In this document: piece after piece, positions 1-64,000 of the stretch
How positions within the stretch are numbered: position 1 is the stretch's first letter
How the letters are laid out: each line of letters begins with the position of its first letter
Source: Leptolyngbya sp. SIO1E4
Lineage (GTDB): Bacteria; Cyanobacteriota; Cyanobacteriia; Phormidesmidales; Phormidesmidaceae
Reading direction: 5' to 3'
DNA: 64,000 nt
Assembly (NCBI GenBank): GCA_010672825.2
Contig: JAAHFU020000002.1
Coordinates: 1,500,001 to 1,564,000, forward strand
Translations under genes and position numbers: made by a program
The notes under the pieces: generated by a model
The model's input: the letters and a program-made list of their open reading frames with translations, nothing else
Told to the model about the DNA's origin: nothing
Databases searched by the model: none

Positions 1-1
1 T

Positions 2-856
2 GCGGCTAATACCTTCATGGCCAATGTTGGGACGGCAACGCCTCGGCAGCTGGCGCAAGCCCACAGGTTTTTGCAGACCTTGCCCCCGGCGTTGACCACG
101 GCGGTGCGATCGCCCGATGGAGCGATGGGCCTGGTGTATGCTTTGCTGATTGATAGTCAGCCTGACGTGCGATTGCGCCAGCTGCAGCTGCTGGAGGCCG
201 ATGCCGTCAATATCGAAGCTCGCCAGGTAGATCAGTTGGCCAAGATGTTGCGATCGATGGACGCTCGGCAGCATCTGCCGCTGCTAGATCTCTCGGTGCC
301 TGCACTCAGAGCCCTGACACCTCAGCAATGTGCAGGTTTCTTCAAGCAGATCAAAGCGCTGGTACAAGCCGATGGGCGACTGAGTATCTCAGAATATGTG
401 TTGCAGTTAATTTTGCAAAAACGACTGCGCTCCCATTTTCAGAAAAAACTAGCGCAACCCAAAGCCGTCACCAGTCTGGAGGCGATCTGGAACGATTGCC
501 AGGTTGTATTAACAATTTTGGCCCAGGTTGGACATAAGAAAACGCAAGATGCCTTTTATGCCTTTAAGGCTGGACTTTCTCGCCTGCCGGGAGCACATAA
601 GCGAGACTTACCCAAAACCCTGCTCAAGGTCAATCTGTATGATTTGGGTCAAAGCCTGAAGCGGTTAGACCCAGCTGTACCTAAATTAAAGCAGGCTATC
701 GTAGATGCCGCTGCCCATACTGTGCTGCTCGATCACGATGTCACCCCCCAGGAGGCAGAATTGCTGCGGGCGATCGTGATTACCCTAGACTGCCCTATTC
801 CTCCCTTCCTAGACTCTGCGCCGCAACCTTCAAAAGTCAGTGCAAAGCGTCATTAA
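2..856 (+). CDS. C-terminal part of a probable M48-family metallopeptidase (5' end outside window)
   Basis: The reading frame is open from the first bases of the window, so this is the 3' part of a longer gene; the first ATG (position 17) is probably internal. The visible part is largely alpha-helical, with no signal peptide or membrane segment. Its opening stretch (PPALTTAVRSPDGAMGLVYA, then a run rich in Arg, Gln and Leu) resembles the region that follows the catalytic domain in long cyanobacterial M48 (Ste24-like) proteases, and the later part resembles a TerB-like helical domain with acidic residues near the end. The catalytic HEXXH would lie upstream and is not seen. The family assignment is therefore inference from the tail alone; a protein of unknown function with a TerB-like tail is the alternative. 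Confidence 0.55.
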   Translation, partial: AANTFMANVGTATPRQLAQAHRFLQTLPPALTTAVRSPDGAMGLVYALLIDSQPDVRLRQLQLLEADAVNIEARQVDQLAKMLRSMDARQHLPLLDLSVPALRALTPQQCAGFFKQIKALVQADGRLSISEYVLQLILQKRLRSHFQKKLAQPKAVTSLEAIWNDCQVVLTILAQVGHKKTQDAFYAFKAGLSRLPGAHKRDLPKTLLKVNLYDLGQSLKRLDPAVPKLKQAIVDAAAHTVLLDHDVTPQEAELLRAIVITLDCPIPPFLDSAPQPSKVSAKRH

Positions 857-906
857 CGAGACATCGCCTGAGTCGTTAAAACAAATCTGCCTGCAGGAAG
901 GTCATT

Positions 907-926
907 TTGTAGTATGTATACTACAA
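907..926. repeat. Perfect 9-bp inverted repeat, operator or terminator candidate
   Basis: Two 9-base arms (TTGTAGTAT and ATACTACAA) flank a 2-base centre, followed by five T residues at 927-931. It lies between the end of the M48-like gene and the start of the GNAT gene. The T run fits an AT-rich intrinsic terminator for the upstream gene; the tight symmetry also fits a dimeric-regulator site about 190 bases ahead of the next gene. Confidence 0.4.
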
Positions 927-1116
927 TTTTTGGAGTGCTTTTGTTCCCGTTTTGATACCCTTCATGCCCAATCCTGATTGGCTGGCCTCTTTTTTTAGGG
1001 ATTTTTAGCGATATTTAATGCCTTTAGGGTGGCAAGCGGACTGTTGCTGCCAAAAGGGGTGATGAAATCGGATTCGGGATAAGCCGTACTACATAATTCT
1101 GTATTTAGGAGGCTCT

Positions 1117-2091
1117 ATGGCCCCCGTATCGACCTTCCGAGCCTATAGGTACACTCGCGACGCTGAGTTAGACGAGATTGCTCAACTCATCAACACCTGT
1201 CGAGCTGCTGATAATCTGGAGAACCGCACCTCCGCGACAAGACTGCAGGAAAATTTTGCCGATCCAGAATTTGATATCACTTGCGATCTCCGACTCTGGC
1301 GAAACAGCACCGGTGACTTAGTGGCTGCGGCTGCCCTCTGGCAACTCATGCCGGAGCAAATGGTGTTAGGACGATTGGAATTTGAGATTCATCCTCAAGT
1401 TTGTAAGGATGGGCTGGTGGACGACGTGTTGACCTGGGCTGAACAGCGGCTCCGAGAAACAGGGCAAGATAAGACCTTGCCGATTGTTCTACATTCAGCC
1501 TGTCGCGATTCGCTGCCAGGGCGTCAATCGCTGCTTACTCAGTCTGGGTTTACTCCAGAGCGATATTTCTTTCGACTCCAGCGATCGCTGCACCCCCCCA
1601 TCCCGTTTCCACAAATCCCGGATGGATGGAGAATTCGCTCGGTCGATTCCCAAAAAGATGCCAGGGCATGGGTAGACATGTTCAACCAAACCTTCGTGGA
1701 TCACTGGAATCATCATCCAATGACCGTAGAAGCTTTCTACTACTACGAGACACTTTCAACCTATACTCCCACGCTAAATCGGGTGATTGAAACCCCAGAC
1801 GGTCAGTTGGTGACATTTTGCGTGAGTCAAATTGACCCCGAGCGAAATGCTCGCTTAGGGCTTAAGGAAGGTCACGTGTGCCTTCTTGGAACCCGACGGG
1901 GATACCGTCGTTTGGGGTTAGCGCGATCGCTGCTGCTAGAGAGCCTGCAACAGTTAAAGGCTGCAGGCATGGAAACCGCGACGATTGGGGTTGATGCCCA
2001 AAACCCCCTGGGAGCTTTAGGCCTCTATGAATCGATTGGGTTCCAAAAGGTTCGCAGCTCAACGGTTTTTCGTAAAACAGTGGCTCGCTAA
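1117..2091 (+). CDS. GNAT-family N-acetyltransferase with two GNAT-like halves
   Basis: A 324-residue cytoplasmic protein, about twice the size of a single GNAT domain. The C-terminal half (about 165-320) carries the acetyl-CoA-binding loop as GTRRGYRRLGLA at residues 258-269, followed by a helix and an NPLGALGLYESIGFQKV segment typical of the end of GNAT domains. The N-terminal half (about 8-155) has a similar fold outline, with an ESIGF-like LLTQSGF segment near 139-145, but no clear acetyl-CoA loop, so it is probably a degenerate copy. The start is well supported by an AGGAGG ribosome site eight bases upstream. Neighbours give no clue to the substrate. Transfer of an acetyl group to an amine is known for the family; the actual acceptor is unknown. 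Confidence 0.85.
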   Translation: MAPVSTFRAYRYTRDAELDEIAQLINTCRAADNLENRTSATRLQENFADPEFDITCDLRLWRNSTGDLVAAAALWQLMPEQMVLGRLEFEIHPQVCKDGLVDDVLTWAEQRLRETGQDKTLPIVLHSACRDSLPGRQSLLTQSGFTPERYFFRLQRSLHPPIPFPQIPDGWRIRSVDSQKDARAWVDMFNQTFVDHWNHHPMTVEAFYYYETLSTYTPTLNRVIETPDGQLVTFCVSQIDPERNARLGLKEGHVCLLGTRRGYRRLGLARSLLLESLQQLKAAGMETATIGVDAQNPLGALGLYESIGFQKVRSSTVFRKTVAR

Positions 2092-2182
2092 CCGCTACCG
2101 GTTCTCTGGATAACAAACTATCCGAATTTGGGTCTGGGTGACCTGTAGGGGTAAATAACTAGGAGATTAATGGTTAGCGCGT

Positions 2183-3313
2183 ATGCCTTTTATCCCAAAT
2201 TTAATGTTTTATTGGCGCAGTGTACGCTGGGTCGGCCTCATGTTGGCGGGGTTCTTTACCGCTGTGAGCCTGTCGCTGAGCCCCGTAAGCGCCCAAACAA
2301 ATACTGAGGATGTCTTCTGCACTGCTCGCTCAGAGCCCATTGCAAATCCGATACAAGGGCGCAGCTATGGGGATCCTCATATTAATACCTATGATGGTCT
2401 GCACTATAGCTTTCAAACGGTGGGAGAATTTATTCTCACCCAGACCCGAACAGCGAGCCTCGAAGTTCAGGCTCGCCAGAAACCGGTGACCAGCCTGAAC
2501 AATGTTTCCCTAAACTCAGCCGTAGCCATGCAGGTGTGTGGGCATCGGGTGGTGATTTACGCTCAAGATATCCCCGATGGTGGGTCTGCCCCGGTGTGGG
2601 TAGATGGTATCCCGACCTCTGTTCCAGATGCGATACCGCTGTCTGGGGGTGGCGAGGTTCAAAAAGTCAACGATCGCGAATACGCAGTCATTTGGCCCAG
2701 TGGCGATCAGGTCTTAACCCACTTTATTTCAGTGGGGGGCGATCGCTTTTTAAACCTGATGCCCACCCTCAGCCGAGCCCATGCCGGAAATTTAGTTGGG
2801 CTGCTCGGTAACTTTAACGGCAGCGCCGACGATGACCTGATGAGCCGGGATGGCACTCTGGTTCCGGCAGAGTCTTCTTATAGCGTGGCCACCAACGCCC
2901 TGGATCGGGTCTTGCCCGCCGTGATACCGGTTCGGGAAGTTGAAGATGCCTACTTCGATAGCCTCTATCGACAGTTTGGTGACAGCTGGCGCATCAGCCA
3001 GGCCGAATCACTCTTTGATTATGGGCCAAATCAATCGACGGAAACCTTTACGGATCGGGCCTTCCCCCGAGAATTTGTCACCTTAAATGCAGTGGCTCCG
3101 GCACAGGTGCAATCTGCCCTGGAGACCTGTCGGAACGCAGGGGTAGAAGAAGCCTTGCTAGATGGCTGTGTGTTTGATGTGGCCACAACTGGGCAATCAG
3201 ACTTTGCTACCGCTGCAGCCAATGCGATCGCCGATGCCGTTGTTCAAGAACTGACTGATCGGTTGATTGATGAAGTGCTGGACGCCGTGCCCGTTCCTAG
3301 ATTCCCGTTTTAG
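2183..3313 (+). CDS. Secreted von Willebrand factor type D (VWD) domain protein
   Basis: A 376-residue protein with an N-terminal hydrophobic segment (about 14-34) and a likely signal peptidase site around VSAQT, so it is probably exported. Residues about 60-230 form a VWD domain: it opens with SYGDPHINTYDG, matching the GDPHxxTxDG calcium-site opening, and closes with GLLGNFNGSADDDLM, matching the family's GNFNG signature with following acidic residues. The C-terminal 120 residues are unassigned, helical and contain a pair of Cys residues about 12 apart (TCRNAGVEE to DGCVFD). VWD domains occur in extracellular adhesive or cargo-binding proteins. An AGGAG at 2161 better serves a short out-of-frame ATG at 2170, so the start may be the ATG at 2183 or the ATG at 2204; both retain the signal peptide. 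Confidence 0.75.
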   Translation: MPFIPNLMFYWRSVRWVGLMLAGFFTAVSLSLSPVSAQTNTEDVFCTARSEPIANPIQGRSYGDPHINTYDGLHYSFQTVGEFILTQTRTASLEVQARQKPVTSLNNVSLNSAVAMQVCGHRVVIYAQDIPDGGSAPVWVDGIPTSVPDAIPLSGGGEVQKVNDREYAVIWPSGDQVLTHFISVGGDRFLNLMPTLSRAHAGNLVGLLGNFNGSADDDLMSRDGTLVPAESSYSVATNALDRVLPAVIPVREVEDAYFDSLYRQFGDSWRISQAESLFDYGPNQSTETFTDRAFPREFVTLNAVAPAQVQSALETCRNAGVEEALLDGCVFDVATTGQSDFATAAANAIADAVVQELTDRLIDEVLDAVPVPRFPF

Positions 3314-3347
3314 AGCAATCCAAACGAACTGCATTTTTCTAACAAGC

Positions 3348-3390
3348 AGCCCCCCATAGAAGTGCGACAATTGCGCCTCTGTGGGGGGCT
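3348..3390. terminator. Strong GC hairpin between convergent genes
   Basis: AGCCCCCCATAGA (3348-3360) pairs with TCTGTGGGGGGCT (3378-3390), 13 positions with one wobble pair and a 17-base loop. It lies between the VWD gene and the convergent small gene at 3426-3638. There is no strong T run on either side, so termination is inferred from position and stability. Confidence 0.55.
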
Positions 3391-3425
3391 AGGCCTCTTA
3401 GGCTCAAGATATTGACTGAATAGCT

Positions 3426-3638
3426 TTAATAGCTGTCTTCACCATCAACAGTGCGGAGTGCCAACAAATGATCGGCTTGATCTAGGCGCTTGGCGATTGC
3501 CTGTCGCCATTCGAGGCTGACATGGAGGTCAGAGAGCACGGCGATCGCCTGCCGTCGATAGTCGGCCCCATGCACCGTATCCGCTTGATCAATTTGCTCT
3601 AGGTTTTTGTAGACCTCTTCAGGAGAGAGCTTTCCCAT
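3426..3638 (-). CDS. Small conserved-looking hypothetical protein (70 aa)
   Basis: A 70-residue, charged, helix-forming protein without Cys residues, signal peptide or membrane segment. It begins MGKLSPEEVYKNLEQIDQAD and contains a basic middle (RRQAIAVLSDLHVSLEWRQA) and an acidic end. No catalytic motif is visible and I do not recognise the family. It is convergent with the VWD gene and separated from it by a strong hairpin, and the codon use looks like that of its neighbours, which supports a real gene. A small cytoplasmic adaptor or regulatory protein is possible, but no function can be assigned. Confidence 0.55.
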   Translation of the reverse strand: MGKLSPEEVYKNLEQIDQADTVHGADYRRQAIAVLSDLHVSLEWRQAIAKRLDQADHLLALRTVDGEDSY

Positions 3639-3759
3639 AACTACCTGCCTTGTACTCGTTCAAATGTACTTAAGTGGCAACTACCAGGTGGTCACACTAT
3701 ATCTGAATCGTGATAAATAAAAATGGAACACACTCTGTAGACTCAGATACAGCATGAGA

Positions 3760-3778
3760 ATTATTGATGATCAATAAT
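3760..3778. repeat. Perfect 9-bp inverted repeat upstream of the 70-aa gene
   Basis: ATTATTGAT and ATCAATAAT flank a single G. It lies about 120 bases upstream of the minus-strand small gene, in an otherwise empty AT-rich stretch, and looks like a dimer-binding site or the centre of a cruciform. Confidence 0.35.
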
Positions 3779-3923
3779 CGGAGCCTGCAGTTCCCTAATT
3801 GTTTGCCCAGTTTCAGGTAGCGCGTACCATCGGGTTATGAACTTTCACAGGGTTGAACAAACTGTCTTAGTTCTTCAAAATTCTTGCAAATTAACAGCCG
3901 TTTTCATTCAGATAAAGCCGGCC

Positions 3924-4271
3924 CTAAGCCTCAGTATTGGCTAAAAACTGTCGCGATCGCACACTGGACAAAAAGGAATGGGCAAAAAAATAAGCGCCCC
4001 CTCGAACGGTTGCAAATCGAGGCAGGTTCAGTAACCGCTGACGCACTGGACAATGAGGAATCGTCCTATGACCGGTGCCATCGTTATCGTTTGATACCGC
4101 GTCCAGCTCAAGTCGCTGTTCTAGCGTTTCGCGAATCTGAATGCGCTTGCGAATGCTGCTGACGGTTTCTCCCTGAATAGCGATATAGGCAGCCTGAGCC
4201 CTGTAGGAACGAGCGCGAATGAATGACTCGAAATCTGCCAGTTCAAATTTTAAAGGACTCCATTTGCCCTT
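3924..4271 (-). pseudogene. Possible gene remnant without a start codon
   Basis: On the minus strand the frame stays open for 115 codons from just inside the TAG at 4272-4274 to the TAG at 3924-3926, but it contains no ATG, GTG or TTG near its beginning. The first half reads like real protein: helical, charged and periodic, with segments such as ELADFESFIRARSYRAQAAY and SSIRKRIQIRETLEQRLELD. The second half looks random. This fits a decayed or truncated gene just downstream of the protease-like gene on the same strand. I do not recognise the family; chance openness in GC-rich DNA is the alternative. Confidence 0.3.
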
Positions 4272-4280
4272 CTAAACCCT

Positions 4281-4979
4281 CTAACCTTCGGTAGCCTCAG
4301 CGGTTACGCGAGACTGCAACAAGGTGACACAGTCTTGGACTGGGGTCCCGGCTTCCATGGCAGTGACGAGTGCTTCATAGGCTGCAGCATGGGTCTCTAG
4401 CAGGTTCTGGGCTTGGATCACCGCCCAACGTTGCCGCATCTGCCCTTCCTGAAGAGGGCGCTGGAGCTGTTGCCAGAGAATCAAAAACTTTTGGCGATCG
4501 TCCTGCCCCCCTTGCGCTTGCCCGTACACTTTCTTTTCAGCAGCAATCCCCGCCATCCAGACGGTGCAGTAGCGATTAAGCAGCGGCACTGGAAGTTGAC
4601 CTGTCGCTAAGAAGTCATCGAGAGCGGCGGTATCAAACTGTACTCCCCCTAGCCCGGGTAACCCTTTCTTCCAGGCATCCCAGGCATTGAGGGTATAGTC
4701 AGTCACGGGAATGTCGAGGAGATAAGCAACCAGAAAATGACCCGCCTCATGGTGCAACACCCGCTGTCGCGCTTCCCCAGAGAGTCTAGAAAAACTGTCT
4801 ACCAGAAGATTGCCTAGGGTGCCATTCCAACTGGCTTGGTCCAGGGTGGCAATGCTGAGAATGGTCGCGATCGCCACAACGGGCACTGCTTGCGGAATAT
4901 GCAACAGCGGCCCCAACAATGTGGTCATGGTCACTAAAAAGATGGTGATCGCCACCAAGTTCAGCGTCAGTTGGCCCAT
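4281..4979 (-). CDS. FtsH-like (M41-type) zinc protease domain lacking the AAA module
   Basis: A 232-residue protein with two hydrophobic stretches near the N terminus (about 5-25 and 30-47), so probably membrane anchored. A zinc-protease motif follows: HHEAGHFLVAYLLDIPV around residues 76-92, with HEAGH at 77-81, as in the FtsH peptidase domain. An SRLSGEARQRVLHHEAGH context and the later AEKKVYGQAQGGQDDRQKF segment also fit the M41 fold (the second segment resembles the GG.xND helix). No Walker motifs are present and the length is about one third of FtsH, so it cannot unfold substrates by itself. Cyanobacteria commonly carry such stand-alone forms. The role is unknown; membrane-proximal proteolysis or assistance to FtsH complexes is inferred. 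Confidence 0.75.
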   Translation of the reverse strand: MGQLTLNLVAITIFLVTMTTLLGPLLHIPQAVPVVAIATILSIATLDQASWNGTLGNLLVDSFSRLSGEARQRVLHHEAGHFLVAYLLDIPVTDYTLNAWDAWKKGLPGLGGVQFDTAALDDFLATGQLPVPLLNRYCTVWMAGIAAEKKVYGQAQGGQDDRQKFLILWQQLQRPLQEGQMRQRWAVIQAQNLLETHAAAYEALVTAMEAGTPVQDCVTLLQSRVTAEATEG

Positions 4980-5040
4980 GACGTCAGTGCTCCCCTCATT
5001 CCCTAGAAAACCGCGTTAAGAAAACGCGTGTCACTCTAGC

Positions 5041-5817
5041 CTAACGGTCTTGGTAGAAGGTTTCCAAACTGTGGGAGTCGCCGACAAAACGCCAATGCCA
5101 AGGTTCATACTGAATTCCTTGGGGATTTCCCTTTGTAAAAGACAGCTCAAAACTATAGCGGGCGGCATTTTGCGCTAGCCACTGAAACGCGGGCGTTTCC
5201 TCAAAATTGATCTGTAAGTTTGTATCTGGAAAATTCGCATCGCCAATGTCGATCGCATACCCGGTGTGATGCTCGCTATAGCCTGGTGGAGCACTCACCT
5301 CGGCCCGAGTGCTGGTGGTTTGTCCGCGCTCTGCTTTGACATTAAAAAATAAATATTGCTGGTCTTCTATAGACCGGAACCCCGAAAGCGGAACTAAGTA
5401 AATGCCTTGGGTCTCAGCATCCGCCAGCATTGCTTCAAATTGCTCAGCGGCAGCAGGCCGTAAGCGGATAGAGGTATCGTAGGTAAGGGCCACTAAAGCC
5501 GACTCGGATACCTCTTCATGGGCACGATGGCCTAACAAAGATCTGGATGCGGAGGGTTCTCCGATAACGGAGGTGGCCACTGTTTCTGGGTTTGACAGGC
5601 TAACCATCGGTTCCAGGGCTACGGGGGTCACCGTCTCGGCTCCCTGGTAGGTCAACCAGGAAACCACGAGGCCTGCCACCGCACTCAGTAAGCCCACTAA
5701 AAACCAAATTATCCAGCGACCAAGACTACGAAAAGGCGTGGATTTTTTGGCTTGAAGCTGAGTATCTCGCTGTGCTTCAGGGACATCATCAATAGGACTC
5801 AAGGGTTTGGGTTCCAC
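5041..5817 (-). CDS. VanY-type D-alanyl-D-alanine carboxypeptidase (M15B)
   Basis: A 258-residue protein with a cytoplasmic N terminus (about 1-33), one membrane anchor (about 34-58) and a periplasmic linker, then an M15 domain from about residue 100. The zinc and active-site motifs are present in order: SGFRSIEDQQYLF, then SEHHTGYAIDIGD (SxHxxGxAxD, with zinc ligands His and Asp) and EPWHWRFVG (ExWHxR, with catalytic Glu and zinc His). The family removes terminal D-Ala from peptidoglycan stem peptides. In the absence of vancomycin-resistance genes nearby, housekeeping wall trimming is likelier than resistance. The gene stands alone, separated by about 60 bases from the protease-like gene and by 400 bases from the next. 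Confidence 0.88.
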   Translation of the reverse strand: MEPKPLSPIDDVPEAQRDTQLQAKKSTPFRSLGRWIIWFLVGLLSAVAGLVVSWLTYQGAETVTPVALEPMVSLSNPETVATSVIGEPSASRSLLGHRAHEEVSESALVALTYDTSIRLRPAAAEQFEAMLADAETQGIYLVPLSGFRSIEDQQYLFFNVKAERGQTTSTRAEVSAPPGYSEHHTGYAIDIGDANFPDTNLQINFEETPAFQWLAQNAARYSFELSFTKGNPQGIQYEPWHWRFVGDSHSLETFYQDR

Positions 5818-6229
5818 AGCTCAAAAATCTAGTTGTTTAACCTTCCGGAAGCACCACAGTATGGAAAGAGCTTACGAGGGGATGGATCAAACGCGATCTC
5901 CCCTTTCCTGTCAAAGCGCCAGGCTGCCTCAAGGCTACCTCTGATTAGCCCTCTATCACGTGTATTTGAAAACTCATATAGGGGTATCCAATAGTTTGTT
6001 GTCTCCAGTGGGTATTTTACAGCCGAAGAAAGATCTCGATTCTGTGAGCATCGTATTTGTCTGTATCGCGGGTTAATTTTGCGACCTCAGATCCGCCAGG
6101 GTGCTGTTGGCCAACGTTAACGGTTCTACAGCTTTGATGGTTGCAGGCTAGATGCAGTCTCTATGAGCGAGCATATTAGCGTCGAACCTCGAGATTTTGA
6201 TCGGCCTGCCTAACCAGGAAATCGACACA
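5818..6229. other. Intergenic region between divergent genes
   Basis: About 410 bases separate the divergently transcribed VanY-type and LarA-like genes and must hold both promoters. I see a 10-base palindrome CTTCCGGAAG at 5842-5851, about 25 bases before the VanY start, but no convincing -35/-10 pair and no RNA gene. Confidence 0.4.
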
Positions 6230-8509
6230 ATGTCTACTGCAGTTTCGGAAACCTCTGGCCACTGGCCCTCCGGGCACCCTTGCCAGTCTACCGCTGCCCG
6301 CTCGCTTCACCTCAAGAGTTTTCCCAATCAGCAGCTCATCTTGTCTCCTGAAACTCAAATTTTTACGCCCCAGGCCTACGGTTCGGCCCCTCAAGCCCGC
6401 GCCGATCTCATCAACAGGGGCCTTACCTATTTACAACAAGCTATGCAGGCAGCGGAAAGTCGTCATCAGCGTCCAGTAGAGCGACTGTTACTGGTTTTGC
6501 CAGATAAAACTCGTACGCAGATGGCCACTAATTTGCTGCTAGATGTGGTGCTGCAGCTACTCTCGACCTGCTCCCACCCGATCGCACTGTCATTGCTGTA
6601 CGGGCTGGGGACGCATCCCTTTATGGAAGCGGCTGAAATTGAACGTTTGATGGGCTCTGATCGCTACCGACAGCTGGCGGCACTGGGGGGAGCCATCCAT
6701 CAGCAAAGCACCAAAGCCACGACCAATCCCATGATGTTTGTAACTGTTTGGCAAGACTCTGCTCGCCAAGAAATTTTAGGGCGCAAGCTGCAGGATTTAA
6801 AGGAACCGTTGCTAACCGCATGGGCAACGGCTCGCCAGCGAGGGGCGCAGCTATGGCTGGGCATTTTTCCTCACCTGGTCAGCGCCCATGAAGCCGCTTT
6901 GGTCCTGCTGCTGCGATCGCTGCAGGTGCTTTACCCACAGGGGGCTAAGCCGATGCTGATAGACTGCCGCGATCCCCGCTTGAATGCTCGATTGCGATCG
7001 CACCTTGACCGAGAAAACATCCACCAAATCCAGGTGCATACCCCGTTGCTAGGGCTTGATCGAAAGACAAAGAGCCCGTTAGAGACCCGCTTTTTAGACT
7101 GCCGTGGGGCGCACCTTGTGACCCTGCGCCAGGGGGAAAAGTACGTCATTGAAGTGCCAGAGCAACTCGTGACCCATGACCTGACCCTGGTTGCGGGAGA
7201 TACCCGTGTTCACCCCTATGAAGGGCGCTACGGCAGCGGTGGTATCAATAAAATGCTTGCGGTGGGGATTGCCAGCCTGAATGAAATTCGACGTAGCCAT
7301 AGCACCCGCATCTTGACTCACCCCCTCACCTGTCCAGGGGAATCCGACAGTCCATTTGTGAGTCGAGTTGCGGCTACGGCTCGCAGCATTCGAGAGACAA
7401 TGCTGAGCCAGTCTAAAACTCGAGCAATGGCGGCTCCCTATAGCTTTACGGCGATTGGCAAATCAGAAGCAGCCATTTGGGAGGTGGCCTTTGGTCAAAA
7501 GGAAGAAGCACGACAAGCGTTAGCCGCAACCTTTCAGCAGCGGTATACGGTTTCAGTCAAGACGCCTATCGATGTGGTGGTGAGTGATGTCGAGCCCCAT
7601 AAGGCGACCGACATTACCGCTGGCGCGCGGGCTCTGCAGTACGTTGCTAACTGGCATCGCCCAGATAATTTGCTGCTCAACCATCCAGACCAAGGATGCG
7701 TGGCGCTGCTGTTTAATCCCTGCAACGAACCCAAAAACAACCTAGGTGTCGGGAATGATGGCACCAAGCTTCATCTGGATGTGCTGGGGGATTTTTTACA
7801 GCAGGTGCGGCCTCAACTCCGCAAAAACCTGGCGAGTGCTGCCTCGCCCCAGGCCGTTCAACAACTGCTCACCATTACCCGTCAAACCGTGTTGCAGCGC
7901 TGGCAACAACACCTGTGTAGCAACAGCGAAGCAACAGACTGGCTAGAAGAATTGCAACGCCTGGCATACACAGGGATGCAACAGGCCCAGCATGGCTCCG
8001 TTCCGCGAGATCTGACTCAGTTTTTATGTGAGCGGATGGATCGATATGGGCGAGGACCCAACCATATAAACCGAGCCATTCTTGCCATTGAATACCAGTT
8101 TCAAAAATCTGGGGACTGGCAGAGGCTGCTCAAATCACTGGGAGAGTTGGCCAGCCTTTACCAGGAACATGAAGGGCTGGGTGAGGGTGGACAACGAACC
8201 ATTCGCCTGCTGCAGCTCTGTCGTACTTTCAAAACGTTAGCCATCGCGACCGAGAACGTATCCGTTTTGGATTATCTCAACTGGCTAGACCCCCCGTTAA
8301 CGAACTATCTGCCTGAGGCGGTGCGATCGCGTTACTATCGGCAAGGGATTCGGGCCAGTGTGTTAGGGCTCGTCCCGATTCACCTCAAACATACCTCTGC
8401 CCACGAGGCGTTACGCACTGCCATTCACTATGGTCGCTGGCATAAACCGGCAGCGGCTGAGATGCAGGTTGGGTTTCTAACCCATCCTTTAATTCTAAAA
8501 AGGAGCTGA
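6230..8509 (+). CDS. Divergent LarA-like (DUF2088 family) protein with a long C-terminal extension
   Basis: A 759-residue cytoplasmic protein starting at ATG 6230 (a TTG at 6197 would add 11 residues). The N-terminal half has the outline of the nickel-pincer lactate racemase family LarA: LLLVLPDKTRTQ corresponds to the 'DKTRP' strand, LYGLGTHPFMEAAEIERLMG to the 'TGTHR..t.eE...llG' loop, and DTRVHPYEGRYGSGGINKM to the His-rich glycine loop that carries the cofactor-binding Lys. Here GG is followed by I-N-K rather than x-K, so spacing differs. Residues about 430-759 are not LarA C-terminal domain as I know it and include many helices and an NPCNEPKNN segment. LarA is about 425 residues, so this is much longer. 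No larBCE cofactor genes are in the window. Racemase activity is uncertain. Confidence 0.65.
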   Translation: MSTAVSETSGHWPSGHPCQSTAARSLHLKSFPNQQLILSPETQIFTPQAYGSAPQARADLINRGLTYLQQAMQAAESRHQRPVERLLLVLPDKTRTQMATNLLLDVVLQLLSTCSHPIALSLLYGLGTHPFMEAAEIERLMGSDRYRQLAALGGAIHQQSTKATTNPMMFVTVWQDSARQEILGRKLQDLKEPLLTAWATARQRGAQLWLGIFPHLVSAHEAALVLLLRSLQVLYPQGAKPMLIDCRDPRLNARLRSHLDRENIHQIQVHTPLLGLDRKTKSPLETRFLDCRGAHLVTLRQGEKYVIEVPEQLVTHDLTLVAGDTRVHPYEGRYGSGGINKMLAVGIASLNEIRRSHSTRILTHPLTCPGESDSPFVSRVAATARSIRETMLSQSKTRAMAAPYSFTAIGKSEAAIWEVAFGQKEEARQALAATFQQRYTVSVKTPIDVVVSDVEPHKATDITAGARALQYVANWHRPDNLLLNHPDQGCVALLFNPCNEPKNNLGVGNDGTKLHLDVLGDFLQQVRPQLRKNLASAASPQAVQQLLTITRQTVLQRWQQHLCSNSEATDWLEELQRLAYTGMQQAQHGSVPRDLTQFLCERMDRYGRGPNHINRAILAIEYQFQKSGDWQRLLKSLGELASLYQEHEGLGEGGQRTIRLLQLCRTFKTLAIATENVSVLDYLNWLDPPLTNYLPEAVRSRYYRQGIRASVLGLVPIHLKHTSAHEALRTAIHYGRWHKPAAAEMQVGFLTHPLILKRS

Positions 8510-8546
8510 TTTGACAGAGGCTTTACGGTAAGCTCACGGATATACG

Positions 8547-9779
8547 GTGAGTATGGCCATGGATTTTCTTGCGACCCCCCATCTGTGGGTACTGTATGAC
8601 ACCCCCGATGATTCAGCCCCATTCAGGAATGTCGGTAATGCAGGCTGGCCTTTATGGTTCTCTGGACGGTCACAGACCCTGGCATTAGCCGGGGCGATCG
8701 CGTTAGCGCTGACCAGTTCTCAGCTCCAGGCCCAGACTTTTCCTGGGGCAGGCACGGCCTACATTGCCCCACCTTTTGGCTATAACGTCAATATTCGCAA
8801 TGGCCCTGGTGTGCAATACCCGGCTGTCAACACCTTGAGCAGGGGAACCCCTATTGCCGTGACTGGCAGCTATGCTAACGGCTGGGCACAACTTGCCGAT
8901 GGTACTTGGGTCGCCGGTAATTTGATCAACGCGACACCACCTAATGTCAGTGCCAACACCGTTTACAGTGCCTATATTGCCCCTCTGCCGGGCTACAACG
9001 TGAACATTCGCAGAGGTCCCGGCACCCAATACCCTGTGGTGAATACCCTGGGTCGGGGCACGCGCATCACGATTACCGGACGCTATGCCAATGGCTGGGC
9101 GCAACTGACCGATGCGACTTGGGTCGCTAATCGCTTTATTCAGGCGGAACCCCCTGCTGCCTTGGCTGCCACACCGGCTCAGCCAGGGTATTTGCAAGTT
9201 GGCAGCCAAGGTGCTGTCGTGACAGAGTTGCAGGCACGATTGAAAACGTTGGCCTATTTACCGGCTGAGTTTGTGCCCGATGGCGTTTTTGGAGAGGGCA
9301 CCGCGCAGTCAGTCAGTCAGTTTCAGCAGAGAAACGGGTTGCTGGTTGACGGCATTGCTGGCCCCCAGACCCTGGAGGTGCTTTACAGCGACGCTGCGAT
9401 CGCCAATGTCAACCAGCCGGAGCCTTCTCCGGCCCCCGAACCTGCTCCTGAGCCGGAGCCTGAGCCAGCGCCAGAGCCAACGCCAGAACCTTCGCCAACG
9501 CCGGAGCCTTCGCCAACGCCAGAACCCTCGCCAGCACCTGAACCGTCTCCTTTACCCGAACCTGAACCGTCTCCCTTAGAGCCAGGGGCGCGACGGGAGG
9601 TGCAAGTTGCGGCTAACAATGATACGGAGGCCATTGTCTTTTCAGGCCCAGGAACTGAACACGATCTGATAGGTTTTGTGACCAATGGCAGCGTTGTCAA
9701 TATCACCGGGCGGTTTGAGAATGGCTGGGCAGAACTAGAAGACGGTAGCTGGATCCATACGGACTTTTTAGCTCTCTAA
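8547..9779 (+). CDS. Exported SH3b / peptidoglycan-binding protein with Pro-Glu repeat linker
   Basis: A 410-residue protein whose signal peptide follows an unusually long N region (about 1-45), with the hydrophobic core LALAGAIALALTSS and a cleavage site near LQAQT. Order of domains: SH3b repeat 1 (about 72-130) and SH3b repeat 2 (about 138-198), nearly identical to each other in GYNVNIR.GPG.QYP.VNTL; a PG_binding_1 domain (about 208-272) with the typical VTELQARL, DGVFGEGTAQSV and DGIAGPQTLEVL; a Pro-Glu-Pro/Ser repeat linker (about 288-345); and a third SH3-like module to the end (NGWAELEDGSWI). These modules bind peptidoglycan, so the protein probably sits in the wall. No hydrolase domain is present. 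GTG at 8547 or ATG at 8553/8559 are possible starts. Confidence 0.85.
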   Translation: MSMAMDFLATPHLWVLYDTPDDSAPFRNVGNAGWPLWFSGRSQTLALAGAIALALTSSQLQAQTFPGAGTAYIAPPFGYNVNIRNGPGVQYPAVNTLSRGTPIAVTGSYANGWAQLADGTWVAGNLINATPPNVSANTVYSAYIAPLPGYNVNIRRGPGTQYPVVNTLGRGTRITITGRYANGWAQLTDATWVANRFIQAEPPAALAATPAQPGYLQVGSQGAVVTELQARLKTLAYLPAEFVPDGVFGEGTAQSVSQFQQRNGLLVDGIAGPQTLEVLYSDAAIANVNQPEPSPAPEPAPEPEPEPAPEPTPEPSPTPEPSPTPEPSPAPEPSPLPEPEPSPLEPGARREVQVAANNDTEAIVFSGPGTEHDLIGFVTNGSVVNITGRFENGWAELEDGSWIHTDFLAL

Positions 9780-9970
9780 TTTAGATCTCTAGAAGACTGT
9801 TCTGGACAGAATAGAACAATAATTATTGATGAAAGTGATAAGGGCTCTTAAACTTGTCAGAGTCCTCATCGCTAACAAAACTAAGTGGCATCGTCAGATC
9901 ACCTGTAGGTTTTGGGCTCATTTAAACTAGCGTCGTAACAGATATCCTGAGAAAGTAAAACCTTAAGGGC

Positions 9971-12900
9971 ATGAGCCATTTCGAAGATCTAGAGGGGACA
10001 AAGACTGAGAAAGAACGCCAAAAAGCCTTGCCTTGTCCCCTTTCATCAAGAGCCGTGATTGATTGCCAGCCGCTTAAGGTTGCTCCTGATACGCCTCTAC
10101 TAGAGGTCATCACTCTGATGAGTCAAGGGAGTCGAGGGGGCAGTCGTGATACCTCGACTCCCCAGCATTCAGCTCCCGCTCCAGGTCAGCCTCAAACTCA
10201 GCGATCGAGCTACATCCTGGTAGTTTCTGGGCAGCAGCTTGTAGGCATTGTGACTGAACGAGATGTGGTTAAGCTCACTGCCCAAGGGACTAATCTCACC
10301 GGCTTCCTGGTTGCCGACGTGATGACTCAACAGCTCATTACGCTGCAGGAATCCTGTTTGCAGCATCCCCTGACAGTGCTGGGTGTCTTTCGCCAGCATC
10401 GCATTCGGCATCTACCAATTCTGAATGAACACGGTCAATTGGTGGGCGTTGTGACACCCAATAGCATCCGTCGTACGCTGCAATCTACCGATCTGTTCAG
10501 ACTCCGCCGGGTCGATGAGGTGATGGCCACCCAAGTCATTGACGCCCCACCTGAGACAACGGTGCTCAGCTTGGCTCAACTCATGGCTACTCATCGGGTG
10601 AGTTGTGTGGTGATTACCCAAAAAAGGGACTCAACCTCGACGTCTAGTCCATCACCTGTGGGTATCGTGACTGAACGCGACATTGTCCAATTTCAAGCCC
10701 TTGGGCTGAATTTAAGTACCCTGCAAGCTCAAGCCGTCATGAGTACGCCGCTCAGGTGTTTGAGTTCCCAAGACTCTTTATGGAAAGCCCATCAAACGAT
10801 GGAGCAAATGCGAGTGAGGCGCCTGGTTGTGACGAACGATCACGGTGCCTTGGCCGGCATCTTAACGCAAACTAATATTCTGGCCGCGCTTGATCCTGCC
10901 GAAATGCAGAAAACCATTGCCGTTCTCCAGCAGCAGGTAGAGCAGCTACAAGATGAAAGGATGCAGTGGTTACAAACCCGTGCGGCATACCTTGAAAGTC
11001 AGGTGCAGGTCACGGAACAGCGCTACACAAACTTAGCTAAAGTAGCTCCCGTTGGAATTTTTCAGACAGATGCGGACGGTAATTTTCTATACGTCAACGA
11101 TCGCTGGTGTCAGCTTGCTGGGCTTACCCTTGAAGCAGCCAGGGGCACAGGATGGATTCAAGGACTCCACCCCGAAGATCGGGAACATGTTGCAGCGACC
11201 TGGTATCGATCCGCCCAAACCCAAGCCCCGTTCTGCCTAGAATATCGCTTCCAATCCCCTACGGGTAAAATAACGTGGGTTTTTGGGCGGGCCGTCGCAG
11301 AGACCGAGAATACTGAACGTGTCAGTGGCTATATCGGCACGATTACAGACATAACAGAACTCAAACAGGCTGAAACTGCATTGCAGCAACTCAATCAGGA
11401 ACTTGAAGCCAGAGTTGAACGACGGACTGCAGAACTGGAAGCCAGCAAAGAGTTGGCTCAGGTTACCCTGCACTCTATCGGGGACGCGGTCATTACGACC
11501 AACGCCTTGGGCCAGGTTGAGTACATCAATCCGGTGGCAGAGCGATTGACGGGGTGGGAGGTGACGGCTGCGAGGGGACAACCGCTGACAACCATATTTC
11601 AAATTGTGGATGAAATCACACAAGAGCCCGTAAACAACCCGGTTGAATGCATTTTGCGCGAAGGCTGTGTAGACTGCTTAACCCACCATCCGCTGTTGAT
11701 TTCCAAAGATGGCGGAGAATACAGCATCGAAGATTCTGCTGCACCCATTCGCGATCGCCAGGGTGGAATGATCGGCGCGGTCATGGTCTTTCGGGATGTG
11801 ACGCAATCTCGCCAGCTGGCGCATCAGCTCTCATGGCAGGCCAGACATGATGCCTTAACCGGCTTAGCGAATCGACGGCAATTTGAGCAAGACCTGACAG
11901 AAACCTTGCAGGTTGTACAACAGGGGAATCAGGTTCATGTTCTGTGCTACCTCGATTTAGACCAGTTCAAGGTCGTCAATGATACCTGTGGCCACACAGC
12001 CGGAGATGAACTCTTACGCCAAATCTCGCGATTACTCAGGGGGCAGATTCGCGCGATGGATACCCTGGCCCGTTTAGGGGGAGATGAGTTTGGCATCTTG
12101 CTGAAGCACTGTCCGTTAGAACAGGCTGAGATCATCACCGAAAAGCTTCGCAAAGCCGTTCAGAATTTCCGCTTTCTTTGGCAAGACAGGACGTTCAGTA
12201 TTGGGGTCAGTATTGGGTTGGTGGCGCTTGACGCTGAAAGCTGCACCCTTGCGGAGGTCTTGAGCGCGGCAGATGCCGCTTGCTATGCAGCAAAAGATCG
12301 AGGCCGAAACCGTATTCACATCTACCAAATAGATGATTCTGAATTAGTTAGACAGCGCGGAGAACGACGGTGGAGCGTTCGTATCAAACAGGCTCTAGAG
12401 GACGATCGCTTTTGCCTATATCGTCAGCTCATTGCGCCGATGATCCCCCCTCAGGAGGCTCAACCGACTCACTATGAAGTCCTCTTGCGGATGGTTGATC
12501 GACAAGGGGAACTGATCCTGCCAGACGCCTTTATCCCGGCAGCAGAACGCTATGATTTAATGCCTCATATTGATCGCTGGGTTGTGCAAACGGTTTTTGC
12601 CCAGCTTGAGCGTTCTCAACAGTTGCCATCATCGGTCTGTGAAATGGCTCCTGGCACCGTGTATTTAATCAATCTCTCTGGGGCCAGCGTAGGGGATGCT
12701 CAATTTCTAGACTTTCTGAAGGAATTATTTGTTCAATACGCGGTGTTCCCTCAAACGATTGGCTTTGAAATTACGGAGACCGCTGCGATCGCAAATCTTG
12801 ATCAAGCCACTCATTTCATTCATGAACTCAAGCGGCTCGGTTGCTCTTTTGCACTCGATGATTTTGGCAGCGGAATGTCGTCGTTTGGCTATCTCAAAGC

Positions 12901-13132
12901 CCTGCCTGTCGATTACCTGAAAATCGATGGCAAATTCGTCAAAGATATTATGGATGACCCAGCGACCTATGCCATTGTGGAATCTATTCACCATATCGGG
13001 CATGTGATGGGGCTTAAAACCATTGCGGAGTCGGTTGAAAACCCGAGCCTCCAAGAACACCTCGGCACAATCGGAGTGGATTATGTGCAAGGCTATGGCA
13101 TTGCACAGCCCTGCCCGTTGACCCTAAGCTGA
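9971..13132 (+). CDS. CBS-PAS-PAS-GGDEF-EAL c-di-GMP signalling protein
   Basis: A 1053-residue cytoplasmic multidomain protein. Two CBS pairs cover about 25-165 and 170-315 (GIVTERDVVKL and GIVTERDIVQF are the clearest CBS ends), followed by a coiled coil and a PAS/PAC unit (about 350-475), a second coiled coil (about 470-495), a second PAS (about 495-615), GGDEF (about 625-785) and EAL (about 795-1045). The cyclase motif RLGGDEFG is intact and preceded by RAMD five residues upstream, a canonical inhibitory I-site. The phosphodiesterase domain keeps EVLLR (ExLxR), INLSG, EITET, DDFGSG and LKIDGKFV, so both activities could be real. CBS pairs bind adenine nucleotides, suggesting coupling of energy state to c-di-GMP. 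It is a single gene with about 190 bases upstream. Confidence 0.92.
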   Translation: MSHFEDLEGTKTEKERQKALPCPLSSRAVIDCQPLKVAPDTPLLEVITLMSQGSRGGSRDTSTPQHSAPAPGQPQTQRSSYILVVSGQQLVGIVTERDVVKLTAQGTNLTGFLVADVMTQQLITLQESCLQHPLTVLGVFRQHRIRHLPILNEHGQLVGVVTPNSIRRTLQSTDLFRLRRVDEVMATQVIDAPPETTVLSLAQLMATHRVSCVVITQKRDSTSTSSPSPVGIVTERDIVQFQALGLNLSTLQAQAVMSTPLRCLSSQDSLWKAHQTMEQMRVRRLVVTNDHGALAGILTQTNILAALDPAEMQKTIAVLQQQVEQLQDERMQWLQTRAAYLESQVQVTEQRYTNLAKVAPVGIFQTDADGNFLYVNDRWCQLAGLTLEAARGTGWIQGLHPEDREHVAATWYRSAQTQAPFCLEYRFQSPTGKITWVFGRAVAETENTERVSGYIGTITDITELKQAETALQQLNQELEARVERRTAELEASKELAQVTLHSIGDAVITTNALGQVEYINPVAERLTGWEVTAARGQPLTTIFQIVDEITQEPVNNPVECILREGCVDCLTHHPLLISKDGGEYSIEDSAAPIRDRQGGMIGAVMVFRDVTQSRQLAHQLSWQARHDALTGLANRRQFEQDLTETLQVVQQGNQVHVLCYLDLDQFKVVNDTCGHTAGDELLRQISRLLRGQIRAMDTLARLGGDEFGILLKHCPLEQAEIITEKLRKAVQNFRFLWQDRTFSIGVSIGLVALDAESCTLAEVLSAADAACYAAKDRGRNRIHIYQIDDSELVRQRGERRWSVRIKQALEDDRFCLYRQLIAPMIPPQEAQPTHYEVLLRMVDRQGELILPDAFIPAAERYDLMPHIDRWVVQTVFAQLERSQQLPSSVCEMAPGTVYLINLSGASVGDAQFLDFLKELFVQYAVFPQTIGFEITETAAIANLDQATHFIHELKRLGCSFALDDFGSGMSSFGYLKALPVDYLKIDGKFVKDIMDDPATYAIVESIHHIGHVMGLKTIAESVENPSLQEHLGTIGVDYVQGYGIAQPCPLTLS

Positions 13133-13281
13133 GTGTTTATTGAAGCGATAAGGAAGGTCGCCCTCTCTCTCCCTAGGCCCGATATCGAATGTGTCTGTAG
13201 GATCGATTCCTGTTCACCCCTTGCCCTTAGACGATTGAAATAGTTCAAGCCGTTTTACTGTTCAACACCTGAGCGATCGCC

Positions 13282-13794
13282 TTGTTAACTCTCCGTGACC
13301 TGCCCAAATATGAAGCGCTGCTAGCGCTAGCGCGGCAATATCCCAACCTCAATATCACTGCTGTTGAGACCTGCTTCATGTTTTTGAGAACAGCAACGGA
13401 TGTTTATGGGGTGATGGACACTCATTTTGCTGAGTATCAGCTGTCTATGGGCAAATTTATTGTGCTGATGCTCTTGCGATGCAGCGGAGACGGATTGACC
13501 CCGTCAGAGTGCGCCGACCGGGCTGGGGTTACCCGGGGTACCATCACCGGCTTGCTAGATGGTTTGCAGCGCGATCACTTGATTGAGAGGCATCCCCATC
13601 CCAGCGATCGCCGCTGCTCGATTGTGTGCCTGACGAAGAAAGGTTGGGCACTGCTGGATAAAATGCTGCCTCAGCATTTTCAATTTATCGCGACCCTCTT
13701 CTCTCCCCTCAGCCAGGCAGAACAGCGGCAGCTATTTGACCTGCTGGCAAAATTGATGGGGAGTGCCCGTGGCATCGCAGAGCACCAGAAATAG
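13282..13794 (+). CDS. MarR-family transcriptional regulator
   Basis: A 170-residue winged-helix protein. The dimerisation helix (about 28-60) is followed by the HTH (TPSECADRAGVTRGTITGLL, about 73-92) and the wing HPHPSDRRCSIVCLTKKG with the conserved D-R motif. An in-frame TGA at 13270-13272 limits the start; the only reasonable start is TTG at 13282, as no ATG occurs before residue 34. MarR proteins repress efflux and redox genes and release DNA on binding small phenolic ligands or on oxidation. The downstream genes on the same strand are an RND adaptor, an RND pump and a nitroreductase, which are natural targets. A palindrome at 13820-13835 lies 25 bases past its stop. Confidence 0.88.
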   Translation: MLTLRDLPKYEALLALARQYPNLNITAVETCFMFLRTATDVYGVMDTHFAEYQLSMGKFIVLMLLRCSGDGLTPSECADRAGVTRGTITGLLDGLQRDHLIERHPHPSDRRCSIVCLTKKGWALLDKMLPQHFQFIATLFSPLSQAEQRQLFDLLAKLMGSARGIAEHQK

Positions 13795-14351
13795 AGACCT
13801 TAGAGGATGACCACCGGTTTTCAGATCGATCTGAATCTGAATAGAGAACAAGCAACAATCTCGATTGAGAACACTAAAATAGTTTTTATGAAAGATTACG
13901 CAGCTCTGCTATAGTATATTTGCACTAAAACACGTTTTTGGCACTGATACTCCCTTGCACGCATGCGCCATAGAAGCTTGTTGTCTAGAGGCTTCTTGGT
14001 CGTTTAAGCAGCTCCACTCGTATTCACTGATTTCCCGAGTGGCTCCCTATACCTTCACACACGCTTCTCTTTTGGGAGCTACTTTCTAGACATTGGCCCG
14101 GCTTGAGATTTTTGCTTATGCTCTGCAACCAGGTATGGTCTAAGGCTTATCCACTGACAGTAATTTTTCCCCGTCTCCAGGGTTTGCCCTGAGGTGACTT
14201 GTTACGAGCCTGTAACCCCTACCCTCCAGGTTTAAGCGCGTCTGAATAATCAGTATCTTTCTAGCCGCAGCCAAAAAAGGTAGTAAGGTGCCTTATCATA
14301 TTGAGAAACGTCTAAACCGTTCAGTTTACTTCTGTCCTTTTCTATCGGGTC
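13795..14351. other. 557-base leader region upstream of the efflux genes
   Basis: No credible gene is seen here. The stretch holds the 16-base palindrome at 13820-13835, an AT-rich patch with TATAGT at about 13910 that could be a -10 element, and an imperfect palindrome TAAACCGTTCAGTTTA at 14313-14328, 23 bases before the adaptor ATG, another possible operator. The long spacing suggests a regulated promoter or leader rather than read-through from the marR-type gene. Confidence 0.4.
13820..13835. promoter_or_regulatory. 16-bp perfect palindrome, candidate regulator site
   Basis: TTCAGATCGATCTGAA is its own reverse complement and is followed at once by a further TCTGAA. It lies just after the marR-type gene and about 515 bases before the RND adaptor start. 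Size and symmetry fit a MarR dimer, but a role in marR transcript ending is also possible. Confidence 0.35.
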
Positions 14352-15722
14352 ATGACCTCACCAGACTTTTCATCATCACAGCCTCTGCAGCCCATTATGG
14401 CGAGCGATCGCCGCTCAGGGCCGCCTCGGTGGCTGCTCGCAGGCGGCCTCGGTCTTTTGCTGTTGGGCGGTGGCTTCATTGTCTGGCGGTTAATGGGTGC
14501 TCGTGGTGGCCCCCCGATGGGGATGCCACCTGGCGTGGCGGTGGGCTTAGAGCCTGTTCAAGTAGGGCAGGTGCAAGATAGTTCTGAATTTTTAGGAAGT
14601 TTGGAGGCAGAGACAGGGGTTGTTCTGCAGCCGGAGGTTTCGGGGCGTGTGACCCAGGTATTTGTTTCGTCAGGCGAGCGCGTCGACCCAGGTACCCCGA
14701 TTGTGCTTATTAGCCCTGATCGTACTCAGGCTGAGGTTAATGCAGCTCAGGCGAACGTGACCGCTGCCCGAGCCGCTCGGGACGCTGCTGCTGCTAACCT
14801 GAGATCGCTGCAAGAACGTCAGGCTGAGCGCGAGGCCGAGCTGCTGCTGCGGCAAGAAGAGTACGACCGTACAGCCACATTGGTTGAGCAGGGGGCGTTG
14901 TCTCAGCAAAATTTGGACTTTGCCAATCGTGACCTGGATGTTGCCCGGGCTGGCCTCACCACTGCTCAAGAAGAAATTGCAGCGGCCCAAGCGAGCCTGA
15001 GCCAATCAGAGGCGGCCCTGGCGGAAGCGAGCGCTAACCGAGCGGCAGCCCAGGAAAACCTGCAAGATCGCACAGTGGTTGCCCCCATCGCCGGAGCTGT
15101 GGGTGACCTTGAAGTTAAGTTAGGGGAGTATGTCACTCCCAATAACGAAATCACCCGAATCATAGAAAATAACACGCTGGAGTTAGAGTTAGAAGTCTCC
15201 ATTGACTCTCGCGATCGCCTCAGCCTTGGGCTTCCCGTCGAACTCATTGCCGTCAATGGAGAAGAGGTCATCTCCACCGGCAGTGTTACCTTCATCTCGC
15301 CCCAAACCGATGCTTCTACCCAAACCGTACTGATTGAAGCGCAATTTGAAAACGCCGACGGACGTCTACAGGATGCTCAGCGAGTAGATGCTCGCATTAT
15401 CTGGTCAGAGCAAACTGGGGTGCTGGTGCCCACCAGTGCCATTACTCGCTTAGGGGGGCAGACTTTTGTCTATGTTGCCGAAGCGGGTAGCCCTGAAGAA
15501 TTGCCGCCCCCGGAGGCGATTCCGCCAGGAATGTCTGCCCCCGACCAAGTGGCGCGACTCCGCCCTGTGGAATTAGGGGCCATTCAAGGCAATAGCCACC
15601 ACGTCCTGAGCGGGTTAGAACCGGGTGAAACCATTGTGGTTTCAGGCATTCTGAACTTGCAAGACGGCATGCCCATTTTGCCCCAATCTGCAGAATCGGA
15701 TCAGACAACGCTTGAACCCTAG
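14352..15722 (+). CDS. RND efflux periplasmic adaptor (membrane fusion protein)
   Basis: A 456-residue protein with a cytoplasmic N terminus and one membrane anchor (about 25-48, GGLGLLLLGGGFIVWRL). The biotinyl-lipoyl half motif (SGRVTQVFVSSGERVDPGTP, about 97-116) is followed by an Ala-rich coiled-coil hairpin (about 125-225, many A-x-x-A-x-A steps), the second lipoyl half (VVAPIAGAVGDLEVKLGEYV) and beta-barrel and membrane-proximal domains, with LVPTSAITRLGGQTFVYV near residue 357. This is the HlyD/AcrA type that links an inner-membrane RND pump to an outer-membrane channel. The pump gene follows after 58 bases. No outer-membrane TolC-like gene is present, so an unlinked one must be used. 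An internal ATG at 14397 is an alternative start. Confidence 0.93.
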   Translation: MTSPDFSSSQPLQPIMASDRRSGPPRWLLAGGLGLLLLGGGFIVWRLMGARGGPPMGMPPGVAVGLEPVQVGQVQDSSEFLGSLEAETGVVLQPEVSGRVTQVFVSSGERVDPGTPIVLISPDRTQAEVNAAQANVTAARAARDAAAANLRSLQERQAEREAELLLRQEEYDRTATLVEQGALSQQNLDFANRDLDVARAGLTTAQEEIAAAQASLSQSEAALAEASANRAAAQENLQDRTVVAPIAGAVGDLEVKLGEYVTPNNEITRIIENNTLELELEVSIDSRDRLSLGLPVELIAVNGEEVISTGSVTFISPQTDASTQTVLIEAQFENADGRLQDAQRVDARIIWSEQTGVLVPTSAITRLGGQTFVYVAEAGSPEELPPPEAIPPGMSAPDQVARLRPVELGAIQGNSHHVLSGLEPGETIVVSGILNLQDGMPILPQSAESDQTTLEP

Positions 15723-15780
15723 CAATTCACCATAGTCATCACAATTTGCGCGATCGCACCCTGCTTTTTAGGAACGCTCC

Positions 15781-18700
15781 ATGTTTGTCAATTTCTTCAT
15801 TAAGCGTCCAGTTTTTGCCACGGTTTGTGCCCTGATTTTGCTATTGGTTGGGGCTATCAGCATTCCTACTCTGCCCATTGCCCAGTTCCCAGAAATTAGC
15901 CCCACCCAGATTAGTGTCCGAGCCAACTATATTGGGGCCGATGCTGAGACGGTGGAGAAAACGGTCACCAATATTCTGGAGCGAGAGATCAACGGGGTTG
16001 AGGGCATGCGCTACATGACCTCTAGCAGTACCAATAATGGGGCTAGCGAAATCACCATCACCTTTGGGGCCACCCGCGATAAGGATATTGCTGCAGTTGA
16101 TGTGCAAAACCGGGTGTCTCTGGCCGAGCCACAATTGCCGGAGCCGGTGCTACAAACTGGGGTGACGGTCAGTAAGGAAACCAGCAACATTCTGCTGGCC
16201 ATGAGCCTCTATTCCGAAGATGACAGTTACGACGATATTTTTCTGAGTAACTATGCCGATCTGTATATTGTGGATGCCCTGCGGCGGGTTAACGGTGTCG
16301 GCAACGTGGTGATTTTTGGTGAACGAACCTACGCTGTGCGCATGTGGCTTGACCCCCAACGCATGGCCAGTCGAGAACTCACCGCCCAAGATGTCGTTGA
16401 TGCGCTGCAAGAGCAAAACATCCAGGTGGGGGCTGGGCAGCTGGGGCAACCGCCTTCCAATTCAGATCAGCAATTTCAAATTGATTTGCGTGCCATTAGC
16501 CGTTTGCAATCAGTTGAGCAGTTTGAAGAACTGGTGGTTAAGACGGGGGAGAGCGGCGCGCTGGTCAAGTTTAAAGACATTGGTCGGGTAGAGCTAGGGG
16601 CCGAAAACTACAACACCTTCCTGCGATTTCGCGGCAAAGAAGCTATCGGCTTAGGGATCTTTCAGTTGCCGGGCAGTAATGCTCTGGAGGTTGCTCAGGG
16701 GGTCAAGGCCACCATCGAGAACCTGTCGCAGCAGTTTCCCCCTGGTATGGAGTATGGCATTGGGTTTGACACCACTGAGTTTGTGGAGCAGTCCCTTTCG
16801 GAAGTGGTCTGGACATTGATCCAGGCCGTGGCGCTGGTGGTGTTGGTGATTTTTGTATTCCTGCAAGACTGGCGCACCACCATCATTCCCGCTGTCACGA
16901 TCCCTGTGGCCCTGATTGGGACCTTTGCCATTGTCAAAGTCTTTGGATTTTCTATCAACAGCCTGACGCTGTTTGGTCTCACCCTAGCGACCGGCATGGT
17001 GGTTGACGATGCCATTGTGGTAGTCGAAGACATTGCCCGCAAAATCCAAGATTTGGGGATGCATCCGGCGCGAGCGGCGATCGAGGCCATGCGTGAACTG
17101 ACGGGGGCGGTGATTGCCACTTCCTTAGTCTTGATGGCGGTGTTCATTCCGGTGGCGTTTTTCCCCGGGACAACTGGCGCGCTCTATCGTCAATTCGCCT
17201 TGACGATCGCCTTTGCGATCGCCCTGTCAACCTTTAATGCCCTGACGCTGACGCCGACATTGGCGGGGTTATTGCTGCGGGCAAAGCCACCTATGGGGGG
17301 CTGGCTAGGGGCCCTTTTTAACCGCTTCAACCGTTTCCTTGACTGGGTTCGAACCACTTACCGGGGCACCCTAGAGCTGCTCAATGCTGTTAAGCCCGTT
17401 GTTCTGGCGGGGTTTGTCGCCTTGCTGGTGGTGACTGGGTGGCTCTATCGCACCGTACCGTCTGCGTTTCTTCCTGACGAAGATCAGGGTTACTTCATTA
17501 CCCTGGTGCAGGCGCCCGAAGGGGTCTCGCTCAACTACACCAGTGATGTGATGAGCCAAGTGGAGGAAGAGATCTTGGCGTTACCGGGGGTTCGAGCTAC
17601 CTTTGCGGTGGGTGGATTTGGCTTTAGCGGCAACACGGTAAACAATGGCGTTGTCTTTACAACGTTAGTGCCGTGGAGTGAGCGGCAGCCGGGGCAGTCG
17701 GCCCAGGCATTGATTGGTCAACTCTTTGGTAGATTTTCGCAGATTACGGAAGCCCGGGTTTTTCCGGTCAACCCCCCTGCGATTCAAGGTTTGGGGCAGT
17801 TTGGCGGCTTTCAATATCAGCTGCAAGACCGCCAGGGCAATCTTAGCCTCGGTGCCCTGGTCGATAAGATGGGGGAATTGCTAGGTGCCGGGAATGAAAA
17901 TCCCAATTTGCAGGGGGTTTTTAGCACCTACTCTGCGGCGACCCCCCAACTGCTCATTAATGTGAATCGCGATCGCGCCAAGGCCCTGAATGTAGATATC
18001 GACGATATCTTTAATACGCTCCAAACGTATTTAGGATCTCGCTACGTCAACGACTTTACCCAGGGACAACGCACCTATCGCGTCTATGTGCAGGCAGACG
18101 AGCAGTTCCGCTCTAACCCAGATGATATTCCCAAGTTATATGTGCGCTCAGAACTGGGCGAGATGATTCCCCTAGGAAACCTGGTGGATATCACCCAGGC
18201 GACTGGGGCTCAAATCATCAACCATTACAACCTGTATCGGGCCATTGAGATTAATGGGGCTGCGGCCCAAGGGGTGAGTTCTGGGGTGGCCTTAAGCACC
18301 ATGGAAGCGCTATCGGCCCAGGTGTTGCCTCCTAGTATGGGGTACGAGTGGTCTGGCAGTTCCTTAGAAGAGATCGAATCGGGTAACCAGGCGCCCATCA
18401 TCTTTGGTCTGGGGCTAGTCTTCGTTTTCCTGGTGCTAGCAGCCCAATACGAAAGCTTTGTCGACCCGGTAGTCATTTTGTTTTCGGTGCCGCTGGCGGT
18501 TTTGGGGGCATTGCTAGCCCAAACAATGCGGGGGCTTCCTAACGATGTTTATTGCCAGATTGGTCTGGTGATGCTGATTGGTCTAGCCAGCAAAAACTCG
18601 ATTCTAATTGTTGAGTTTGCCAACCAGCTGCGCCACGAAGGCTTGCCGATTGTTAAGGCTGCCTTTGAAGCGGCTGAACAACGGATGCGACCCATTTTGA

Positions 18701-18966
18701 TGACTGCGATCTCAACCCTCAGCAGTATCTTCCCCTTGGTGATTGCGACCGGGGCTGGGGCCGGTAGCCGTCAATCGTTGGGAACAGCGGTCTTTGGAGG
18801 CATGTTTGTGGCAACCTTCTTGAGTCTATTTGTGGTTCCGATTCTCTATGTCATCGTGAAGCAGCTCAGCGATCGCCTGATCGGCGGGTCACCCCCTGAA
18901 GACTATCCCTCACGGGGCGATCACTCCTTGGCACTCCCCACAACCCCCACGCCTCAGCAAAGGTAA
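15781..18966 (+). CDS. RND-family inner-membrane drug efflux pump (AcrB/HAE1 type)
   Basis: A 1061-residue protein, close to the usual 1040-1050 for the family, starting FVNFFIKRPVFATVCALILL as expected for transmembrane helix 1. Twelve helices in the pattern 1+5+1+5 surround two large periplasmic loops. The proton-relay Asp pair is present in TM4 as GMVVDDAIVVVEDI, and the GSNALEVAQGV, LPDEDQGYF and GLASKNSILIVEFA motifs are typical of HAE1 pumps. It would export hydrophobic compounds in antiport with protons, with the adaptor encoded immediately upstream. An AGGAA precedes the ATG. The nitroreductase gene follows after 50 bases, so the three genes are probably cotranscribed. Substrates cannot be read from sequence. 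Confidence 0.95.
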   Translation: MFVNFFIKRPVFATVCALILLLVGAISIPTLPIAQFPEISPTQISVRANYIGADAETVEKTVTNILEREINGVEGMRYMTSSSTNNGASEITITFGATRDKDIAAVDVQNRVSLAEPQLPEPVLQTGVTVSKETSNILLAMSLYSEDDSYDDIFLSNYADLYIVDALRRVNGVGNVVIFGERTYAVRMWLDPQRMASRELTAQDVVDALQEQNIQVGAGQLGQPPSNSDQQFQIDLRAISRLQSVEQFEELVVKTGESGALVKFKDIGRVELGAENYNTFLRFRGKEAIGLGIFQLPGSNALEVAQGVKATIENLSQQFPPGMEYGIGFDTTEFVEQSLSEVVWTLIQAVALVVLVIFVFLQDWRTTIIPAVTIPVALIGTFAIVKVFGFSINSLTLFGLTLATGMVVDDAIVVVEDIARKIQDLGMHPARAAIEAMRELTGAVIATSLVLMAVFIPVAFFPGTTGALYRQFALTIAFAIALSTFNALTLTPTLAGLLLRAKPPMGGWLGALFNRFNRFLDWVRTTYRGTLELLNAVKPVVLAGFVALLVVTGWLYRTVPSAFLPDEDQGYFITLVQAPEGVSLNYTSDVMSQVEEEILALPGVRATFAVGGFGFSGNTVNNGVVFTTLVPWSERQPGQSAQALIGQLFGRFSQITEARVFPVNPPAIQGLGQFGGFQYQLQDRQGNLSLGALVDKMGELLGAGNENPNLQGVFSTYSAATPQLLINVNRDRAKALNVDIDDIFNTLQTYLGSRYVNDFTQGQRTYRVYVQADEQFRSNPDDIPKLYVRSELGEMIPLGNLVDITQATGAQIINHYNLYRAIEINGAAAQGVSSGVALSTMEALSAQVLPPSMGYEWSGSSLEEIESGNQAPIIFGLGLVFVFLVLAAQYESFVDPVVILFSVPLAVLGALLAQTMRGLPNDVYCQIGLVMLIGLASKNSILIVEFANQLRHEGLPIVKAAFEAAEQRMRPILMTAISTLSSIFPLVIATGAGAGSRQSLGTAVFGGMFVATFLSLFVVPILYVIVKQLSDRLIGGSPPEDYPSRGDHSLALPTTPTPQQR

Positions 18967-19016
18967 GCCATCCACGCTAATCATCTGCTCATCAAAATAA
19001 TCTTCGGAGCGACAGT

Positions 19017-19703
19017 ATGACAGGTTCTTTATCGATGCCTCTGGATACCTTCACGGCCATTCAAACCCGTCGATCAATTAAGCAATTTAAGGATGACCCA
19101 ATTCCGGCGGACATGCTGCGGCAACTGATTGAACTCACTGTCGCTGCCCCTAGCAGTTATAACCTGCAAGACTGGCGCATTGTCCTGGTACAAAGCGTTG
19201 AGCAAAAGCAAGCCCTTGCCGAAGCCGCGTTTGGGCAACCTCAAGTATTGCAGGCTCCAGTTACGTTTGTGTTTGCAGCGAATGCCCAGGCCTGGAAAGA
19301 TGAAGGCATTTTAGGGCAAATTTACCAAACGGGTCTAGAGTCGGGGGCATGGCCTCAAAAGACAGTCGATTATTTCAAAATGGCGATTCCCCAGTTTCAA
19401 GAAAACCTTGGCCCTAAAACACGGGAATATGCCCTCAAAGATGCCATGATTGCGGCCACCCACACGGCCCTGGCAGCTCAGGCAATGGGGCTGTCTTCCT
19501 GCTTTATGAATGGCTGGCAAGAGGACAAAGTGAAAGCCGTCATTGGTGCAGCCGATCAGCCTGAAATCTGTATTGCCCTGCTGTTGCCCGTTGGCTATGC
19601 AGCAGAACCCCGCAAAGACCCTGGTCGTTTGCCATTGTCCACAAACGTCTTTGTCGATCGCTTAGGGAACAGTTTTGGGGGCAGTGCAGACGCTACCGCT
19701 TGA
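19017..19703 (+). CDS. Nitroreductase-family FMN oxidoreductase
   Basis: A 228-residue cytoplasmic flavoprotein. The FMN-phosphate-binding opening is clear (IQTRRSIKQFKDDPIP, about 14-29), followed by APSSYNLQDWRIVLV, where the nitroreductase fold contacts FMN, and by the C-terminal LLLPVGYAAEPRKDPGRLPL with the G-Y-x-x-x-P segment. The length is usual for the family. It reduces quinones, nitroaromatics or related compounds using NAD(P)H. Position 50 bases after the RND pump and downstream of a MarR regulator suggests it modifies the same toxic compounds the pump exports. GGAGCG lies shortly before the ATG, and a strong hairpin follows the stop, marking the likely end of the operon. The in-frame ATG at 19035 is an alternative start. 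Confidence 0.9.
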   Translation: MTGSLSMPLDTFTAIQTRRSIKQFKDDPIPADMLRQLIELTVAAPSSYNLQDWRIVLVQSVEQKQALAEAAFGQPQVLQAPVTFVFAANAQAWKDEGILGQIYQTGLESGAWPQKTVDYFKMAIPQFQENLGPKTREYALKDAMIAATHTALAAQAMGLSSCFMNGWQEDKVKAVIGAADQPEICIALLLPVGYAAEPRKDPGRLPLSTNVFVDRLGNSFGGSADATA

Positions 19704-19721
19704 GTAGGCTTAAAAACTTAC

Positions 19722-19751
19722 TTCAGCCAAGAGTGTTCCGACTTGGCTGAA
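19722..19751. terminator. 10-bp perfect hairpin after the nitroreductase gene
   Basis: TTCAGCCAAG (19722-19731) pairs with CTTGGCTGAA (19742-19751) over a 10-base loop. It starts 18 bases after the nitroreductase stop. There is only a weak T-rich tail, so terminator function is inferred. A second, 7-base stem CGCTCGC/GCGAGCG lies at 19766-19791, close to the deletion edge of the pst remnant. Confidence 0.6.
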
Positions 19752-19825
19752 AATATCTGAATGCCCGCTCGCAACAATTTTATGGCGAGCGAAATTTCAC
19801 ATATTAAACAATTGTCTGTACATCG

Positions 19826-20268
19826 GCCCCGGCATGTTTCCTGCCGCCCTAATTTTGACGGTGATGATCTTGTCGCTGATTACGGCGATCTCTCGGGACT
19901 CGCTGGTCTCTTTACCGCCAACCCTGCGCCAGGCTGCTCTGGGCATGGGGGCTACCCGCTGGACTACCATTTTCCGCGTTTTAATTCCGGCGGCGTTTTC
20001 TGGCATTGTGGGGGGCACTATGTTGGCTTTGGGGTGAGCCATGGGAGAAACCATGGCCGTCACAATGCTGATTGGTAATGCCAATGATTTGAGTGTTTCG
20101 ATTTTGTCACCAGCGAATACAATCGCCTCGCTTCTGGCGAATCAGTTTGCGGAGGCGAGGGGGCTGCAAATTGGCGCGCTGATGTACGCTGGCCTCGTCT
20201 TATTTGGACTCACACTGGTGGTCAACATTCTGGCGGAATGGATTGTGAATCGGGTGAAAGCTTACTGA
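19826..20268 (+). pseudogene. pstC: pstC remnant: 5'-truncated phosphate ABC permease with internal stop
   Basis: Only about the last 145 codons of a PstC-type permease remain. Homology begins at YIGPGMFPAALILTVMILS and runs through the EAA-loop-like ALGMGATRWTTIFRVLIPAA. An in-frame TGA at about 20036-20038 interrupts LALG-stop-AMGETMAVTML, where the family has Arg (LALGRALGETMAV); a single CGA to TGA change explains this. The frame then continues to the normal C terminus (ILAEWIVNRVKAY). The N-terminal two thirds and any pstS upstream are missing, replaced by hairpin-rich sequence after the nitroreductase. The gene cannot make a functional permease. It is followed by equally damaged pstA and pstB. 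Confidence 0.88.
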
Positions 20269-20278
20269 GAGGGCGCTT

Positions 20279-20697
20279 ATGTCTGCTGCATCAGATTATT
20301 CGTCTCGCGCCCAAATTGCGATCGCAGCGATTGCGGGTCGGCCATCCTCGCGCCAGCGACTGGGGGAAGCTTTTTGGACCTTGCTGGCAGGGCTTTTCAC
20401 CGTGATTGCTCTAGTGCCCCTATTGTTAGTCATTGGCTATGTGCTCTATCGCGGCTTTGAGCGGTTAGATTTCGAAGTTTTTGTGTCGCTGCCACCGACG
20501 CCGCTAGGAGAGGGAGGCGGGTTTGCGAATGCCCTGATAGGGACAGTTGTCATGGTGGGCATTGGTGCGGGTATTAGCGTCCCCTTCGGAATACTGGCCG
20601 CCATTTATTTAGTGGAATTTAGCCCGGATAGGATTGCCCGCTGGATTCGATTTGCCACCAACGTTTTGAGTGGCGTGCCGTCCATTTTGATAGGCGT
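20279..20697 (+). pseudogene. pstA: pstA remnant: 3'-truncated phosphate ABC permease
   Basis: The 5' portion of a PstA permease: a cytoplasmic N terminus, a first membrane helix (LLAGLFTVIALVPLLLVIGY), then a conserved core ending in [16 protein letters not shown]. At this point, about 140 codons in, the sequence jumps at about 20698 into the interior of pstB in a different frame, so translation reads a nonsense tail and stops at 20806. About half of the expected 280-300 residues, including the remaining helices and the ATPase-contacting loop, are lost. The start lies 10 bases after the pstC remnant's stop, the ordinary operon arrangement. Confidence 0.88.
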
Positions 20698-21219
20698 CGC
20701 ATTGGGATGGTTTTTCAGCAGCCCAACCCGTTTCCGAAGTCTATTTACGATAATGTTGCCTTTGGGGTCAGGGCGATCGGTCTTAAGACAAACCTGGATG
20801 AGTTAGTAGAGCATTCCCTGCGACAAGCAGCCCTCTGGGATGAAGTGAAAGACAAGCTCAAAACCAATGCCCTAGAGCTTTCTGGGGGGCAACAGCAACG
20901 GCTCTGCATCGCCAGAACCATTTCTATCAAGCCAGATGTCATCCTCATGGACGAGCCCTGTGCATCTCTGGATCCGATCTCGACACTAAAAATTGAGGAA
21001 CTTCTCAAGGACCTGACTCAGGAGTACACCATTGTTACGGTGACCCATAATATGCAACAAGCTACTCGGATTGCAGACTTTACAGCCTTTTTCAATGCTA
21101 AGGCAGATGACAAAGGGAAACGCAGTGGTTATTTAGTTGAATATGGCCCCACTCATCAGATTTTTCAACACCCTAAAGAAGAGGCCACTCTACAGTATGT
21201 CAGTGGTCAGTTTGGTTAA
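20698..21219 (+). pseudogene. pstB: pstB remnant: 5'-truncated phosphate ABC ATPase
   Basis: The frame that includes ATG 20707 encodes the last two thirds of Pst[20 protein letters not shown] (Q-loop), [14 protein letters not shown] (ABC signature), [16 protein letters not shown] (Walker B) and [10 protein letters not shown] (H-loop), ending normally in [16 protein letters not shown]. The N-terminal region with Walker A is absent, removed by the deletion that joined it to pstA. A translated product from ATG 20707 could not bind ATP normally. The remaining part is free of frameshifts, so the deletion may be recent. No phoU follows. Confidence 0.88.
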
Positions 21220-21225
21220 TGGGTT

Positions 21226-21248
21226 AAAAAGCCCCTGAAATGTGGGGC
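21226..21248 (-). terminator. Intrinsic terminator for the minus-strand aminopeptidase gene
   Basis: GCCCC (21231-21235) and GGGGC (21244-21248) form a stem over an 8-base loop, and on the minus strand it is followed by five T residues (A run at 21226-21230). It lies about 28 bases beyond the aminopeptidase stop and just after the pstB remnant. Confidence 0.6.
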
Positions 21249-21275
21249 AATTTAATGGGGAGGCAATTGCTCAGG

Positions 21276-22622
21276 CTAGGCAAATCGCTGGCGAATGAGT
21301 TCAAAAATCGCTCGCATCCCCATGGCTTCTCCTCCTTCTGGGCGCCCTGGCAACGTTCTCGTGTTCCAGGCCATCACATCAATATGAATCCAGGGGATAT
21401 CTGGCTTCACAAATTCCTGTAAGAACAGGGCTGCTGTGATTGCGCCTCCATAGGAACCACTGGAGATATTAGACAAGTCTGCAACTTTGCTGTTCAGCAA
21501 ATCTCGATAAGGCAAATGTAACGGGAGATTCCACAGGGGATCGTTGGCCGTCGCCATCGCGGTCTCTAATGCTTGAGTCATCTCTGACTGGTTGCAGAAA
21601 AAAGCGGGTAACTCGGTGCCAAGGGCCACCCGAGCAGCCCCGGTTAAGGTGGCAAAGTTCACGAGCAGTTCAGGGTGCTCACTACAGGCTTCCCAGAGGG
21701 CATCAGCCAAAACAAGTCGCCCTTCTGCATCGGTATTGCCAACCTCCACCGTAATGCCCTTACGGGATGAAATGACGTCTAAAGGGCGCATGGCATTGCC
21801 TGCGACGCTGTTTTCCACCGCTGGAATTAGCACCCGCAAACACACTGGCAAGTTGAGTTTCATGATCATGGTGGCTACGCCCATCACGTGGGCAGCCCCT
21901 CCCATGTCTTTCTTCATCATCAACATCCCTTTAGCAGGCTTTAGGTCTAGCCCACCTGAATCAAAGCAGACCCCTTTACCGACCAGGGTCACTTTGGGGG
22001 CATCTACGTCACCCCAACGCAAGTCAAGGAGCCGGGGTGCTGACTCGCTGGCCTTACCCACGGCATAAATCATGGGGTAGTTTTCGGTTTCCAGGGCGGT
22101 TCCTTGGATGACGGTTAGCGTGGCATCGTAGGTGACCGCTAAGGCACGGGCCGAGGCTTCGAGGTTGTCTGGCCCCATGTCGTTGGCGGGGGTATTGATC
22201 AAATCACGGGTCAAAAATGTGGCTTCTATCGCTGCCTCAATATAGGCAATATCTGCATTTTCGGGGATTACCAGTTCAGCCGTTGAGTTTTGAGGGTCTT
22301 TTTTATAGCGGGTATAGCGATATTGCCCCAGTTTCCAGCCCAAGGTCAGTGCGGTTGCTTCGGTATCGGTCAACTGACTGGCTAGGGCATATCGATTGGG
22401 TGGCAAGGTTTGGGATAGCAGCCCCAACAGCCACAGATCTGAGGTGTTTGAACGCCCAACGAGAACTTTAGCAATCCCTTTGTCTGTTCCGGGTAGAAGA
22501 CAGAAGGTACCCGGCTCGGCCTTAAATCCCATGGCATCAATCCACAGTTTTTCAGCGGTGAACTGATCGTTTAGCTGACCAGCAGTGACTAACAGAATCG
22601 GAATTGGAGAGGAAGATGACAT
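21276..22622 (-). CDS. M17 leucyl aminopeptidase family protein
   Basis: A 448-residue cytoplasmic protein if started at ATG 22622 (MSSSSPIPILLVTAGQ); a further in-frame ATG at 22694 would add 24 low-complexity residues and is less likely. The catalytic C-terminal domain has the dinuclear metal motifs: VGKGVCFDSGGLDLKP (Lys and Asp ligands), MKKDMGGAAHVMG and the family signature NTDAEGRLVLADAL. The N-terminal domain is shorter than in PepA, which is about 490-500 residues. Its role is release of N-terminal residues from peptides in protein turnover. A terminator follows, and another exopeptidase-like gene (M20) lies upstream on the same strand behind a 359-base gap. Confidence 0.92.
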   Translation of the reverse strand: MSSSSPIPILLVTAGQLNDQFTAEKLWIDAMGFKAEPGTFCLLPGTDKGIAKVLVGRSNTSDLWLLGLLSQTLPPNRYALASQLTDTEATALTLGWKLGQYRYTRYKKDPQNSTAELVIPENADIAYIEAAIEATFLTRDLINTPANDMGPDNLEASARALAVTYDATLTVIQGTALETENYPMIYAVGKASESAPRLLDLRWGDVDAPKVTLVGKGVCFDSGGLDLKPAKGMLMMKKDMGGAAHVMGVATMIMKLNLPVCLRVLIPAVENSVAGNAMRPLDVISSRKGITVEVGNTDAEGRLVLADALWEACSEHPELLVNFATLTGAARVALGTELPAFFCNQSEMTQALETAMATANDPLWNLPLHLPYRDLLNSKVADLSNISSGSYGGAITAALFLQEFVKPDIPWIHIDVMAWNTRTLPGRPEGGEAMGMRAIFELIRQRFA

Positions 22623-22981
22623 AGGTGATTTCACTCGAAGCAGTGGCGTTGGAAAATGGATAAATGGGTGGAAATGAACTATAGCAAACGGCAAAAGGAT
22701 GTCGCTTGCTTCTGCGTAGCAATAGGCAGAAGGATGAATCGAAACGCTTGATTAGAGAGCCGTTGAGTTATTTGGACTGTCCTAACACAAATGCGGACTG
22801 CCATACCACTCTGGGTGAGGCATTTCAGGGATTGTCTAGATGCCTGCTGAAGCGGGAATACCGGTGCGAGACTGTCCTGCAATCAACTCGCGATCGCGGG
22901 TCACAGGGCATTCACCTGAGCAACAAATAGCCGTGGCTAGTGTAGCGCTGTTCGCCAAGCGTTACCTCCTTTTTTGCACTG
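22623..22981. other. 359-base intergenic region with a dispersed repeat
   Basis: This gap separates two minus-strand peptidase genes. It holds dispersed repeat copy A at 22725-22805, preceded by a further GCAAACGGCAAAAGG. The remaining bases show no gene, RNA or clear terminator; several short frames cross the repeat but none has a recognisable product. Confidence 0.5.
22725..22805. repeat. Dispersed intergenic repeat, copy A
   Basis: About 80 bases here match copy B at 35512-35592 closely: both begin GGCAGAA, contain GCTTGATTAGAG in the middle, then AACACAAATGC and ACTGC near the end, with diverged bases between. Both copies are also preceded by GCAAACGGCA. The copies lie between unrelated genes. 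Confidence 0.65.
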
Positions 22982-24196
22982 TCACGATGTTGGAAACGCC
23001 TCAGCCTTCTGCTCCACCGTTTGCCAGTAGCGGCACATGGTGTAGGCAAGGGTCATGACCCCACTCGCGATCGCCTGCTCATTGACCTGAAATTTCGGGT
23101 GATGCAAAGGATAGTTCGTTTGATCAGAATAGCCGATGCCTAACCGAAACATGCTGCCAGGGGCATGGTCTAAGTAGACCGAGAAGTCTTCTGCGCCTAG
23201 AGAGGGCTCTAAAATAAGCTGCACATGCTCTTCGCCACAGGCTTCTTCTGCACAGAGTTCTAAGAGCTGAGTCAGGCCAGGGTCATTCATCACAGAGGGC
23301 ACCCCTGGCCGATAGCTCACCTCATATTTGGCCCCATAGGGTTGGCAGACCCCCGCCACAATATCCTCAATCCAGGTGGGGAGTTCTTCGCGGGTATCTG
23401 GGTGGAGCGATCGCACCGTGCCCATCAGCTTGACATGATCGGCGATGACATTGGGTGCCCGTCCGCCATTCATTTGCCCGATGGTTAGCACCACTGGGCG
23501 CAGGGGATTGTGGGTGCGACTAATGGCCTGCTGCAAGCTGGTAATCACCTGGCAAGCAATCCAGATAGCATCAATGGCCTCATGGGGGCGGGCCCCATGG
23601 CCCGACTCTCCCAAGATATGGATTTCTAAGTCGTCGGCAGCGGCGGTCAGCGCCCCATAGCGGATGCCAATGTCCCCCCCCAAAATGGATGGATACACAT
23701 GCACCCCAAGAATGGCGCCAACGGATTCCATCACATTATCTGAAACCATCCACCGAGCCCCTTGAGCCGTTTCCTCTGCGGGTTGAAAGATGAAGCGAAT
23801 CGGCCCTGGCAAGGGAACCTCTAGCTCCGCCAGCACCATGGCCGTGCCCAGGCCCACGGTGGTATGAACGTCGTGTCCGCAGGCATGCATCACCCCTAGC
23901 TTTTGGGATACAAAGTCCAACTGGGTTTGCTCCACAATGGGCAAGGCATCCATGTCGGTTCGCAGGGCTAAAATATCTTGTCGCTGCCCATTCCCTGGCA
24001 AATCTGCAATCACGCCTGTTTTACCGACCAGCTCTTGGGTTTTCAGCCCACAGGACGAGAGCACCCCTGCCACATAGGCAGCAGTCTGATATTCTTGTCC
24101 GCTAATTTCAGGATGGCTGTGGAGGTGACGGCGAATTTCAATCAGGCGAGGGGTTAATCGGTCAGCGATCGCGCGGATTCGGTCGAGCATGAACAC
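22982..24196 (-). CDS. M20-family amidohydrolase (N-acyl amino acid / hippurate type)
   Basis: A 404-residue cytoplasmic metallohydrolase of the usual family length. Metal and catalytic motifs appear in order: LRTDMDALPI, MHACGHDVHTTVG (Cys/His metal ligands), FQPAEETAQGA (Glu pair) and GAEDFSVYLD near the C terminus, with an RPHEAIDAIW loop in the dimerisation domain. The Cys in ACGHD is typical of the IAA-amino acid hydrolase and hippuricase subfamily. Such enzymes cleave N-acyl or aminoacyl amide bonds; the substrate here is unknown. It stands with other minus-strand peptidase-like genes but is separated by intergenic gaps, so it is probably transcribed alone. Confidence 0.92.
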   Translation of the reverse strand: MFMLDRIRAIADRLTPRLIEIRRHLHSHPEISGQEYQTAAYVAGVLSSCGLKTQELVGKTGVIADLPGNGQRQDILALRTDMDALPIVEQTQLDFVSQKLGVMHACGHDVHTTVGLGTAMVLAELEVPLPGPIRFIFQPAEETAQGARWMVSDNVMESVGAILGVHVYPSILGGDIGIRYGALTAAADDLEIHILGESGHGARPHEAIDAIWIACQVITSLQQAISRTHNPLRPVVLTIGQMNGGRAPNVIADHVKLMGTVRSLHPDTREELPTWIEDIVAGVCQPYGAKYEVSYRPGVPSVMNDPGLTQLLELCAEEACGEEHVQLILEPSLGAEDFSVYLDHAPGSMFRLGIGYSDQTNYPLHHPKFQVNEQAIASGVMTLAYTMCRYWQTVEQKAEAFPTS

Positions 24197-24262
24197 TTAG
24201 ATTTATGTAAGAGAGTCCTTCTATCTTATGAACTTCCTTATGAACTTCTGACGACACCCCCT

Positions 24263-24685
24263 TTAAATCTGTGAAATACTGGGCCACTGCTGCCGACTCC
24301 AGATACCTGCGGGGATGGGAATACCTCCAGATTGCCGAACTCGCTCAGGTCTCATCCAATACAGCCAAGCTAACCCCAGAGGCTGTCGCTCCATTGAGAA
24401 AACGGGGCGAAGCTGACGTATATAGAGATTATCCGCCTGCGATAACGCCGGATCATAGTCTTCCAACTCATCCATATGGGCGATCGCCTGATCATCCCGT
24501 AGCTGTAAAAGGGCACCCGTCACCCAGTCGTCACCCAGCGTCATGGCCGGGTAACCCTCAGGTAAGTGAAACAAACAGCCTCGGGTTAGAGCTGGCACCA
24601 CGGTGACCACATAGGGTTCACAGTACAGTTTGTAATAGGCTTCCCCGGGCTTTAAGGTGCCATAGACAAAGACAGTGAGCATCAT
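24263..24685 (-). CDS. Gamma-glutamylcyclotransferase-like (GGCT/AIG2) protein
   Basis: A 140-residue cytoplasmic protein. It begins LTVFVYGTLKPGE, the substrate-loop signature (YGTLxxG) of the GGCT fold, and contains the conserved acidic MDELEDYDP segment in which the Glu acts as general base in characterised members. The length suits the family. Known members release 5-oxoproline from gamma-glutamyl peptides or amines; many bacterial versions are uncharacterised. The gene follows the M20 amidohydrolase on the same strand in genomic order but lies upstream of it in transcription, with a 66-base spacer, so cotranscription is possible. ATG 24685 and 24682 are both usable starts. Confidence 0.85.
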   Translation of the reverse strand: MMLTVFVYGTLKPGEAYYKLYCEPYVVTVVPALTRGCLFHLPEGYPAMTLGDDWVTGALLQLRDDQAIAHMDELEDYDPALSQADNLYIRQLRPVFSMERQPLGLAWLYWMRPERVRQSGGIPIPAGIWSRQQWPSISQI

Positions 24686-24781
24686 TTCCCTCGAACTACG
24701 AGATAATTGAGACCGACTCTACCCATTCCATGAACGCCCCCGTTGCAGGGGCCACTGTGCTCTGTCAGCTCCCTTTAACCC

Positions 24782-26074
24782 ATGGCTTACTATATTTCAC
24801 CCCGTTTCCTCGAAAAACTGGCTGTTCACATCACTAAAAACTACCTTGACCTGGATGGGGTGAGAGTCCCGCTCATTCTAGGGGTTCATGGACACAAAGG
24901 GGAGGGGAAAACCTTCCAGTGTGAGCTAGTGTACGAGCGCATGGGCGTCGAGGTTGTTCACATTTCTGGCGGAGAGTTGGAAAGCCCTGATGCCGGTGAT
25001 CCGGCGCGGCTGATTCGCCTCCGTTACCGGGAGGCTGCTGAACTGGTCAGGGTGCGCGGTGTCATGGCCGTGTTAATGATCAACGATTTGGATGCGGGGG
25101 CAGGCCGCTTTGATGCCCTGACCCAATACACGGTGAATACTCAACTGGTCAACAACACGCTGATGAACATTGCGGATAATCCGACCAATGTGCAGCTCCC
25201 TGGCAGTTATGATGACAAGCCTATTCAGCGGGTCCCCCTGATCGTGACGGGAAATGACTTCTCCACGCTGTATGAGCCGCTTGTGCGAGATGGGCGCATG
25301 GAGAAGTTTTACTGGCAGCCCGATCGCAGCGATCGCATCGGTATTGTTGGCGGCATCTTTGAATCAGATAATTTGGGACAAGCCGCGATCGAGCAGTTGG
25401 TGGATACCTTTTCCCAACAGGCGATCGATTTTTTTGGAGCGCTGCGGGCTCGCGTTTACGACGAACAGATTCGAGACTTTATCCACGAGATTGGCATCGG
25501 CAATGTCTCCCGGCGAGTGGTGAACTCAGATCAACCGCTCCGATTTGCCAAACCCACCTTCACCCTGCCGCACCTTTTGGACGTGGGACAACAGATGGTG
25601 GATGAGCAGCGGCGGCTGCAAGAAATACGGCTAGCCGATCAATATAACCGTGCCCTGCGAGAACGCTCCCTGCATCCGATACCACACTCCTCGGTTCCAT
25701 CCCAGACGATTTATCAGGCCAATGCCCCCTCGACCTCAGGCAATGGTCACGCCAGCCCCACTCCCTTGCCGACCCATGCTGCGTCCACTGCGCATCCTGT
25801 GGGCAAATCACTCAGCCAAGATGCCATTAGCTATGTTCAGTCTTTACTCAGCCAGGGGTATCGCTTAGGCATGGAACATGTCGACTCGCGCCGCTTTCGC
25901 ACCAATGCCTGGAAGAGCTGTTCGACGGTACAAACCCGCGATCCAGAAGCAGCGGTGACAGCACTGGAGCAGTGTTTGGTCACTTTCCCCGATGAGTATG
26001 TCCGTCTGATTGGGATTGATCCTAAAACCAAACAGCGAGTGTCAGAGCACATCATTCAGCGTCCGATTCCCTAA
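24782..26074 (+). CDS. rca: Rubisco activase with C-terminal small-subunit-like domain
   Basis: A 430-residue AAA+ protein. Walker A is GHKGEGKT (about 37-44) in the setting LILGVHGHKGEGKTFQCE; Walker B is VLMINDLDAGAGR, both as in form IB activases; the sensor and C-terminal AAA region follow to about 285. A Pro/Ser/Thr-rich linker (about 285-340) leads to a C-terminal domain (about 345-430) that resembles the Rubisco small subunit: YVQSLLSQGYRLGMEHVD and RRFRTNAWKSCSTV. Cyanobacterial activases with this domain are known to bind Rubisco and to be recruited into carboxysomes; the AAA core removes inhibitory sugar phosphates from Rubisco. Rubisco genes are not nearby. An unknown gene and a GvpL/F-like gene follow on the same strand. 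Confidence 0.93.
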   Translation: MAYYISPRFLEKLAVHITKNYLDLDGVRVPLILGVHGHKGEGKTFQCELVYERMGVEVVHISGGELESPDAGDPARLIRLRYREAAELVRVRGVMAVLMINDLDAGAGRFDALTQYTVNTQLVNNTLMNIADNPTNVQLPGSYDDKPIQRVPLIVTGNDFSTLYEPLVRDGRMEKFYWQPDRSDRIGIVGGIFESDNLGQAAIEQLVDTFSQQAIDFFGALRARVYDEQIRDFIHEIGIGNVSRRVVNSDQPLRFAKPTFTLPHLLDVGQQMVDEQRRLQEIRLADQYNRALRERSLHPIPHSSVPSQTIYQANAPSTSGNGHASPTPLPTHAASTAHPVGKSLSQDAISYVQSLLSQGYRLGMEHVDSRRFRTNAWKSCSTVQTRDPEAAVTALEQCLVTFPDEYVRLIGIDPKTKQRVSEHIIQRPIP

Positions 26075-26236
26075 GCACAAACCCAGAAGAATTTACTGAT
26101 CGCGGTCATGAAATAGAAATTTCGTGATGCGAACTGTTGCGATCGCTGTTCATTTGCAAAGCCCTGTATCTAGTTCAGGAGCCCCTTTGCGATCGCCTTT
26201 AGAATAAGGGCGAAGATTTTATACCCATGGCCTGTC

Positions 26237-27916
26237 GTGCCCAACGCTTTGATGCAGCTCACTGCTCAATCACCGTCTATGCTTCAGTCCCAAGTAGCAT
26301 CCTTAACGGCAAGCCAGCTATTTCAAGGGGTCTTGCGCCGGGTCGACTCCCTTGCTGCCGTTACCGTGCCGTCTCAGATACCCCTCTCCACCTCGGTTCA
26401 CCAGGCTACAGTGGCATTGGTGAACATTGTGCAGACTCTATGTGCCCCCGAGAGTGGTTGGCCGAAAGACCGGCCCCAAACCCCTGAAACTCTACTGCCC
26501 TACGTCAATGAAGAAGTGGTAGAAATTCTGGAAGCCTTACACCAATGGCAGCCCACCGCTGAGGCAGACAGCCTGCCCCAGTCAGCTTGCACCCCAAAGC
26601 CCTCTCCCGAACTCATGTCTGAGGTAGGGGCCGCCTTAGTCTGGAGCATTGCAGCGAGTACCCCGGAGGCAATGGGTCTCCTAGAGGGCATGCCCGCTAC
26701 GATTCAAGGGCCATCCCAGGCTGAACGGAGGCAGGGGATCCGTCTGGTGCCGGTGCTGATCGTGAGTCTTAGCAAGGCCCACTATGCCCTCGACCTCGTC
26801 ACCCAAACTTTTTTTGATACCGATTTGGCGTTGTCCGATAGTAGTCTGCTCCAGTTAGGCGATCGCCCTTCACCCGCTGCCCCCTGTGCTTGGGCTGACT
26901 GGCGAGAAACCCTATGGGCTCAAGCAATTACCCTGGTTCCTGAGTTAAGCCAATGGCGACAGGGGCAAGCAGTTGAAATCCTGTTACCCGGCCAAGACTG
27001 GACTTTAGCACAGGGATTTTTGAGTCTGCAGGCTGTGACCCTAGCCCCGAGTCCGGCAGCCTCAGCCCCGATGCATGACCGCTCTCCCCCGCCAGGGTCA
27101 GGACCTCAGCCCGATGACATGGGCATGCCGACCTCCCGCGTCTGGCTAGCGCCACCAGCAACCGTGTCAGAGACGGCTGCTGACGTTAACCCTAAACGGT
27201 TGTCACCCTCAGCTCAGTTCCCTCCTCTAGAGACTCAACTATCTTTTGTGGGTGAAACCTGGCTACAGGGTGCGATCTCTACATCCCTGAGTACAGATAT
27301 CGGGACGGCCTTAATCAGGCAACAACAGACTGAAAAAAATCTCACTGCCTTAACCGTTGTCCGCCAGGTCTATCAAACCATCCGCCAAGGGACAGCCTTT
27401 GCCAACGCCGACCTTCAGCAACGTCAGAAGCCCCTGACGCTGACCCAACTCTGTGCCCATGTGCAATGGCTGTGGGTACGCACCTATCGAGCGCTGATGC
27501 CCCTCATGGGAGGGCTGGCTGCCTATCGGCTGAGGCCCGGGGGAGAATGGCAAGCCGGTACCCTGGTTGCAACCAGCCAGTTTGTATGGCGTCATGCCTC
27601 TGAAAGCCCCTGGTACTTAGAAGGCAGCACTGGACAGTGGTCTTTGGAGGCGTCCACGTCCTCAGCGCTGGAGATCATACAGGTGTCCGCTCCGTCTTTG
27701 CTGCCTCAATCTGTATGGCATCCAACTGATCTGCAATCGCACCTAAGTTCCAGCCTCTGTCAGCGATCTCCAGTTCTGGCTGGCCTGATGACTGGGATAG
27801 CGGTAAAACTTACCCCGCCCAATGGCGCGTTTTCCAGCTCATTCTTTGAGTCTAGAGGGCACCTACAGCTAAAGCTACAGCTACAACTCACGCTGACGTT
27901 TTATCCCCTGGATTAG
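26237..27916 (+). CDS. Unknown 559-residue protein between rca and a GvpL/F-like gene
   Basis: I do not recognise this protein. It is cytoplasmic (no signal peptide or clear membrane span), Pro/Ala/Gln-rich and leucine-rich. An N-terminal helical region (about 15-100) with VNEEVVEILEALHQW is followed by LVPVLIVSLSKAHYALDLVT (about 174-193), a low-complexity Pro-rich stretch (about 270-330), and a C-terminal beta-rich part near HLQLKLQLQLTLTF, which looks like a closing strand. The gene starts at GTG 26237, or ATG 26252 or 26279. It ends 12 bases before the GvpL/F-like gene, so the two are very likely cotranscribed. The tight link suggests a shared job, but none can be named. Confidence 0.7.
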   Translation: MPNALMQLTAQSPSMLQSQVASLTASQLFQGVLRRVDSLAAVTVPSQIPLSTSVHQATVALVNIVQTLCAPESGWPKDRPQTPETLLPYVNEEVVEILEALHQWQPTAEADSLPQSACTPKPSPELMSEVGAALVWSIAASTPEAMGLLEGMPATIQGPSQAERRQGIRLVPVLIVSLSKAHYALDLVTQTFFDTDLALSDSSLLQLGDRPSPAAPCAWADWRETLWAQAITLVPELSQWRQGQAVEILLPGQDWTLAQGFLSLQAVTLAPSPAASAPMHDRSPPPGSGPQPDDMGMPTSRVWLAPPATVSETAADVNPKRLSPSAQFPPLETQLSFVGETWLQGAISTSLSTDIGTALIRQQQTEKNLTALTVVRQVYQTIRQGTAFANADLQQRQKPLTLTQLCAHVQWLWVRTYRALMPLMGGLAAYRLRPGGEWQAGTLVATSQFVWRHASESPWYLEGSTGQWSLEASTSSALEIIQVSAPSLLPQSVWHPTDLQSHLSSSLCQRSPVLAGLMTGIAVKLTPPNGAFSSSFFESRGHLQLKLQLQLTLTFYPLD

Positions 27917-27928
27917 GGAGGTCTAGGC

Positions 27929-28603
27929 TTGATCTACGTCTATGCTTTTTGTCCGAGTTCATCAAAGCCCCTGTCGATGCCTGCAGGGATTGCCCATCCG
28001 ACTGTGCAGCTTGTTTCTGGCGGGCAGTTAGAGGCGATCGCCGAATTTGACCTGGATGTCTCACACATCAAAGATGACGATCAACAGCTCATCAACGCAG
28101 TGCTTACCCATGATCGCGTTCTCGGGCAAATGTTTACTCAAACAGTGCTGCTGCCGCTCCGGTTTGGCACCCAGTTTACGAGCCGAGATGCTTTGCGAAC
28201 CTACCTCCAGACTCACCAGGCCAGCTACTTGCAGCGGCTAGAAGTCTTAGGTGACAAAGCTGAATATTTGGTCAAGCTGGCGCCTAACCCCCTAAAGCTG
28301 CCGCCGTTAGATGAGACGCTGAAAGGACGAGATTATTTTCTGGCGAAAAAGAAGCGTTTACAACTGCAAGCCCAAGCTCAAGCCCAGCAAGACGAGGAGC
28401 TGCAGCGATTCTTAGCCCATTTGCAAACAACCGGTGTAGCGTTTGTTCAAAGTACCCCTCAGGAAGGGGAAGAGCGCTTCCACATTCTATCTATGCGAGA
28501 CATCGCGATCGCAGAAGCCCAGCTCACTGCCTGGCAGCAGCTAGTTCCCTCTTGGCAGCTTTACTGCAGCGAACCCCTGCCGCCTTACCACTTTGCAATG
28601 TAG
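27929..28603 (+). CDS. Solitary GvpL/GvpF gas-vesicle-family protein
   Basis: A 224-residue cytoplasmic protein of the GvpL/GvpF family: it starts MIYVYAFCPSS, has the ALAEFDLD-like strand and a central TVLLPLRFGTQFTSRDALRTYL segment that is the family's most conserved part (VLPLRFGT.F), then KAEYLVKL and a basic helical stretch. Standard GvpL/F proteins are 210-280 residues. In gas-vesicle clusters these proteins interact with GvpA and help assembly. No gvpA, gvpC, gvpN, gvpJ or gvpK is in the window, so this copy probably does something else or assists an unlinked cluster. It follows the unknown 559-residue gene by 12 bases. The start is TTG at 27929. Confidence 0.85.
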   Translation: MIYVYAFCPSSSKPLSMPAGIAHPTVQLVSGGQLEAIAEFDLDVSHIKDDDQQLINAVLTHDRVLGQMFTQTVLLPLRFGTQFTSRDALRTYLQTHQASYLQRLEVLGDKAEYLVKLAPNPLKLPPLDETLKGRDYFLAKKKRLQLQAQAQAQQDEELQRFLAHLQTTGVAFVQSTPQEGEERFHILSMRDIAIAEAQLTAWQQLVPSWQLYCSEPLPPYHFAM

Positions 28604-28728
28604 GCCGCTAACCTTAGCCATCCCTGCCATTCGTCCCTAGGTATCCGATCGACGGTAAGACACTCAATCACTTTGCTATCTCAAATAACCCTTGAGAGTA
28701 GACAATATCACTGACGCAGTTGAATCCG

Positions 28729-29616
28729 ATGATGGCCCCGTCCCCAAATCTGGAGGTGAGCGGATTCAACATCCCCCAGGATTGGGGGATACAGGGAGCT
28801 AGTGCGTCAGTCCTGGACAAGTGTGAAAAACCAGAGGTGAGTGTGTCAGGTCTTCAATTAATTGCCCTTATCTTTTCAGGGATATTTGCAGGAATACTTG
28901 CAGGCTTTTTAGGCATCGGAGGCGGCACGGTCATGGTGCCTATCTTGGTGACGCTGGGGTACGCCCCGATCCAAGCGGTTGCCACTAGCAGTTTAGCCAT
29001 CATTATTACTGCGCTATCCGGGAGTATTCAGAACTGGCGCATGGGCTATTTGGATTTCAGACGCGTGCTATTACTGGGCTTGCCCGCCTTGATTACGGCT
29101 CAGTTTGGGGTGCTCTTGGCCAGCAGCCTGCCGGATCGGATGCTCTTGCTTGCATTTGCCATCTTACTGGCCTGTAACCTGTATCTGGTAGGCGTTCGCA
29201 AGCAACTGGCGCGTCGGGATGATGCTCAAGCAAAACGGGCAGCGCTGTGGAACCCCACTGTTGCCCGAGTTTTCACAGGGGGAACGGCCGGGTTTATGGC
29301 CGGGCTGTTGGGGGTGGGCGGAGGTGTGATCATGGTGCCGTTGCAAATGGTGCTGTTAGGAGAGCCCATCAAGCAAGCGATCCAGACTAGCTTGGGTGTT
29401 GTTGTGATCACCGCGATCGCCTCCACACTGGGCCATGCCGTGCAGGGAAACGTTGTCTGGATTGCTGGAATCGTTTTAGGCTTTGGCGGGCTCATCAGCG
29501 CCCAATTGAGTACTCGAATATTGCCAAAATTACCGGATCAAATTGTCAGCGCCCTTTTCCGCACCTTGCTGGCTGTGCTCATCGTCTATACGCTTTGGCA
29601 GGCTTTCCAGCAGTAG
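28729..29616 (+). CDS. TauE/SafE (DUF81) family membrane permease
   Basis: About 295 residues with a cytoplasmic N-terminal tail of about 40 residues, then eight likely membrane helices in two inverted halves. Each half carries the family loop: GILAGFLGIGGGTVMVP and, about 150 residues on, FMAGLLGVGGGVIMVP. These glycine-rich re-entrant motifs identify the sulfite/organosulfonate exporter family, whose known members move sulfite, sulfoacetate or related anions. No sulfur-metabolism genes are nearby, so the substrate is undetermined. ATG 28729 or 28732 are preferred starts; TTG at 28720 extends by three residues. A long perfect hairpin follows the gene. Confidence 0.88.
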   Translation: MMAPSPNLEVSGFNIPQDWGIQGASASVLDKCEKPEVSVSGLQLIALIFSGIFAGILAGFLGIGGGTVMVPILVTLGYAPIQAVATSSLAIIITALSGSIQNWRMGYLDFRRVLLLGLPALITAQFGVLLASSLPDRMLLLAFAILLACNLYLVGVRKQLARRDDAQAKRAALWNPTVARVFTGGTAGFMAGLLGVGGGVIMVPLQMVLLGEPIKQAIQTSLGVVVITAIASTLGHAVQGNVVWIAGIVLGFGGLISAQLSTRILPKLPDQIVSALFRTLLAVLIVYTLWQAFQQ

Positions 29617-29650
29617 CGTAAACCGAGTCTTCTGACGATTCCTACAGTTA

Positions 29651-29680
29651 TGGGCCAGGCTGACGCATCAGCCTGGCCCA
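29651..29680. terminator. 13-bp perfect hairpin between convergent genes
   Basis: TGGGCCAGGCTGA (29651-29663) and TCAGCCTGGCCCA (29668-29680) pair perfectly over a CGCA loop. It lies between the convergent TauE/SafE permease and clpC genes and can serve both strands. No T run is present, so termination is inferred from stability and location. Confidence 0.65.
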
Positions 29681-29715
29681 GGGATATTGGCCTGTGAACC
29701 AATTGATAGGTTGAC

Positions 29716-32196
29716 CTACCGATTAACACCCGCCAGTACCGGTTCCTGTTGAGGATGAATGTGAATGTTGCCTGCTTCATCCACATCAAGGACGGCAGTG
29801 TCGCCGTCCTGAAGTTGTCCTGACAGGATAGCTTCAGCTAGGGTATCTTCAACCAGACGGGCAATCGCACGACGCATCGGACGGGCTCCATATCGTGGGT
29901 CATACCCTTCAGCAATGAGCTTGTCTTTAAAGCGATCCGCCAAAGTGATATGAATTTCCCGTTCTGCTAAGCGAGCATTAACCCCCTGCATCATGATCTC
30001 GGCAACCTGCTGCACTTCCTCCCGCGTTAGCTGGCGGAAGACGATAATCTCATCTAAGCGATTGAGCAGCTCAGGGCGGAAATACTGTTTCATTTCCTCC
30101 TGCACCAGGTTACGGATGTTGTGGTACTGAGTTGTCGCCGCGTCTGCTGTTGCCATATCGAAGCCTAACCCGCCGCCGCCTTTTTCGATCACCCGAGAGC
30201 CAATATTAGAGGTCATCACAATCAACGTGTTTTTGAAGCTAACTGTGCGCCCTTTCGCGTCAGTCAGTCGCCCATCATCCAGAATCTGGAGCAGAACGTT
30301 GAAAACGTCGGGGTGAGCTTTCTCGATTTCATCAAGCAAGATGACAGAGTATGGTTTACGGCGAACAGCCTCTGTCAGCTGCCCCCCTTCGTCATACCCG
30401 ATAAAGCCGGGAGGTGAGCCAATCAGCTTGGAGACCGTATAGCTTTCCATGAACTCCGACATATCCAGGCGAATCATGGCGTCTTCAGACCCGAATAGCG
30501 CAACCGCTAACGCCTTGGTGAGTTCTGTTTTACCCACCCCGGTTGGGCCAGAAAATATCAGGCTGGCAATGGGGCGATCAGGACTGGCTAATCTCACCCG
30601 AGAGCGACGGACTGCGCGGGCAACCGCAACAACGGCTTCGTGCTGACCAATGACGCGCTCATGCAAGATATCTTCCAGATGCAGCAGCTGCATAGACTCA
30701 GACTCTGTCATGCGCGTGACAGGAACTCCAGTCCATGAAGCAACAATTTCTGCGATATCTTCTTCGTCTACAACTGGCGGGGTCATCGGCGGAACCTCAG
30801 CGGCCTCGGGTTGAGGCCCTTGAATCTCTCTGAGAATTTCCTCTCTGCGATCGCGCAGCACCATCGCCTGTTGAAAGTCTTGGGCTTTAACAGCGGCTTC
30901 CAAATCGCGATTCACCTGACGGAGTTCTTGCTTTAGCTCCTTGGACGGATAGCTGGGCTGATAGCGCAACTTGATCCGAGAGCCTGCCTCATCAATCAGA
31001 TCAATCGCTTTATCGGGTAAGTGACGATCCGTAATATACCGATCAGATAGCTGAGCCGCAGCCTTCAGCGCCTTGTCCGCCAAGGTAATCTGGTGGAACT
31101 GCTCGTAGCGACTGCGAAGACCCTCCAGGATCTCGATGGTGTCATCAACGGAGGCAGGGTTTACCGTAACCGGTTGAAAACGTCGCTCTAGAGCCGCATC
31201 TCGCTCAATATGCTGACGATACTCATCGAGGGTGGTTGCCCCAATGCATTGAAGCTCTCCACGGGCCAGGGCCGGCTTCAGCATATTGGCCGCGTCCATT
31301 CCGCCCTCTAGGGATCCTGCCCCGACTAGGGTATGAATCTCATCAATCACTAAAACAATGTCTGGATCATTGCGAACTTCGTCTAGCAACTGGGTGAGCC
31401 GCTCCTCAAAGTCCCCCCGAAACCGGGTACCTGAGACGAGCAAGCCCATATCAATGGCGTAAACCTTCCGCCCTAACAAACTTTGAGGAACGTCTTGATT
31501 CACAATGCGCTGGGCTAACCCTTCTGCGATCGCTGTTTTACCCACCCCTGGCTCGCCAATTAGAACTGGGTTGTTCTTAGTTCGTCGGCCCAAGATTTGA
31601 ATGATTCGCTCAATTTCCTGGGTGCGACCAATGACCGGATCCAAGAGACCTTCGGCTGCTTTCGCAGTTAGATCCGTGCTGAATTCTTCTAGAACGCTGC
31701 TTTTACGCTTTCTATTGCTGCCGCGACGGCCAGAGTCTTTGCTACCGGCCGGAACTGCAGCGGCTTCGCCTAATTCTTGAATCAGGCGAGTGCGCACTTT
31801 ACTAGGAGAGGCACCCAAATTTTCTAATACGCGATAGGCAACGCTCTCTTTACTCTGGGTCAAACTCAGTAGCAGATGTTCTGGCTCAATGTAGGTAGCA
31901 TCGAGCTTACGAGCCTCCTGAAAAGCTGTTTCAAAGACTTGCTTAACCTTCGGCGTAAAGGGCACCTCCGAGGGTGGGTTACCACTGCCACGACCGATAA
32001 TAGCTTCTACCTCTTGACGGGCATCTGTGAGGTTAATGCCAAATTCCTTCAGAACAGATGCCGCCAGACTAGACTCTTCCCTAAGGAGGCCAAGGAGCAG
32101 TTGCTCAGTGCCGACGAAATTATGCTGCAGCCGCCGAGCCTCTTCTTGGGCCTTCATGATGACGGCAATTGCAGTGTTGGTGAAGTGCTCAAACAT
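29716..32196 (-). CDS. clpC: ATP-dependent Clp protease ATP-binding subunit ClpC
   Basis: An 826-residue Hsp100 protein, within the ClpC size range. The start [14 protein letters not shown] (ATG 32196) matches the ClpC opening; an upstream ATG at 32220 adds eight residues. Two N-terminal Clp repeats (about 10-150) precede NBD1 with [15 protein letters not shown], a short middle domain carrying the UVR-like element ([15 protein letters not shown]), and NBD2 with [15 protein letters not shown] and an arginine-finger region. A VGF-type ClpP-binding loop is expected in NBD2 and is seen as [11 protein letters not shown] at about 665. ClpC unfolds substrates for ClpP; cyanobacterial ClpC is essential. 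ClpP and adaptors are not in the window. A 365-base gap upstream separates it from the divergent 80-residue gene. Confidence 0.96.
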
Positions 32197-32561
32197 AGCC
32201 CCATTTTGGTTTGTGTGCAAGGGAAGCGAAACTCCCTAGAAACGAGTTGTCCGGTACAGACGAAGGATATGCTGCTGCCCGTGACCAACTATTCACCGCT
32301 GTAAGCCACTGTATAAAGAATCTTTACCCGGTGGCAGTAGGGAGAGCCGAATGTTGTTTTAGGGGTAGCCCAAAGCAACTCGATTCAGCAAAGTCGCAGC
32401 AGATGAACTTTCCACGAATACTCTCTGGATAAAATCTAACCTGAGAGCCTGTTTACATAATTTAACCAAATTTGTTACGGTATATGCAATTTTTCGAAAG
32501 AGGAATATAATTCCTCACCTAATCATTACATTCAACAGTTCTGAGGTTACAAAGTTAGGTC
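32197..32561. other. 365-base divergent promoter region upstream of clpC
   Basis: This region lies between clpC (minus) and a small plus-strand gene, so it should hold both promoters. The centre to right part (about 32440-32520) is strongly AT-rich and suits a promoter, but I cannot name a reliable -10/-35 set. There is no HrcA-type CIRCE element. No RNA gene is seen. Confidence 0.4.
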
Positions 32562-32804
32562 ATGTTCCAACCGACTCATTGGCTAGTGTCGAGATCTCGC
32601 AAGATACCGGTGATTGTTCAATCCCGGGGGGATAAGTCTTTGGTCTTCACTGAAAAAGAGTGGGAGCAGACGACATCCCCCGCATTTGAGCTGCATTCCA
32701 AGTTAGGCATCTTTTGTCGCGGGGTGCGGGTGCTGGGATACGAGCTTGAGCCCGTGACGTCAACGCCCCTGGCTGCTCAGGTGACGCCCGTAGAAGCTCA
32801 GTAA
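32562..32804 (+). CDS. Small hypothetical protein (80 aa)
   Basis: An 80-residue protein, basic at the start and acidic at the end, without a signal peptide or membrane helix. Short beta-like segments include HWLVSRSRKIPVIVQSRGDK and FCRGVRVLGYELEP. No motif that I recognise is present; it could be a small cytoplasmic protein. It is followed by about 240 bases without a gene, so it does not belong to an evident operon. Composition matches flanking genes. An ATG start preceded by an AT-rich leader (TTAGGTC at the -10 to -4 region) gives weak ribosome-site support. Confidence 0.5.
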   Translation: MFQPTHWLVSRSRKIPVIVQSRGDKSLVFTEKEWEQTTSPAFELHSKLGIFCRGVRVLGYELEPVTSTPLAAQVTPVEAQ

Positions 32805-32954
32805 AGGGGTAAAGTGGCACCACACCTGCGCATTTGTTAGCTGAGGACCTCCGTTGGCAGCATCACCGCCACGCTGGCGTAACGCCTTATTGTTGGGATG
32901 CTCAGAGATGCACCAAGTGCAGATTATGTTGCCCAATTAACGAAAATTAGGATC

Positions 32955-32986
32955 AAAAAAAAGGCGGTCGCATTTGCGATCGCCTT
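32955..32986 (-). terminator. Rho-independent terminator for the 33043-33579 gene
   Basis: AAGGCGGTCGCA (32961-32972) pairs with TGCGATCGCCTT (32975-32986), 12 positions with one wobble pair and a very tight loop. On the minus strand the hairpin is followed by eight T residues (A run at 32955-32962). It lies just below the stop of the minus-strand gene and is a textbook terminator; one arm carries a HIP1-type GCGATCGC. Confidence 0.85.
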
Positions 32987-33042
32987 ACACGCACTTAGGA
33001 AAGCTAGTGGCTTTGAAAGCCGGTGAGTTTAGGATGGTTAGG

Positions 33043-33579
33043 CTAGAGAGCCTGATTTGTCTGACAGGTTGCCAGAATTTGACCGTCCAGCTCACTCAGC
33101 TCTGTGAGGGGATAAAAGCCACTAGGCACAACTTCATTGACGGTGCCCCCTTGGGAGGCCGTTTGGCTATTGGTGTCTAAGGCGACCGTGTACGGGTATC
33201 GGGTGTCGTCGTAGCTATCCGTTATCGTCAGCGCCATTTCATTCCCCCTAATGTGCCCGCTAAAGCAGTCGAAAGACGAAGAAGGCTTATAAAACGCTCC
33301 CACTACTCGTTGGGACTGAACATTGAGAACCATGTAGGTAGCGCCTACCTGACCTGCCTCTGGAGACTCGCCAAAGACATGGGTGCCATCTGCCAGTCCG
33401 GAAGCCACTTGTGTTTCAGCGGCAGAAACGGTTTCAACGGCAGAGACAAATGGGAATGCCCCTAGTAATAACCCTGCACTCAACGTCAACAACAGGAGAG
33501 GGCGCTTGACTAAACGGGTCAGCAACAGCCAAGAGAACCGAGGGCAAGAAGCAACCTGAACAGTTGGGGCGTGGGTCAT
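33043..33579 (-). CDS. Exported hypothetical protein (178 aa)
   Basis: A 178-residue protein with an N-terminal hydrophobic segment (about 27-50, LLLTLSAGLLLGAFPFVSAV) and a probable cleavage site near VSAV or VSAAE, so it is likely exported. The mature part has three Cys residues (one in SSFDCFSGHI and one near the end in ATCQT among them) and alternating short strands such as TYMVLNVQSQRVVGAFYKP and NEMALTITDSYDDTRYPYTV; it looks like a small beta domain. I do not recognise the family. The preceding Ser/Arg-rich N region is long. It is transcribed alone and ends at a strong terminator. Confidence 0.65.
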   Translation of the reverse strand: MTHAPTVQVASCPRFSWLLLTRLVKRPLLLLTLSAGLLLGAFPFVSAVETVSAAETQVASGLADGTHVFGESPEAGQVGATYMVLNVQSQRVVGAFYKPSSSFDCFSGHIRGNEMALTITDSYDDTRYPYTVALDTNSQTASQGGTVNEVVPSGFYPLTELSELDGQILATCQTNQAL

Positions 33580-33768
33580 GAGTCAGATATCTTTAGGGTT
33601 CAGTATTAATATCAACGGGAATGCCAGCTTTTCCAGTGACGGCACCAATTTTCACAGATGATCTTCATCGAAGTGGGGCGTGATAGACATCTAGCCCAGG
33701 TGTGATTCGGATCATCTTGATTGGCTGTGGTTACCGTGTGTGTTCGGGAACTTGGGTGTTTTGGAACA

Positions 33769-35472
33769 ATGTCAGATATTCTTTTGCGCGATCGCCTGAA
33801 AGCGCTCGATGGTCAGGGATACAAAGCCTACAAATCCCTGCGGGGGCAATATACGTTCCCAGATTTCACGCTCCACATTGAGTATGTGCAGGGCGATCCG
33901 TTTGCGGCACCGAGTCAGGTTCGCGTGGTTGTTCCTCAGACGGTGACCCAATTTCCTCAAAGTTTGTACAACACCCCGAGTCGCAAGGTCGCGCTGGAGG
34001 ATTTTCTAACGCGTCAGTTTTATCAGCGCACGCGTACCCTATCTGCCCATAGAGGGTCCGGAAAAAGTGGACTGATTGCCATTGCCAAGCCTTCACAGGC
34101 GATCTTGCCTAGAACTGCTGCGTGTGTGTCTGATCAGGCTTTAGAAATCCGGTTTGTGGTGGGATTACCCGCTTTTGGTCGCCGGATTGCCGGATATCAG
34201 GCAGCGGCGCTGCTATGTGACGATATTCCGGCAATGGTGTGCGAGACCTTGTTATATCGCCAACTCGACCCCAAAGGAGTGATGACTCATTGCCAAGGGG
34301 CCGAGGATGCAGAGTGGTTGCGATCGCAGTTGCGTGATCGTAATTTGGTCACCTTTGTGGCCGATGGCGCAATTTTGCCTCGCCAAAGTGGCATTGATGA
34401 TCGGCCTCTTAAAACGGGGGCTGTGCGCTTTCAGGCACCCGAATCTTTACGGGTTAGCTTTACCCTACCGAGCGGTGGGACGCTTACAGGCATGGGGATT
34501 TCCCAAGGCATCACGCTTATTGTTGGGGGCGGATACCACGGTAAGTCGACTCTGCTGCGGGCGATTGAAGCGGGTATCTATACCCATATTCCCCATGATG
34601 GGCGGACGTTTGTCGTCACCGATGTGGGGGCCATGAAGGTGCGGGCAGAGGATGGGCGTAGCGTGGCAGGTGTTGATATCTCTCCCTTCATCAATCATTT
34701 ACCCCAGGGCAAATCTACTCAACAGTTCTCCACCGCCGATGCGAGCGGCAGTACCTCTCAAGCCGCCAGTATTGTTGAAGCACTAGAAGCCGGGGCGACG
34801 GCATTACTGATCGATGAAGATACCTCGGCGACAAATTTTATGATTCGCGATCGCCGCATGCAGGCACTGATCACCAAAGATCGAGAGCCCATCACCCCCT
34901 TTGTTGATAAAGTTCGGCAGCTGTATGACGACTATGGCATTTCAACGGTTCTAGTGATGGGGGGCAGCGGCGACTACTTTGACGTAGCCGATACGGTTAT
35001 TGCCCTCGACGACTATCACCCCTACGATGTGACCATAAATGCCCGGACTATAGCAGCCACCTATCGCACTGATCGCCAGGCCGAGGGGGGCAGTCACTTC
35101 GGGCGACTGACACCCCGAGTGATACTGCCCCAAAGCATTGACCCCAGTAAGGGAAAGCGAGACGTGAGCTTAAAAATCAGGGCCACCGATGAAATTCGCA
35201 TTGGCACCGAAGAGATTGACTTGTCTGCCGTGGAGCAATTAGTTGAACCAGGACAGGTCAGGGCAATTGCAGCGGCCATTGTGTATGCTCAACAGCGATA
35301 CTTGAATGGAGCACGCACTCTCTCAGAGGTGCTAGCAGCCGTTATGGCTGATATTCAAACCCAGGGGTTAGACTGCCTAGATGACCGCCTGACAGGAGAA
35401 TTGGTCACCTTCCGTGGCCTTGAACTGGCCGCAGCAATCAACCGCCTCAGAACCTTACAAGTCTCTGCTTAG
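33769..35472 (+). CDS. ABC-class ATPase (COG3044 / PF09818-like)
   Basis: A 567-residue cytoplasmic protein starting MSDILLRDRLKALDGQGYKA (a TTG at 33721 could add 16 residues). The N-terminal domain (about 1-220) contains GQYTFPDFTLHIEYVQGDPF and a central basic segment. A P-loop follows with GGGYHGKSTLLRAI as Walker A near residue 255, and downstream TALLIDEDTSATNFMIRD as Walker B, with FSTADASGSTSQAASI in the place of an ABC signature. A later PSKGKRDVSLKIRATDEIRIG stretch and helical C terminus complete it. This is the 'predicted ABC-class ATPase' family, which has no transmembrane partner and no settled function. It stands between an exported protein and a diguanylate cyclase, without an operon. 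Confidence 0.85.
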   Translation: MSDILLRDRLKALDGQGYKAYKSLRGQYTFPDFTLHIEYVQGDPFAAPSQVRVVVPQTVTQFPQSLYNTPSRKVALEDFLTRQFYQRTRTLSAHRGSGKSGLIAIAKPSQAILPRTAACVSDQALEIRFVVGLPAFGRRIAGYQAAALLCDDIPAMVCETLLYRQLDPKGVMTHCQGAEDAEWLRSQLRDRNLVTFVADGAILPRQSGIDDRPLKTGAVRFQAPESLRVSFTLPSGGTLTGMGISQGITLIVGGGYHGKSTLLRAIEAGIYTHIPHDGRTFVVTDVGAMKVRAEDGRSVAGVDISPFINHLPQGKSTQQFSTADASGSTSQAASIVEALEAGATALLIDEDTSATNFMIRDRRMQALITKDREPITPFVDKVRQLYDDYGISTVLVMGGSGDYFDVADTVIALDDYHPYDVTINARTIAATYRTDRQAEGGSHFGRLTPRVILPQSIDPSKGKRDVSLKIRATDEIRIGTEEIDLSAVEQLVEPGQVRAIAAAIVYAQQRYLNGARTLSEVLAAVMADIQTQGLDCLDDRLTGELVTFRGLELAAAINRLRTLQVSA

Positions 35473-35511
35473 GGCTGAATGCATGGCCTGAGCAAAAGGC
35501 AAACGGCAGAA

Positions 35512-35592
35512 GGCAGAATGATGAAGGAAAAGCTTGATTAGAGGACAGTTCGATTATCTAGCCTATCCCAACACAAATGCATACTGCTGTAC
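35512..35592. repeat. Dispersed intergenic repeat, copy B
   Basis: About 80 bases here align to copy A at 22725-22805 (GGCAGAA, GCTTGATTAGAG, AACACAAATGC and ACTGC kept in order with similar spacing). Copy B lies between the ABC-class ATPase and the diguanylate cyclase. It is preceded by AAAAGGCAAACGGCAGAA, itself a short tandem-like element. Confidence 0.65.
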
Positions 35593-35646
35593 TGAGAAGT
35601 TTATTCCCCATGCATAGCAACGTTGCGGATATGTCTGCTTAAACTC

Positions 35647-37065
35647 ATGCCGCCAAATCAGGAGAAACGCCCGCGCAGCAGTCAATATCGAAGCCTCATA
35701 CGCTTTCTGAACCGACCGCTCGTCGGCAATGTCCCGCTTTTTGAATTAGCGATCGTTTTTGCCCTGGGCTTAGGGTTCTACTACGTGGCGTCTAATTTAG
35801 ATTTAAATGAACGGTGGCTGACTTGGTCAGAACAGTATGAGCAATATGAACTAGATGAACTTCCTTTAGGCTTTAGCATTATGGCTTTAGCGTTTGCCTG
35901 GTTTGCCTGGCGGCGATGGACTGAGCTAAGTAAGGCTAATGCTAAGCTTGCCCGTATCCAAGAATCGCTGCTATTCGAAATCAGTCAACGGGAAAAGGCA
36001 GAGAAAGTTGGGATGGATATTCGCAATCGACTTGAGAAGAGTATCCTCTTTCAAAAGAAACGGGCTGAGCAAATTCGGGCCATTCAAGAAATGGGAGATT
36101 TGTTGATATTTGCTCAAGATAAATCCGAGATTTTAACGATTGCAGTTCGCTACGCCAAAAAAATCATCCCTTTTTCTTCCGGGGCTCTGTATGAATTCTA
36201 TGACAACAATTCGCTGAAGCATATTACAGGATGGGGGACGCTTGCCAACTCTGATGTAGAGAACAGCGCCCACTATAAATGTTGGGCAACTCGACAGGGA
36301 AAAACCTACACAGAAGTCTTGACGCCCTCGCAAGGGCCGCTTTGTTTCCGGGCAACTGGCAGCCAGCAAACTATCTGCGTGCCCATTCTCACCCCAAAAG
36401 GAGTTTGGGGGGTTTTACACTTTCGTCAAGACAGCCCATCCGATGAGCTAGACTCCCCTGTAGAGCTGGACAATACAGCGTTAGAGAACTTATCTAAAAC
36501 CATTGCAGATAATTTGGGTCTGCACATACACAGCCTTTTTCTCAGAGAGCAACTGACCTTAGAATCCATGCAAGATCCGCTGACGGGCATTCTGAATCGT
36601 CGTGGCTTGTTAAAGCTGGTTCAGGAAAAAGGATTATTACAAAATCCCCTTTCTGCCCTGTCTGTTTTACTCCTCGATATTGATAGCTTTAAACAGTTTA
36701 ATGACCGGTTTGGTCACGATGCTGGGGATACGGCTTTAGTGATTCTCTCTCGGTTGGTCAGTAAATTAATTCGCCAGCAAGATATCTTCTGTCGATATGG
36801 CGGCGAAGAATTCTTGCTGATGCTTACCCATACTGATAAATCGGTGGCGCTCTTACGAGCCGAAAAGATTCGGCAGTCCGTTGAGCAGCATGTTCTCAAA
36901 ATTGGCGATCGCCCCCTCAATCACCTGACAATTTCGATCGGGGTTGCTACCTATCCGAGGGATGCCGATAGCTATGAGATGCTGGTAAAACGCGCTGACA
37001 AAGCCTTATACCAGGCCAAAGATCTGGGTCGCAACAGAGTTGTTGACTGTGCTGCCGCTCAATAA
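35647..37065 (+). CDS. Membrane-anchored GAF-GGDEF diguanylate cyclase
   Basis: About 472 residues from ATG 35647 (TTG at 35623 would add eight). Two predicted membrane helices (about 33-53 and 73-92) are followed by a coiled coil (about 95-160), a GAF domain (about 160-295) and GGDEF (about 315-472). The cyclase motif is RYGGEEFLLML, preceded by RQQD five residues before, so the product-inhibition I-site looks intact. DPLTGILNRRGL opens the domain as usual. It should make c-di-GMP from GTP in response to a GAF ligand. With the CBS-PAS-GGDEF-EAL protein at 10-13 kb it is the second c-di-GMP protein in the window. It is not in an operon; the preceding gap carries repeat B. Confidence 0.9.
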   Translation: MPPNQEKRPRSSQYRSLIRFLNRPLVGNVPLFELAIVFALGLGFYYVASNLDLNERWLTWSEQYEQYELDELPLGFSIMALAFAWFAWRRWTELSKANAKLARIQESLLFEISQREKAEKVGMDIRNRLEKSILFQKKRAEQIRAIQEMGDLLIFAQDKSEILTIAVRYAKKIIPFSSGALYEFYDNNSLKHITGWGTLANSDVENSAHYKCWATRQGKTYTEVLTPSQGPLCFRATGSQQTICVPILTPKGVWGVLHFRQDSPSDELDSPVELDNTALENLSKTIADNLGLHIHSLFLREQLTLESMQDPLTGILNRRGLLKLVQEKGLLQNPLSALSVLLLDIDSFKQFNDRFGHDAGDTALVILSRLVSKLIRQQDIFCRYGGEEFLLMLTHTDKSVALLRAEKIRQSVEQHVLKIGDRPLNHLTISIGVATYPRDADSYEMLVKRADKALYQAKDLGRNRVVDCAAAQ

Positions 37066-37219
37066 ACCTTGGCATCAGCCTAGCTGTAGGAACCGTCAAT
37101 TTGCGGCCCCTACGAACTGGGCGATCGCCCTCTCAATTGCCAGGGAGTACAGACAGAACTCTTCGAACACCACTGCACTGGTACTATAACGGGACGTTGT
37201 TTGAGGAGCTGCGATCCCT

Positions 37220-37939
37220 GTGTTTGAGTCCTTTGGTTATTCCCTAGATGCTCTGCCAACCCTATTGCAAGGCGCCATCACCACCCTGCAACTAACGGCA
37301 TTCTCCGTCATTTTGGGGCTAATTGGCGGCACCTTGCTAGGAATTGCCCGGTTGTCTCCTATTCTGCCAATTAGGCTTGTGACCCGTGTTTATGTAGAGT
37401 TCTTCCGCGGCACCCCACTCCTGGTGCAAATCTTCATGATTTACTTTGGGATTCCAGCTCTGTCTCAAAATTTGGGGTTCACTTTTAACTTCGACCGTTT
37501 TGTGGCTGCCATTCTTGCTCTGAGCTTAAATTCTGCTGCCTATCTAGCCGAAATTGTGCGGGCAGGGATTCAATCTATTGAGCTTGGTCAGCGAGAAGCG
37601 TCAGAGTCCCTCGGACTTGGCCCTATTCAAACCATGCGCTATGTGATTTTCCCACAGGCTTTCCGGCGCATGATTCCGCCCTTAGGCAACGAGTTTATTA
37701 CGCTGCTGAAAGATACCAGTCTAGTGGCCATCATTGGCTATGAAGAACTGTTCCGGCGAGGGCAGCTTATTGTGGCTCAAAACTACCGCTCCTTTGAAGT
37801 CTTTACCACCGTTGCCCTGGTGTATCTGATATTGAACACGCTTTCTTCCCAGGTGTTTATTTTGTTGGAACGCTGGATGGATCCGTTGCAAAAGTCAAAA
37901 AAGCAAGACGCTACTGTATTAGCAGAGTCGTTGGAGTAG
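37220..37939 (+). CDS. Polar amino-acid ABC transporter permease (HisM/GlnP type)
   Basis: A 239-residue inner-membrane protein, starting at GTG 37220. Five or so helices; the EAA loop reads EASESLGLGPIQTMRYVIFP, which contacts the ATPase and is typical of the His/Glu/Arg-type permeases (GAITTLQLTAFSVILG and EFFRGTPLLVQIF are also characteristic). It would import amino acids with a periplasmic binding protein and an ATPase, but neither gene is in the window next to it: the flanking genes are a diguanylate cyclase and a DUF4168-like protein. The partner genes must be unlinked, as is often seen in cyanobacteria. A 154-base gap precedes it. Confidence 0.92.
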   Translation: MFESFGYSLDALPTLLQGAITTLQLTAFSVILGLIGGTLLGIARLSPILPIRLVTRVYVEFFRGTPLLVQIFMIYFGIPALSQNLGFTFNFDRFVAAILALSLNSAAYLAEIVRAGIQSIELGQREASESLGLGPIQTMRYVIFPQAFRRMIPPLGNEFITLLKDTSLVAIIGYEELFRRGQLIVAQNYRSFEVFTTVALVYLILNTLSSQVFILLERWMDPLQKSKKQDATVLAESLE

Positions 37940-38095
37940 GCTGCAGGTGTGCTCTAGCGAGGCCAAACTATCACATGTGACATGACTCGATCGCCCTTCA
38001 GACCATGGCTCTTTCTTCGCGGTTGGACACAGAAATCTCCCTCAGGCACCGTCGCCGTAGATCTGAAGCTAAAAAGCCTCCTAGAAAAATATCGG

Positions 38096-38512
38096 ATGGC
38101 AAAAGGTCGTTTGCTGACGGTGGCCCTAGGGTGGCTGTTGATGATGTCCCTGCTTTTTTTCACTGTAGCGCCAGCACTCGCAGAAACAATTTTGGAGGAG
38201 CCGCCTGCCCCAACGTCTATTCTGTCGGCAGACCTCAATGCCACGGATATTCCATCTGAAAAGGTCGATCAATTTGTCTCAGCTTATCTCCAAGTTGTTG
38301 AGCTAATTGACGAGCGCAGTGAAGAACTTCAGCGGGCAGAAACAGAGGCAGAGTCCCTAAGGTTGCAGCAGACTATTCAAATCGCCGCCTTCCAATTAAT
38401 TGAGGAGGCCGGGCTAAGCCGCCAAGACTATTGGCAACTGCTGGGGTTGGCCAATACCGATCCAGAATTTCGCGATCGCGTCTTAGCTCAGATGGAGGAA
38501 CGCGATCGCTAA
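38096..38512 (+). CDS. Exported DUF4168-like protein
   Basis: Starting at ATG 38096, this is a 138-residue protein with a clear signal peptide (LLTVALGWLLMMSLLFFTVAP, cleavage near ALAE). The mature part is mostly one helical domain (about 50-138): VDQFVSAYLQVVELIDER, then a charged stretch, and RDRVLAQMEERDR at the end. This order resembles the DUF4168 family of exported proteins found in cyanobacteria and proteobacteria; no function is established. An upstream in-frame ATG at 37982 would add 38 residues and bury the signal peptide, so I prefer the later start. It lies between an amino-acid permease and a drug/metabolite transporter, without an evident operon. Confidence 0.65.
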   Translation: MAKGRLLTVALGWLLMMSLLFFTVAPALAETILEEPPAPTSILSADLNATDIPSEKVDQFVSAYLQVVELIDERSEELQRAETEAESLRLQQTIQIAAFQLIEEAGLSRQDYWQLLGLANTDPEFRDRVLAQMEERDR

Positions 38513-38557
38513 GCTTCCCACGTTCCCCTGCCCCTATCCCCTTAAGCGGAGATCTCT

Positions 38558-39493
38558 GTGCTTGGCTATCTCCTGGTTTTACTCTCATCCGCCTTCTTCT
38601 GCATTCAAAATGTTGTTGTGCGCATCTTATTTGCAGAACAGACCCTTGTTGGGGTCGGTGTCACCGGCGGCTTTCTGCCCCCGACCTTACAAAATTCATT
38701 CCTGTTGCTGCTGTTGCGTATGGCGCTGGCGGTGCCGCTTATGGGGTTGTTAGCAAATCGTATGCATCCCCAGATTTGGCAAGACCTCCGCAAATTGGCA
38801 GCCCCCTCCCAGCGACGAGCGTTAGGGTATGCCTTAGCAGGCGGCGGCCTGATGTTTGCATATCTGGCCCTGCTCTATGTCTCGATTGGTCTCATCGCTA
38901 CAGGCATCGCGATGACCCTCTTTTTTACCTTTCCCGTCTTTACGGCGCTCTTTTCCTGGCGATTTTTGGGGCATCGTCCGAGCAATGCGCGTTGGGGTGT
39001 GATGGGCTGTGTATTGCTGGGGAGTGTGCTAAGCGTGCCCCATAATCAATGGGCAGGGGGCGGCAGCTATTGGGGAGGGGTGCTAAGCGTTGCCGCTGGT
39101 GTTGCTTATGCGCTTTATACGGTGAACGCTCAGAAAAGTTTTGATTATTTGCACCCAGTCCCCTACACCTGGATCAGCTTTGCCATCACCCTGCTGCTGT
39201 CCGCTCTCTGCTTGCTAATTTGGCCACAGGCAGAGGCTCCCTCGCTTGCATGGGGGCCTATTTGGATTGGGAGCCTGATCTCAGGACTGGTGACCTTTGC
39301 TGGGCATGTTCTCTACAACTCAGGTATTCGGCTGATTGGGGCGACGTCTTCCGCCATGATTGGGGCGGCTAATCCAGCATTTACTGTCGTGTTAGCGTGG
39401 ATGTCCATTCGGGAGGTGTTGGGGGGAATGCAGCTACTTGGGGTCGCTATTGTGACGCTAAGCGTGGCCTCTCTCAGTCGCTTTTCGCGCTGA
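38558..39493 (+). CDS. EamA-type drug/metabolite transporter
   Basis: A 311-residue protein with about ten membrane helices and two EamA halves (about 1-150 and 170-311). It starts at GTG 38558 (LGYLLVLLSSAFFCIQNVVV). The second half has AGVAYALYTVNAQKS and YNSGIRLIGATSSAMIGAAN, typical of the DMT superfamily. Substrate is unknown; such proteins export metabolites or nucleotide sugars. The gene lies 45 bases after the DUF4168-like gene and 87 bases before the end of the convergent HTH-GrpE gene. A second DMT transporter (56295-57152) occurs further on and is not a close copy by eye. Confidence 0.88.
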   Translation: MLGYLLVLLSSAFFCIQNVVVRILFAEQTLVGVGVTGGFLPPTLQNSFLLLLLRMALAVPLMGLLANRMHPQIWQDLRKLAAPSQRRALGYALAGGGLMFAYLALLYVSIGLIATGIAMTLFFTFPVFTALFSWRFLGHRPSNARWGVMGCVLLGSVLSVPHNQWAGGGSYWGGVLSVAAGVAYALYTVNAQKSFDYLHPVPYTWISFAITLLLSALCLLIWPQAEAPSLAWGPIWIGSLISGLVTFAGHVLYNSGIRLIGATSSAMIGAANPAFTVVLAWMSIREVLGGMQLLGVAIVTLSVASLSRFSR

Positions 39494-39580
39494 TGAACCT
39501 TGCGAGCTCGTGGCGAGATCTGTTTGGCCGTTCACCCGAGACCTGACGGCTTCAAAGACTTGGCAGCGCATGGGGTTGCT

Positions 39581-40267
39581 TCACTCCACAGGGCTCACCT
39601 TGGCTCGGTGCAGCAATGTCTCTCCTTGTAAGAAGCCGGTGTATCTTACTTTTACGGGTTTACCGGGCTCAGTATTGCCGTTCATGAGTTGATGCTGTTG
39701 CGGATCGTAAGGAACCTCTGAACCTACAGGGGCGATCGCGGCGATCGCCCACTGGCTCAGCAAATTCTGCACGGGTTGAACCAGGGGAACGAGTCGTGTT
39801 GCGGGCAAATCAGGGTTTTTTTCCACCGCGTGGACAACCGTTGGCCATTGCAAGAGCCAGGGTTCAATAACAGTCAGCACTTCTTGTTGAAACCGCTGAT
39901 GTATCGCCGTTTCCTGCTGCTCTAGCTGGGTTTGTAGGCGCTGATACTCGGCTTCTAAGGCGGCGATACGATCGCCATGATCAGCCGTTTGCGTTGATGA
40001 AGACGCTGCTTCCTCGATGACCCCAAAATGGCCCATCAGTTCAGTTAAAGGGAGCTGCAGGGCCGCGGCAAGTTTTTGCAGCGTCTCCACTCGCATCTGC
40101 GTGATGCGATCGCCCCTCAGCTGTTTCACAGCCCACTCAGAAACGCCAGCCATGCGACACAATGCTCGATAACTGGGAATCTCAACGGCAGTCATCAGTT
40201 GCTTCAGCACGGTGGTTGCTGATTTAGCCTGGGAAGATTCAGCAAAATTATGGCTCAGTTCCATCAC
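39581..40267 (-). CDS. HTH (XRE-type)-GrpE-like fusion protein
   Basis: A 228-residue cytoplasmic protein of mixed architecture. Residues about 20-80 form an XRE-type HTH (ALCRMAGVSEWAVKQLRGDR, then TLQKLAAALQLPLTELM). A coiled coil follows (about 100-132, AALEAEYQRLQTQLEQQET). Residues about 175-228 match the beta-domain end of GrpE: APVGSEVPYDPQQHQLMNGN, then PGKPVKVRYTGFLQGE and LLHRAKVSPVE. GrpE is the nucleotide exchange factor of DnaK, and this fold end contacts DnaK. The N-terminal half of GrpE (the long dimeric helix) is replaced. dnaK is not nearby. It lies 60 bases downstream of sulfiredoxin on the same strand, so the two may be cotranscribed and redox-linked. Function is inferred, not known. 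Confidence 0.75.
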   Translation of the reverse strand: MMELSHNFAESSQAKSATTVLKQLMTAVEIPSYRALCRMAGVSEWAVKQLRGDRITQMRVETLQKLAAALQLPLTELMGHFGVIEEAASSSTQTADHGDRIAALEAEYQRLQTQLEQQETAIHQRFQQEVLTVIEPWLLQWPTVVHAVEKNPDLPATRLVPLVQPVQNLLSQWAIAAIAPVGSEVPYDPQQHQLMNGNTEPGKPVKVRYTGFLQGETLLHRAKVSPVE

Positions 40268-40327
40268 AGCTTATTTCTGAGGGCTAATTGAAATATGGTT
40301 TATTGATCCGTCCTAAGGGGTAAAAAA

Positions 40328-40588
40328 TCAAGCGAGGTGCATTTTCAAGACGGATTTGGGGGCTCTGCGTACGCGACAGCGAATTGTTGTGTGCCCCAGG
40401 CGGCTGCAGGCTTCGTAGCGATGGCAGCCTGAAAATCCATAATATTCCCCGTCTACTTCCAGTACGTCAATGGGGTCCTGAAGACCAATTTCCGCGATTG
40501 ACGTCATGAGGGCTTCTACCTTTTGAGGGTCATTTTGACGATAGAGGGGGCGCCGAATCTTCTCAAGGGGGATGTCTAAAATACGCAT
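40328..40588 (-). CDS. srx: Sulfiredoxin
   Basis: An 86-residue ParB/Srx-fold protein. ATG 40588 gives MRILDIPLEKIRRPLYRQND; a TTG at 40597 adds three residues. The sulfiredoxin signature GFSGCHRYEAC appears with the catalytic Cys at 55, next to His56 and Arg57 of the ATP-binding FSGCHR loop. Sulfiredoxin uses ATP to repair cysteine sulfinic acid in 2-Cys peroxiredoxins; in cyanobacteria it protects against peroxide. Size fits the family (about 85-110 residues). The HTH-GrpE fusion gene follows 60 bases downstream in the same direction. The divergent SpoIID-like gene starts about 140 bases away, so promoters for both lie in 40589-40725. Confidence 0.92.
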   Translation of the reverse strand: MRILDIPLEKIRRPLYRQNDPQKVEALMTSIAEIGLQDPIDVLEVDGEYYGFSGCHRYEACSRLGHTTIRCRVRRAPKSVLKMHLA

Positions 40589-40725
40589 AGCTGCCAAGAA
40601 AGAGGACTCAGAAAAAGGGCTATCTTTTTATTTTAGCCGTAGTCATTACGAGTCCGACTAAATGCTTGTCATTCGCGCAAATGCTGCAATCGCTCGGCTA
40701 AAATGCGGACAGCATTTGTCTAGGG

Positions 40726-42423
40726 ATGGAACCGGCGGCCATGATGCGATCGCAGTTTTCTCAGATATTCTCCTTTCGATGGCTGGCTCCAGTCACCAGT
40801 CTGACCCTGTTGGGGACGCTGGCTTGGCAGTCTTGGGCTCAGGCGCAAACGCCCCAAAATCCCACCCTAGAAATTGGCATTGTGCAGCGGTTTGGTAGAG
40901 ATGACGCCGAAACCCTGGTGCTGGAACCGCTTCCCGGCGATCAGCTGACGGTTCAGTTCAAAACTGAAGACCAAGAAGAGACCTTGACCACCAATCAGGT
41001 GGTGCTGGATACGGCTCTCCGGGATCTGGCAGACCCCTCCTTAAAAGAGTGGGTGGTGTTGAGTACCCACCGTAGTTTTGAAAGCGCTGAAGATAGTGCC
41101 CATCAGTGGCAGCAGCGGGGCATCGAGACAGAAATTGCCCAACCTGATAACTGGCACGTGTGGGCAAAACGTGACGTGTACAATACCCCCCTCCTACGCA
41201 GGCTCTTGCAGCGAGAGTTGCAGGCTGCTGGGTTTCAAGATGTGTTTATCGCCAGTAATTTGCGTCAGTCGGTTCCGAAGGCGGCTGCGATCGCAAACGG
41301 CTTCCGATACAACCGGGATCAGCTCAGCATCACCACTCAAAATCAGCGAGTGCGGGTGATTCGTAAGATTGGTAATCGGCAGGAAACCGTTCGGGTTTAT
41401 GGGGGCAACCTACGGCTGCAGCCCAATGCGTATGGCACCTATACCCTGGTTAACCTGGTGCCCATTGAGACCTATCTGCGAGGGGTGGTGCCCTACGAAA
41501 TTGGGCTGGGGGCGCCCCCAACCACCATCGAAGCCCAGGCTGTTTTGGCCCGAACCTATGTGTTACGCAACCTGCGACGCTTTGAGATTGATAACTACCA
41601 GCTTTGCGCCGATACCCAGTGCCAGGTGTATCGAGGGCTATCGGGGGCTGCTGATGTTTCGGACCGGGCGATCGCAGCGACACAGGGGCTGGTGCTGACC
41701 TATCAAAATGAACTCATTGATGCGCTTTATTCTTCCAACACAGGCGGTGTCACGGCTGCCTTTAGCGACGTCTGGAATGGCCCTGATCGTCCCTATCTGC
41801 AGCCGGTTGTAGATTCTGTGTTGGGCAGCTGGAACCTCTCCCAGCGCCCCCTCGACAATGACGCTAACTTAAAGGCCTTTTTGGCGTTAGAAACAGGCTT
41901 TAATGAGGAAACCTGGGATACCTTTCGCTGGCGCGAAGACGGCAGCCTCACGGAGATTGCCCAAGATTTGAGAGAGTATCTTCAGGCCCGTAGCCATCCC
42001 TTGGCTAACTTTACCCAGGTTCAGCGTTTAGTGGTGACTGAAAGGGCATCGTCGGGACGAGTCCAAATCTTGGAAATTGCTACCGATTTAGGCGTGGTCA
42101 CCCTAGAAAAAGATGAAATCCTGCGGGCACTCTCCACGCCGCTCGGCCTTCTCTTCTATACAGAAGGTCTCTATGAACAACCCCTTGGTGCCACCGAACC
42201 GCAGCTAAAGGGCTACCGCTTCATCGGCGGGGGGTTTGGCCATGGGGTCGGGATGAGCCAGACAGGTGCCTACAATCTGGGTGATTTAGGCTGGAGCAGC
42301 GATCGCATTCTCCAGTTCTACTATCCCGGAACTGAACTCCAACCCATCAGCGATCAATTGGTCCTCTGGCGTGATCCTTACCAGGTATCTGACCCAGCGG
42401 CTTCTCAAAATGCCACACCTTGA
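40726..42423 (+). CDS. SpoIID/LytB-domain protein, exported
   Basis: A 565-residue protein; ATG 40726 gives a short N region and then a signal segment (FRWLAPVTSLTLLGTLAWQS, with a likely cleavage near AQAQT). An internal ATG at 40741 is an alternative. The mature part includes an SPOR-like region (about 105-180), then the SpoIID domain (about 230-350) with ETYLRGVVPYEIG, in which the Glu is the lytic transglycosylase acid, followed by EAQAVLARTYVLRN, the LSGAADVSDRAIAATQGLVL loop and ALYSSNTGG. The C-terminal part ends GGGFGHGVGMSQTGAYNLG, also typical. SpoIID cuts glycan strands in peptidoglycan; in non-sporulating cyanobacteria it is likely to act in wall remodelling or division. Confidence 0.88.
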   Translation: MEPAAMMRSQFSQIFSFRWLAPVTSLTLLGTLAWQSWAQAQTPQNPTLEIGIVQRFGRDDAETLVLEPLPGDQLTVQFKTEDQEETLTTNQVVLDTALRDLADPSLKEWVVLSTHRSFESAEDSAHQWQQRGIETEIAQPDNWHVWAKRDVYNTPLLRRLLQRELQAAGFQDVFIASNLRQSVPKAAAIANGFRYNRDQLSITTQNQRVRVIRKIGNRQETVRVYGGNLRLQPNAYGTYTLVNLVPIETYLRGVVPYEIGLGAPPTTIEAQAVLARTYVLRNLRRFEIDNYQLCADTQCQVYRGLSGAADVSDRAIAATQGLVLTYQNELIDALYSSNTGGVTAAFSDVWNGPDRPYLQPVVDSVLGSWNLSQRPLDNDANLKAFLALETGFNEETWDTFRWREDGSLTEIAQDLREYLQARSHPLANFTQVQRLVVTERASSGRVQILEIATDLGVVTLEKDEILRALSTPLGLLFYTEGLYEQPLGATEPQLKGYRFIGGGFGHGVGMSQTGAYNLGDLGWSSDRILQFYYPGTELQPISDQLVLWRDPYQVSDPAASQNATP

Positions 42424-42641
42424 GTATGGTTTGTCGTTTTGCCGGTGCTCGTGCAAGTGTCCTCGAGCTTCTCAATAGGGATCTTGAGACTTGCAAAGCT
42501 TCACCTAGAGGTGGATTAGTGACTGGGTTAGATAAAGCATCAGCCTGATAGGCAGCGCTAACATTGTGTTCTGGGGTAGCCTGATACACTGAGGTTCTAC
42601 CCGTCTACACCACTTAGCGCGCTCGTTTCTATCACCCCACC

Positions 42642-45320
42642 ATGCAGCCCACCGATCCCGATAAGTTCACAACCAAAGCCTGGGATGCCATCGTTGAAGC
42701 ACAAACCGTCGCCCGCCGCTTCAAACATCAATATATGGAAGTAGAGCACGTTCTCGTCGCTTTACTGGAGCAAGAGGAGGGATTAGGGCACAGCATTCTC
42801 AAAAAAGCGACGTTAGATCCAGAACTGCTGCTAAAAGAGTTAGAAACCTTCGCCAAACGTCAGGCACGGGTGCGGGTGACAACCGACAGCAACTTGTATT
42901 TAGGCCAAAGCCTGGATCGAATGTTGGATCAAGCCGAAGCCGCTCGCCAAGATTTAAAAGATAAGTTTATTTCAATCGAGCACTTGCTTTTAGGCTTTGC
43001 CGAAGATGAGCGGATTGGACGCCGGCTCTTGAAGGGCTTTGAGGTCGGGGCACCAGAGCTGATGTCGGCGATTAAAGCCGTGCGCGGTCGCCAGAAAGTA
43101 ACTGACCAAGATCCCGAGAGCCGTTACCAGGCGCTGGAAAAATTTGGGCGTGACCTGACTGAACTGGCCCGAGAAGGTCATCTTGATCCGGTGATTGGCC
43201 GTGATGAAGAGATTCGGCGGGTGATTCAGGTTTTGTCACGGCGAACGAAAAATAATCCTGTGCTGATTGGGGAGCCAGGGGTCGGCAAGACCGCGATCGC
43301 AGAAGGGTTAGCTCAACGCATTATTAACGGTGATGTGCCTGAATCTTTGAAAAATCGCCAGCTGATTTCCCTGGATATTGGTGGCCTCATTGCGGGTGCC
43401 AAGTATCGCGGAGAATTTGAGGATCGCCTGCGATCAGTGTTAGGGGAAGTGACCGAGTCCGGCGGACAGATTGTGCTGTTTATCGACGAACTGCACACTG
43501 TAGTGGGCACTGGTGCCGGACAGGGCACCATGGATGCTGGCAATTTGCTAAAGCCTATGCTGGCGCGGGGAGAACTGCGCTGTATTGGGGCCACCACCCT
43601 CGACGAGTATCGCAAGAACATCGAGAAAGATGCTGCTTTAGAACGCCGTTTCCAGCAGATCTATGTCGATCAGCCTGATGTTGAAAACGCCATTTCTATT
43701 CTGCGGGGGCTCAAACAGCGCTATGAAGTCCACCATGGGGTCAAGATTGCAGACTCAGCGTTAGTGGCTGCAGCAGTGTTGTCCGATCGCTACATCAGCG
43801 ATCGCTTTTTGCCCGATAAAGCGATCGACCTCGTGGATGAAGCTGCCGCCAAACTCAAAATGGAAATCACCTCCAAGCCAGAGGAACTGGAGACCATCGA
43901 CCGCCGCCTGATGCAGCTAGAGATGGAAAAGCTTTCTCTAGAAAGCGAAGATGCCTCCTCTGGGGTTGCCTATCGCACTGCTCGAGAGCGCCTGGCCCGC
44001 ATCAACGAAGAAATTGAGGAACTGGCGGAACGGCAGCAGCAGTTTAGCAGCCAGTGGCAGAACGAAAAGCAAACCTTAGATGCCATTAATGCGCTTCAGG
44101 AAGAAGAAGACCATTTGCGAGTACAGGTCGATCAGGCTGAGCGAGCTTACGATTTGAACAAAGCGGCCCAGTTAAAGTATGGCAGGCTGGAAACTGTGCA
44201 GCGAGAGCGTGAAGCCAAAGAAGCCCAGCTCATCGAAATTCAGGCTCAAGGTAAAACGCTGCTGCGAGAACAGGTCTTAGAAGCAGATATTGCGGAAATT
44301 GTTGCCAAGTGGACGGGGATTCCCGTGAATCGCTTGATGGAATCTGAGCGTCAAAAACTGCTGCGCCTAGAAGGTCACCTTCACAAGCGCGTGATTGGGC
44401 AAGATGAAGCAGTTTCTGCCGTGGCTGCCGCTATCCGTCGAGCCAGAGCGGGCATGAACGATCCTGGTCGTCCGATTGGGTCGTTTCTCTTCATGGGGCC
44501 AACGGGGGTGGGTAAAACCGAGTTGGCGCGGGCATTGGCAGCGTTTCTTTTTGATACTGAGGAAGCCCTGATTCGGGTTGACATGTCTGAGTACATGGAA
44601 AAACACGCCGTAGCTCGCCTGGTCGGTGCCCCTCCTGGCTACGTGGGCTACGAAGAAGGCGGTCAACTTTCAGAAGCGGTGCGGCGACATCCTTACTCTG
44701 TTGTCCTTCTAGATGAAGTCGAAAAAGCCCACCCCGACGTGTTTAACATCCTGCTCCAGGTTCTAGACGATGGCCGCATCACTGACGCCCAAGGGCACCT
44801 AGTAGACTTCAGCAACACGATTGTGGTGATGACCAGCAACATCGGCAGTGACGATATTCTAGACATTGCCGGAGATGACAGCCGCTATGGTGAAATTCGC
44901 GATCGCGTCCTCAAAGCTTTGCGAGGTCATTTCCGCCCAGAGTTCCTAAACCGGGTTGATGATTTAATCCTATTCCACCCGCTACAACAGCAGGAACTGA
45001 GTCAGATTGTGGTCATTCAGGTGGGCCGCATCCAGAAACGACTGGCTGATCAAAAAATTTCGCTGTCTCTCTCTAAGGCCGCAATCAACTACATTGCCCA
45101 AGTCGGGTATGACCCCGTTTACGGAGCCCGTCCTCTCAAACGAGCGATTCAAAAAGAACTTGAAAACCCGATTGCCACCAAAATTCTGGAAGAGACGTTT
45201 GTGGAGGGCAGCACCATTCACGTCAGCTTAAGGGAAGGGACGCTTGTCTTTCGGGCAATGTCAACCGAGGACAACGCCACAGAGGAATTAACGCCTGCTA
45301 AAGAAACTCAGGCCGTCTAA
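42642..45320 (+). CDS. clpB: Disaggregase chaperone ClpB
   Basis: An 892-residue Hsp100 protein. It opens with the Clp N domain ([20 protein letters not shown]), then NBD1 with [15 protein letters not shown], the long ClpB-specific coiled-coil middle domain (about 410-530, rich in Glu, Gln and Arg), and NBD2 with [15 protein letters not shown]. The long middle domain and the absence of a ClpP-binding loop separate it from ClpC. ClpB works with DnaK to dissolve aggregates; cyanobacterial genomes often have two copies (ClpB1, ClpB2), and I cannot say which this is. The gene has its own 218-base upstream region without a visible CIRCE element. It converges with the STAS-sugar transferase gene. 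Confidence 0.96.
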
Positions 45321-45365
45321 CTGAGCCGTCTGGCACCAGTCAATCCGTTTGATGTGGTGTGGAGA

Positions 45366-46388
45366 CTACGAGGCTCCAGACTTGCTCGTGAATATGATCA
45401 GCACGGTCTTGAAGATGATTTTGAGGTCGTAGAACAGGCTCCAATTTTGCTGATATCGCAGATCAAGCTTAATCACATCCTCAAAGTTTGTGATGCTAGA
45501 GCGACCATTCACCTGCCATTCACCCGTGAGTCCCGGCTTAACGTCTAATCGCTGCCAAGCGGGCACTTCGTAACGTTCAATCTCATCGGGTGTGGGGGGT
45601 CGGGTGCCTACGAGGCTCATATCCCCTTTCAGCACATTCCAAAACTGAGGAAATTCATCCAGGCTAGTTTTTCGCAGAAATTTTCCGATTCCTGTAATGC
45701 GAGTATCGTCCTTGATCTTAAAGAGAGGCCCTTCAGCTTCATTTTTATTTTGAATCTCGTGCTTCCGGGCTTCGGCATCCACGACCATGGAGCGAAACTT
45801 CCAGATCCGAAAGCGTTTCCCCATCCAAGAACAGCGAGTCTGACTAAAAAGTATGGGGCCGCCGTCGTCCAGTTTGATGGCGATCGCAATGGGCACAAAC
45901 AATACAGCAGTGATGCTTAAACCTACAATGCTACCGACAATATCCATGGCTCGTTTGGCTCGCGAGCCAATGGATGGGTGCGTTGATAGCATTTTCCGCT
46001 CTTGTTGCTTCGGCGGTGGCAGTACCCTATCTGGGTCAGTCTGTTTAATGGTGAAAATCTTGTCTAGATCCGTAATGGCTAGGGCCATCATCACCTGAGG
46101 CCCGACATCATGCAGCAGGAGTTCTGTCTGGCGTTGCTCACAGAGGCGGCGGCAAATCGTAAGGACCCCGATACCGCTACTGTCAATGAAGAGGGTATCG
46201 CTAAAGTCCAACGAGAGGCTTTTTAAGTCCGGGTATTCACGGAACAAGTCCTTACAAACATTCCGAAAACTAACCGCTTCCGTAACAGTCAGCGCTACGG
46301 GTAGCCGAATGACGCAAGCGCCGTCAGTGTAATGAACTGCCAGAGGAACGGTCTCTAAATTTGGCAGAATATTGGACTCCGTGTCCAT
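45366..46388 (-). CDS. STAS domain fused to an undecaprenyl-phosphate sugar transferase
   Basis: A 340-residue fusion. Residues about 12-120 are a STAS domain, as in anti-sigma-factor antagonists: LDFSDTLFIDSSGIGVL, with the DSSG phosphoserine site intact. Residues about 143-340 form a bacterial sugar transferase (WcaJ/WbaP catalytic type): one membrane helix (about 148-172), then FRIWKFRSMVVDAE, RKTSLDEFPQFWNVLKGDMS, LVGTRPPTP and KPGLTGEWQVNGRSS, all core motifs. Such enzymes attach a sugar phosphate to undecaprenyl phosphate to begin exopolysaccharide synthesis. The usual N-terminal multi-helix part of WbaP is missing, replaced by STAS. Regulation by a partner kinase or phosphatase is inferred. 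No other polysaccharide genes are adjacent. Confidence 0.9.
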   Translation of the reverse strand: MDTESNILPNLETVPLAVHYTDGACVIRLPVALTVTEAVSFRNVCKDLFREYPDLKSLSLDFSDTLFIDSSGIGVLTICRRLCEQRQTELLLHDVGPQVMMALAITDLDKIFTIKQTDPDRVLPPPKQQERKMLSTHPSIGSRAKRAMDIVGSIVGLSITAVLFVPIAIAIKLDDGGPILFSQTRCSWMGKRFRIWKFRSMVVDAEARKHEIQNKNEAEGPLFKIKDDTRITGIGKFLRKTSLDEFPQFWNVLKGDMSLVGTRPPTPDEIERYEVPAWQRLDVKPGLTGEWQVNGRSSITNFEDVIKLDLRYQQNWSLFYDLKIIFKTVLIIFTSKSGAS

Positions 46389-46857
46389 GCTAAGTCACCG
46401 TATAGGGCCGTAACATCAACTCACCTAGCAATTGCACCCATGGGGAACAGGCCAAGCTATAAGGATAGGCTTATTAAGGAGGGATACAGGTATTGCCCTA
46501 TACACAGTAGCATTCAGGCCCTAAGTAACCTGTATTGAAGTTTCCCTGCCCATACTGACTCGGTTCCACTGCAGGAGAGTCTTATGCAGGATGCCCACTT
46601 TGAATGGCGGAACTTTCCCAACTTACATAAGCTTCATGGTTCTAAGACGGGATTTCGGAAACCGTTGCGATTACACCCAGATCCCTATCCGTCGATCTGT
46701 CCGGTTGAGGGGGCGCTTTCTGTGTAGGGAGTGATACCACAAAAGTGGTTGATGCCTGAAATTTCTTTATTAAGGGTTTTCTTACGCCACTAGAAACGCA
46801 ATTTGCTTAATTGTTCTGGAATAATTGTTCTGGAAAAGCGTTGGTGAAGAATCACAG
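46389..46857. other. 469-base intergenic region
   Basis: This gap lies between the divergent STAS-sugar transferase (minus) and FAD oxidoreductase (plus). It contains a small frame at 46584-46727 with a ribosome site, described separately, and AT-rich stretches near 46770-46850 that could hold the promoter of the oxidoreductase, including the duplicated words AATTGTTCTGGAA and AATTGTTCTGGAAA at 46809-46836. Confidence 0.45.
46584..46727 (+). CDS. Possible small protein (47 aa)
   Basis: ATG 46584 is preceded by GGAGAG (about 46574) and followed by 47 codons to TAG 46725: MQDAHFEWRNFPNLHKLHGS, then basic and Pro-rich residues. It has one Cys, no signal and no recognised motif. It lies in the gap upstream of the FAD oxidoreductase. 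Support is only the ribosome site and the frame; it may be chance. Confidence 0.3.
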   Translation: MQDAHFEWRNFPNLHKLHGSKTGFRKPLRLHPDPYPSICPVEGALSV

Positions 46858-48933
46858 ATGCCTCAATTACCTCGTCTTAGCCAGGTAGGGATTTCATTCG
46901 GGGCTGCGATCGCCCTGCTAAGCCCTTCTACCTTGCAGCTAGTTGCCAGTGCCCAACCCTCCTCTGATTGGCTAGCCGCGCTCCCCCGGACGCCAGATGA
47001 GGTAGTTGAATGCGAAATCCTGATCATTGGAGGCGGTTTAGCCGGGACCGCGACTGCGTATCAAAGTCTTAAAGCCGGGCATACCGTTTGCTTGACGGAG
47101 ATGACCGATTGGGTGGGTGGCCAGATTTCGTCTCAGGGAACAACCGCCCTGGATGAGTCTCGTCGGCAGCGGCAACTACTGTTTTATTCCGAAGGCTACA
47201 AGGAATTACGCGATCGCATTGAAGAGAAATACGGCGAGCTTAATCCTGGAGAGTGTTGGGTAAGCGCTGCCTGCTTCATGCCAGAAGATGCCCACGACAT
47301 GTTATTTGACATGCTAGAGGATGCTGCCCGCGATGGCAATGGCGAACTCAAATGGTTCCCCTCTACGGTGCCCAAAGACCTGGAATTCAATGCAGATGGC
47401 TCCCAAATTACCAGCGTTGTTAGTATCCAACACAGCCCGGCACCAGATACCCCGCCGCTGAATACCGAGCCCCTGTCTCAGGTGATTGAAGACATCTACC
47501 GCTACGAAGATTCGGCCCGTTTCAACAAGCATATTATTCAGTTTGTGTCCCCTGAAGGTGATTCCGAAGGCCCTGCTGATTGGTATGTGGTGGAAGCCAC
47601 CGAGACGGGTGAAATTATTGCCATGGGGGGGATTCCCTATCGTTTGGGGTTAGATCCCAAATCAGCTTTGAATCCATCGTCCCCGGTTGAAACCAACAAT
47701 CCCTACTGCACCCAGGGGTTTACCTATACTTTTGCGATGGAGAAAACTGAGACTCCGCAACCACAAACGGTTCCTTCCTTCTACACGCAGTATGAACCTT
47801 ATTTCAGCTACGAACGGGCCCGTGAAGGTTATACGCCAGAAGATTACTACGACTTTGTCTTTACCTACCGTCGCCTCTGGAGTGAAACCCCCCGGCGGGA
47901 AGAACGCATTATTGGCTCGCCTCGGCCCCGCCCAGGGGATATCTCCATGCAGAATTGGACTTGGGGCAACGATTATCGTCCGGGTAACCCGGAAGACAAC
48001 CTCATTTATACCCACGACCAGCTACTAGAAATGGGGCAGCTTGAACCTGGCGGTTGGATGGGCGGGCTGCGGCAAGAGACCCTCAGGCTAGGGGAAGAGA
48101 ATGCCCTCAGCTATTATTACTGGCTCATTGTGGGGACGACGGATTCTCAATTAAGCAACACCGTCAAAGAACCTTTCCCCAATAGCCGTTTACTGACGGG
48201 TTATGACGCTCCTATGGGAACTGCCCATGGACTCTCAAAACACCCCTACATTCGCGAGGCTCGGCGCATTATCGGGCGCCCTTCCTTTGGGTATGCAGAT
48301 GGCTTTGAGATTAACGAAGTTGATTTCACCTGGATTGATTTTGACGATCCGTTTTATCAAGAGAATCTAGATCCCAGGACTTTTCAGGCCCTACGGCGAG
48401 AGGTGGCGGGTCAAGCTGCGTTAGATGCCATTGTCAATCAAACGCCTGCCTCAGAGATTCCACGGCGGCGGCGATCTCGCATTTATCCTGACTCCGTAGG
48501 CATCGCTCAGTATGCGATCGACTTCCACCCCTGTATGTTGGAGGCTCCCCCAGAGAAACCTGGCAATATTGAGCGTCCTGGGGTCCGTCAGGCCCATGGG
48601 CAGGCCTATCCGGCTCAGATTCCGCTGCGGGCGCTCATTCCGCAGCGGGTTGACAACTTGCTAATTGCTAGCAAGAGTATTGCTGCCAGCACCATTGCCG
48701 CTGCCGCCTATCGGGTGCATTCCTTCGAATGGTCAGTCGGCGTTGGGGCCGCCGCAACCATTGACTTTGCCATGCGTCAAAACATCTTGCCTTACGAACT
48801 GGTAGATGATCTGCCCAATCGGGAACCTTTGCTCGAGGAACTACGCCTCGAATTAGAGCGCAGTGGCAATCCCACCAAGTTTCCCAACACCTCCATCTTC
48901 AATGAAGACTGGGAGGATTGGCGTCCCTGGTAA
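46858..48933 (+). CDS. Exported FAD-dependent oxidoreductase
   Basis: A 691-residue protein from ATG 46858 (a TTG at 46825 would add 11). It has an N-terminal hydrophobic segment (about 8-30, VGISFGAAIALLSPSTLQLV) with a possible cleavage near VASAQ, so it looks exported. Residues about 55-90 hold the FAD dinucleotide fold: CEILIIGGGLAGTATAYQSL, then EMTDWVGGQISSQG. This is the PF12831-like FAD-dependent oxidoreductase group, many of which are uncharacterised. Later segments (LIASKSIAASTIAAAAYRVH) close the FAD site near the C terminus. No twin-Arg motif is seen, which is odd for a flavoprotein assembled in the cytoplasm, so the hydrophobic segment may be an anchor. The HAD gene overlaps its end. 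Confidence 0.82.
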   Translation: MPQLPRLSQVGISFGAAIALLSPSTLQLVASAQPSSDWLAALPRTPDEVVECEILIIGGGLAGTATAYQSLKAGHTVCLTEMTDWVGGQISSQGTTALDESRRQRQLLFYSEGYKELRDRIEEKYGELNPGECWVSAACFMPEDAHDMLFDMLEDAARDGNGELKWFPSTVPKDLEFNADGSQITSVVSIQHSPAPDTPPLNTEPLSQVIEDIYRYEDSARFNKHIIQFVSPEGDSEGPADWYVVEATETGEIIAMGGIPYRLGLDPKSALNPSSPVETNNPYCTQGFTYTFAMEKTETPQPQTVPSFYTQYEPYFSYERAREGYTPEDYYDFVFTYRRLWSETPRREERIIGSPRPRPGDISMQNWTWGNDYRPGNPEDNLIYTHDQLLEMGQLEPGGWMGGLRQETLRLGEENALSYYYWLIVGTTDSQLSNTVKEPFPNSRLLTGYDAPMGTAHGLSKHPYIREARRIIGRPSFGYADGFEINEVDFTWIDFDDPFYQENLDPRTFQALRREVAGQAALDAIVNQTPASEIPRRRRSRIYPDSVGIAQYAIDFHPCMLEAPPEKPGNIERPGVRQAHGQAYPAQIPLRALIPQRVDNLLIASKSIAASTIAAAAYRVHSFEWSVGVGAAATIDFAMRQNILPYELVDDLPNREPLLEELRLELERSGNPTKFPNTSIFNEDWEDWRPW

Positions 48934-49570
48934 CAGTGCTTTGACCACACTCTTGTTTGATTTTGATGGCACGCTGGCAGATAGTTTGGCTGTCATCGTT
49001 ACGATTACTAACCGGTTGGCTCCAGAATTTGGGTATCGACCGACTCCCTTGGAGAAAATCGATACCCTAAAGGGGCTTAACGCGCGTCAGCTTATTCGGT
49101 ACTCAGGCATTCCAGTGCTGAAAATACCGGCATTGCTGCGGCGCTTACGGACGGAGCTCCGCCAACAGAGTGCTCAAATTCTGCCCTGTGCCGATATGCC
49201 AGCTGTGATTCAGTCGCTGTACCAACAGCAACACACCCTGGCTGTGATTACGTCAAATACTCCTGACATTGTAAATGCCTTTCTGGCTGCCCATCAGCTG
49301 CAGAACTATTTTGTCGGAGTTGACGGAGGCGGTACTTTGTTTGGCAAGGGTCGGCTGATTACGCGGTGTCTGCAGCAGCGCCCCTTCGACCCAGAACAAA
49401 CGGTTTATGTTGGCGATGAAGTTCGCGATGTAGAGGCTGCCCGCTTTGCCGGAATTCGCGTTGTTTCGGTGACATGGGGGTTTAACAATCGTGAAGCGTT
49501 GGCTGCTGCTAAACCAGACTGGCTGGTAGATGAACCGCAAGCGTTGCAAGCGATTGCAGATGCGGTATAG
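48902..49570 (+). CDS. HAD-superfamily phosphatase (phosphoglycolate phosphatase-like)
   Basis: About 222 residues from ATG 48902, overlapping the end of the FAD oxidoreductase gene by 32 bases in another frame; a TTG at 48941 would give a more usual N terminus (LTTLLFDFDGTLADS). Motif I DFDGTLADS, motif II VITSNTPD, the motif III Lys in GKGRLITRC and motif IV VGDEVRDVEAA are all present, so the enzyme should be active. The alpha-helical cap (about residues 35-95) is of the type found in phosphoglycolate phosphatases. Photorespiratory phosphoglycolate is a plausible substrate but cannot be read from the sequence. Overlap suggests cotranscription with the oxidoreductase. Confidence 0.85.
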   Translation: MKTGRIGVPGNSALTTLLFDFDGTLADSLAVIVTITNRLAPEFGYRPTPLEKIDTLKGLNARQLIRYSGIPVLKIPALLRRLRTELRQQSAQILPCADMPAVIQSLYQQQHTLAVITSNTPDIVNAFLAAHQLQNYFVGVDGGGTLFGKGRLITRCLQQRPFDPEQTVYVGDEVRDVEAARFAGIRVVSVTWGFNNREALAAAKPDWLVDEPQALQAIADAV

Positions 49571-49743
49571 TCATGCTGTCGATAAGCTGCTGAGCGTTAA
49601 TATTCAATCTGCCACATGCGTTTCTGTTGGCTCTCTTTTCTTGCTCTAGGCCGTGGAGAACCCACGCTGATATCCTGCCTATGTCGGGGGTTTGCACAGC
49701 TTGGGGGGACGAATTTCGGCGGTTTACTGAGCATTAGCCGGGT

Positions 49744-50424
49744 ATGAAAGTACAGCATGTTGCTCAGGCGGCCGGGCAAAGCGATGCCTCCCCATGGGTG
49801 TTAGCGGTTCTTAATGGCAAGGGCGGTGTTGGTAAAACAACGACTGCCGTTAACCTCGCAGCAATTTTGTCCGAATCCTATTCGGTTTTACTGGTGGATG
49901 CCGATCCGCAGGCCTCAGCCACCTGGTGGGTCTCGCGCAGCCCTCAGCCCGTGACGTTTGATATCACTCAGGAGACAGACGCTACACTTCTAGGCAAACT
50001 GAAGAAGATATCTGATTATTCTCTGATTGTGGTAGATACGCCCCCGGCCCTCAATTCGGTAGCGCTCGCAGCGGTGATTCCGGTTGCAGACTACATTTTG
50101 CTGCCCACTCCGCCAGCCCCGATGGATTTAGCAGCGTTGGTGACGACGATTAAATCTGCGATCGCCCCGTCTGGAGTGGCCCATCGGGTGCTGTTAACCA
50201 AGGTGGATTCTCGTAGTTTGGCAGAGGCGATCGAGGCTCAAGCGACGCTCAATAGCTTAGACATTCCTGCCTGTGAGACAATCATTCGCACCTATAAAGC
50301 CCATGAACGGGCTGCCTTGGAGGGGGTTCCCATTACCCGGTGGCGAGGTGCAAACGTCAAAGAAGCGAGGGCCGATTACTGCCGCGTTGCCGACGAAGTA
50401 CAGCAAGACTGGAGACTGCCATGA
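49744..50424 (+). CDS. ParA/MinD-family ATPase, McdA-like
   Basis: A 226-residue cytoplasmic ATPase. The deviant Walker A NGKGGVGKTTTAVNLA has the signature Lys at 26 and the P-loop Lys at 31; Walker A' is LLVDADPQASATWW and Walker B VVDTPPALNS. It is compact, with no N-terminal HTH, so it is not a plasmid-type ParA with autorepression. Such small ParAs position cargo on the nucleoid with a partner protein: chemoreceptors, carboxysomes (McdA) or other bodies. The stop overlaps the next gene's start (ATGA at 50421-50424), so a translationally coupled pair is nearly certain. The partner resembles McdB. No parB or parS is present. The 17-residue leader before the ATPase strand is unusual, but no other ATG is available. 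Confidence 0.9.
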   Translation: MKVQHVAQAAGQSDASPWVLAVLNGKGGVGKTTTAVNLAAILSESYSVLLVDADPQASATWWVSRSPQPVTFDITQETDATLLGKLKKISDYSLIVVDTPPALNSVALAAVIPVADYILLPTPPAPMDLAALVTTIKSAIAPSGVAHRVLLTKVDSRSLAEAIEAQATLNSLDIPACETIIRTYKAHERAALEGVPITRWRGANVKEARADYCRVADEVQQDWRLP

Positions 50425-51062
50425 CTAAGAAAAACCTGTCTGATTTGCTGAAGGAAGAAGCCAATGCCCCAGCAGCTTCCTCAGCAACTTCTCCTCAATC
50501 AGCACCCACTCCAGCGAAATCAAGGGCAGCCAAGAAGACTGCGACATCATCGGCATCGGCCCGCTCTACCAGCCGTCGAGGGCCTACTAAGGCTGACTTA
50601 GAGAAGCAGGTTGCGCAACTTGAAGCAGACCTGAAGGCGTCGGCTGAGCGGGAATTGACGCTGAACAAACAGGTTAAAGGCTTGCAAGATGATCTAGAAA
50701 AGCAGCAAGTGCGTCTGTTTGAGCTCAAGGATGCTCTGGAGCAAGCTCAAGTGAGCGCCAAAACCCACGACGAAACGCTCCAGAAAGTGACAGATGAACT
50801 GGCCGAAGCCAAGCAAGTAATCCTCAAAATGACCGCTGCAGCTGAAAAAGCTGCGGCTTCCCCGCCTGCCCAACAACCTCAAAAACCGGCAGAGCCGAGT
50901 CCGGCTGCTAAACCTGCCCTGGCGGTCAAAATGCGCCACGGCGGTGATATTTATCGTGGCAGACGGCTGCCCGCTCACAAAGCGGTTCCGGACTATGCCA
51001 TCGATCATGGTGAAAAGAAGAGTAGTATGCTCTCTGATGAGGAAATTGGCTGGGTAGATTGA
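50421..51062 (+). CDS. Coiled-coil partner of the ParA ATPase, McdB-like
   Basis: A 213-residue protein whose ATG shares four bases with the ParA stop. The N terminus (about 1-55) is basic, Ala/Ser/Thr/Pro-rich and looks disordered; residues about 55-140 form a long coiled coil (LEKQVAQLEADLKASAEREL); residues about 140-165 are Ala/Pro-rich; and the C-terminal 40 residues (from VKMRHGGDIYRGRRLPAHKA to SMLSDEEIGWVD) look conserved, with a single Trp, the only one in the protein, at residue 211. This plan matches McdB proteins, which have a disordered basic N terminus, a Gln-rich coiled coil and an invariant C-terminal Trp, and which undergo condensation and bind carboxysomes. Homology to McdB is inferred from plan and context, not alignment. 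Confidence 0.72.
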   Translation: MTKKNLSDLLKEEANAPAASSATSPQSAPTPAKSRAAKKTATSSASARSTSRRGPTKADLEKQVAQLEADLKASAERELTLNKQVKGLQDDLEKQQVRLFELKDALEQAQVSAKTHDETLQKVTDELAEAKQVILKMTAAAEKAAASPPAQQPQKPAEPSPAAKPALAVKMRHGGDIYRGRRLPAHKAVPDYAIDHGEKKSSMLSDEEIGWVD

Positions 51063-51373
51063 GCCCGCATTCATCCCGCATTTATAGGGGTTAATCTGGA
51101 AGATTGATGATTGACTATTTCCTTTCTTGAACAAGGATTTAGATCAATATCAATTGCAATCAGTGAGGATATTTTCCCCAGCAGGCGTTCTTTAATAAAG
51201 AATGAACGTTAAGCACGCGGTTCTTCAGCGAATCGAGGGTTCTGCCTCAAGACTGGCTTCGGGGCTTGGGCATTCAAATTCACATTATTATCGAACTATC
51301 GCCATACTTGGACAAGTGTTTTAAGTGCTGGCTCAGAGGTGTCTTGAGGCTTCTTCATAAAGGAGGCTGAAAG
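51063..51373. other. 311-base intergenic region
   Basis: This stretch lies between the McdB-like gene and the small exported protein. It ends in a strong ribosome site (AGGAGG at 51361-51366). I see no gene, hairpin terminator or RNA in it. Confidence 0.4.
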
Positions 51374-51700
51374 ATGAAAAGGTTTATTGTAATGGGTGTC
51401 GCTGTTGCCTCATCCTTAGCCTGGCCCAGTTCTATAGCAATAGCATCGGATAGTTCAGACTTAGAGGCCACGCAGTCTCAAGCCTGCCCTATGATGCTGC
51501 ATGAAGAGGCAATGGGTGTAGATGCAGAAACATTGCCGGTTCCTTTTTTACCTGACGATGCTTTAGAAGATGTGCAGTCGATTTTGGAGCTGTGTACTTC
51601 AGGATCCTATGTAGATTCACGCTCCAACCCACTCCCGTCTCCGTCCAGGTTGCAGCTAGAGCAGCCCGATAGTTTAACGCTCTTTGAGACCCCGTTGTAA
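51374..51700 (+). CDS. Small exported hypothetical protein (108 aa)
   Basis: A 108-residue protein with a signal peptide (about 1-24, IVMGVAVASSLAWPSSIAIA, cleavage near IAIASD). The mature part is acidic, Leu- and Pro-rich, with two Cys residues in ACPMMLHEEAM and LELCTSGSY. There is no recognised domain. The start is well supported by AGGAGG seven bases upstream. It is followed after 50 bases by a two-helix membrane protein and then by livH. Whether these belong together is unclear. I do not recognise the family; a lineage-specific periplasmic protein is likely. Confidence 0.7.
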   Translation: MKRFIVMGVAVASSLAWPSSIAIASDSSDLEATQSQACPMMLHEEAMGVDAETLPVPFLPDDALEDVQSILELCTSGSYVDSRSNPLPSPSRLQLEQPDSLTLFETPL

Positions 51701-51749
51701 TCTCCTGCTGTAATCACTAGCATTCACCTGAAGAGGCGGGGAAGTTTTT

Positions 51750-52040
51750 ATGGGAAAGATGACGTTGGCGTTTGTCGTTGTGCTGCCTGGCGTGGTCGGT
51801 GTTGTGGTGTTTGCCTATTTCGCCCTAATTGATTGGGAGGCTCTGCAAGCGGCTTATCAGGAATTGGAGTTAGCGGTGGAACAGTCGGCTGATCTCAATA
51901 TTTTGTTTCCCCGAGCGACGCAGCAGAATATTCACCGCATCAATCTATTTGCGGAAGGGGTCTGGACTCTGTTGAGCGCAATTCTGGTAGCGATTGGGCT
52001 GCAAGGTATCTGTACTGGGCCTCGCCGCAGTCGGGGCTGA
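51750..52040 (+). CDS. Small two-helix membrane protein (96 aa)
   Basis: A 96-residue protein with two hydrophobic stretches: MTLAFVVVLPGVVGVVVFAYF (about 4-24) and LFAEGVWTLLSAILVAIGLQ (about 66-85). The loop between them is acidic and helical (LQAAYQELELAVEQSADLNI), and the short tail is basic (PRRSRG). A GGGGAAG-like ribosome site precedes ATG 51750. I do not recognise it. The plan, an acidic loop between two helices, suits a small inner-membrane accessory protein. The livH gene starts 94 bases further on and could be expressed from the same transcript, but no function can be assigned. Confidence 0.6.
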   Translation: MGKMTLAFVVVLPGVVGVVVFAYFALIDWEALQAAYQELELAVEQSADLNILFPRATQQNIHRINLFAEGVWTLLSAILVAIGLQGICTGPRRSRG

Positions 52041-52134
52041 TGAGCTGTTAGAAAATTTATGATTTGAAGGGCCGATCGCTTTCCACAAATGTAACCCGAT
52101 CGCGTTTAATAACAGCGTGGTGCTTGTGTAAATT

Positions 52135-52992
52135 GTGCTCGACTTCATACAGCTCGTTATCTATGGCATCGTTTTAGGATGCATTTTGTCTTTAGGGGCG
52201 ATCGGCGTATCGCTGACGTTTGGAATTTTGCGCTTCGCCAATTTTGCCCATGGCGACCTGATGACCATCGGCGCTTATTTTGGCTTTGTGTTGATTCAGC
52301 AAGTGGGGTTGCCGTTTTGGGTGAGCTTACCGATCGCCTGTCTGCTGGCCGTTGGCGTTGCGATCACGATTGACTATTTGGTCTTTCGGCAACTCCGCAG
52401 TCGTCCACCCGTCATTTTGCTGATTTCCTCCTTCGGTATTGCCCTGATCTTGCGCAGCCTGATTCAGCTAATTTGGGGATCTGATCAGCTCGTCTATCGC
52501 CAGGGCATTCAACAGTCGTGGCAGTTTGGAGGGCTCAGCCTGAAACCGGATCAGCTGGTGATTGTCGTCGGGGCGATCGCCCTGGTGACTGCCCTGCATT
52601 TCTTTCTGCAAAACACCAAAATAGGAAAAGCGATGCGGGCCATGGCAGACAACGTGGATTTAGCCAAGGTCAGCGGCATCAATACAGAACGAGTCGTGTT
52701 GTGGACTTGGGCCTTGGGCGCCGTGATGGCCTGTGCTGCAGGCGTTTTTCTCGGCTTAGATACGCAGCTGGCACCCACCATGGGTTGGAGTATCTTGTTG
52801 TCGATTTTTGCGGCAGCTATCTTGGGGGGCATTGGCAGCCCCTATGGGGCGATCGCGGGCGGGCTTGTCATTGGCTTAGCGTCAGAATTGTCGACGTTGG
52901 TTATTTCACCGGCCTATAAATCTGCGGTTGCCTTTGCCATTTTGGTTGTGATGCTGATTGTGAGGCCCACTGGGCTGCTGGGAGGGCGATAG
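52135..52992 (+). CDS. Branched-chain/neutral amino-acid ABC permease LivH (NatC-like)
   Basis: A 285-residue inner-membrane permease starting at GTG 52135. It has about eight helices; the opening LGAIGVSLTFGILRFANFAH (TM1-2) and the C-terminal AAAILGGIGSPYGAIAGGLV are signatures of the LivH family, with the EAA-type contact NVDLAKVSGINTERV in between. LivH and LivM form the membrane part of a branched-chain or neutral amino-acid importer; in cyanobacteria the equivalent is the Nat system. Its partner LivM begins at the base after this gene's stop. No LivJ binding protein and no LivG/LivF ATPases are nearby, so these must be encoded elsewhere. Confidence 0.93.
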   Translation: MLDFIQLVIYGIVLGCILSLGAIGVSLTFGILRFANFAHGDLMTIGAYFGFVLIQQVGLPFWVSLPIACLLAVGVAITIDYLVFRQLRSRPPVILLISSFGIALILRSLIQLIWGSDQLVYRQGIQQSWQFGGLSLKPDQLVIVVGAIALVTALHFFLQNTKIGKAMRAMADNVDLAKVSGINTERVVLWTWALGAVMACAAGVFLGLDTQLAPTMGWSILLSIFAAAILGGIGSPYGAIAGGLVIGLASELSTLVISPAYKSAVAFAILVVMLIVRPTGLLGGR

Positions 52993-53955
52993 ATGGATTT
53001 CTCAGGCTTGATCAATTACGGCGTTTTTTTCCTGACGTTAGTAAGTATCTACGCCATCCTGACCCTGGGTCTTAATATTCAGTGGGGCTATGCAGGCATG
53101 CTGAATATTGGGGTCGGTGCTTTTTTTGCAGTTGGTGCTTACACGAGCACCCTGGTTTCTGTGGTGCCGAATGATGCCTACGTTGGAGGCTTTAATGCAC
53201 CGGTTATTGTCGGTGTGGTGCTGGCGATGGCACTCGCAGGGGGGTTGGCCTTTTTTGTTGGGCTGATTACGCTTCCTTTACGCTCTGACTATCTCGCCAT
53301 CGCCACCATCGGGATTGCTGAAATTGTTCGCTTAGTGCTCAAGAACGAAGCTTGGCTGACGAATGGCGTGCGCGGCATTGCCGGCATTCCAAAACCACTG
53401 GCCTGGTTAGGCAATAGCCCTTGGCTAATGCTAGGGGTTGTGCTGGTTGCTTTGGGGGTCGTATTTTGGGCCAGCGATCGCGCCTATCGATCACCCTGGG
53501 GGCGCGTGTTGCGAGCTGTTCGGGAAGATGAACCAGCGACCCTAGCTGCGGGTAAGAATGTGATTGGCTTTCGCCTCCAGGCATTCGTGTTAGGCGCTAT
53601 GGTAATGGGGCTAGCTGGTGCCCTCTATGCTCACTTTGTTGGCTTCATTAGCCCCGAAGCCTTTCAGCCAGAATTTGCCACCTTTATTGTTTGGGTCATG
53701 CTCATTGCGGGGGGTAGCGGCAACACTCGAGGGGCTGCTGTCGGTGCCTTCGTAATTTGGGGGCTGTGGTCAGGCACTGAGTTAGCGACTAACCTGTTAC
53801 CCACGGTTTGGATCACCCGGGCAGGTGCCTTGCGACTGCTGCTGATTGGGGTGCTATTGCAGGTTATTTTACTCATGCGCCCAGAGGGTATTTTTCCGGA
53901 ACGGCCCCCCCAAACCAGAACTGTGAAGCGTCGAGCTAAACGGATCCAAGACTGA
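52993..53955 (+). CDS. Branched-chain/neutral amino-acid ABC permease LivM (NatD-like)
   Basis: A 320-residue permease that begins right after the LivH stop (TAG then ATG), so the pair is one transcript. It has about ten helices. LGLNIQWGYAGMLNIGVGAF is the family opening and the EAA-like contact reads RVLRAVREDEPATLAAGKN. The sequence from PEFATFIVWVMLIAGGSGNT to the end is also typical, and the tail is basic (RRAKRIQD). It should import neutral or branched-chain amino acids, or urea-like solutes in related systems, along with unlinked ATPase and binding proteins. No other transporter genes follow; argC is next, in the same direction but 111 bases on. Confidence 0.93.
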   Translation: MDFSGLINYGVFFLTLVSIYAILTLGLNIQWGYAGMLNIGVGAFFAVGAYTSTLVSVVPNDAYVGGFNAPVIVGVVLAMALAGGLAFFVGLITLPLRSDYLAIATIGIAEIVRLVLKNEAWLTNGVRGIAGIPKPLAWLGNSPWLMLGVVLVALGVVFWASDRAYRSPWGRVLRAVREDEPATLAAGKNVIGFRLQAFVLGAMVMGLAGALYAHFVGFISPEAFQPEFATFIVWVMLIAGGSGNTRGAAVGAFVIWGLWSGTELATNLLPTVWITRAGALRLLLIGVLLQVILLMRPEGIFPERPPQTRTVKRRAKRIQD

Positions 53956-54066
53956 GCGATCGCCCTGGGCATAATGTTTTGTCACAAATAAGAGGGGGGT
54001 TGCACAGCGGCTATCGTTATCCTTGTTCCCTAAAAACAACGCGTTATCGGCTAGTAGTGGTTAATT

Positions 54067-55125
54067 ATGAGCGAGTCTGAACAAATCCGCGTGGGCATTG
54101 TCGGAGCCTCTGGCTATGGAGGTATTCAACTGGTGCGGCTGCTGAGCGAACATCCCCATACCCGGATTACTTACCTGGGTGGCAGCAGCAGCGCTGGCAA
54201 GCCTTACACCGACATTTATCCACACCTCAAGGGAGATTTCCCGCTGGTGGTTGAGGCCATCGATATCCAGACTATTTCAGACTGCTGCGATGTCGTATTT
54301 TTATCTCTCCCCAATGGGCTCGCTTTTAACCTGGCCCCGGATCTGCTGTCAAAGGGCTGTAAAGTCCTAGATCTATCTGCTGACTATCGCTTTACGAATT
54401 TACAGACCTATCAAGCTTGGTATGGGGGCGATCGCAGCGATGGGCAAACCAATCAAGAGGCTGTGTATGGGCTGCCGGAATTGTTTCGTGATCCCATCCA
54501 GGAGGCTCGCCTGGTCGGCTGTCCGGGGTGCTATCCGACCGCCAGTCTGCTCGCGATCGCGCCGTTGCTAAAGCAGGGGTTGGCTCAATCTGACAGCATC
54601 ATTGTTGATGCAAAATCTGGTGCTTCTGGCGGCGGTCGTCAGCTCAAAGAAAATCTGCTGCTGGCCGAGGCCGACAACTCCCTAGCTGCCTATGGGGTTG
54701 CTAAGCACCGCCATACGCCAGAAATTGAACAAGTCTGCACCTATCTAGCGGGGCGCGAGGTTCTGGTGCAGTTTACACCCCACTTGGTTCCGATGGTGCG
54801 CGGTATCTTATCCACCGTTTACGCTAACCTGCGTGACCCTGGCCTGGTGCGAGAAGATCTGCACACGATTTATTCGGCGTTTTACCGTCACTGTTCTTGG
54901 GTAACCGTGATGCCCAGCGGCATCTATCCCCAAACAAAATGGGCCTGGGGAACGAACCGCTGCTATCTCAGCATTGAAGTCGATGCCCGCACCGGCAGGG
55001 TGATTGTAATGTCGGCGATCGATAACCTGATGAAAGGGCAAGCAGGACAAGCCGTCCAGTGCCTGAATTTGATGTGTGGGTTAGATGAGCAAGTAGGTTT
55101 GCCCTATCAAAGCTTTTATCCTTAA
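54067..55125 (+). CDS. argC: N-acetyl-gamma-glutamyl-phosphate reductase
   Basis: A 352-residue enzyme of the usual length. The N-terminal NADP fold opens with [19 protein letters not shown]. The catalytic Cys lies in [14 protein letters not shown] (second Cys); downstream, [16 protein letters not shown] and HRHTPEIEQ carry the catalytic His and substrate contacts. It reduces N-acetylglutamyl-5-phosphate to the semialdehyde, the third step of arginine synthesis. Other arg genes are absent, consistent with dispersed arginine genes in cyanobacteria. It is convergent with rlmH. All key motifs are present, so this is a confident call. Confidence 0.97.
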
Positions 55126-55191
55126 CCCCTGTCTTGGCCCGGAGATACTGGGCTCAACTGAACAAGGCTATAACCCAGCGATCGCCTTGCT

Positions 55192-55626
55192 TTACTTGTG
55201 GTAGCTACTGCCTTGAAGAATCGTCTTGGCCCGGTATAACTGTTCTACCAAAAGCAATCGTGCTATCTCGTGGGGAAAAGTCATCAGGGAAAGGCTTAGA
55301 CAGGTAACGGCAGCTTCTTTAACGGTCAGGCTAAGCCCTTCTGCGCTGCCGATTGTAAACATCAGGCGATTAGAATCAGCCTGACTCAAAAACTCCGCAA
55401 ACTGAAGTGAAGAGAACGATTTGCCCTCTTCCGTGAGGGCAATCAGGCGATCGCTCCCCTTCAGCAAAGACAGTATCTGTTCCCCTTCTTTATTGGGAGT
55501 AGAGTCCTTGACTTCAATGATTTCGAGTTCTGGCAGCCGCTTTTGATAGACCTCAATGCCCTCACGAATCCAGGGCTTCTTAACTTTGCCGACCGAAATT
55601 AGTTTGACTTTTGGAAAACTGCCCAT
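55192..55626 (-). CDS. rlmH: 23S rRNA (pseudouridine-1915-N3)-methyltransferase
   Basis: A 144-residue SPOUT-class methyltransferase. It begins VKLISVGKVKKPWIREGIEV, then LIALTEEGKSFSS, the SAM-binding FTIGSAEGLS, and the C-terminal MTFPHEIARLLLVEQLYRA with YHK at the end, the RlmH signature. It methylates pseudouridine 1915 in helix 69 of 23S rRNA, using SAM. The size fits (about 140-160). The peroxiredoxin gene is 11 bases upstream in the same direction, so the pair is very probably one transcript. Confidence 0.95.
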   Translation of the reverse strand: MGSFPKVKLISVGKVKKPWIREGIEVYQKRLPELEIIEVKDSTPNKEGEQILSLLKGSDRLIALTEEGKSFSSLQFAEFLSQADSNRLMFTIGSAEGLSLTVKEAAVTCLSLSLMTFPHEIARLLLVEQLYRAKTILQGSSYHK

Positions 55627-55637
55627 TCGCCGAAGTC

Positions 55638-56075
55638 TTATGAACCCATCTCAGCCAAAATGTCTTGAGCATGGGAGTCGGTTTTAACCGTTTCAAAGAC
55701 TTTGTCAACAATACCCTCACTGTTGATGATGTAGGTCACCCGCTTAGAATAGCCGCCACCGTCTACGTCATAGGCTTTGGTGATAGCTCCATCGGGATCT
55801 GCTAATAGGGTAAAGGGCAGGCCGTACTTTTCTTTGAAGGCTTTGTGAGAAGTCTCGTCGTCCATGCTCACGCCCAGCACGACAATATCTTTGTCCTGAT
55901 ACTCTTCATAGTTATCGCGGAAGCTCTGAGCCTCTTTGGTACAGCCAGGCGTATCGTCTTTGGGGTAGAAATACAGCACCACTGTCTTGCCTTTGAGGCT
56001 AGACAGTGTGACTGGGATCCCTGTGTCATTTTGAGCGGTGAAATCAGGCGCAGTTACACCCACAGAAAGAGCCAT
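55638..56075 (-). CDS. PrxQ/Bcp-type peroxiredoxin lacking the resolving cysteine
   Basis: A 145-residue thioredoxin-fold peroxiredoxin. The active site is KDDTPGCTKEAQSFRDNY, with peroxidatic Cys at 45 and catalytic Thr at 42. In 2-Cys PrxQ the resolving Cys is five residues after it (CTKEAC); here residue 50 is Gln and Cys45 is the only Cys, so this is a one-cysteine form that must be reduced by a thiol from outside. It reduces hydrogen peroxide and organic peroxides. Other parts (VVLYFYPKDDTPGCT and ADPDGAITKAYDV) are typical. It lies 11 bases upstream of rlmH in transcription order and so is probably cotranscribed with it. Confidence 0.92.
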   Translation of the reverse strand: MALSVGVTAPDFTAQNDTGIPVTLSSLKGKTVVLYFYPKDDTPGCTKEAQSFRDNYEEYQDKDIVVLGVSMDDETSHKAFKEKYGLPFTLLADPDGAITKAYDVDGGGYSKRVTYIINSEGIVDKVFETVKTDSHAQDILAEMGS

Positions 56076-56294
56076 TGGCAGTAAGCCTCGCTAACGGTAT
56101 CGAGATTGGTCTCTGTTGCTGATCGTAACACCCTGAGTCGAGGTGACTGAGCCGCTGTTGCTATGTAGCGAAAGGCAGAAGTCAAAAGACAGAATTCGAA
56201 GATTCCCGGTTGCCACCAGAGCAGCGCGAAATGTCTAGGGCTTCCCCAAGAAACCAGAGATCTTGCTGCTGTCTCATTCTTTGGAGTGCAGGGG

Positions 56295-57152
56295 TCACGG
56301 ATCTGAATTAGGGGTGAGTATCGTTAAGCACAACCCGGCAAACACCAGAGCTGACCCTATTATTTCGAGCCTGCTGAGACTATCCCCCAACAGCAATACC
56401 GAAAAGGCCATCCCAAAAATAGGGACTAGCAACGAGAACGGAGCCACCCGATTGGGGGAGTAGTGCTGCACTAAATAGGCCCAAAGTCCAAAGCACAAGA
56501 GAGAAGAAACCAGACCTGTATAAAAGATCGTGCCAACCCCTAATGGTGTCAGGGAGCGAATGGCAGCCCATTGGCCTGACTCAAACAGAGCAGACAGCCC
56601 CAAGAGTGGCAGGGGCGGCACGATAGCCATCCACACAACTAAACGAAACCCATTTCCAATTTTGGCCAGCTTGATGCAAATATTGCCCACCGCCCAAGAC
56701 AGGCTAGAGCCTAACACCAAGAGCAGTCCAAGTAGCTGAGCCGTACCGCCGCGAGCAAGGGCGATCGCCCCCATCCCTGAAAGGGCTAACCCGACCCCTA
56801 GCCACTGCTGCCGTCGAGGCATATCTTGTAACACCCAGGTAGACAGCAGCAGGGTAAAGAGTGCCTGCGCCTGCACGACTAACGAAGACAACCCGGCTGG
56901 CATGCCATTCACCATGCCAATGTAGAGAAAGCTAAACTGAAATACCCCCATCACCCAACCAACCCCGAAAATCCAGCGCCAGGGCATCCCTGCTCGCGGC
57001 ACAAATAAAATCGCTGGAAAGGCAATCACCACAAACCTCAATGCGGCAAAGAGCAGCGGCGGAAACTCGCCCAGACCGACCTTAATCGCTACAAACGTAA
57101 ATCCCCACAGAACAGTCGCCAGAACGGCCAGCAGCGTATGTAATCGGCTCAT
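56295..57152 (-). CDS. EamA-type drug/metabolite transporter
   Basis: A 285-residue protein with about ten membrane helices in two EamA halves: LLAVLATVLWGFTFVAIKVG starts the first, and LGSSLSWAVGNICIKLAKI starts the second. LVPIFGMAFSVLLLGDSLS near the C terminus is the family's typical final segment. The YedA/RhaT-like DMT family exports metabolites such as amino acids or purines; the substrate cannot be read. It differs by eye from the DMT gene at 38558-39493. It is transcribed alone, with gaps of about 220 and 170 bases on either side. Confidence 0.9.
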   Translation of the reverse strand: MSRLHTLLAVLATVLWGFTFVAIKVGLGEFPPLLFAALRFVVIAFPAILFVPRAGMPWRWIFGVGWVMGVFQFSFLYIGMVNGMPAGLSSLVVQAQALFTLLLSTWVLQDMPRRQQWLGVGLALSGMGAIALARGGTAQLLGLLLVLGSSLSWAVGNICIKLAKIGNGFRLVVWMAIVPPLPLLGLSALFESGQWAAIRSLTPLGVGTIFYTGLVSSLLCFGLWAYLVQHYSPNRVAPFSLLVPIFGMAFSVLLLGDSLSRLEIIGSALVFAGLCLTILTPNSDP

Positions 57153-57323
57153 GAATTCACTCAGCTAAGACCCAGGTCAGTGCAAACTCTGGGGTCGTTC
57201 CTTGGCCAAAACTCTAGTTTTAGGATGATGAGGTTAATCCTCCCCAAGCTGCAGAAGGCACAGGCAATCCTCCCTCTTTTTCCCCAGAAAGCCCGGGTTT
57301 TGCTTGGATGTGGGAGTTTGGAA

Positions 57324-58004
57324 TTATGGGTTAGCAGGTTGGCAATAGGTCAAAATTGACTTAGAAATCTCAATCCCATTGGCCAGTTGAGGATCCGGTT
57401 GAGGGGTACCAGGGATGGGCTGGAGAGGAATTTCCCCTGCCCAGATAGGCAGCGCATAATCATCGGCATCATCAACGGGAGGGCCAGTGCGAATTTTAGC
57501 GGAAGCTTCCGTGATGGGGAGGGCCAGCACCCACGTGCCTGCTAGCTCTTGAGCATTAGGCGATCGCACTTCGTCCCATCGGCCAGGCACCACATGATTG
57601 GTGAACGCTTCCAAGGCAGCGAGTTTCTCAACCGGATCTTGCACCAGGGTCGCTTGGCCAAACACCACAACCGAGCGATAGTTCATAGAGTGATGAAACG
57701 CAGATCGCGCCATTACTAGCCCGTCTAACAGCGTCACAGTCACACAGACATCAATGCCTCCTTCCAGCGTTCGTAAAAGGCGACTCGCCGGAGACCCGTG
57801 AATATACATCACATCCTCAAGTCGTCCATAGGCTGTAGGAATCACGAAGGGCTGACCTTCATGGGCAAACCCAACATGACACACCAAACCCGTATCAAGA
57901 ATGGCATGAACGGTGGCGCGATCATACTGGCCTCGTTTAGGGACTCGCTTAATCCGGTTGCGCTCGGTTTTGGGAAAAGTGTTTGCAGATTGGGTCATGG
58001 TCAC
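57324..58004 (-). CDS. Pyridoxamine 5'-phosphate oxidase-like FMN-binding protein (NimA-like)
   Basis: A 226-residue cytoplasmic protein of the split-barrel FMN family. VPKRGQYDRATVHAILDTGL opens the domain, and GFAHEGQPFVIPTAYGRLED and YIHGSPASRLLRTLEGG are characteristic of the NimA/PNPOx_12-type group, along with MARSAFHHSMNYRSVVVFGQ. Such proteins bind FMN or related flavins or heme; in nitroimidazole-resistant bacteria relatives reduce the drug. The function here is not known. An ATG and a second ATG two codons on are both available. It is followed 170 bases upstream by the phzF gene, also minus strand, but there is no evidence for an operon. Confidence 0.88.
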   Translation of the reverse strand: MTMTQSANTFPKTERNRIKRVPKRGQYDRATVHAILDTGLVCHVGFAHEGQPFVIPTAYGRLEDVMYIHGSPASRLLRTLEGGIDVCVTVTLLDGLVMARSAFHHSMNYRSVVVFGQATLVQDPVEKLAALEAFTNHVVPGRWDEVRSPNAQELAGTWVLALPITEASAKIRTGPPVDDADDYALPIWAGEIPLQPIPGTPQPDPQLANGIEISKSILTYCQPANP

Positions 58005-58174
58005 TCCGCTTCATCACAAACTGTTTCGTCGCAAACGGTGGAACATGCAGTCACTGTCGTCAAGATCAGGCTGGGATCGGGGCATTTCCCTGGGATCTGG
58101 CACGAGTGCTGGCGGCACATTGGGCTTACGGGTGCATCAGAGTTGCCGGTGTGAAAGCCGTCATCAAGGATGGG

Positions 58175-59017
58175 TTACTCCTGGGGGGCTGGCACTGGTG
58201 CAGACAATAGCAGACCTTTCAGGACCGTGACAGCTTGCCCGCTGATTAACACCCGCTCTCCCTGGAATTGCACCTTAAGAATGCCTCCCCGTGCGGAGAC
58301 CTGCTGAGCCATCAAGTCTGATTTGCCCAACTTGGCCTGCCAATAAGGGGTTAGAGAACAATGGGCAGCCCCGGTAACTGGGTCTTCATTAATGCCTATA
58401 GCTGGGGCAAAGTAACGAGAGACAAAGTCAAATTTCGGATCGTCAGCTGGAGCCGTGACAATAACCCCTTGCACTGGCAGCGTTCTCATCATGCCAAAGT
58501 CGGGTTGGAGCGATCGCACATAGGCTTCAGATGCAAGCTCCACCAAAAAGTTAGCATCTGCGGAATCGCCACTGCATCCGGTATAGCTTGGCTGCAGCCC
58601 CCGTAAGCTTTTGAGTAGCTCTGGTGTAGCAGCAATGGCGGTCACAGGCCGGGCCGGAAAATTCAGCGTGATCCACCCCTCAGCCTGAGTTGCGGTTAGT
58701 AATCCACTCTGGGTCTGAAAGCGAGCCGTCTGGGTTGCAGACAAATAACCCTCACTCCAAAGGACATGAGCACTTGCTAGGGTTGCATGTCCACAGAGAT
58801 CCACTTCTGCGGCGGGAGTAAACCAGCGCAAGTGATAGCCCTCTTCAACGGGATATAGGAAAGCCGTTTCTGACAGGTTCATTTCTGCTGCAATCGCCTG
58901 CATCCAATCAGCATGGGTGGCAGCCGGCAGCACACACACAGCGGCTGGATTACCGCCAAAAGGGCTATCCGTAAAGGCATCAACTTGCAAGATATTAATC
59001 GGGGCAGAAACACGCAT
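58175..59017 (-). CDS. PhzF-family isomerase
   Basis: A 280-residue protein when started at ATG 59017 (MRVSAPINILQVDAF); an upstream ATG at 59110 would add 31 poor residues and is unlikely. The PhzF fold is a diaminopimelate-epimerase-like double domain: QVDAFTDSPFGGNPAAVCVL opens it, with LSETAFLYP (catalytic Glu of the ETAF type), RWFTPAAEVDLCGHATLASA and NEDPVTGAAHCSL in the second half. Known members isomerise trans-2,3-dihydro-3-hydroxyanthranilate; most bacterial ones have unknown substrates. No phenazine genes are present, so phenazine synthesis is not implied. The promoter region upstream is shared with the divergent pentapeptide gene and has strong inverted repeats. Confidence 0.9.
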   Translation of the reverse strand: MRVSAPINILQVDAFTDSPFGGNPAAVCVLPAATHADWMQAIAAEMNLSETAFLYPVEEGYHLRWFTPAAEVDLCGHATLASAHVLWSEGYLSATQTARFQTQSGLLTATQAEGWITLNFPARPVTAIAATPELLKSLRGLQPSYTGCSGDSADANFLVELASEAYVRSLQPDFGMMRTLPVQGVIVTAPADDPKFDFVSRYFAPAIGINEDPVTGAAHCSLTPYWQAKLGKSDLMAQQVSARGGILKVQFQGERVLISGQAVTVLKGLLLSAPVPAPQE

Positions 59018-59116
59018 AGCTTTTGGAAGTTGAGTAAAGCATGGGGTGAATGCCCTCCATAATGGCTCAGAAATGGCATCGCTGCGATTTCTAATCTCGT
59101 TGGCAGCCATTCACTG

Positions 59117-59171
59117 TATCGATAGATCTCTTCGAGATCTTGCTCAGATGTTTATCTGTTGTCTATCGATA
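59117..59171. promoter_or_regulatory. Nested inverted repeats in a divergent promoter region
   Basis: TATCGATAGA (59117-59126) and TCTATCGATA (59162-59171) form a perfect 10-bp inverted repeat 35 bases apart; each arm contains the self-complementary ATCGAT. A second hairpin, AGATCTC-TTC-GAGATCT (59124-59140), overlaps the left arm. It lies between the divergent phzF and pentapeptide genes, so it may be an operator for both. Confidence 0.4.
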
Positions 59172-59236
59172 TCGTGGTCAAGGTTCAGCGGTTTGCTTAA
59201 AGTAAGAGAAAGTTGGAACTTAATGTAATTGATTTT

Positions 59237-59737
59237 ATGGGTATGCGCGGGTTAACTCGGTGGGTATGGATGGGACTCTGGGTCGGCGTTATGTTGCTGG
59301 GGTTAATGGGTGTGCCTAAAGGCGCGATCGCTGCAGAGGACTTTACCTACGCCAATCTCACCCTGCGTTCCTTTGCGGGTGAAGACCTCTCCGGTTCGTC
59401 TCTTGCGGCGGCTGAAGCTCGCGATGCCAACTTTGAGAATGCTGATCTAAGCCAAACTATTTTAACCAAAGGCTCTTTTTACAAAGCTCACATGGCTGGG
59501 GTTAACTTAACGGAGTCCTTTGCAGATCGGGTTACGTTTGATGAGGCAGATTTAACGAACGCTATTGTCGTAGATGCCATCATGACGAGTACCAGCTTCA
59601 AAGATGCCACCATCGAGGGGGCCGATTTTTCAGGAACGATCTTAGATCGCTATCAAATCATACAGATGTGCCAATATGCCGATGGTGTCAACCCAGTCAC
59701 CGGCGTAGCCACTCGTGATAGCCTTGGCTGTCGCTGA
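59237..59737 (+). CDS. Exported pentapeptide-repeat protein (lumen/periplasm type)
   Basis: A 166-residue protein from ATG 59237 (an in-frame ATG at 59243 is also usable). A signal peptide (about 5-33, LTRWVWMGLWVGVMLLGLMG) ends near AIAAED, so the mature protein is probably in the thylakoid lumen or periplasm. The mature part has A(D/N)Lxx repeats: FENADLSQTILTKGSFYKAH, MAGVNLTESFADRV, FDEADLTNAIVV and GADFSGTIL, giving a right-handed beta-helix of about four turns. The tail carries two Cys residues (QMCQYADGV and DSLGCR), as in lumenal pentapeptide proteins with a disulfide-rich end. Function of this class is not established. It diverges from phzF. Confidence 0.88.
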   Translation: MGMRGLTRWVWMGLWVGVMLLGLMGVPKGAIAAEDFTYANLTLRSFAGEDLSGSSLAAAEARDANFENADLSQTILTKGSFYKAHMAGVNLTESFADRVTFDEADLTNAIVVDAIMTSTSFKDATIEGADFSGTILDRYQIIQMCQYADGVNPVTGVATRDSLGCR

Positions 59738-59778
59738 TATTGGGGTGTCGTTAACTTAGTTGCCGTTATACAAAAGCC

Positions 59779-59806
59779 GTAGAGGCACCCATTGGGGCAC
59801 CTCTAC
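59779..59806. terminator. Imperfect hairpin after the pentapeptide gene
   Basis: GTAGAGG (59779-59785) and CCTCTAC (59800-59806) form a 7-bp stem, with internal CCC/GGG pairing across a two-base mismatch. It lies in the 132-base gap between the convergent pentapeptide and icd genes; no T run is present. Confidence 0.45.
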
Positions 59807-59832
59807 AGGCAGCAAATCAGATAACCAAATTG

Positions 59833-59869
59833 AACGACTAGGGTAGAGGAAATACGCCCCTAGTTGTTC

Positions 59870-59878
<9 letters not shown>
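59833..59878. repeat. 10-bp perfect inverted repeat overlapping the icd stop
   Basis: AACGACTAGG (59833-59842) and CCTAGTCGTT (59869-59878) are exact inverse complements; the right arm covers the last codons and TAG of icd on the minus strand. Inner bases can also pair (CTAGGG with CCCCTAG). It probably ends the icd transcript, though no T run is seen. Confidence 0.5.
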
Positions 59879-61297
<1,419 letters not shown>

Positions 61298-61578
61298 GTC
61301 GTTACGCTAAGTTTACTGAACGGTGATTAAGATACGATGTTTACTCTACATTGCTGGTAGTCATGGCTGACTGTCGGTGCCCTGAAATACGGAATGGCTC
61401 AGTTTGCGCAACTTCCAGATAATGTAGATTAAGCGTACTGGTAGACTTCAGGTCAGGCGGAGGTGTCAAACTCGCAGCCCATTTAGGCATCTACCTGTTT
61501 GACGCAACCGTTTCTAGCTGTGTACAGCGCCCTGTTTACGAGTCGTTTGTGGTGAGAGGATTATCGTTGATACCTGAC

Positions 61579-62310
61579 ATGAGCAGTTCTATTACGAACA
61601 ACCCACAGTCATCTGTAGAACTGCTGGAGTCTTTAAGGGGCCAGCTGCAGAGTGCTTCACCTAAAAAGCAACTCTTGCTGCTGCCGCAGCTGTTAGAGGC
61701 TCAAGCACCTGGATATCAGGTGCTGATGGAATTTCTTTTGGCGGCCAAGCCGCAAATTCCCGCGACGGTGAGTGCAGGACGTGCACTACAGCTCCTACAC
61801 CAAGTGCAAGATGCCAAAGTTAAAGACTTTTTGGCAGAGCATTTCCCAACAGGGTTAGTGTCTCTCCCCTCGGCATGCGAGGTTGACTATTCAGACGTTC
61901 AAACGGCACTGGTTCAACAAGACTTTGAACTGGCTGATCGTTTAACCCTGCAGAAAATGTGTGAACTGGCTAGCCCGATGGCAGTTAAGCGCAAATGGCT
62001 CTACTTCACCGAAGTGAATACCTTCCCCGTTATTGACTTGCAGACGCTCGATCAGCTTTGGTTTGTGTATTCCGAAGGCAAATTTGGCTTTTCTAGACAG
62101 CGAGAAATTTGGCTGGGAGTCGGTAAAAACTGGGAAAAGCTATGGCCTAAAATTGCCTGGAAAGAGGATAATCTTTGGACCCGTTATCCGAATGGGTTTA
62201 TTTGGAATCTTGAAGCTCCTGCTGGCCACTTGCCCCTGACTAACCAGCTACGAGGCGTCAGAGTGATGGATGCATTAATGAATCATCCTGCTTGGGAAAC
62301 GTCTCCCTAA
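61579..62310 (+). CDS. gun4: GUN4-domain protein (Mg-chelatase activator)
   Basis: A 243-residue protein from ATG 61579 (a GTG at 61549 would add ten). The N-terminal helical bundle (about 10-95: LLESLRGQLQSASPKKQLLL) precedes the GUN4 core (about 97-230): DYSDVQTALVQQDFELADRL, the MxxL segment, then FPVIDLQTLDQLWFVYSEGK, FGFSRQREIW and WKEDNLWTRYPNGFIWNLEA, the porphyrin-binding half. This two-domain order, with a helical N domain, is that of characterised cyanobacterial Gun4, which binds protoporphyrin IX and Mg-protoporphyrin and stimulates Mg-chelatase in chlorophyll synthesis. Size agrees with about 230-240. Chelatase genes are not nearby. It diverges from icd. Confidence 0.93.
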   Translation: MSSSITNNPQSSVELLESLRGQLQSASPKKQLLLLPQLLEAQAPGYQVLMEFLLAAKPQIPATVSAGRALQLLHQVQDAKVKDFLAEHFPTGLVSLPSACEVDYSDVQTALVQQDFELADRLTLQKMCELASPMAVKRKWLYFTEVNTFPVIDLQTLDQLWFVYSEGKFGFSRQREIWLGVGKNWEKLWPKIAWKEDNLWTRYPNGFIWNLEAPAGHLPLTNQLRGVRVMDALMNHPAWETSP

Positions 62311-62662
62311 GGGGTTTAATGCCTCGGGTTTGAAATTTACCGAACAATGAATTACCTGTTTTAACGGAATATCCGAGAAGACACCGGTCTCTTTGGATCT
62401 CAGTAGAACTGTTCCGTGTAAATTCTGTTGGCTTATTCTAAGGGGCGGCTTTTTTCGCAGGCCAGAATAATAAGCTACCAGGACTTTTCAGAGGATTTTC
62501 CCAGAAACTTTATTAGGTCTTTAAAGAGTCCGTAATAACCGATGATCTCACTGAATAAGCGGCTGTTTTTTTGACACTAAATACTGCAGGTTACGTTTAG
62601 AGTTGAATCAATATCGGGAACATTGATTTTATACAAACTCAGACTGAGCCAACATTAAATCA
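62311..62662. other. 352-base intergenic region
   Basis: This gap lies between gun4 and the GAF/kinase-like gene. It is AT-rich, with an imperfect stem whose arms are GCTTATTCT (about 62431) and AGAATAATAAGC (about 62464), with a T6 run in its loop, and a T7 run near 62566. Either could be a terminator for gun4 or part of a leader. I see no tRNA or small gene. Confidence 0.45.
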
Positions 62663-64000
62663 ATGACGCAAAGCATTCCTGCTGGGATGGGAGGTAGTCC
62701 TCACACTCTGACATCTGCATCTCCCGTCCTTTCAACAGCAGTTAGCCAACACTCCGTTGGTGCGGAAGCTGTTCAAATACCACAATTAGCCATAAGCTTA
62801 CTCGATGTTGAATTTCCTATATTTGAAGAAGCGACCCAAACGGCCTCTCGCTTTCTCGACATTCCGATTTGTATTGTCGGTATTCCTCATGACAATGCCT
62901 TAGTGCTTAAAGCTGCGATCGGGCTTTCTCAATTGGGGCTCATGAACCCCCTTGCGAGGACGCGTCGTTTACCTTTAGAAGATGAACTGGCCCGTCAAGT
63001 CTTGCAAGAAAAACGGCGCTTGGTACTGCCGAAGATTGCTGATCATGAGCTATTTTCTAACGCTTTCTTAGTGCAAGAATATGGCATTCAAGCCTATCTT
63101 GGTGTCCCCTTGCTGACAGCCGAGGGAAACTGTATTGGGGTATTGGCTGCAATGGATATAGCCCCCCACGATTTCCCTATGGAGGCAGTGGCCTTTATGG
63201 AACTTTTGGCGCGCTGGAGTGTTAGCGAGTACGAACGCCATCATCTCTCTCAAAAGTTGACTGAGTCTGCTTCAGGGCCGATCAGTGCCCCTAAAACAAG
63301 GGTGGCCGGTGAGCCCACGTTGCTAGATACGGTACGGCTGACGCTGATGAGCCAACTTACCCAAGGCATGCGGACTCCCCTGACAACAATTACGGGGATG
63401 ACCAGTATGCTTAGCCGCGAGATTTATGGAACTCTGACCACTAAACAGCGGGAATATACAGAGATTGTGCATAGTAGCAGTCAGGTACTGCTAGAAATGG
63501 CCAACGAAGTGCTGGAATTGAGCAGCCTAGGCACCAGCCTGCAACCTCTAAACCCGGCTTCTGTTGATTTCGAGATGCTAGGCCAGCATGTACAAAGAAC
63601 GCTCACGCCTGTTGCTAAGGAAAATAATCAAGAGATTCGGCTGACGGTGGAACCCGGGTCACGTATTTGGACGTTGGATAAGGATATTGTTCGGCAACTG
63701 CTTTATCACCTAACCTTTACCCTGATTAAATTGTCTGGGGAAGGGGGAACTATTCGCATCCACGGCTCAGAACGACATCATCAACTCAACATTGCAGTGT
63801 GGGTTTCTCACCCATGGCTAGGGGAAGGGTTGCCCAACTCAGTACTGGCCTTGCGTCAATTCCTGAAGGATTCAGGCGAAGAAACCAATATCCTATCGGT
63901 GTTGCTAACTCAAGCGATTGGGCAGGCTGCTCCAAAGCCTTTGGAATCCAGTCTTACAGAATCTAAAGATTCCCAAGCACAGGCGATATTGAAATCGAGG
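62663..64000 (+). CDS. GAF domain plus degenerate histidine-kinase core (3' end outside window)
   Basis: The frame from ATG 62663 runs open to the window edge (446 codons), so the gene is partial. Residues about 55-200 form a GAF domain: FEEATQTASRFLDIPICIVG, then LGVPLLTAEGNCIGVLAAMD. A helical region like HisKA follows (about 220-290), where the H-box reads TQGMRTPLTTITG: the phospho-accepting His is replaced by Gln234. The ATPase-like part keeps the fold outline, but the N-box Asn is replaced (YHLTFTLIKLS) and no DxGxG loop follows (AVWVSHPWLGEGLP). It is therefore probably a pseudokinase that signals through protein contact. The family is not one I can name. The upstream neighbour is gun4. 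Confidence 0.8.
   Translation, partial: MTQSIPAGMGGSPHTLTSASPVLSTAVSQHSVGAEAVQIPQLAISLLDVEFPIFEEATQTASRFLDIPICIVGIPHDNALVLKAAIGLSQLGLMNPLARTRRLPLEDELARQVLQEKRRLVLPKIADHELFSNAFLVQEYGIQAYLGVPLLTAEGNCIGVLAAMDIAPHDFPMEAVAFMELLARWSVSEYERHHLSQKLTESASGPISAPKTRVAGEPTLLDTVRLTLMSQLTQGMRTPLTTITGMTSMLSREIYGTLTTKQREYTEIVHSSSQVLLEMANEVLELSSLGTSLQPLNPASVDFEMLGQHVQRTLTPVAKENNQEIRLTVEPGSRIWTLDKDIVRQLLYHLTFTLIKLSGEGGTIRIHGSERHHQLNIAVWVSHPWLGEGLPNSVLALRQFLKDSGEETNILSVLLTQAIGQAAPKPLESSLTESKDSQAQAILKSR

What the first reader, a model, noticed from the sequence alone, without database searches (positions are those of the whole stretch)
49744..51062. ParA ATPase translationally coupled to a McdB-like coiled-coil partner
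A short ParA with the signature-Lys Walker A (KGGVGKTT) overlaps by ATGA with a gene for a protein that is basic and disordered at its N terminus, coiled-coil in the middle, and has its only Trp third from the end. McdB proteins share this plan, including the invariant C-terminal Trp, and position carboxysomes with McdA. No parB, parS or shell genes are nearby, so the cargo could be carboxysomes or something else. The same window encodes a Rubisco activase with the carboxysome-targeting domain.
Basis: partly seen in the sequence, partly recalled or inferred. Interest (0 to 1): 0.7.

Follow-up and report, generated by a model that had tools for sequence, protein, structure and literature searches.

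The report
Carboxysome-positioning gene pair (McdAB type 2)
This is very probably the two-gene system that cyanobacteria use to space out their carbon-fixing compartments; it is a known kind, but close relatives on plasmids suggest that it may once have been a plasmid-sorting machine that was given a new cargo.

Summary
A 226-aa ParA (KGGVGKTT) overlaps by ATGA a 213-aa partner: short N-terminal peptide, disordered arms, one 89-residue helix, only Trp third from the end. All sequence features of published beta-McdAB type 2 that I tested were met except a glutamine-rich centre (inconclusive). The ATPase has an orthologue in 163 of 290 genomes of the class and in none of the 43 with alpha-carboxysomes. 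In 70 of 82 distinct fetched loci a downstream partner ends in Trp; of nine genomes where the script called no true partner, eight have a Trp-ending McdB, seven of them elsewhere in the genome. In the probable Gloeobacter kilaueensis, whose McdB is published as carboxysome-binding, the orthologous pair lies beside rbcL-ccm. Most likely it positions carboxysomes: an ordinary member of a known kind. Two additions: (1) this genome also has a type-1-family McdA, with a Trp-less, plasmid-like partner; (2) plasmids of Thermus and cyanobacteria carry ParAs 54-65% identical, whose partners share McdB's N-terminal peptide but end in another, probably DNA-binding, module. With actinobacterial plasmids as outgroup, chromosomal McdA is one clade inside a plasmid grade, but the rooting is unsure.

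The parts
49744..50424 (+). mcdA (type 2): ParA/MinD-family ATPase, 226 aa
   Evidence: (CbiA, AAA_31); orthologue in 163 of 290 genomes of the class
49819..49842 (+). deviant Walker A box KGGVGKTT with signature Lys
   Evidence: read; separates it from type 1 McdA (SGGQGKT)
50421..51062 (+). mcdB (type 2): partner/adaptor protein, 213 aa, ATGA overlap with mcdA
50421..50468 (+). N-terminal peptide MTKKNLSDLLKEEANA, probable McdA-contacting and ATPase-activating segment
   Evidence: M1 and D8 invariant, L9, L10 and E13 nearly invariant in 30 McdBs; shared with plasmid partners; role inferred from PMC12204374 (passages)
50589..50855 (+). central helix (residues 57-145), predicted; probable coiled coil for oligomerisation
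   Evidence: AlphaFold2
51027..51059 (+). C-terminal acidic tail MLSDEEIGWVD with the only Trp (W211, 51051-51053): probable carboxysome-binding motif
   Evidence: role inferred from PMC11321042

Best explanation
The pair is a beta-McdAB type 2 system. McdA-ATP dimers would coat the nucleoid; McdB would bind the carboxysome surface through its oligomerising helix and its Trp tail, touch McdA with its N-terminal peptide, trigger ATP hydrolysis and release McdA from DNA, so that carboxysomes move by a Brownian ratchet towards more McdA and become evenly spaced and inherited. Shown here: gene anatomy, family membership by sequence, orthology, conservation of the two contact segments, linkage to shell genes in some relatives. 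Inferred from studied relatives: DNA binding, ATPase stimulation, carboxysome binding, positioning.
For: Sequence features of the published type (passages). Orthologue in 163 of 290 genomes, a single match in all but six of them, none in the 43 with alpha-carboxysomal CsoSCA. Trp-ending downstream partner in 70 of 82 distinct loci and in 63 of 80 named loci, a set that overlaps the first. Of nine genomes in which the script called no true partner, eight hold a McdB ending in GWFD. Shell genes within about 7 kb in 5 of 70 genus representatives, among them a ccm operon directly beside mcdA (L122), and within 6 kb in 25 of 80 named loci, mostly Nostocales. In L147 (contig of 4,724,791 bases, the size I recall for Gloeobacter kilaueensis JS1) the McdA is 62% identical and the pair lies about 0.5 kb from rbcL, in one cluster with rbcXS and ccmKLMN, as published for that species, whose McdB colocalised with S. 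elongatus carboxysomes (PMC6328274 section 15).
Against: No functional data for this protein. ParA identity alone is not specific: Thermus plasmid ParAs are 60-65% identical over what aligns. The published beta-McdB type 2 sequence set (MacCready 2020) was not held, so no direct comparison was made. The central glutamine-rich region is weak (10 Gln in residues 57-145). In this genome the pair is far from ccm and rbc genes, and shell genes were seen near the pair in only 5 of 70 genus representatives. 84 of the 247 genomes without CsoSCA lack the orthologue too; I did not find out what positions their carboxysomes. The alpha-carboxysome group is one family code, so it is one evolutionary contrast, not 43.
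Confidence: 0.9

Rival explanations
1. A plasmid- or chromosome-partition pair (ParA plus DNA-binding partner) left in the chromosome.
For: NCBIfam's best hit is the ParA_partition model, below its cut-off (121 against 180 bits); Thermus, Nostoc, Geminocystis and Oscillatoria plasmids carry ParAs 54-65% identical whose partners share the N-terminal peptide.
Against: The partner has no DNA-binding domain by Pfam above cut-off and no compact domain in the model; in the 56-row tree the chromosomal McdAs are one clade apart from the plasmid ones (99/96); no ParB_N match and no parS-like site in the window.
Confidence: 0.04
2. It positions a different cargo (another protein assembly) and only resembles McdAB.
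For: Not near ccm or rbc genes here; PMC8262871 (passages) notes McdB-like proteins with a C-terminal aromatic residue at other BMC operons; one of the genome's seven BMC-domain matches is a lone gene that I could not assign (C2:1136579, L143).
Against: The other six BMC-domain matches lie in the ccm operon or in a ccmK3K4-like tandem; orthologues of the pair sit beside ccm or rbc genes in some relatives; absent from the 43 alpha-carboxysome genomes.
Confidence: 0.03
3. The type-1-family McdA on contig C3 (G000:C3:99991-100743) does the carboxysome work and the window pair is redundant.
For: The C3 ATPase is 55% identical to the McdA of an S. elongatus-like genome and has the SGGQGKT box; 48 of the 70 genomes with such an ATPase also have the type 2 orthologue.
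Against: Its 148-aa partner ends RLKGQ, and none of the called partners in L234-L247 ends in Trp either; the same ATPase kind is on cyanobacterial plasmids, and the solved structures 6NON/6NOO/6NOP belong to it, which the literature links to a plasmid-encoded pair of PCC 7424.
Confidence: 0.03

Closest known systems
beta-McdAB type 2 (cyanobacteria; Gloeobacter kilaueensis, Synechococcus sp. PCC 7002)
   Same: Signature Lys, no mid-protein extension, mcdB directly downstream, central helix predicted, disordered arms, charged N terminus, single C-terminal Trp in an acidic tail; McdA 62% identical to that of the probable G. kilaueensis contig.
   Different: Not beside rbc or ccm; glutamine content of the helix modest. 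No difference in kind seen. That G. kilaueensis counts as type 2 is my reading of its sequence; PCC 7002 is named so in PMC8262871 but was not compared.
beta-McdAB type 1 (Synechococcus elongatus PCC 7942)
   Same: Would work by the same published ratchet; partner with C-terminal Trp.
   Different: Type 1 McdA has SGGQGKT without the signature Lys (PMC9178275 Table 1, passage; found in L205); the window's McdA aligns with it significantly only over 74 residues around the P-loop at 39%, and the McdB is a different protein.
alpha-McdAB (Halothiobacillus neapolitanus)
   Same: Signature-Lys McdA; N-terminal helix with Lys touching McdA (passages); C-terminal Trp third from the end (PMC11321042).
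   Different: alpha-McdB lacks the coiled coil and ends R(V/I)WPD; this genome has no match to the alpha-carboxysome marker CsoSCA.
Plasmid ParA with small partner (Thermus 19-25 kb plasmids; Nostoc, Geminocystis, Oscillatoria plasmids)
   Same: ParA 54-65% identical; partner begins with a similar peptide (e.g. KRKRLAELVREEAE) and overlaps or abuts parA.
   Different: The partner ends in a conserved ~55-residue segment, probably a ribbon-helix-helix DNA-binding module (Pfam below threshold), in place of coiled coil plus Trp tail.

Membership tests
[quoted passage not shown]
   KGGVGKTT
beta-McdAB type 2 | McdA without large mid-protein extension | tested here: met
   226 aa, near gap-free alignment with nine other short ParAs
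beta-McdAB type 2 | mcdB directly downstream of mcdA | tested here: met
   ATGA overlap
beta-McdAB type 2 | McdB with centrally placed coiled coil | tested here: met
   predicted single helix 57-145; no oligomer was modelled
beta-McdAB type 2 | intrinsically disordered regions and charged N terminus | tested here: met
   arms with low pLDDT; residues 1-56 net +7 (residues 1-20: 3 basic, 3 acidic)
beta-McdAB type 2 | C-terminal Trp with acidic residues in the last ten | tested here: met
   SDEEIGWVD, W211 of 213
beta-McdAB type 2 | central glutamine-rich region | tested here: inconclusive
   10 Gln among 89 residues of the helix
beta-McdAB type 2 | sequence orthology with a member whose McdB binds carboxysomes | tested here: met
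   L147; its naming as G. kilaueensis rests on contig length (recalled) and rbcL adjacency
beta-McdAB type 2 | McdB colocalises with carboxysomes, forms condensates, stimulates McdA | not testable with these tools
   needs experiment
beta-McdAB type 1 | Ser in place of the signature Lys and close identity to S. elongatus McdA | tested here: not met
ParABS / plasmid partition | partner with ParB or other DNA-binding domain | tested here: not met
ParABS / plasmid partition | parS or centromere-like site nearby | tested here: not met

The most novel reading that the evidence does not exclude
Cyanobacterial carboxysome positioning (McdAB type 2) is a domesticated plasmid-partition system. The ATPase and the partner's N-terminal activating peptide were kept; the partner's C-terminal DNA-binding module was replaced by a coiled coil with a Trp tail that grips the carboxysome. 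The same change of cargo module may have happened a second time in the type 1 family, where the S. elongatus-type McdB ends in Trp while partners of ATPases 51-67% identical to its McdA (L230, L234-L247 and others) do not.
Probability: 0.5. Interest if true: 0.62.

Novelty: new member of a known kind. Interest (0 to 1): 0.42.

Why it matters
As an annotation, it gives a likely function to two genes of which Pfam and NCBIfam only recognise a ParA, and shows that of the McdA-family pairs found in this genome only the window pair carries the McdB hallmark. Beyond that, plasmid relatives with the same N-terminal peptide and another cargo module give a testable account of how a cell organelle came to be inherited like a plasmid, and provide natural chimeras for asking which part of a ParA partner decides the cargo.

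Tried and rejected
Chemotaxis, polar or MinD-like partner: no support in the Pfam or NCBIfam hits of the pair. Other ParA-family ATPases of the genome as a second McdAB: PF01656 gave 27 matches, one of them the window gene and two in one reading frame. Twenty had loci; the script parsed 16 and failed on 4; 13 larger stretches, around ten of these twenty and three others, were then read. None of those read has a McdB-like Trp-ending partner; the one apparent case (L166, next gene ends in Trp) reads as a glutaminase, by recall, without a family search. The two ParAs on C4 and C6 that lack the signature Lys have ParB-domain partners. Five ParA-like frames were not followed to a partner: those of L001 and L019 and three long frames without a locus.

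Looking for type 1 McdA in 13 genomes without the orthologue by a loose P0001 search found none; a PF13614 search in two small genomes did. A viral-contig scan found no relative. The Pfam ribbon-helix-helix hit of the Thermus partner is below threshold (E 0.053); the fold is my inference.

The first tree (98 rows) did not finish its careful search. There 13 plasmid ParAs, L087 and one of two paralogue outgroups of this genome (L165) form one set (97), while the other outgroup (L164) attaches among the chromosomal rows; both are extremely long branches. Rooted on L164, the plasmid ParAs would come out of the chromosomal McdAs, the reverse of my reading. In the smaller tree (56 rows chosen by me) I left out both paralogues, the Microbacterium and one Thermus row and about half of the chromosomal rows, and used two actinobacterial plasmid ParAs as outgroup; its bootstrap had not settled. 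Chromosomes outside the cyanobacterial class were not searched for closer relatives, except that the best 80 loci bear cyanobacterial names.

Full report
What is there. ParA, 49744-50424 (226 aa), overlaps by ATGA the gene of a 213-aa protein, 50421-51062. The ParA has the complete deviant Walker A box KGGVGKTT and is short. Pfam gives only general ParA/AAA models for it and sub-threshold coiled-coil-like matches for the partner; NCBIfam's nearest model is ParA_partition, below its cut-off. The partner has a short N-terminal helix (6-14), a disordered basic linker (residues 1-56 net +7), a confident helix at 57-145, a disordered linker and the acidic tail SSMLSDEEIGWVD with the only Trp. The neighbours are an FAD oxidoreductase and a HAD hydrolase upstream and, downstream, two short ORFs without a family and two branched-chain amino-acid permease genes. 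The window's Rubisco activase with an SSU-like domain is about 24 kb away.

How far it is conserved. In 290 genomes of the class the ATPase has a match at E<=1e-45 in 163, a single one in all but six. In 59 relatives the full-length orthologues have 53% identity or more and the other listed matches 44% or less, fragments on small contigs aside; that list was cut. None of the 43 genomes with the alpha-carboxysomal CsoSCA has it (Fisher p 3e-18, but all 43 belong to one family code, so this is one contrast); 84 of the 247 other genomes lack it too. I fetched 82 distinct orthologous loci besides the window, 70 of them one per genus (L102 and L160 are the same place and count once). In 70 of 82 a downstream partner within 1.2 kb has Trp among its last five residues. 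The other twelve: L134 has Tyr in the same place (IGYID); L087 has a partner with ParB_N and HTH_ParB domains; L081 is cut by its contig end; in L158 the script called a wrong gene; eight had no partner called. For these last nine genomes (L158 included) a profile of 30 McdBs (A1) found a McdB ending in GWFD in eight: adjacent in G126 (L158), elsewhere in the genome in the other seven; in G140 none was found. In the 30-row alignment the conserved points are the N-terminal peptide (consensus MTRKRLSDLLREEA), a few helix positions and the Trp, which is replaced in one row, L134.

Link to carboxysomes. In 5 of 70 genus representatives shell genes lie within about 7 kb, where the contig reaches so far (L122, L123, L127, L131, L137); three of the five are in one family. 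In L122 the convergent neighbour is ccmN of a ccm operon. Among the extra loci L147, L150 and L157 show shell genes, and 25 of 80 named loci have shell genes within 6 kb, mostly Nostocales, so not independent. I made no control for how often an unrelated gene would lie so close. L147 is the key: its contig is 4,724,791 bases, the length I recall for Gloeobacter kilaueensis JS1, and mcdA-mcdB lies about 0.5 kb from rbcL, divergently, with rbcX, rbcS and ccmKKLMN beyond. PMC6328274 (section 15) reports that G. [quoted passage not shown] elongatus carboxysomes. The window's McdA is 62% identical to the one in L147.

Comparison with the published types. PMC8262871 (passages) describes beta-McdA type 2 with the signature lysine and without the mid-protein extension, and beta-McdB type 2 with a central coiled coil and a glutamine-rich centre; all McdBs share disordered regions and the invariant C-terminal Trp. 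PMC11321042 (first two of eight parts) shows that the Trp is needed for carboxysome association and that beta-McdB tails are enriched in Asp. PMC12204374 (passages) reports that the first 20 residues of alpha-McdB are necessary and sufficient to bind McdA. The window pair meets the tested points except the glutamine-rich centre, which is inconclusive. I could not read MacCready et al. 2020 or Schumacher et al. 2019.

A second McdA-family gene in the genome. Loci L205 and L206 hold a 152-aa McdB ending in LHGW behind a McdA with SGGQGKT, as published for S. elongatus (W152; SGGQGKT in Table 1 of PMC9178275, passage). With that McdA as query, 70 of 290 genomes match at E<=1e-30, 48 of them genomes with the type 2 orthologue as well, this genome included: G000:C3:99991-100743, 55% identical. 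Its 148-aa partner ends KGQ. Among the 30 loci fetched for this family four have a Trp at the partner's end (L228, L229, L232, L233; the first two are the genomes of L205 and L206), 23 have a partner without it, and three had none called. Related ATPases are on cyanobacterial plasmids, among them Gloeothece citriformis PCC 7424 pP742402; phmmer puts the solved structures 6NON/6NOO/6NOP in this family, and PMC10554743 calls the McdB-like protein of Cyanothece PCC 7424 plasmid-encoded (passage). So the C3 pair looks like a plasmid-type relative rather than a second carboxysome system; its partner has no significant Pfam match. In G054 the ParA closest to type 2 (L087) has a ParB partner and groups with plasmid ParAs, while a Trp-ending partner goes with its type-1 McdA (L233); a detached McdB-like ORF ending FGWVD is also present there (L277).

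Plasmid relatives and a proposal on origin. At E<=1e-25, 60 plasmid records hold a relative of the window's McdA, 33 of them Thermus; the Thermus matches are 60-65% identical, some of them partial, and Geminocystis, Oscillatoria and Nostoc plasmids follow at 54-61%. I fetched 13 such loci. Their partners begin like McdB: a position-specific score built from 69 McdB N termini gives 8.9 to 42.9 for 12 of the 13 plasmid partners and -7.4 for the Arthrobacter one, against a maximum of 5.2 in 1,033 background ORFs not ending in Trp or Tyr; the ParB-type partner of L087 scores 0.4, no more than background, although its start (TQKRDLAELIRGE) looks similar by eye. Twelve of the 13 plasmid partners, by eye, end in or near a common segment (KYLTYVRKE..RL...Q.D.L..L.RKLNR.......ITENTLIR.AVD.LL in Thermus); the Microbacterium one does not. 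A search with a Thermus partner finds this segment on Nostoc, Geminocystis, Oscillatoria and Arthrobacter plasmids among others. It resembles a ribbon-helix-helix domain, but Pfam gives only E 0.053. In a 56-row tree rooted on two actinobacterial plasmid ParAs, 44 chromosomal McdAs are one clade (99/96), Thermus plasmids are its sister (94/88, not a starred branch), and the cyanobacterial plasmid ParAs and L087 lie deeper. These 44 include rows without a neighbouring Trp-ending partner (such as L122 and L110) and the Tyr row L134. In an earlier, unfinished 98-row tree the two paralogue outgroups disagreed, and rooting on one of them (L164) would reverse the direction. The simplest reading remains that type 2 McdAB arose from a plasmid partition pair by exchange of the partner's cargo module, because the plasmid partner type occurs in Thermus, cyanobacteria and actinobacteria. 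Weak points: the root, unsettled bootstraps, the unproven fold, chromosomes outside the class not searched, and possible earlier statements in papers I could not read. Searches of the held library for McdB with ribbon-helix-helix, McdA with plasmid partition, McdB with plasmid-encoded and McdAB with Thermus gave listings (15 of 17 shown) in which I saw no title or abstract start in this sense; of those papers I opened only passages or single sections.

Verdict. The plasmid connection is the part worth following.

Noticed in passing
L162:2992-4206 (G000:C3 about 99,990-101,200): A type-1-family McdA (SGGQGKT, 55% identical to that of an S. elongatus-like genome) with a 148-aa partner that lacks the terminal Trp, in a genome that also has type 2 McdAB.
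   Followed up: partly
L142:3981-4916 (G000:C2 about 369 kb): A second, short CcmM-like protein: hexapeptide-repeat part plus a single RuBisCO-small-like domain, 311 aa, beside the normal CcmM with four such domains.
   Followed up: partly
L134 (G227): A natural McdB with Tyr in place of the Trp called invariant (tail NNQNIGYID).
   Followed up: no
L091, L097, L122, L136, L150, L151, L152 with L272-L275, L278-L280: mcdA and mcdB separated in seven genomes: McdA stands alone and a McdB ending GWFD lies elsewhere; in L122 and L150 the lone mcdA sits convergent to ccmN.
   Followed up: partly
L087, L233, L277 (G054): A ParA close to type 2 McdA paired with a true ParB, a type-1 McdA with a Trp-ending partner, and a detached McdB-like ORF ending FGWVD in one genome.
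   Followed up: partly
L161:3516-5403 and L163:4034-6004 (G000 contigs C4 and C6): Two ParA-ParB pairs whose ParAs also lack the signature Lys (NSGGVGKT, NAGGSGKT); the only ParB_N matches in this genome.
   Followed up: no
L166, L169, L170, L171: Four copies of a ParA-like ATPase of 252-253 aa with RGGTGKSN in place of KGGxGKT, not paired with an obvious partner.
   Followed up: no
L143:5493-5852 (G000:C2:1136579-1136806): A lone gene with one BMC shell domain (119 aa), away from the ccm genes and not assigned here.
   Followed up: no
window 51374-51700 and 51750-52040: Two short ORFs directly downstream without any Pfam match at E 1e-5; the first begins like a secreted protein (by eye).
   Followed up: no
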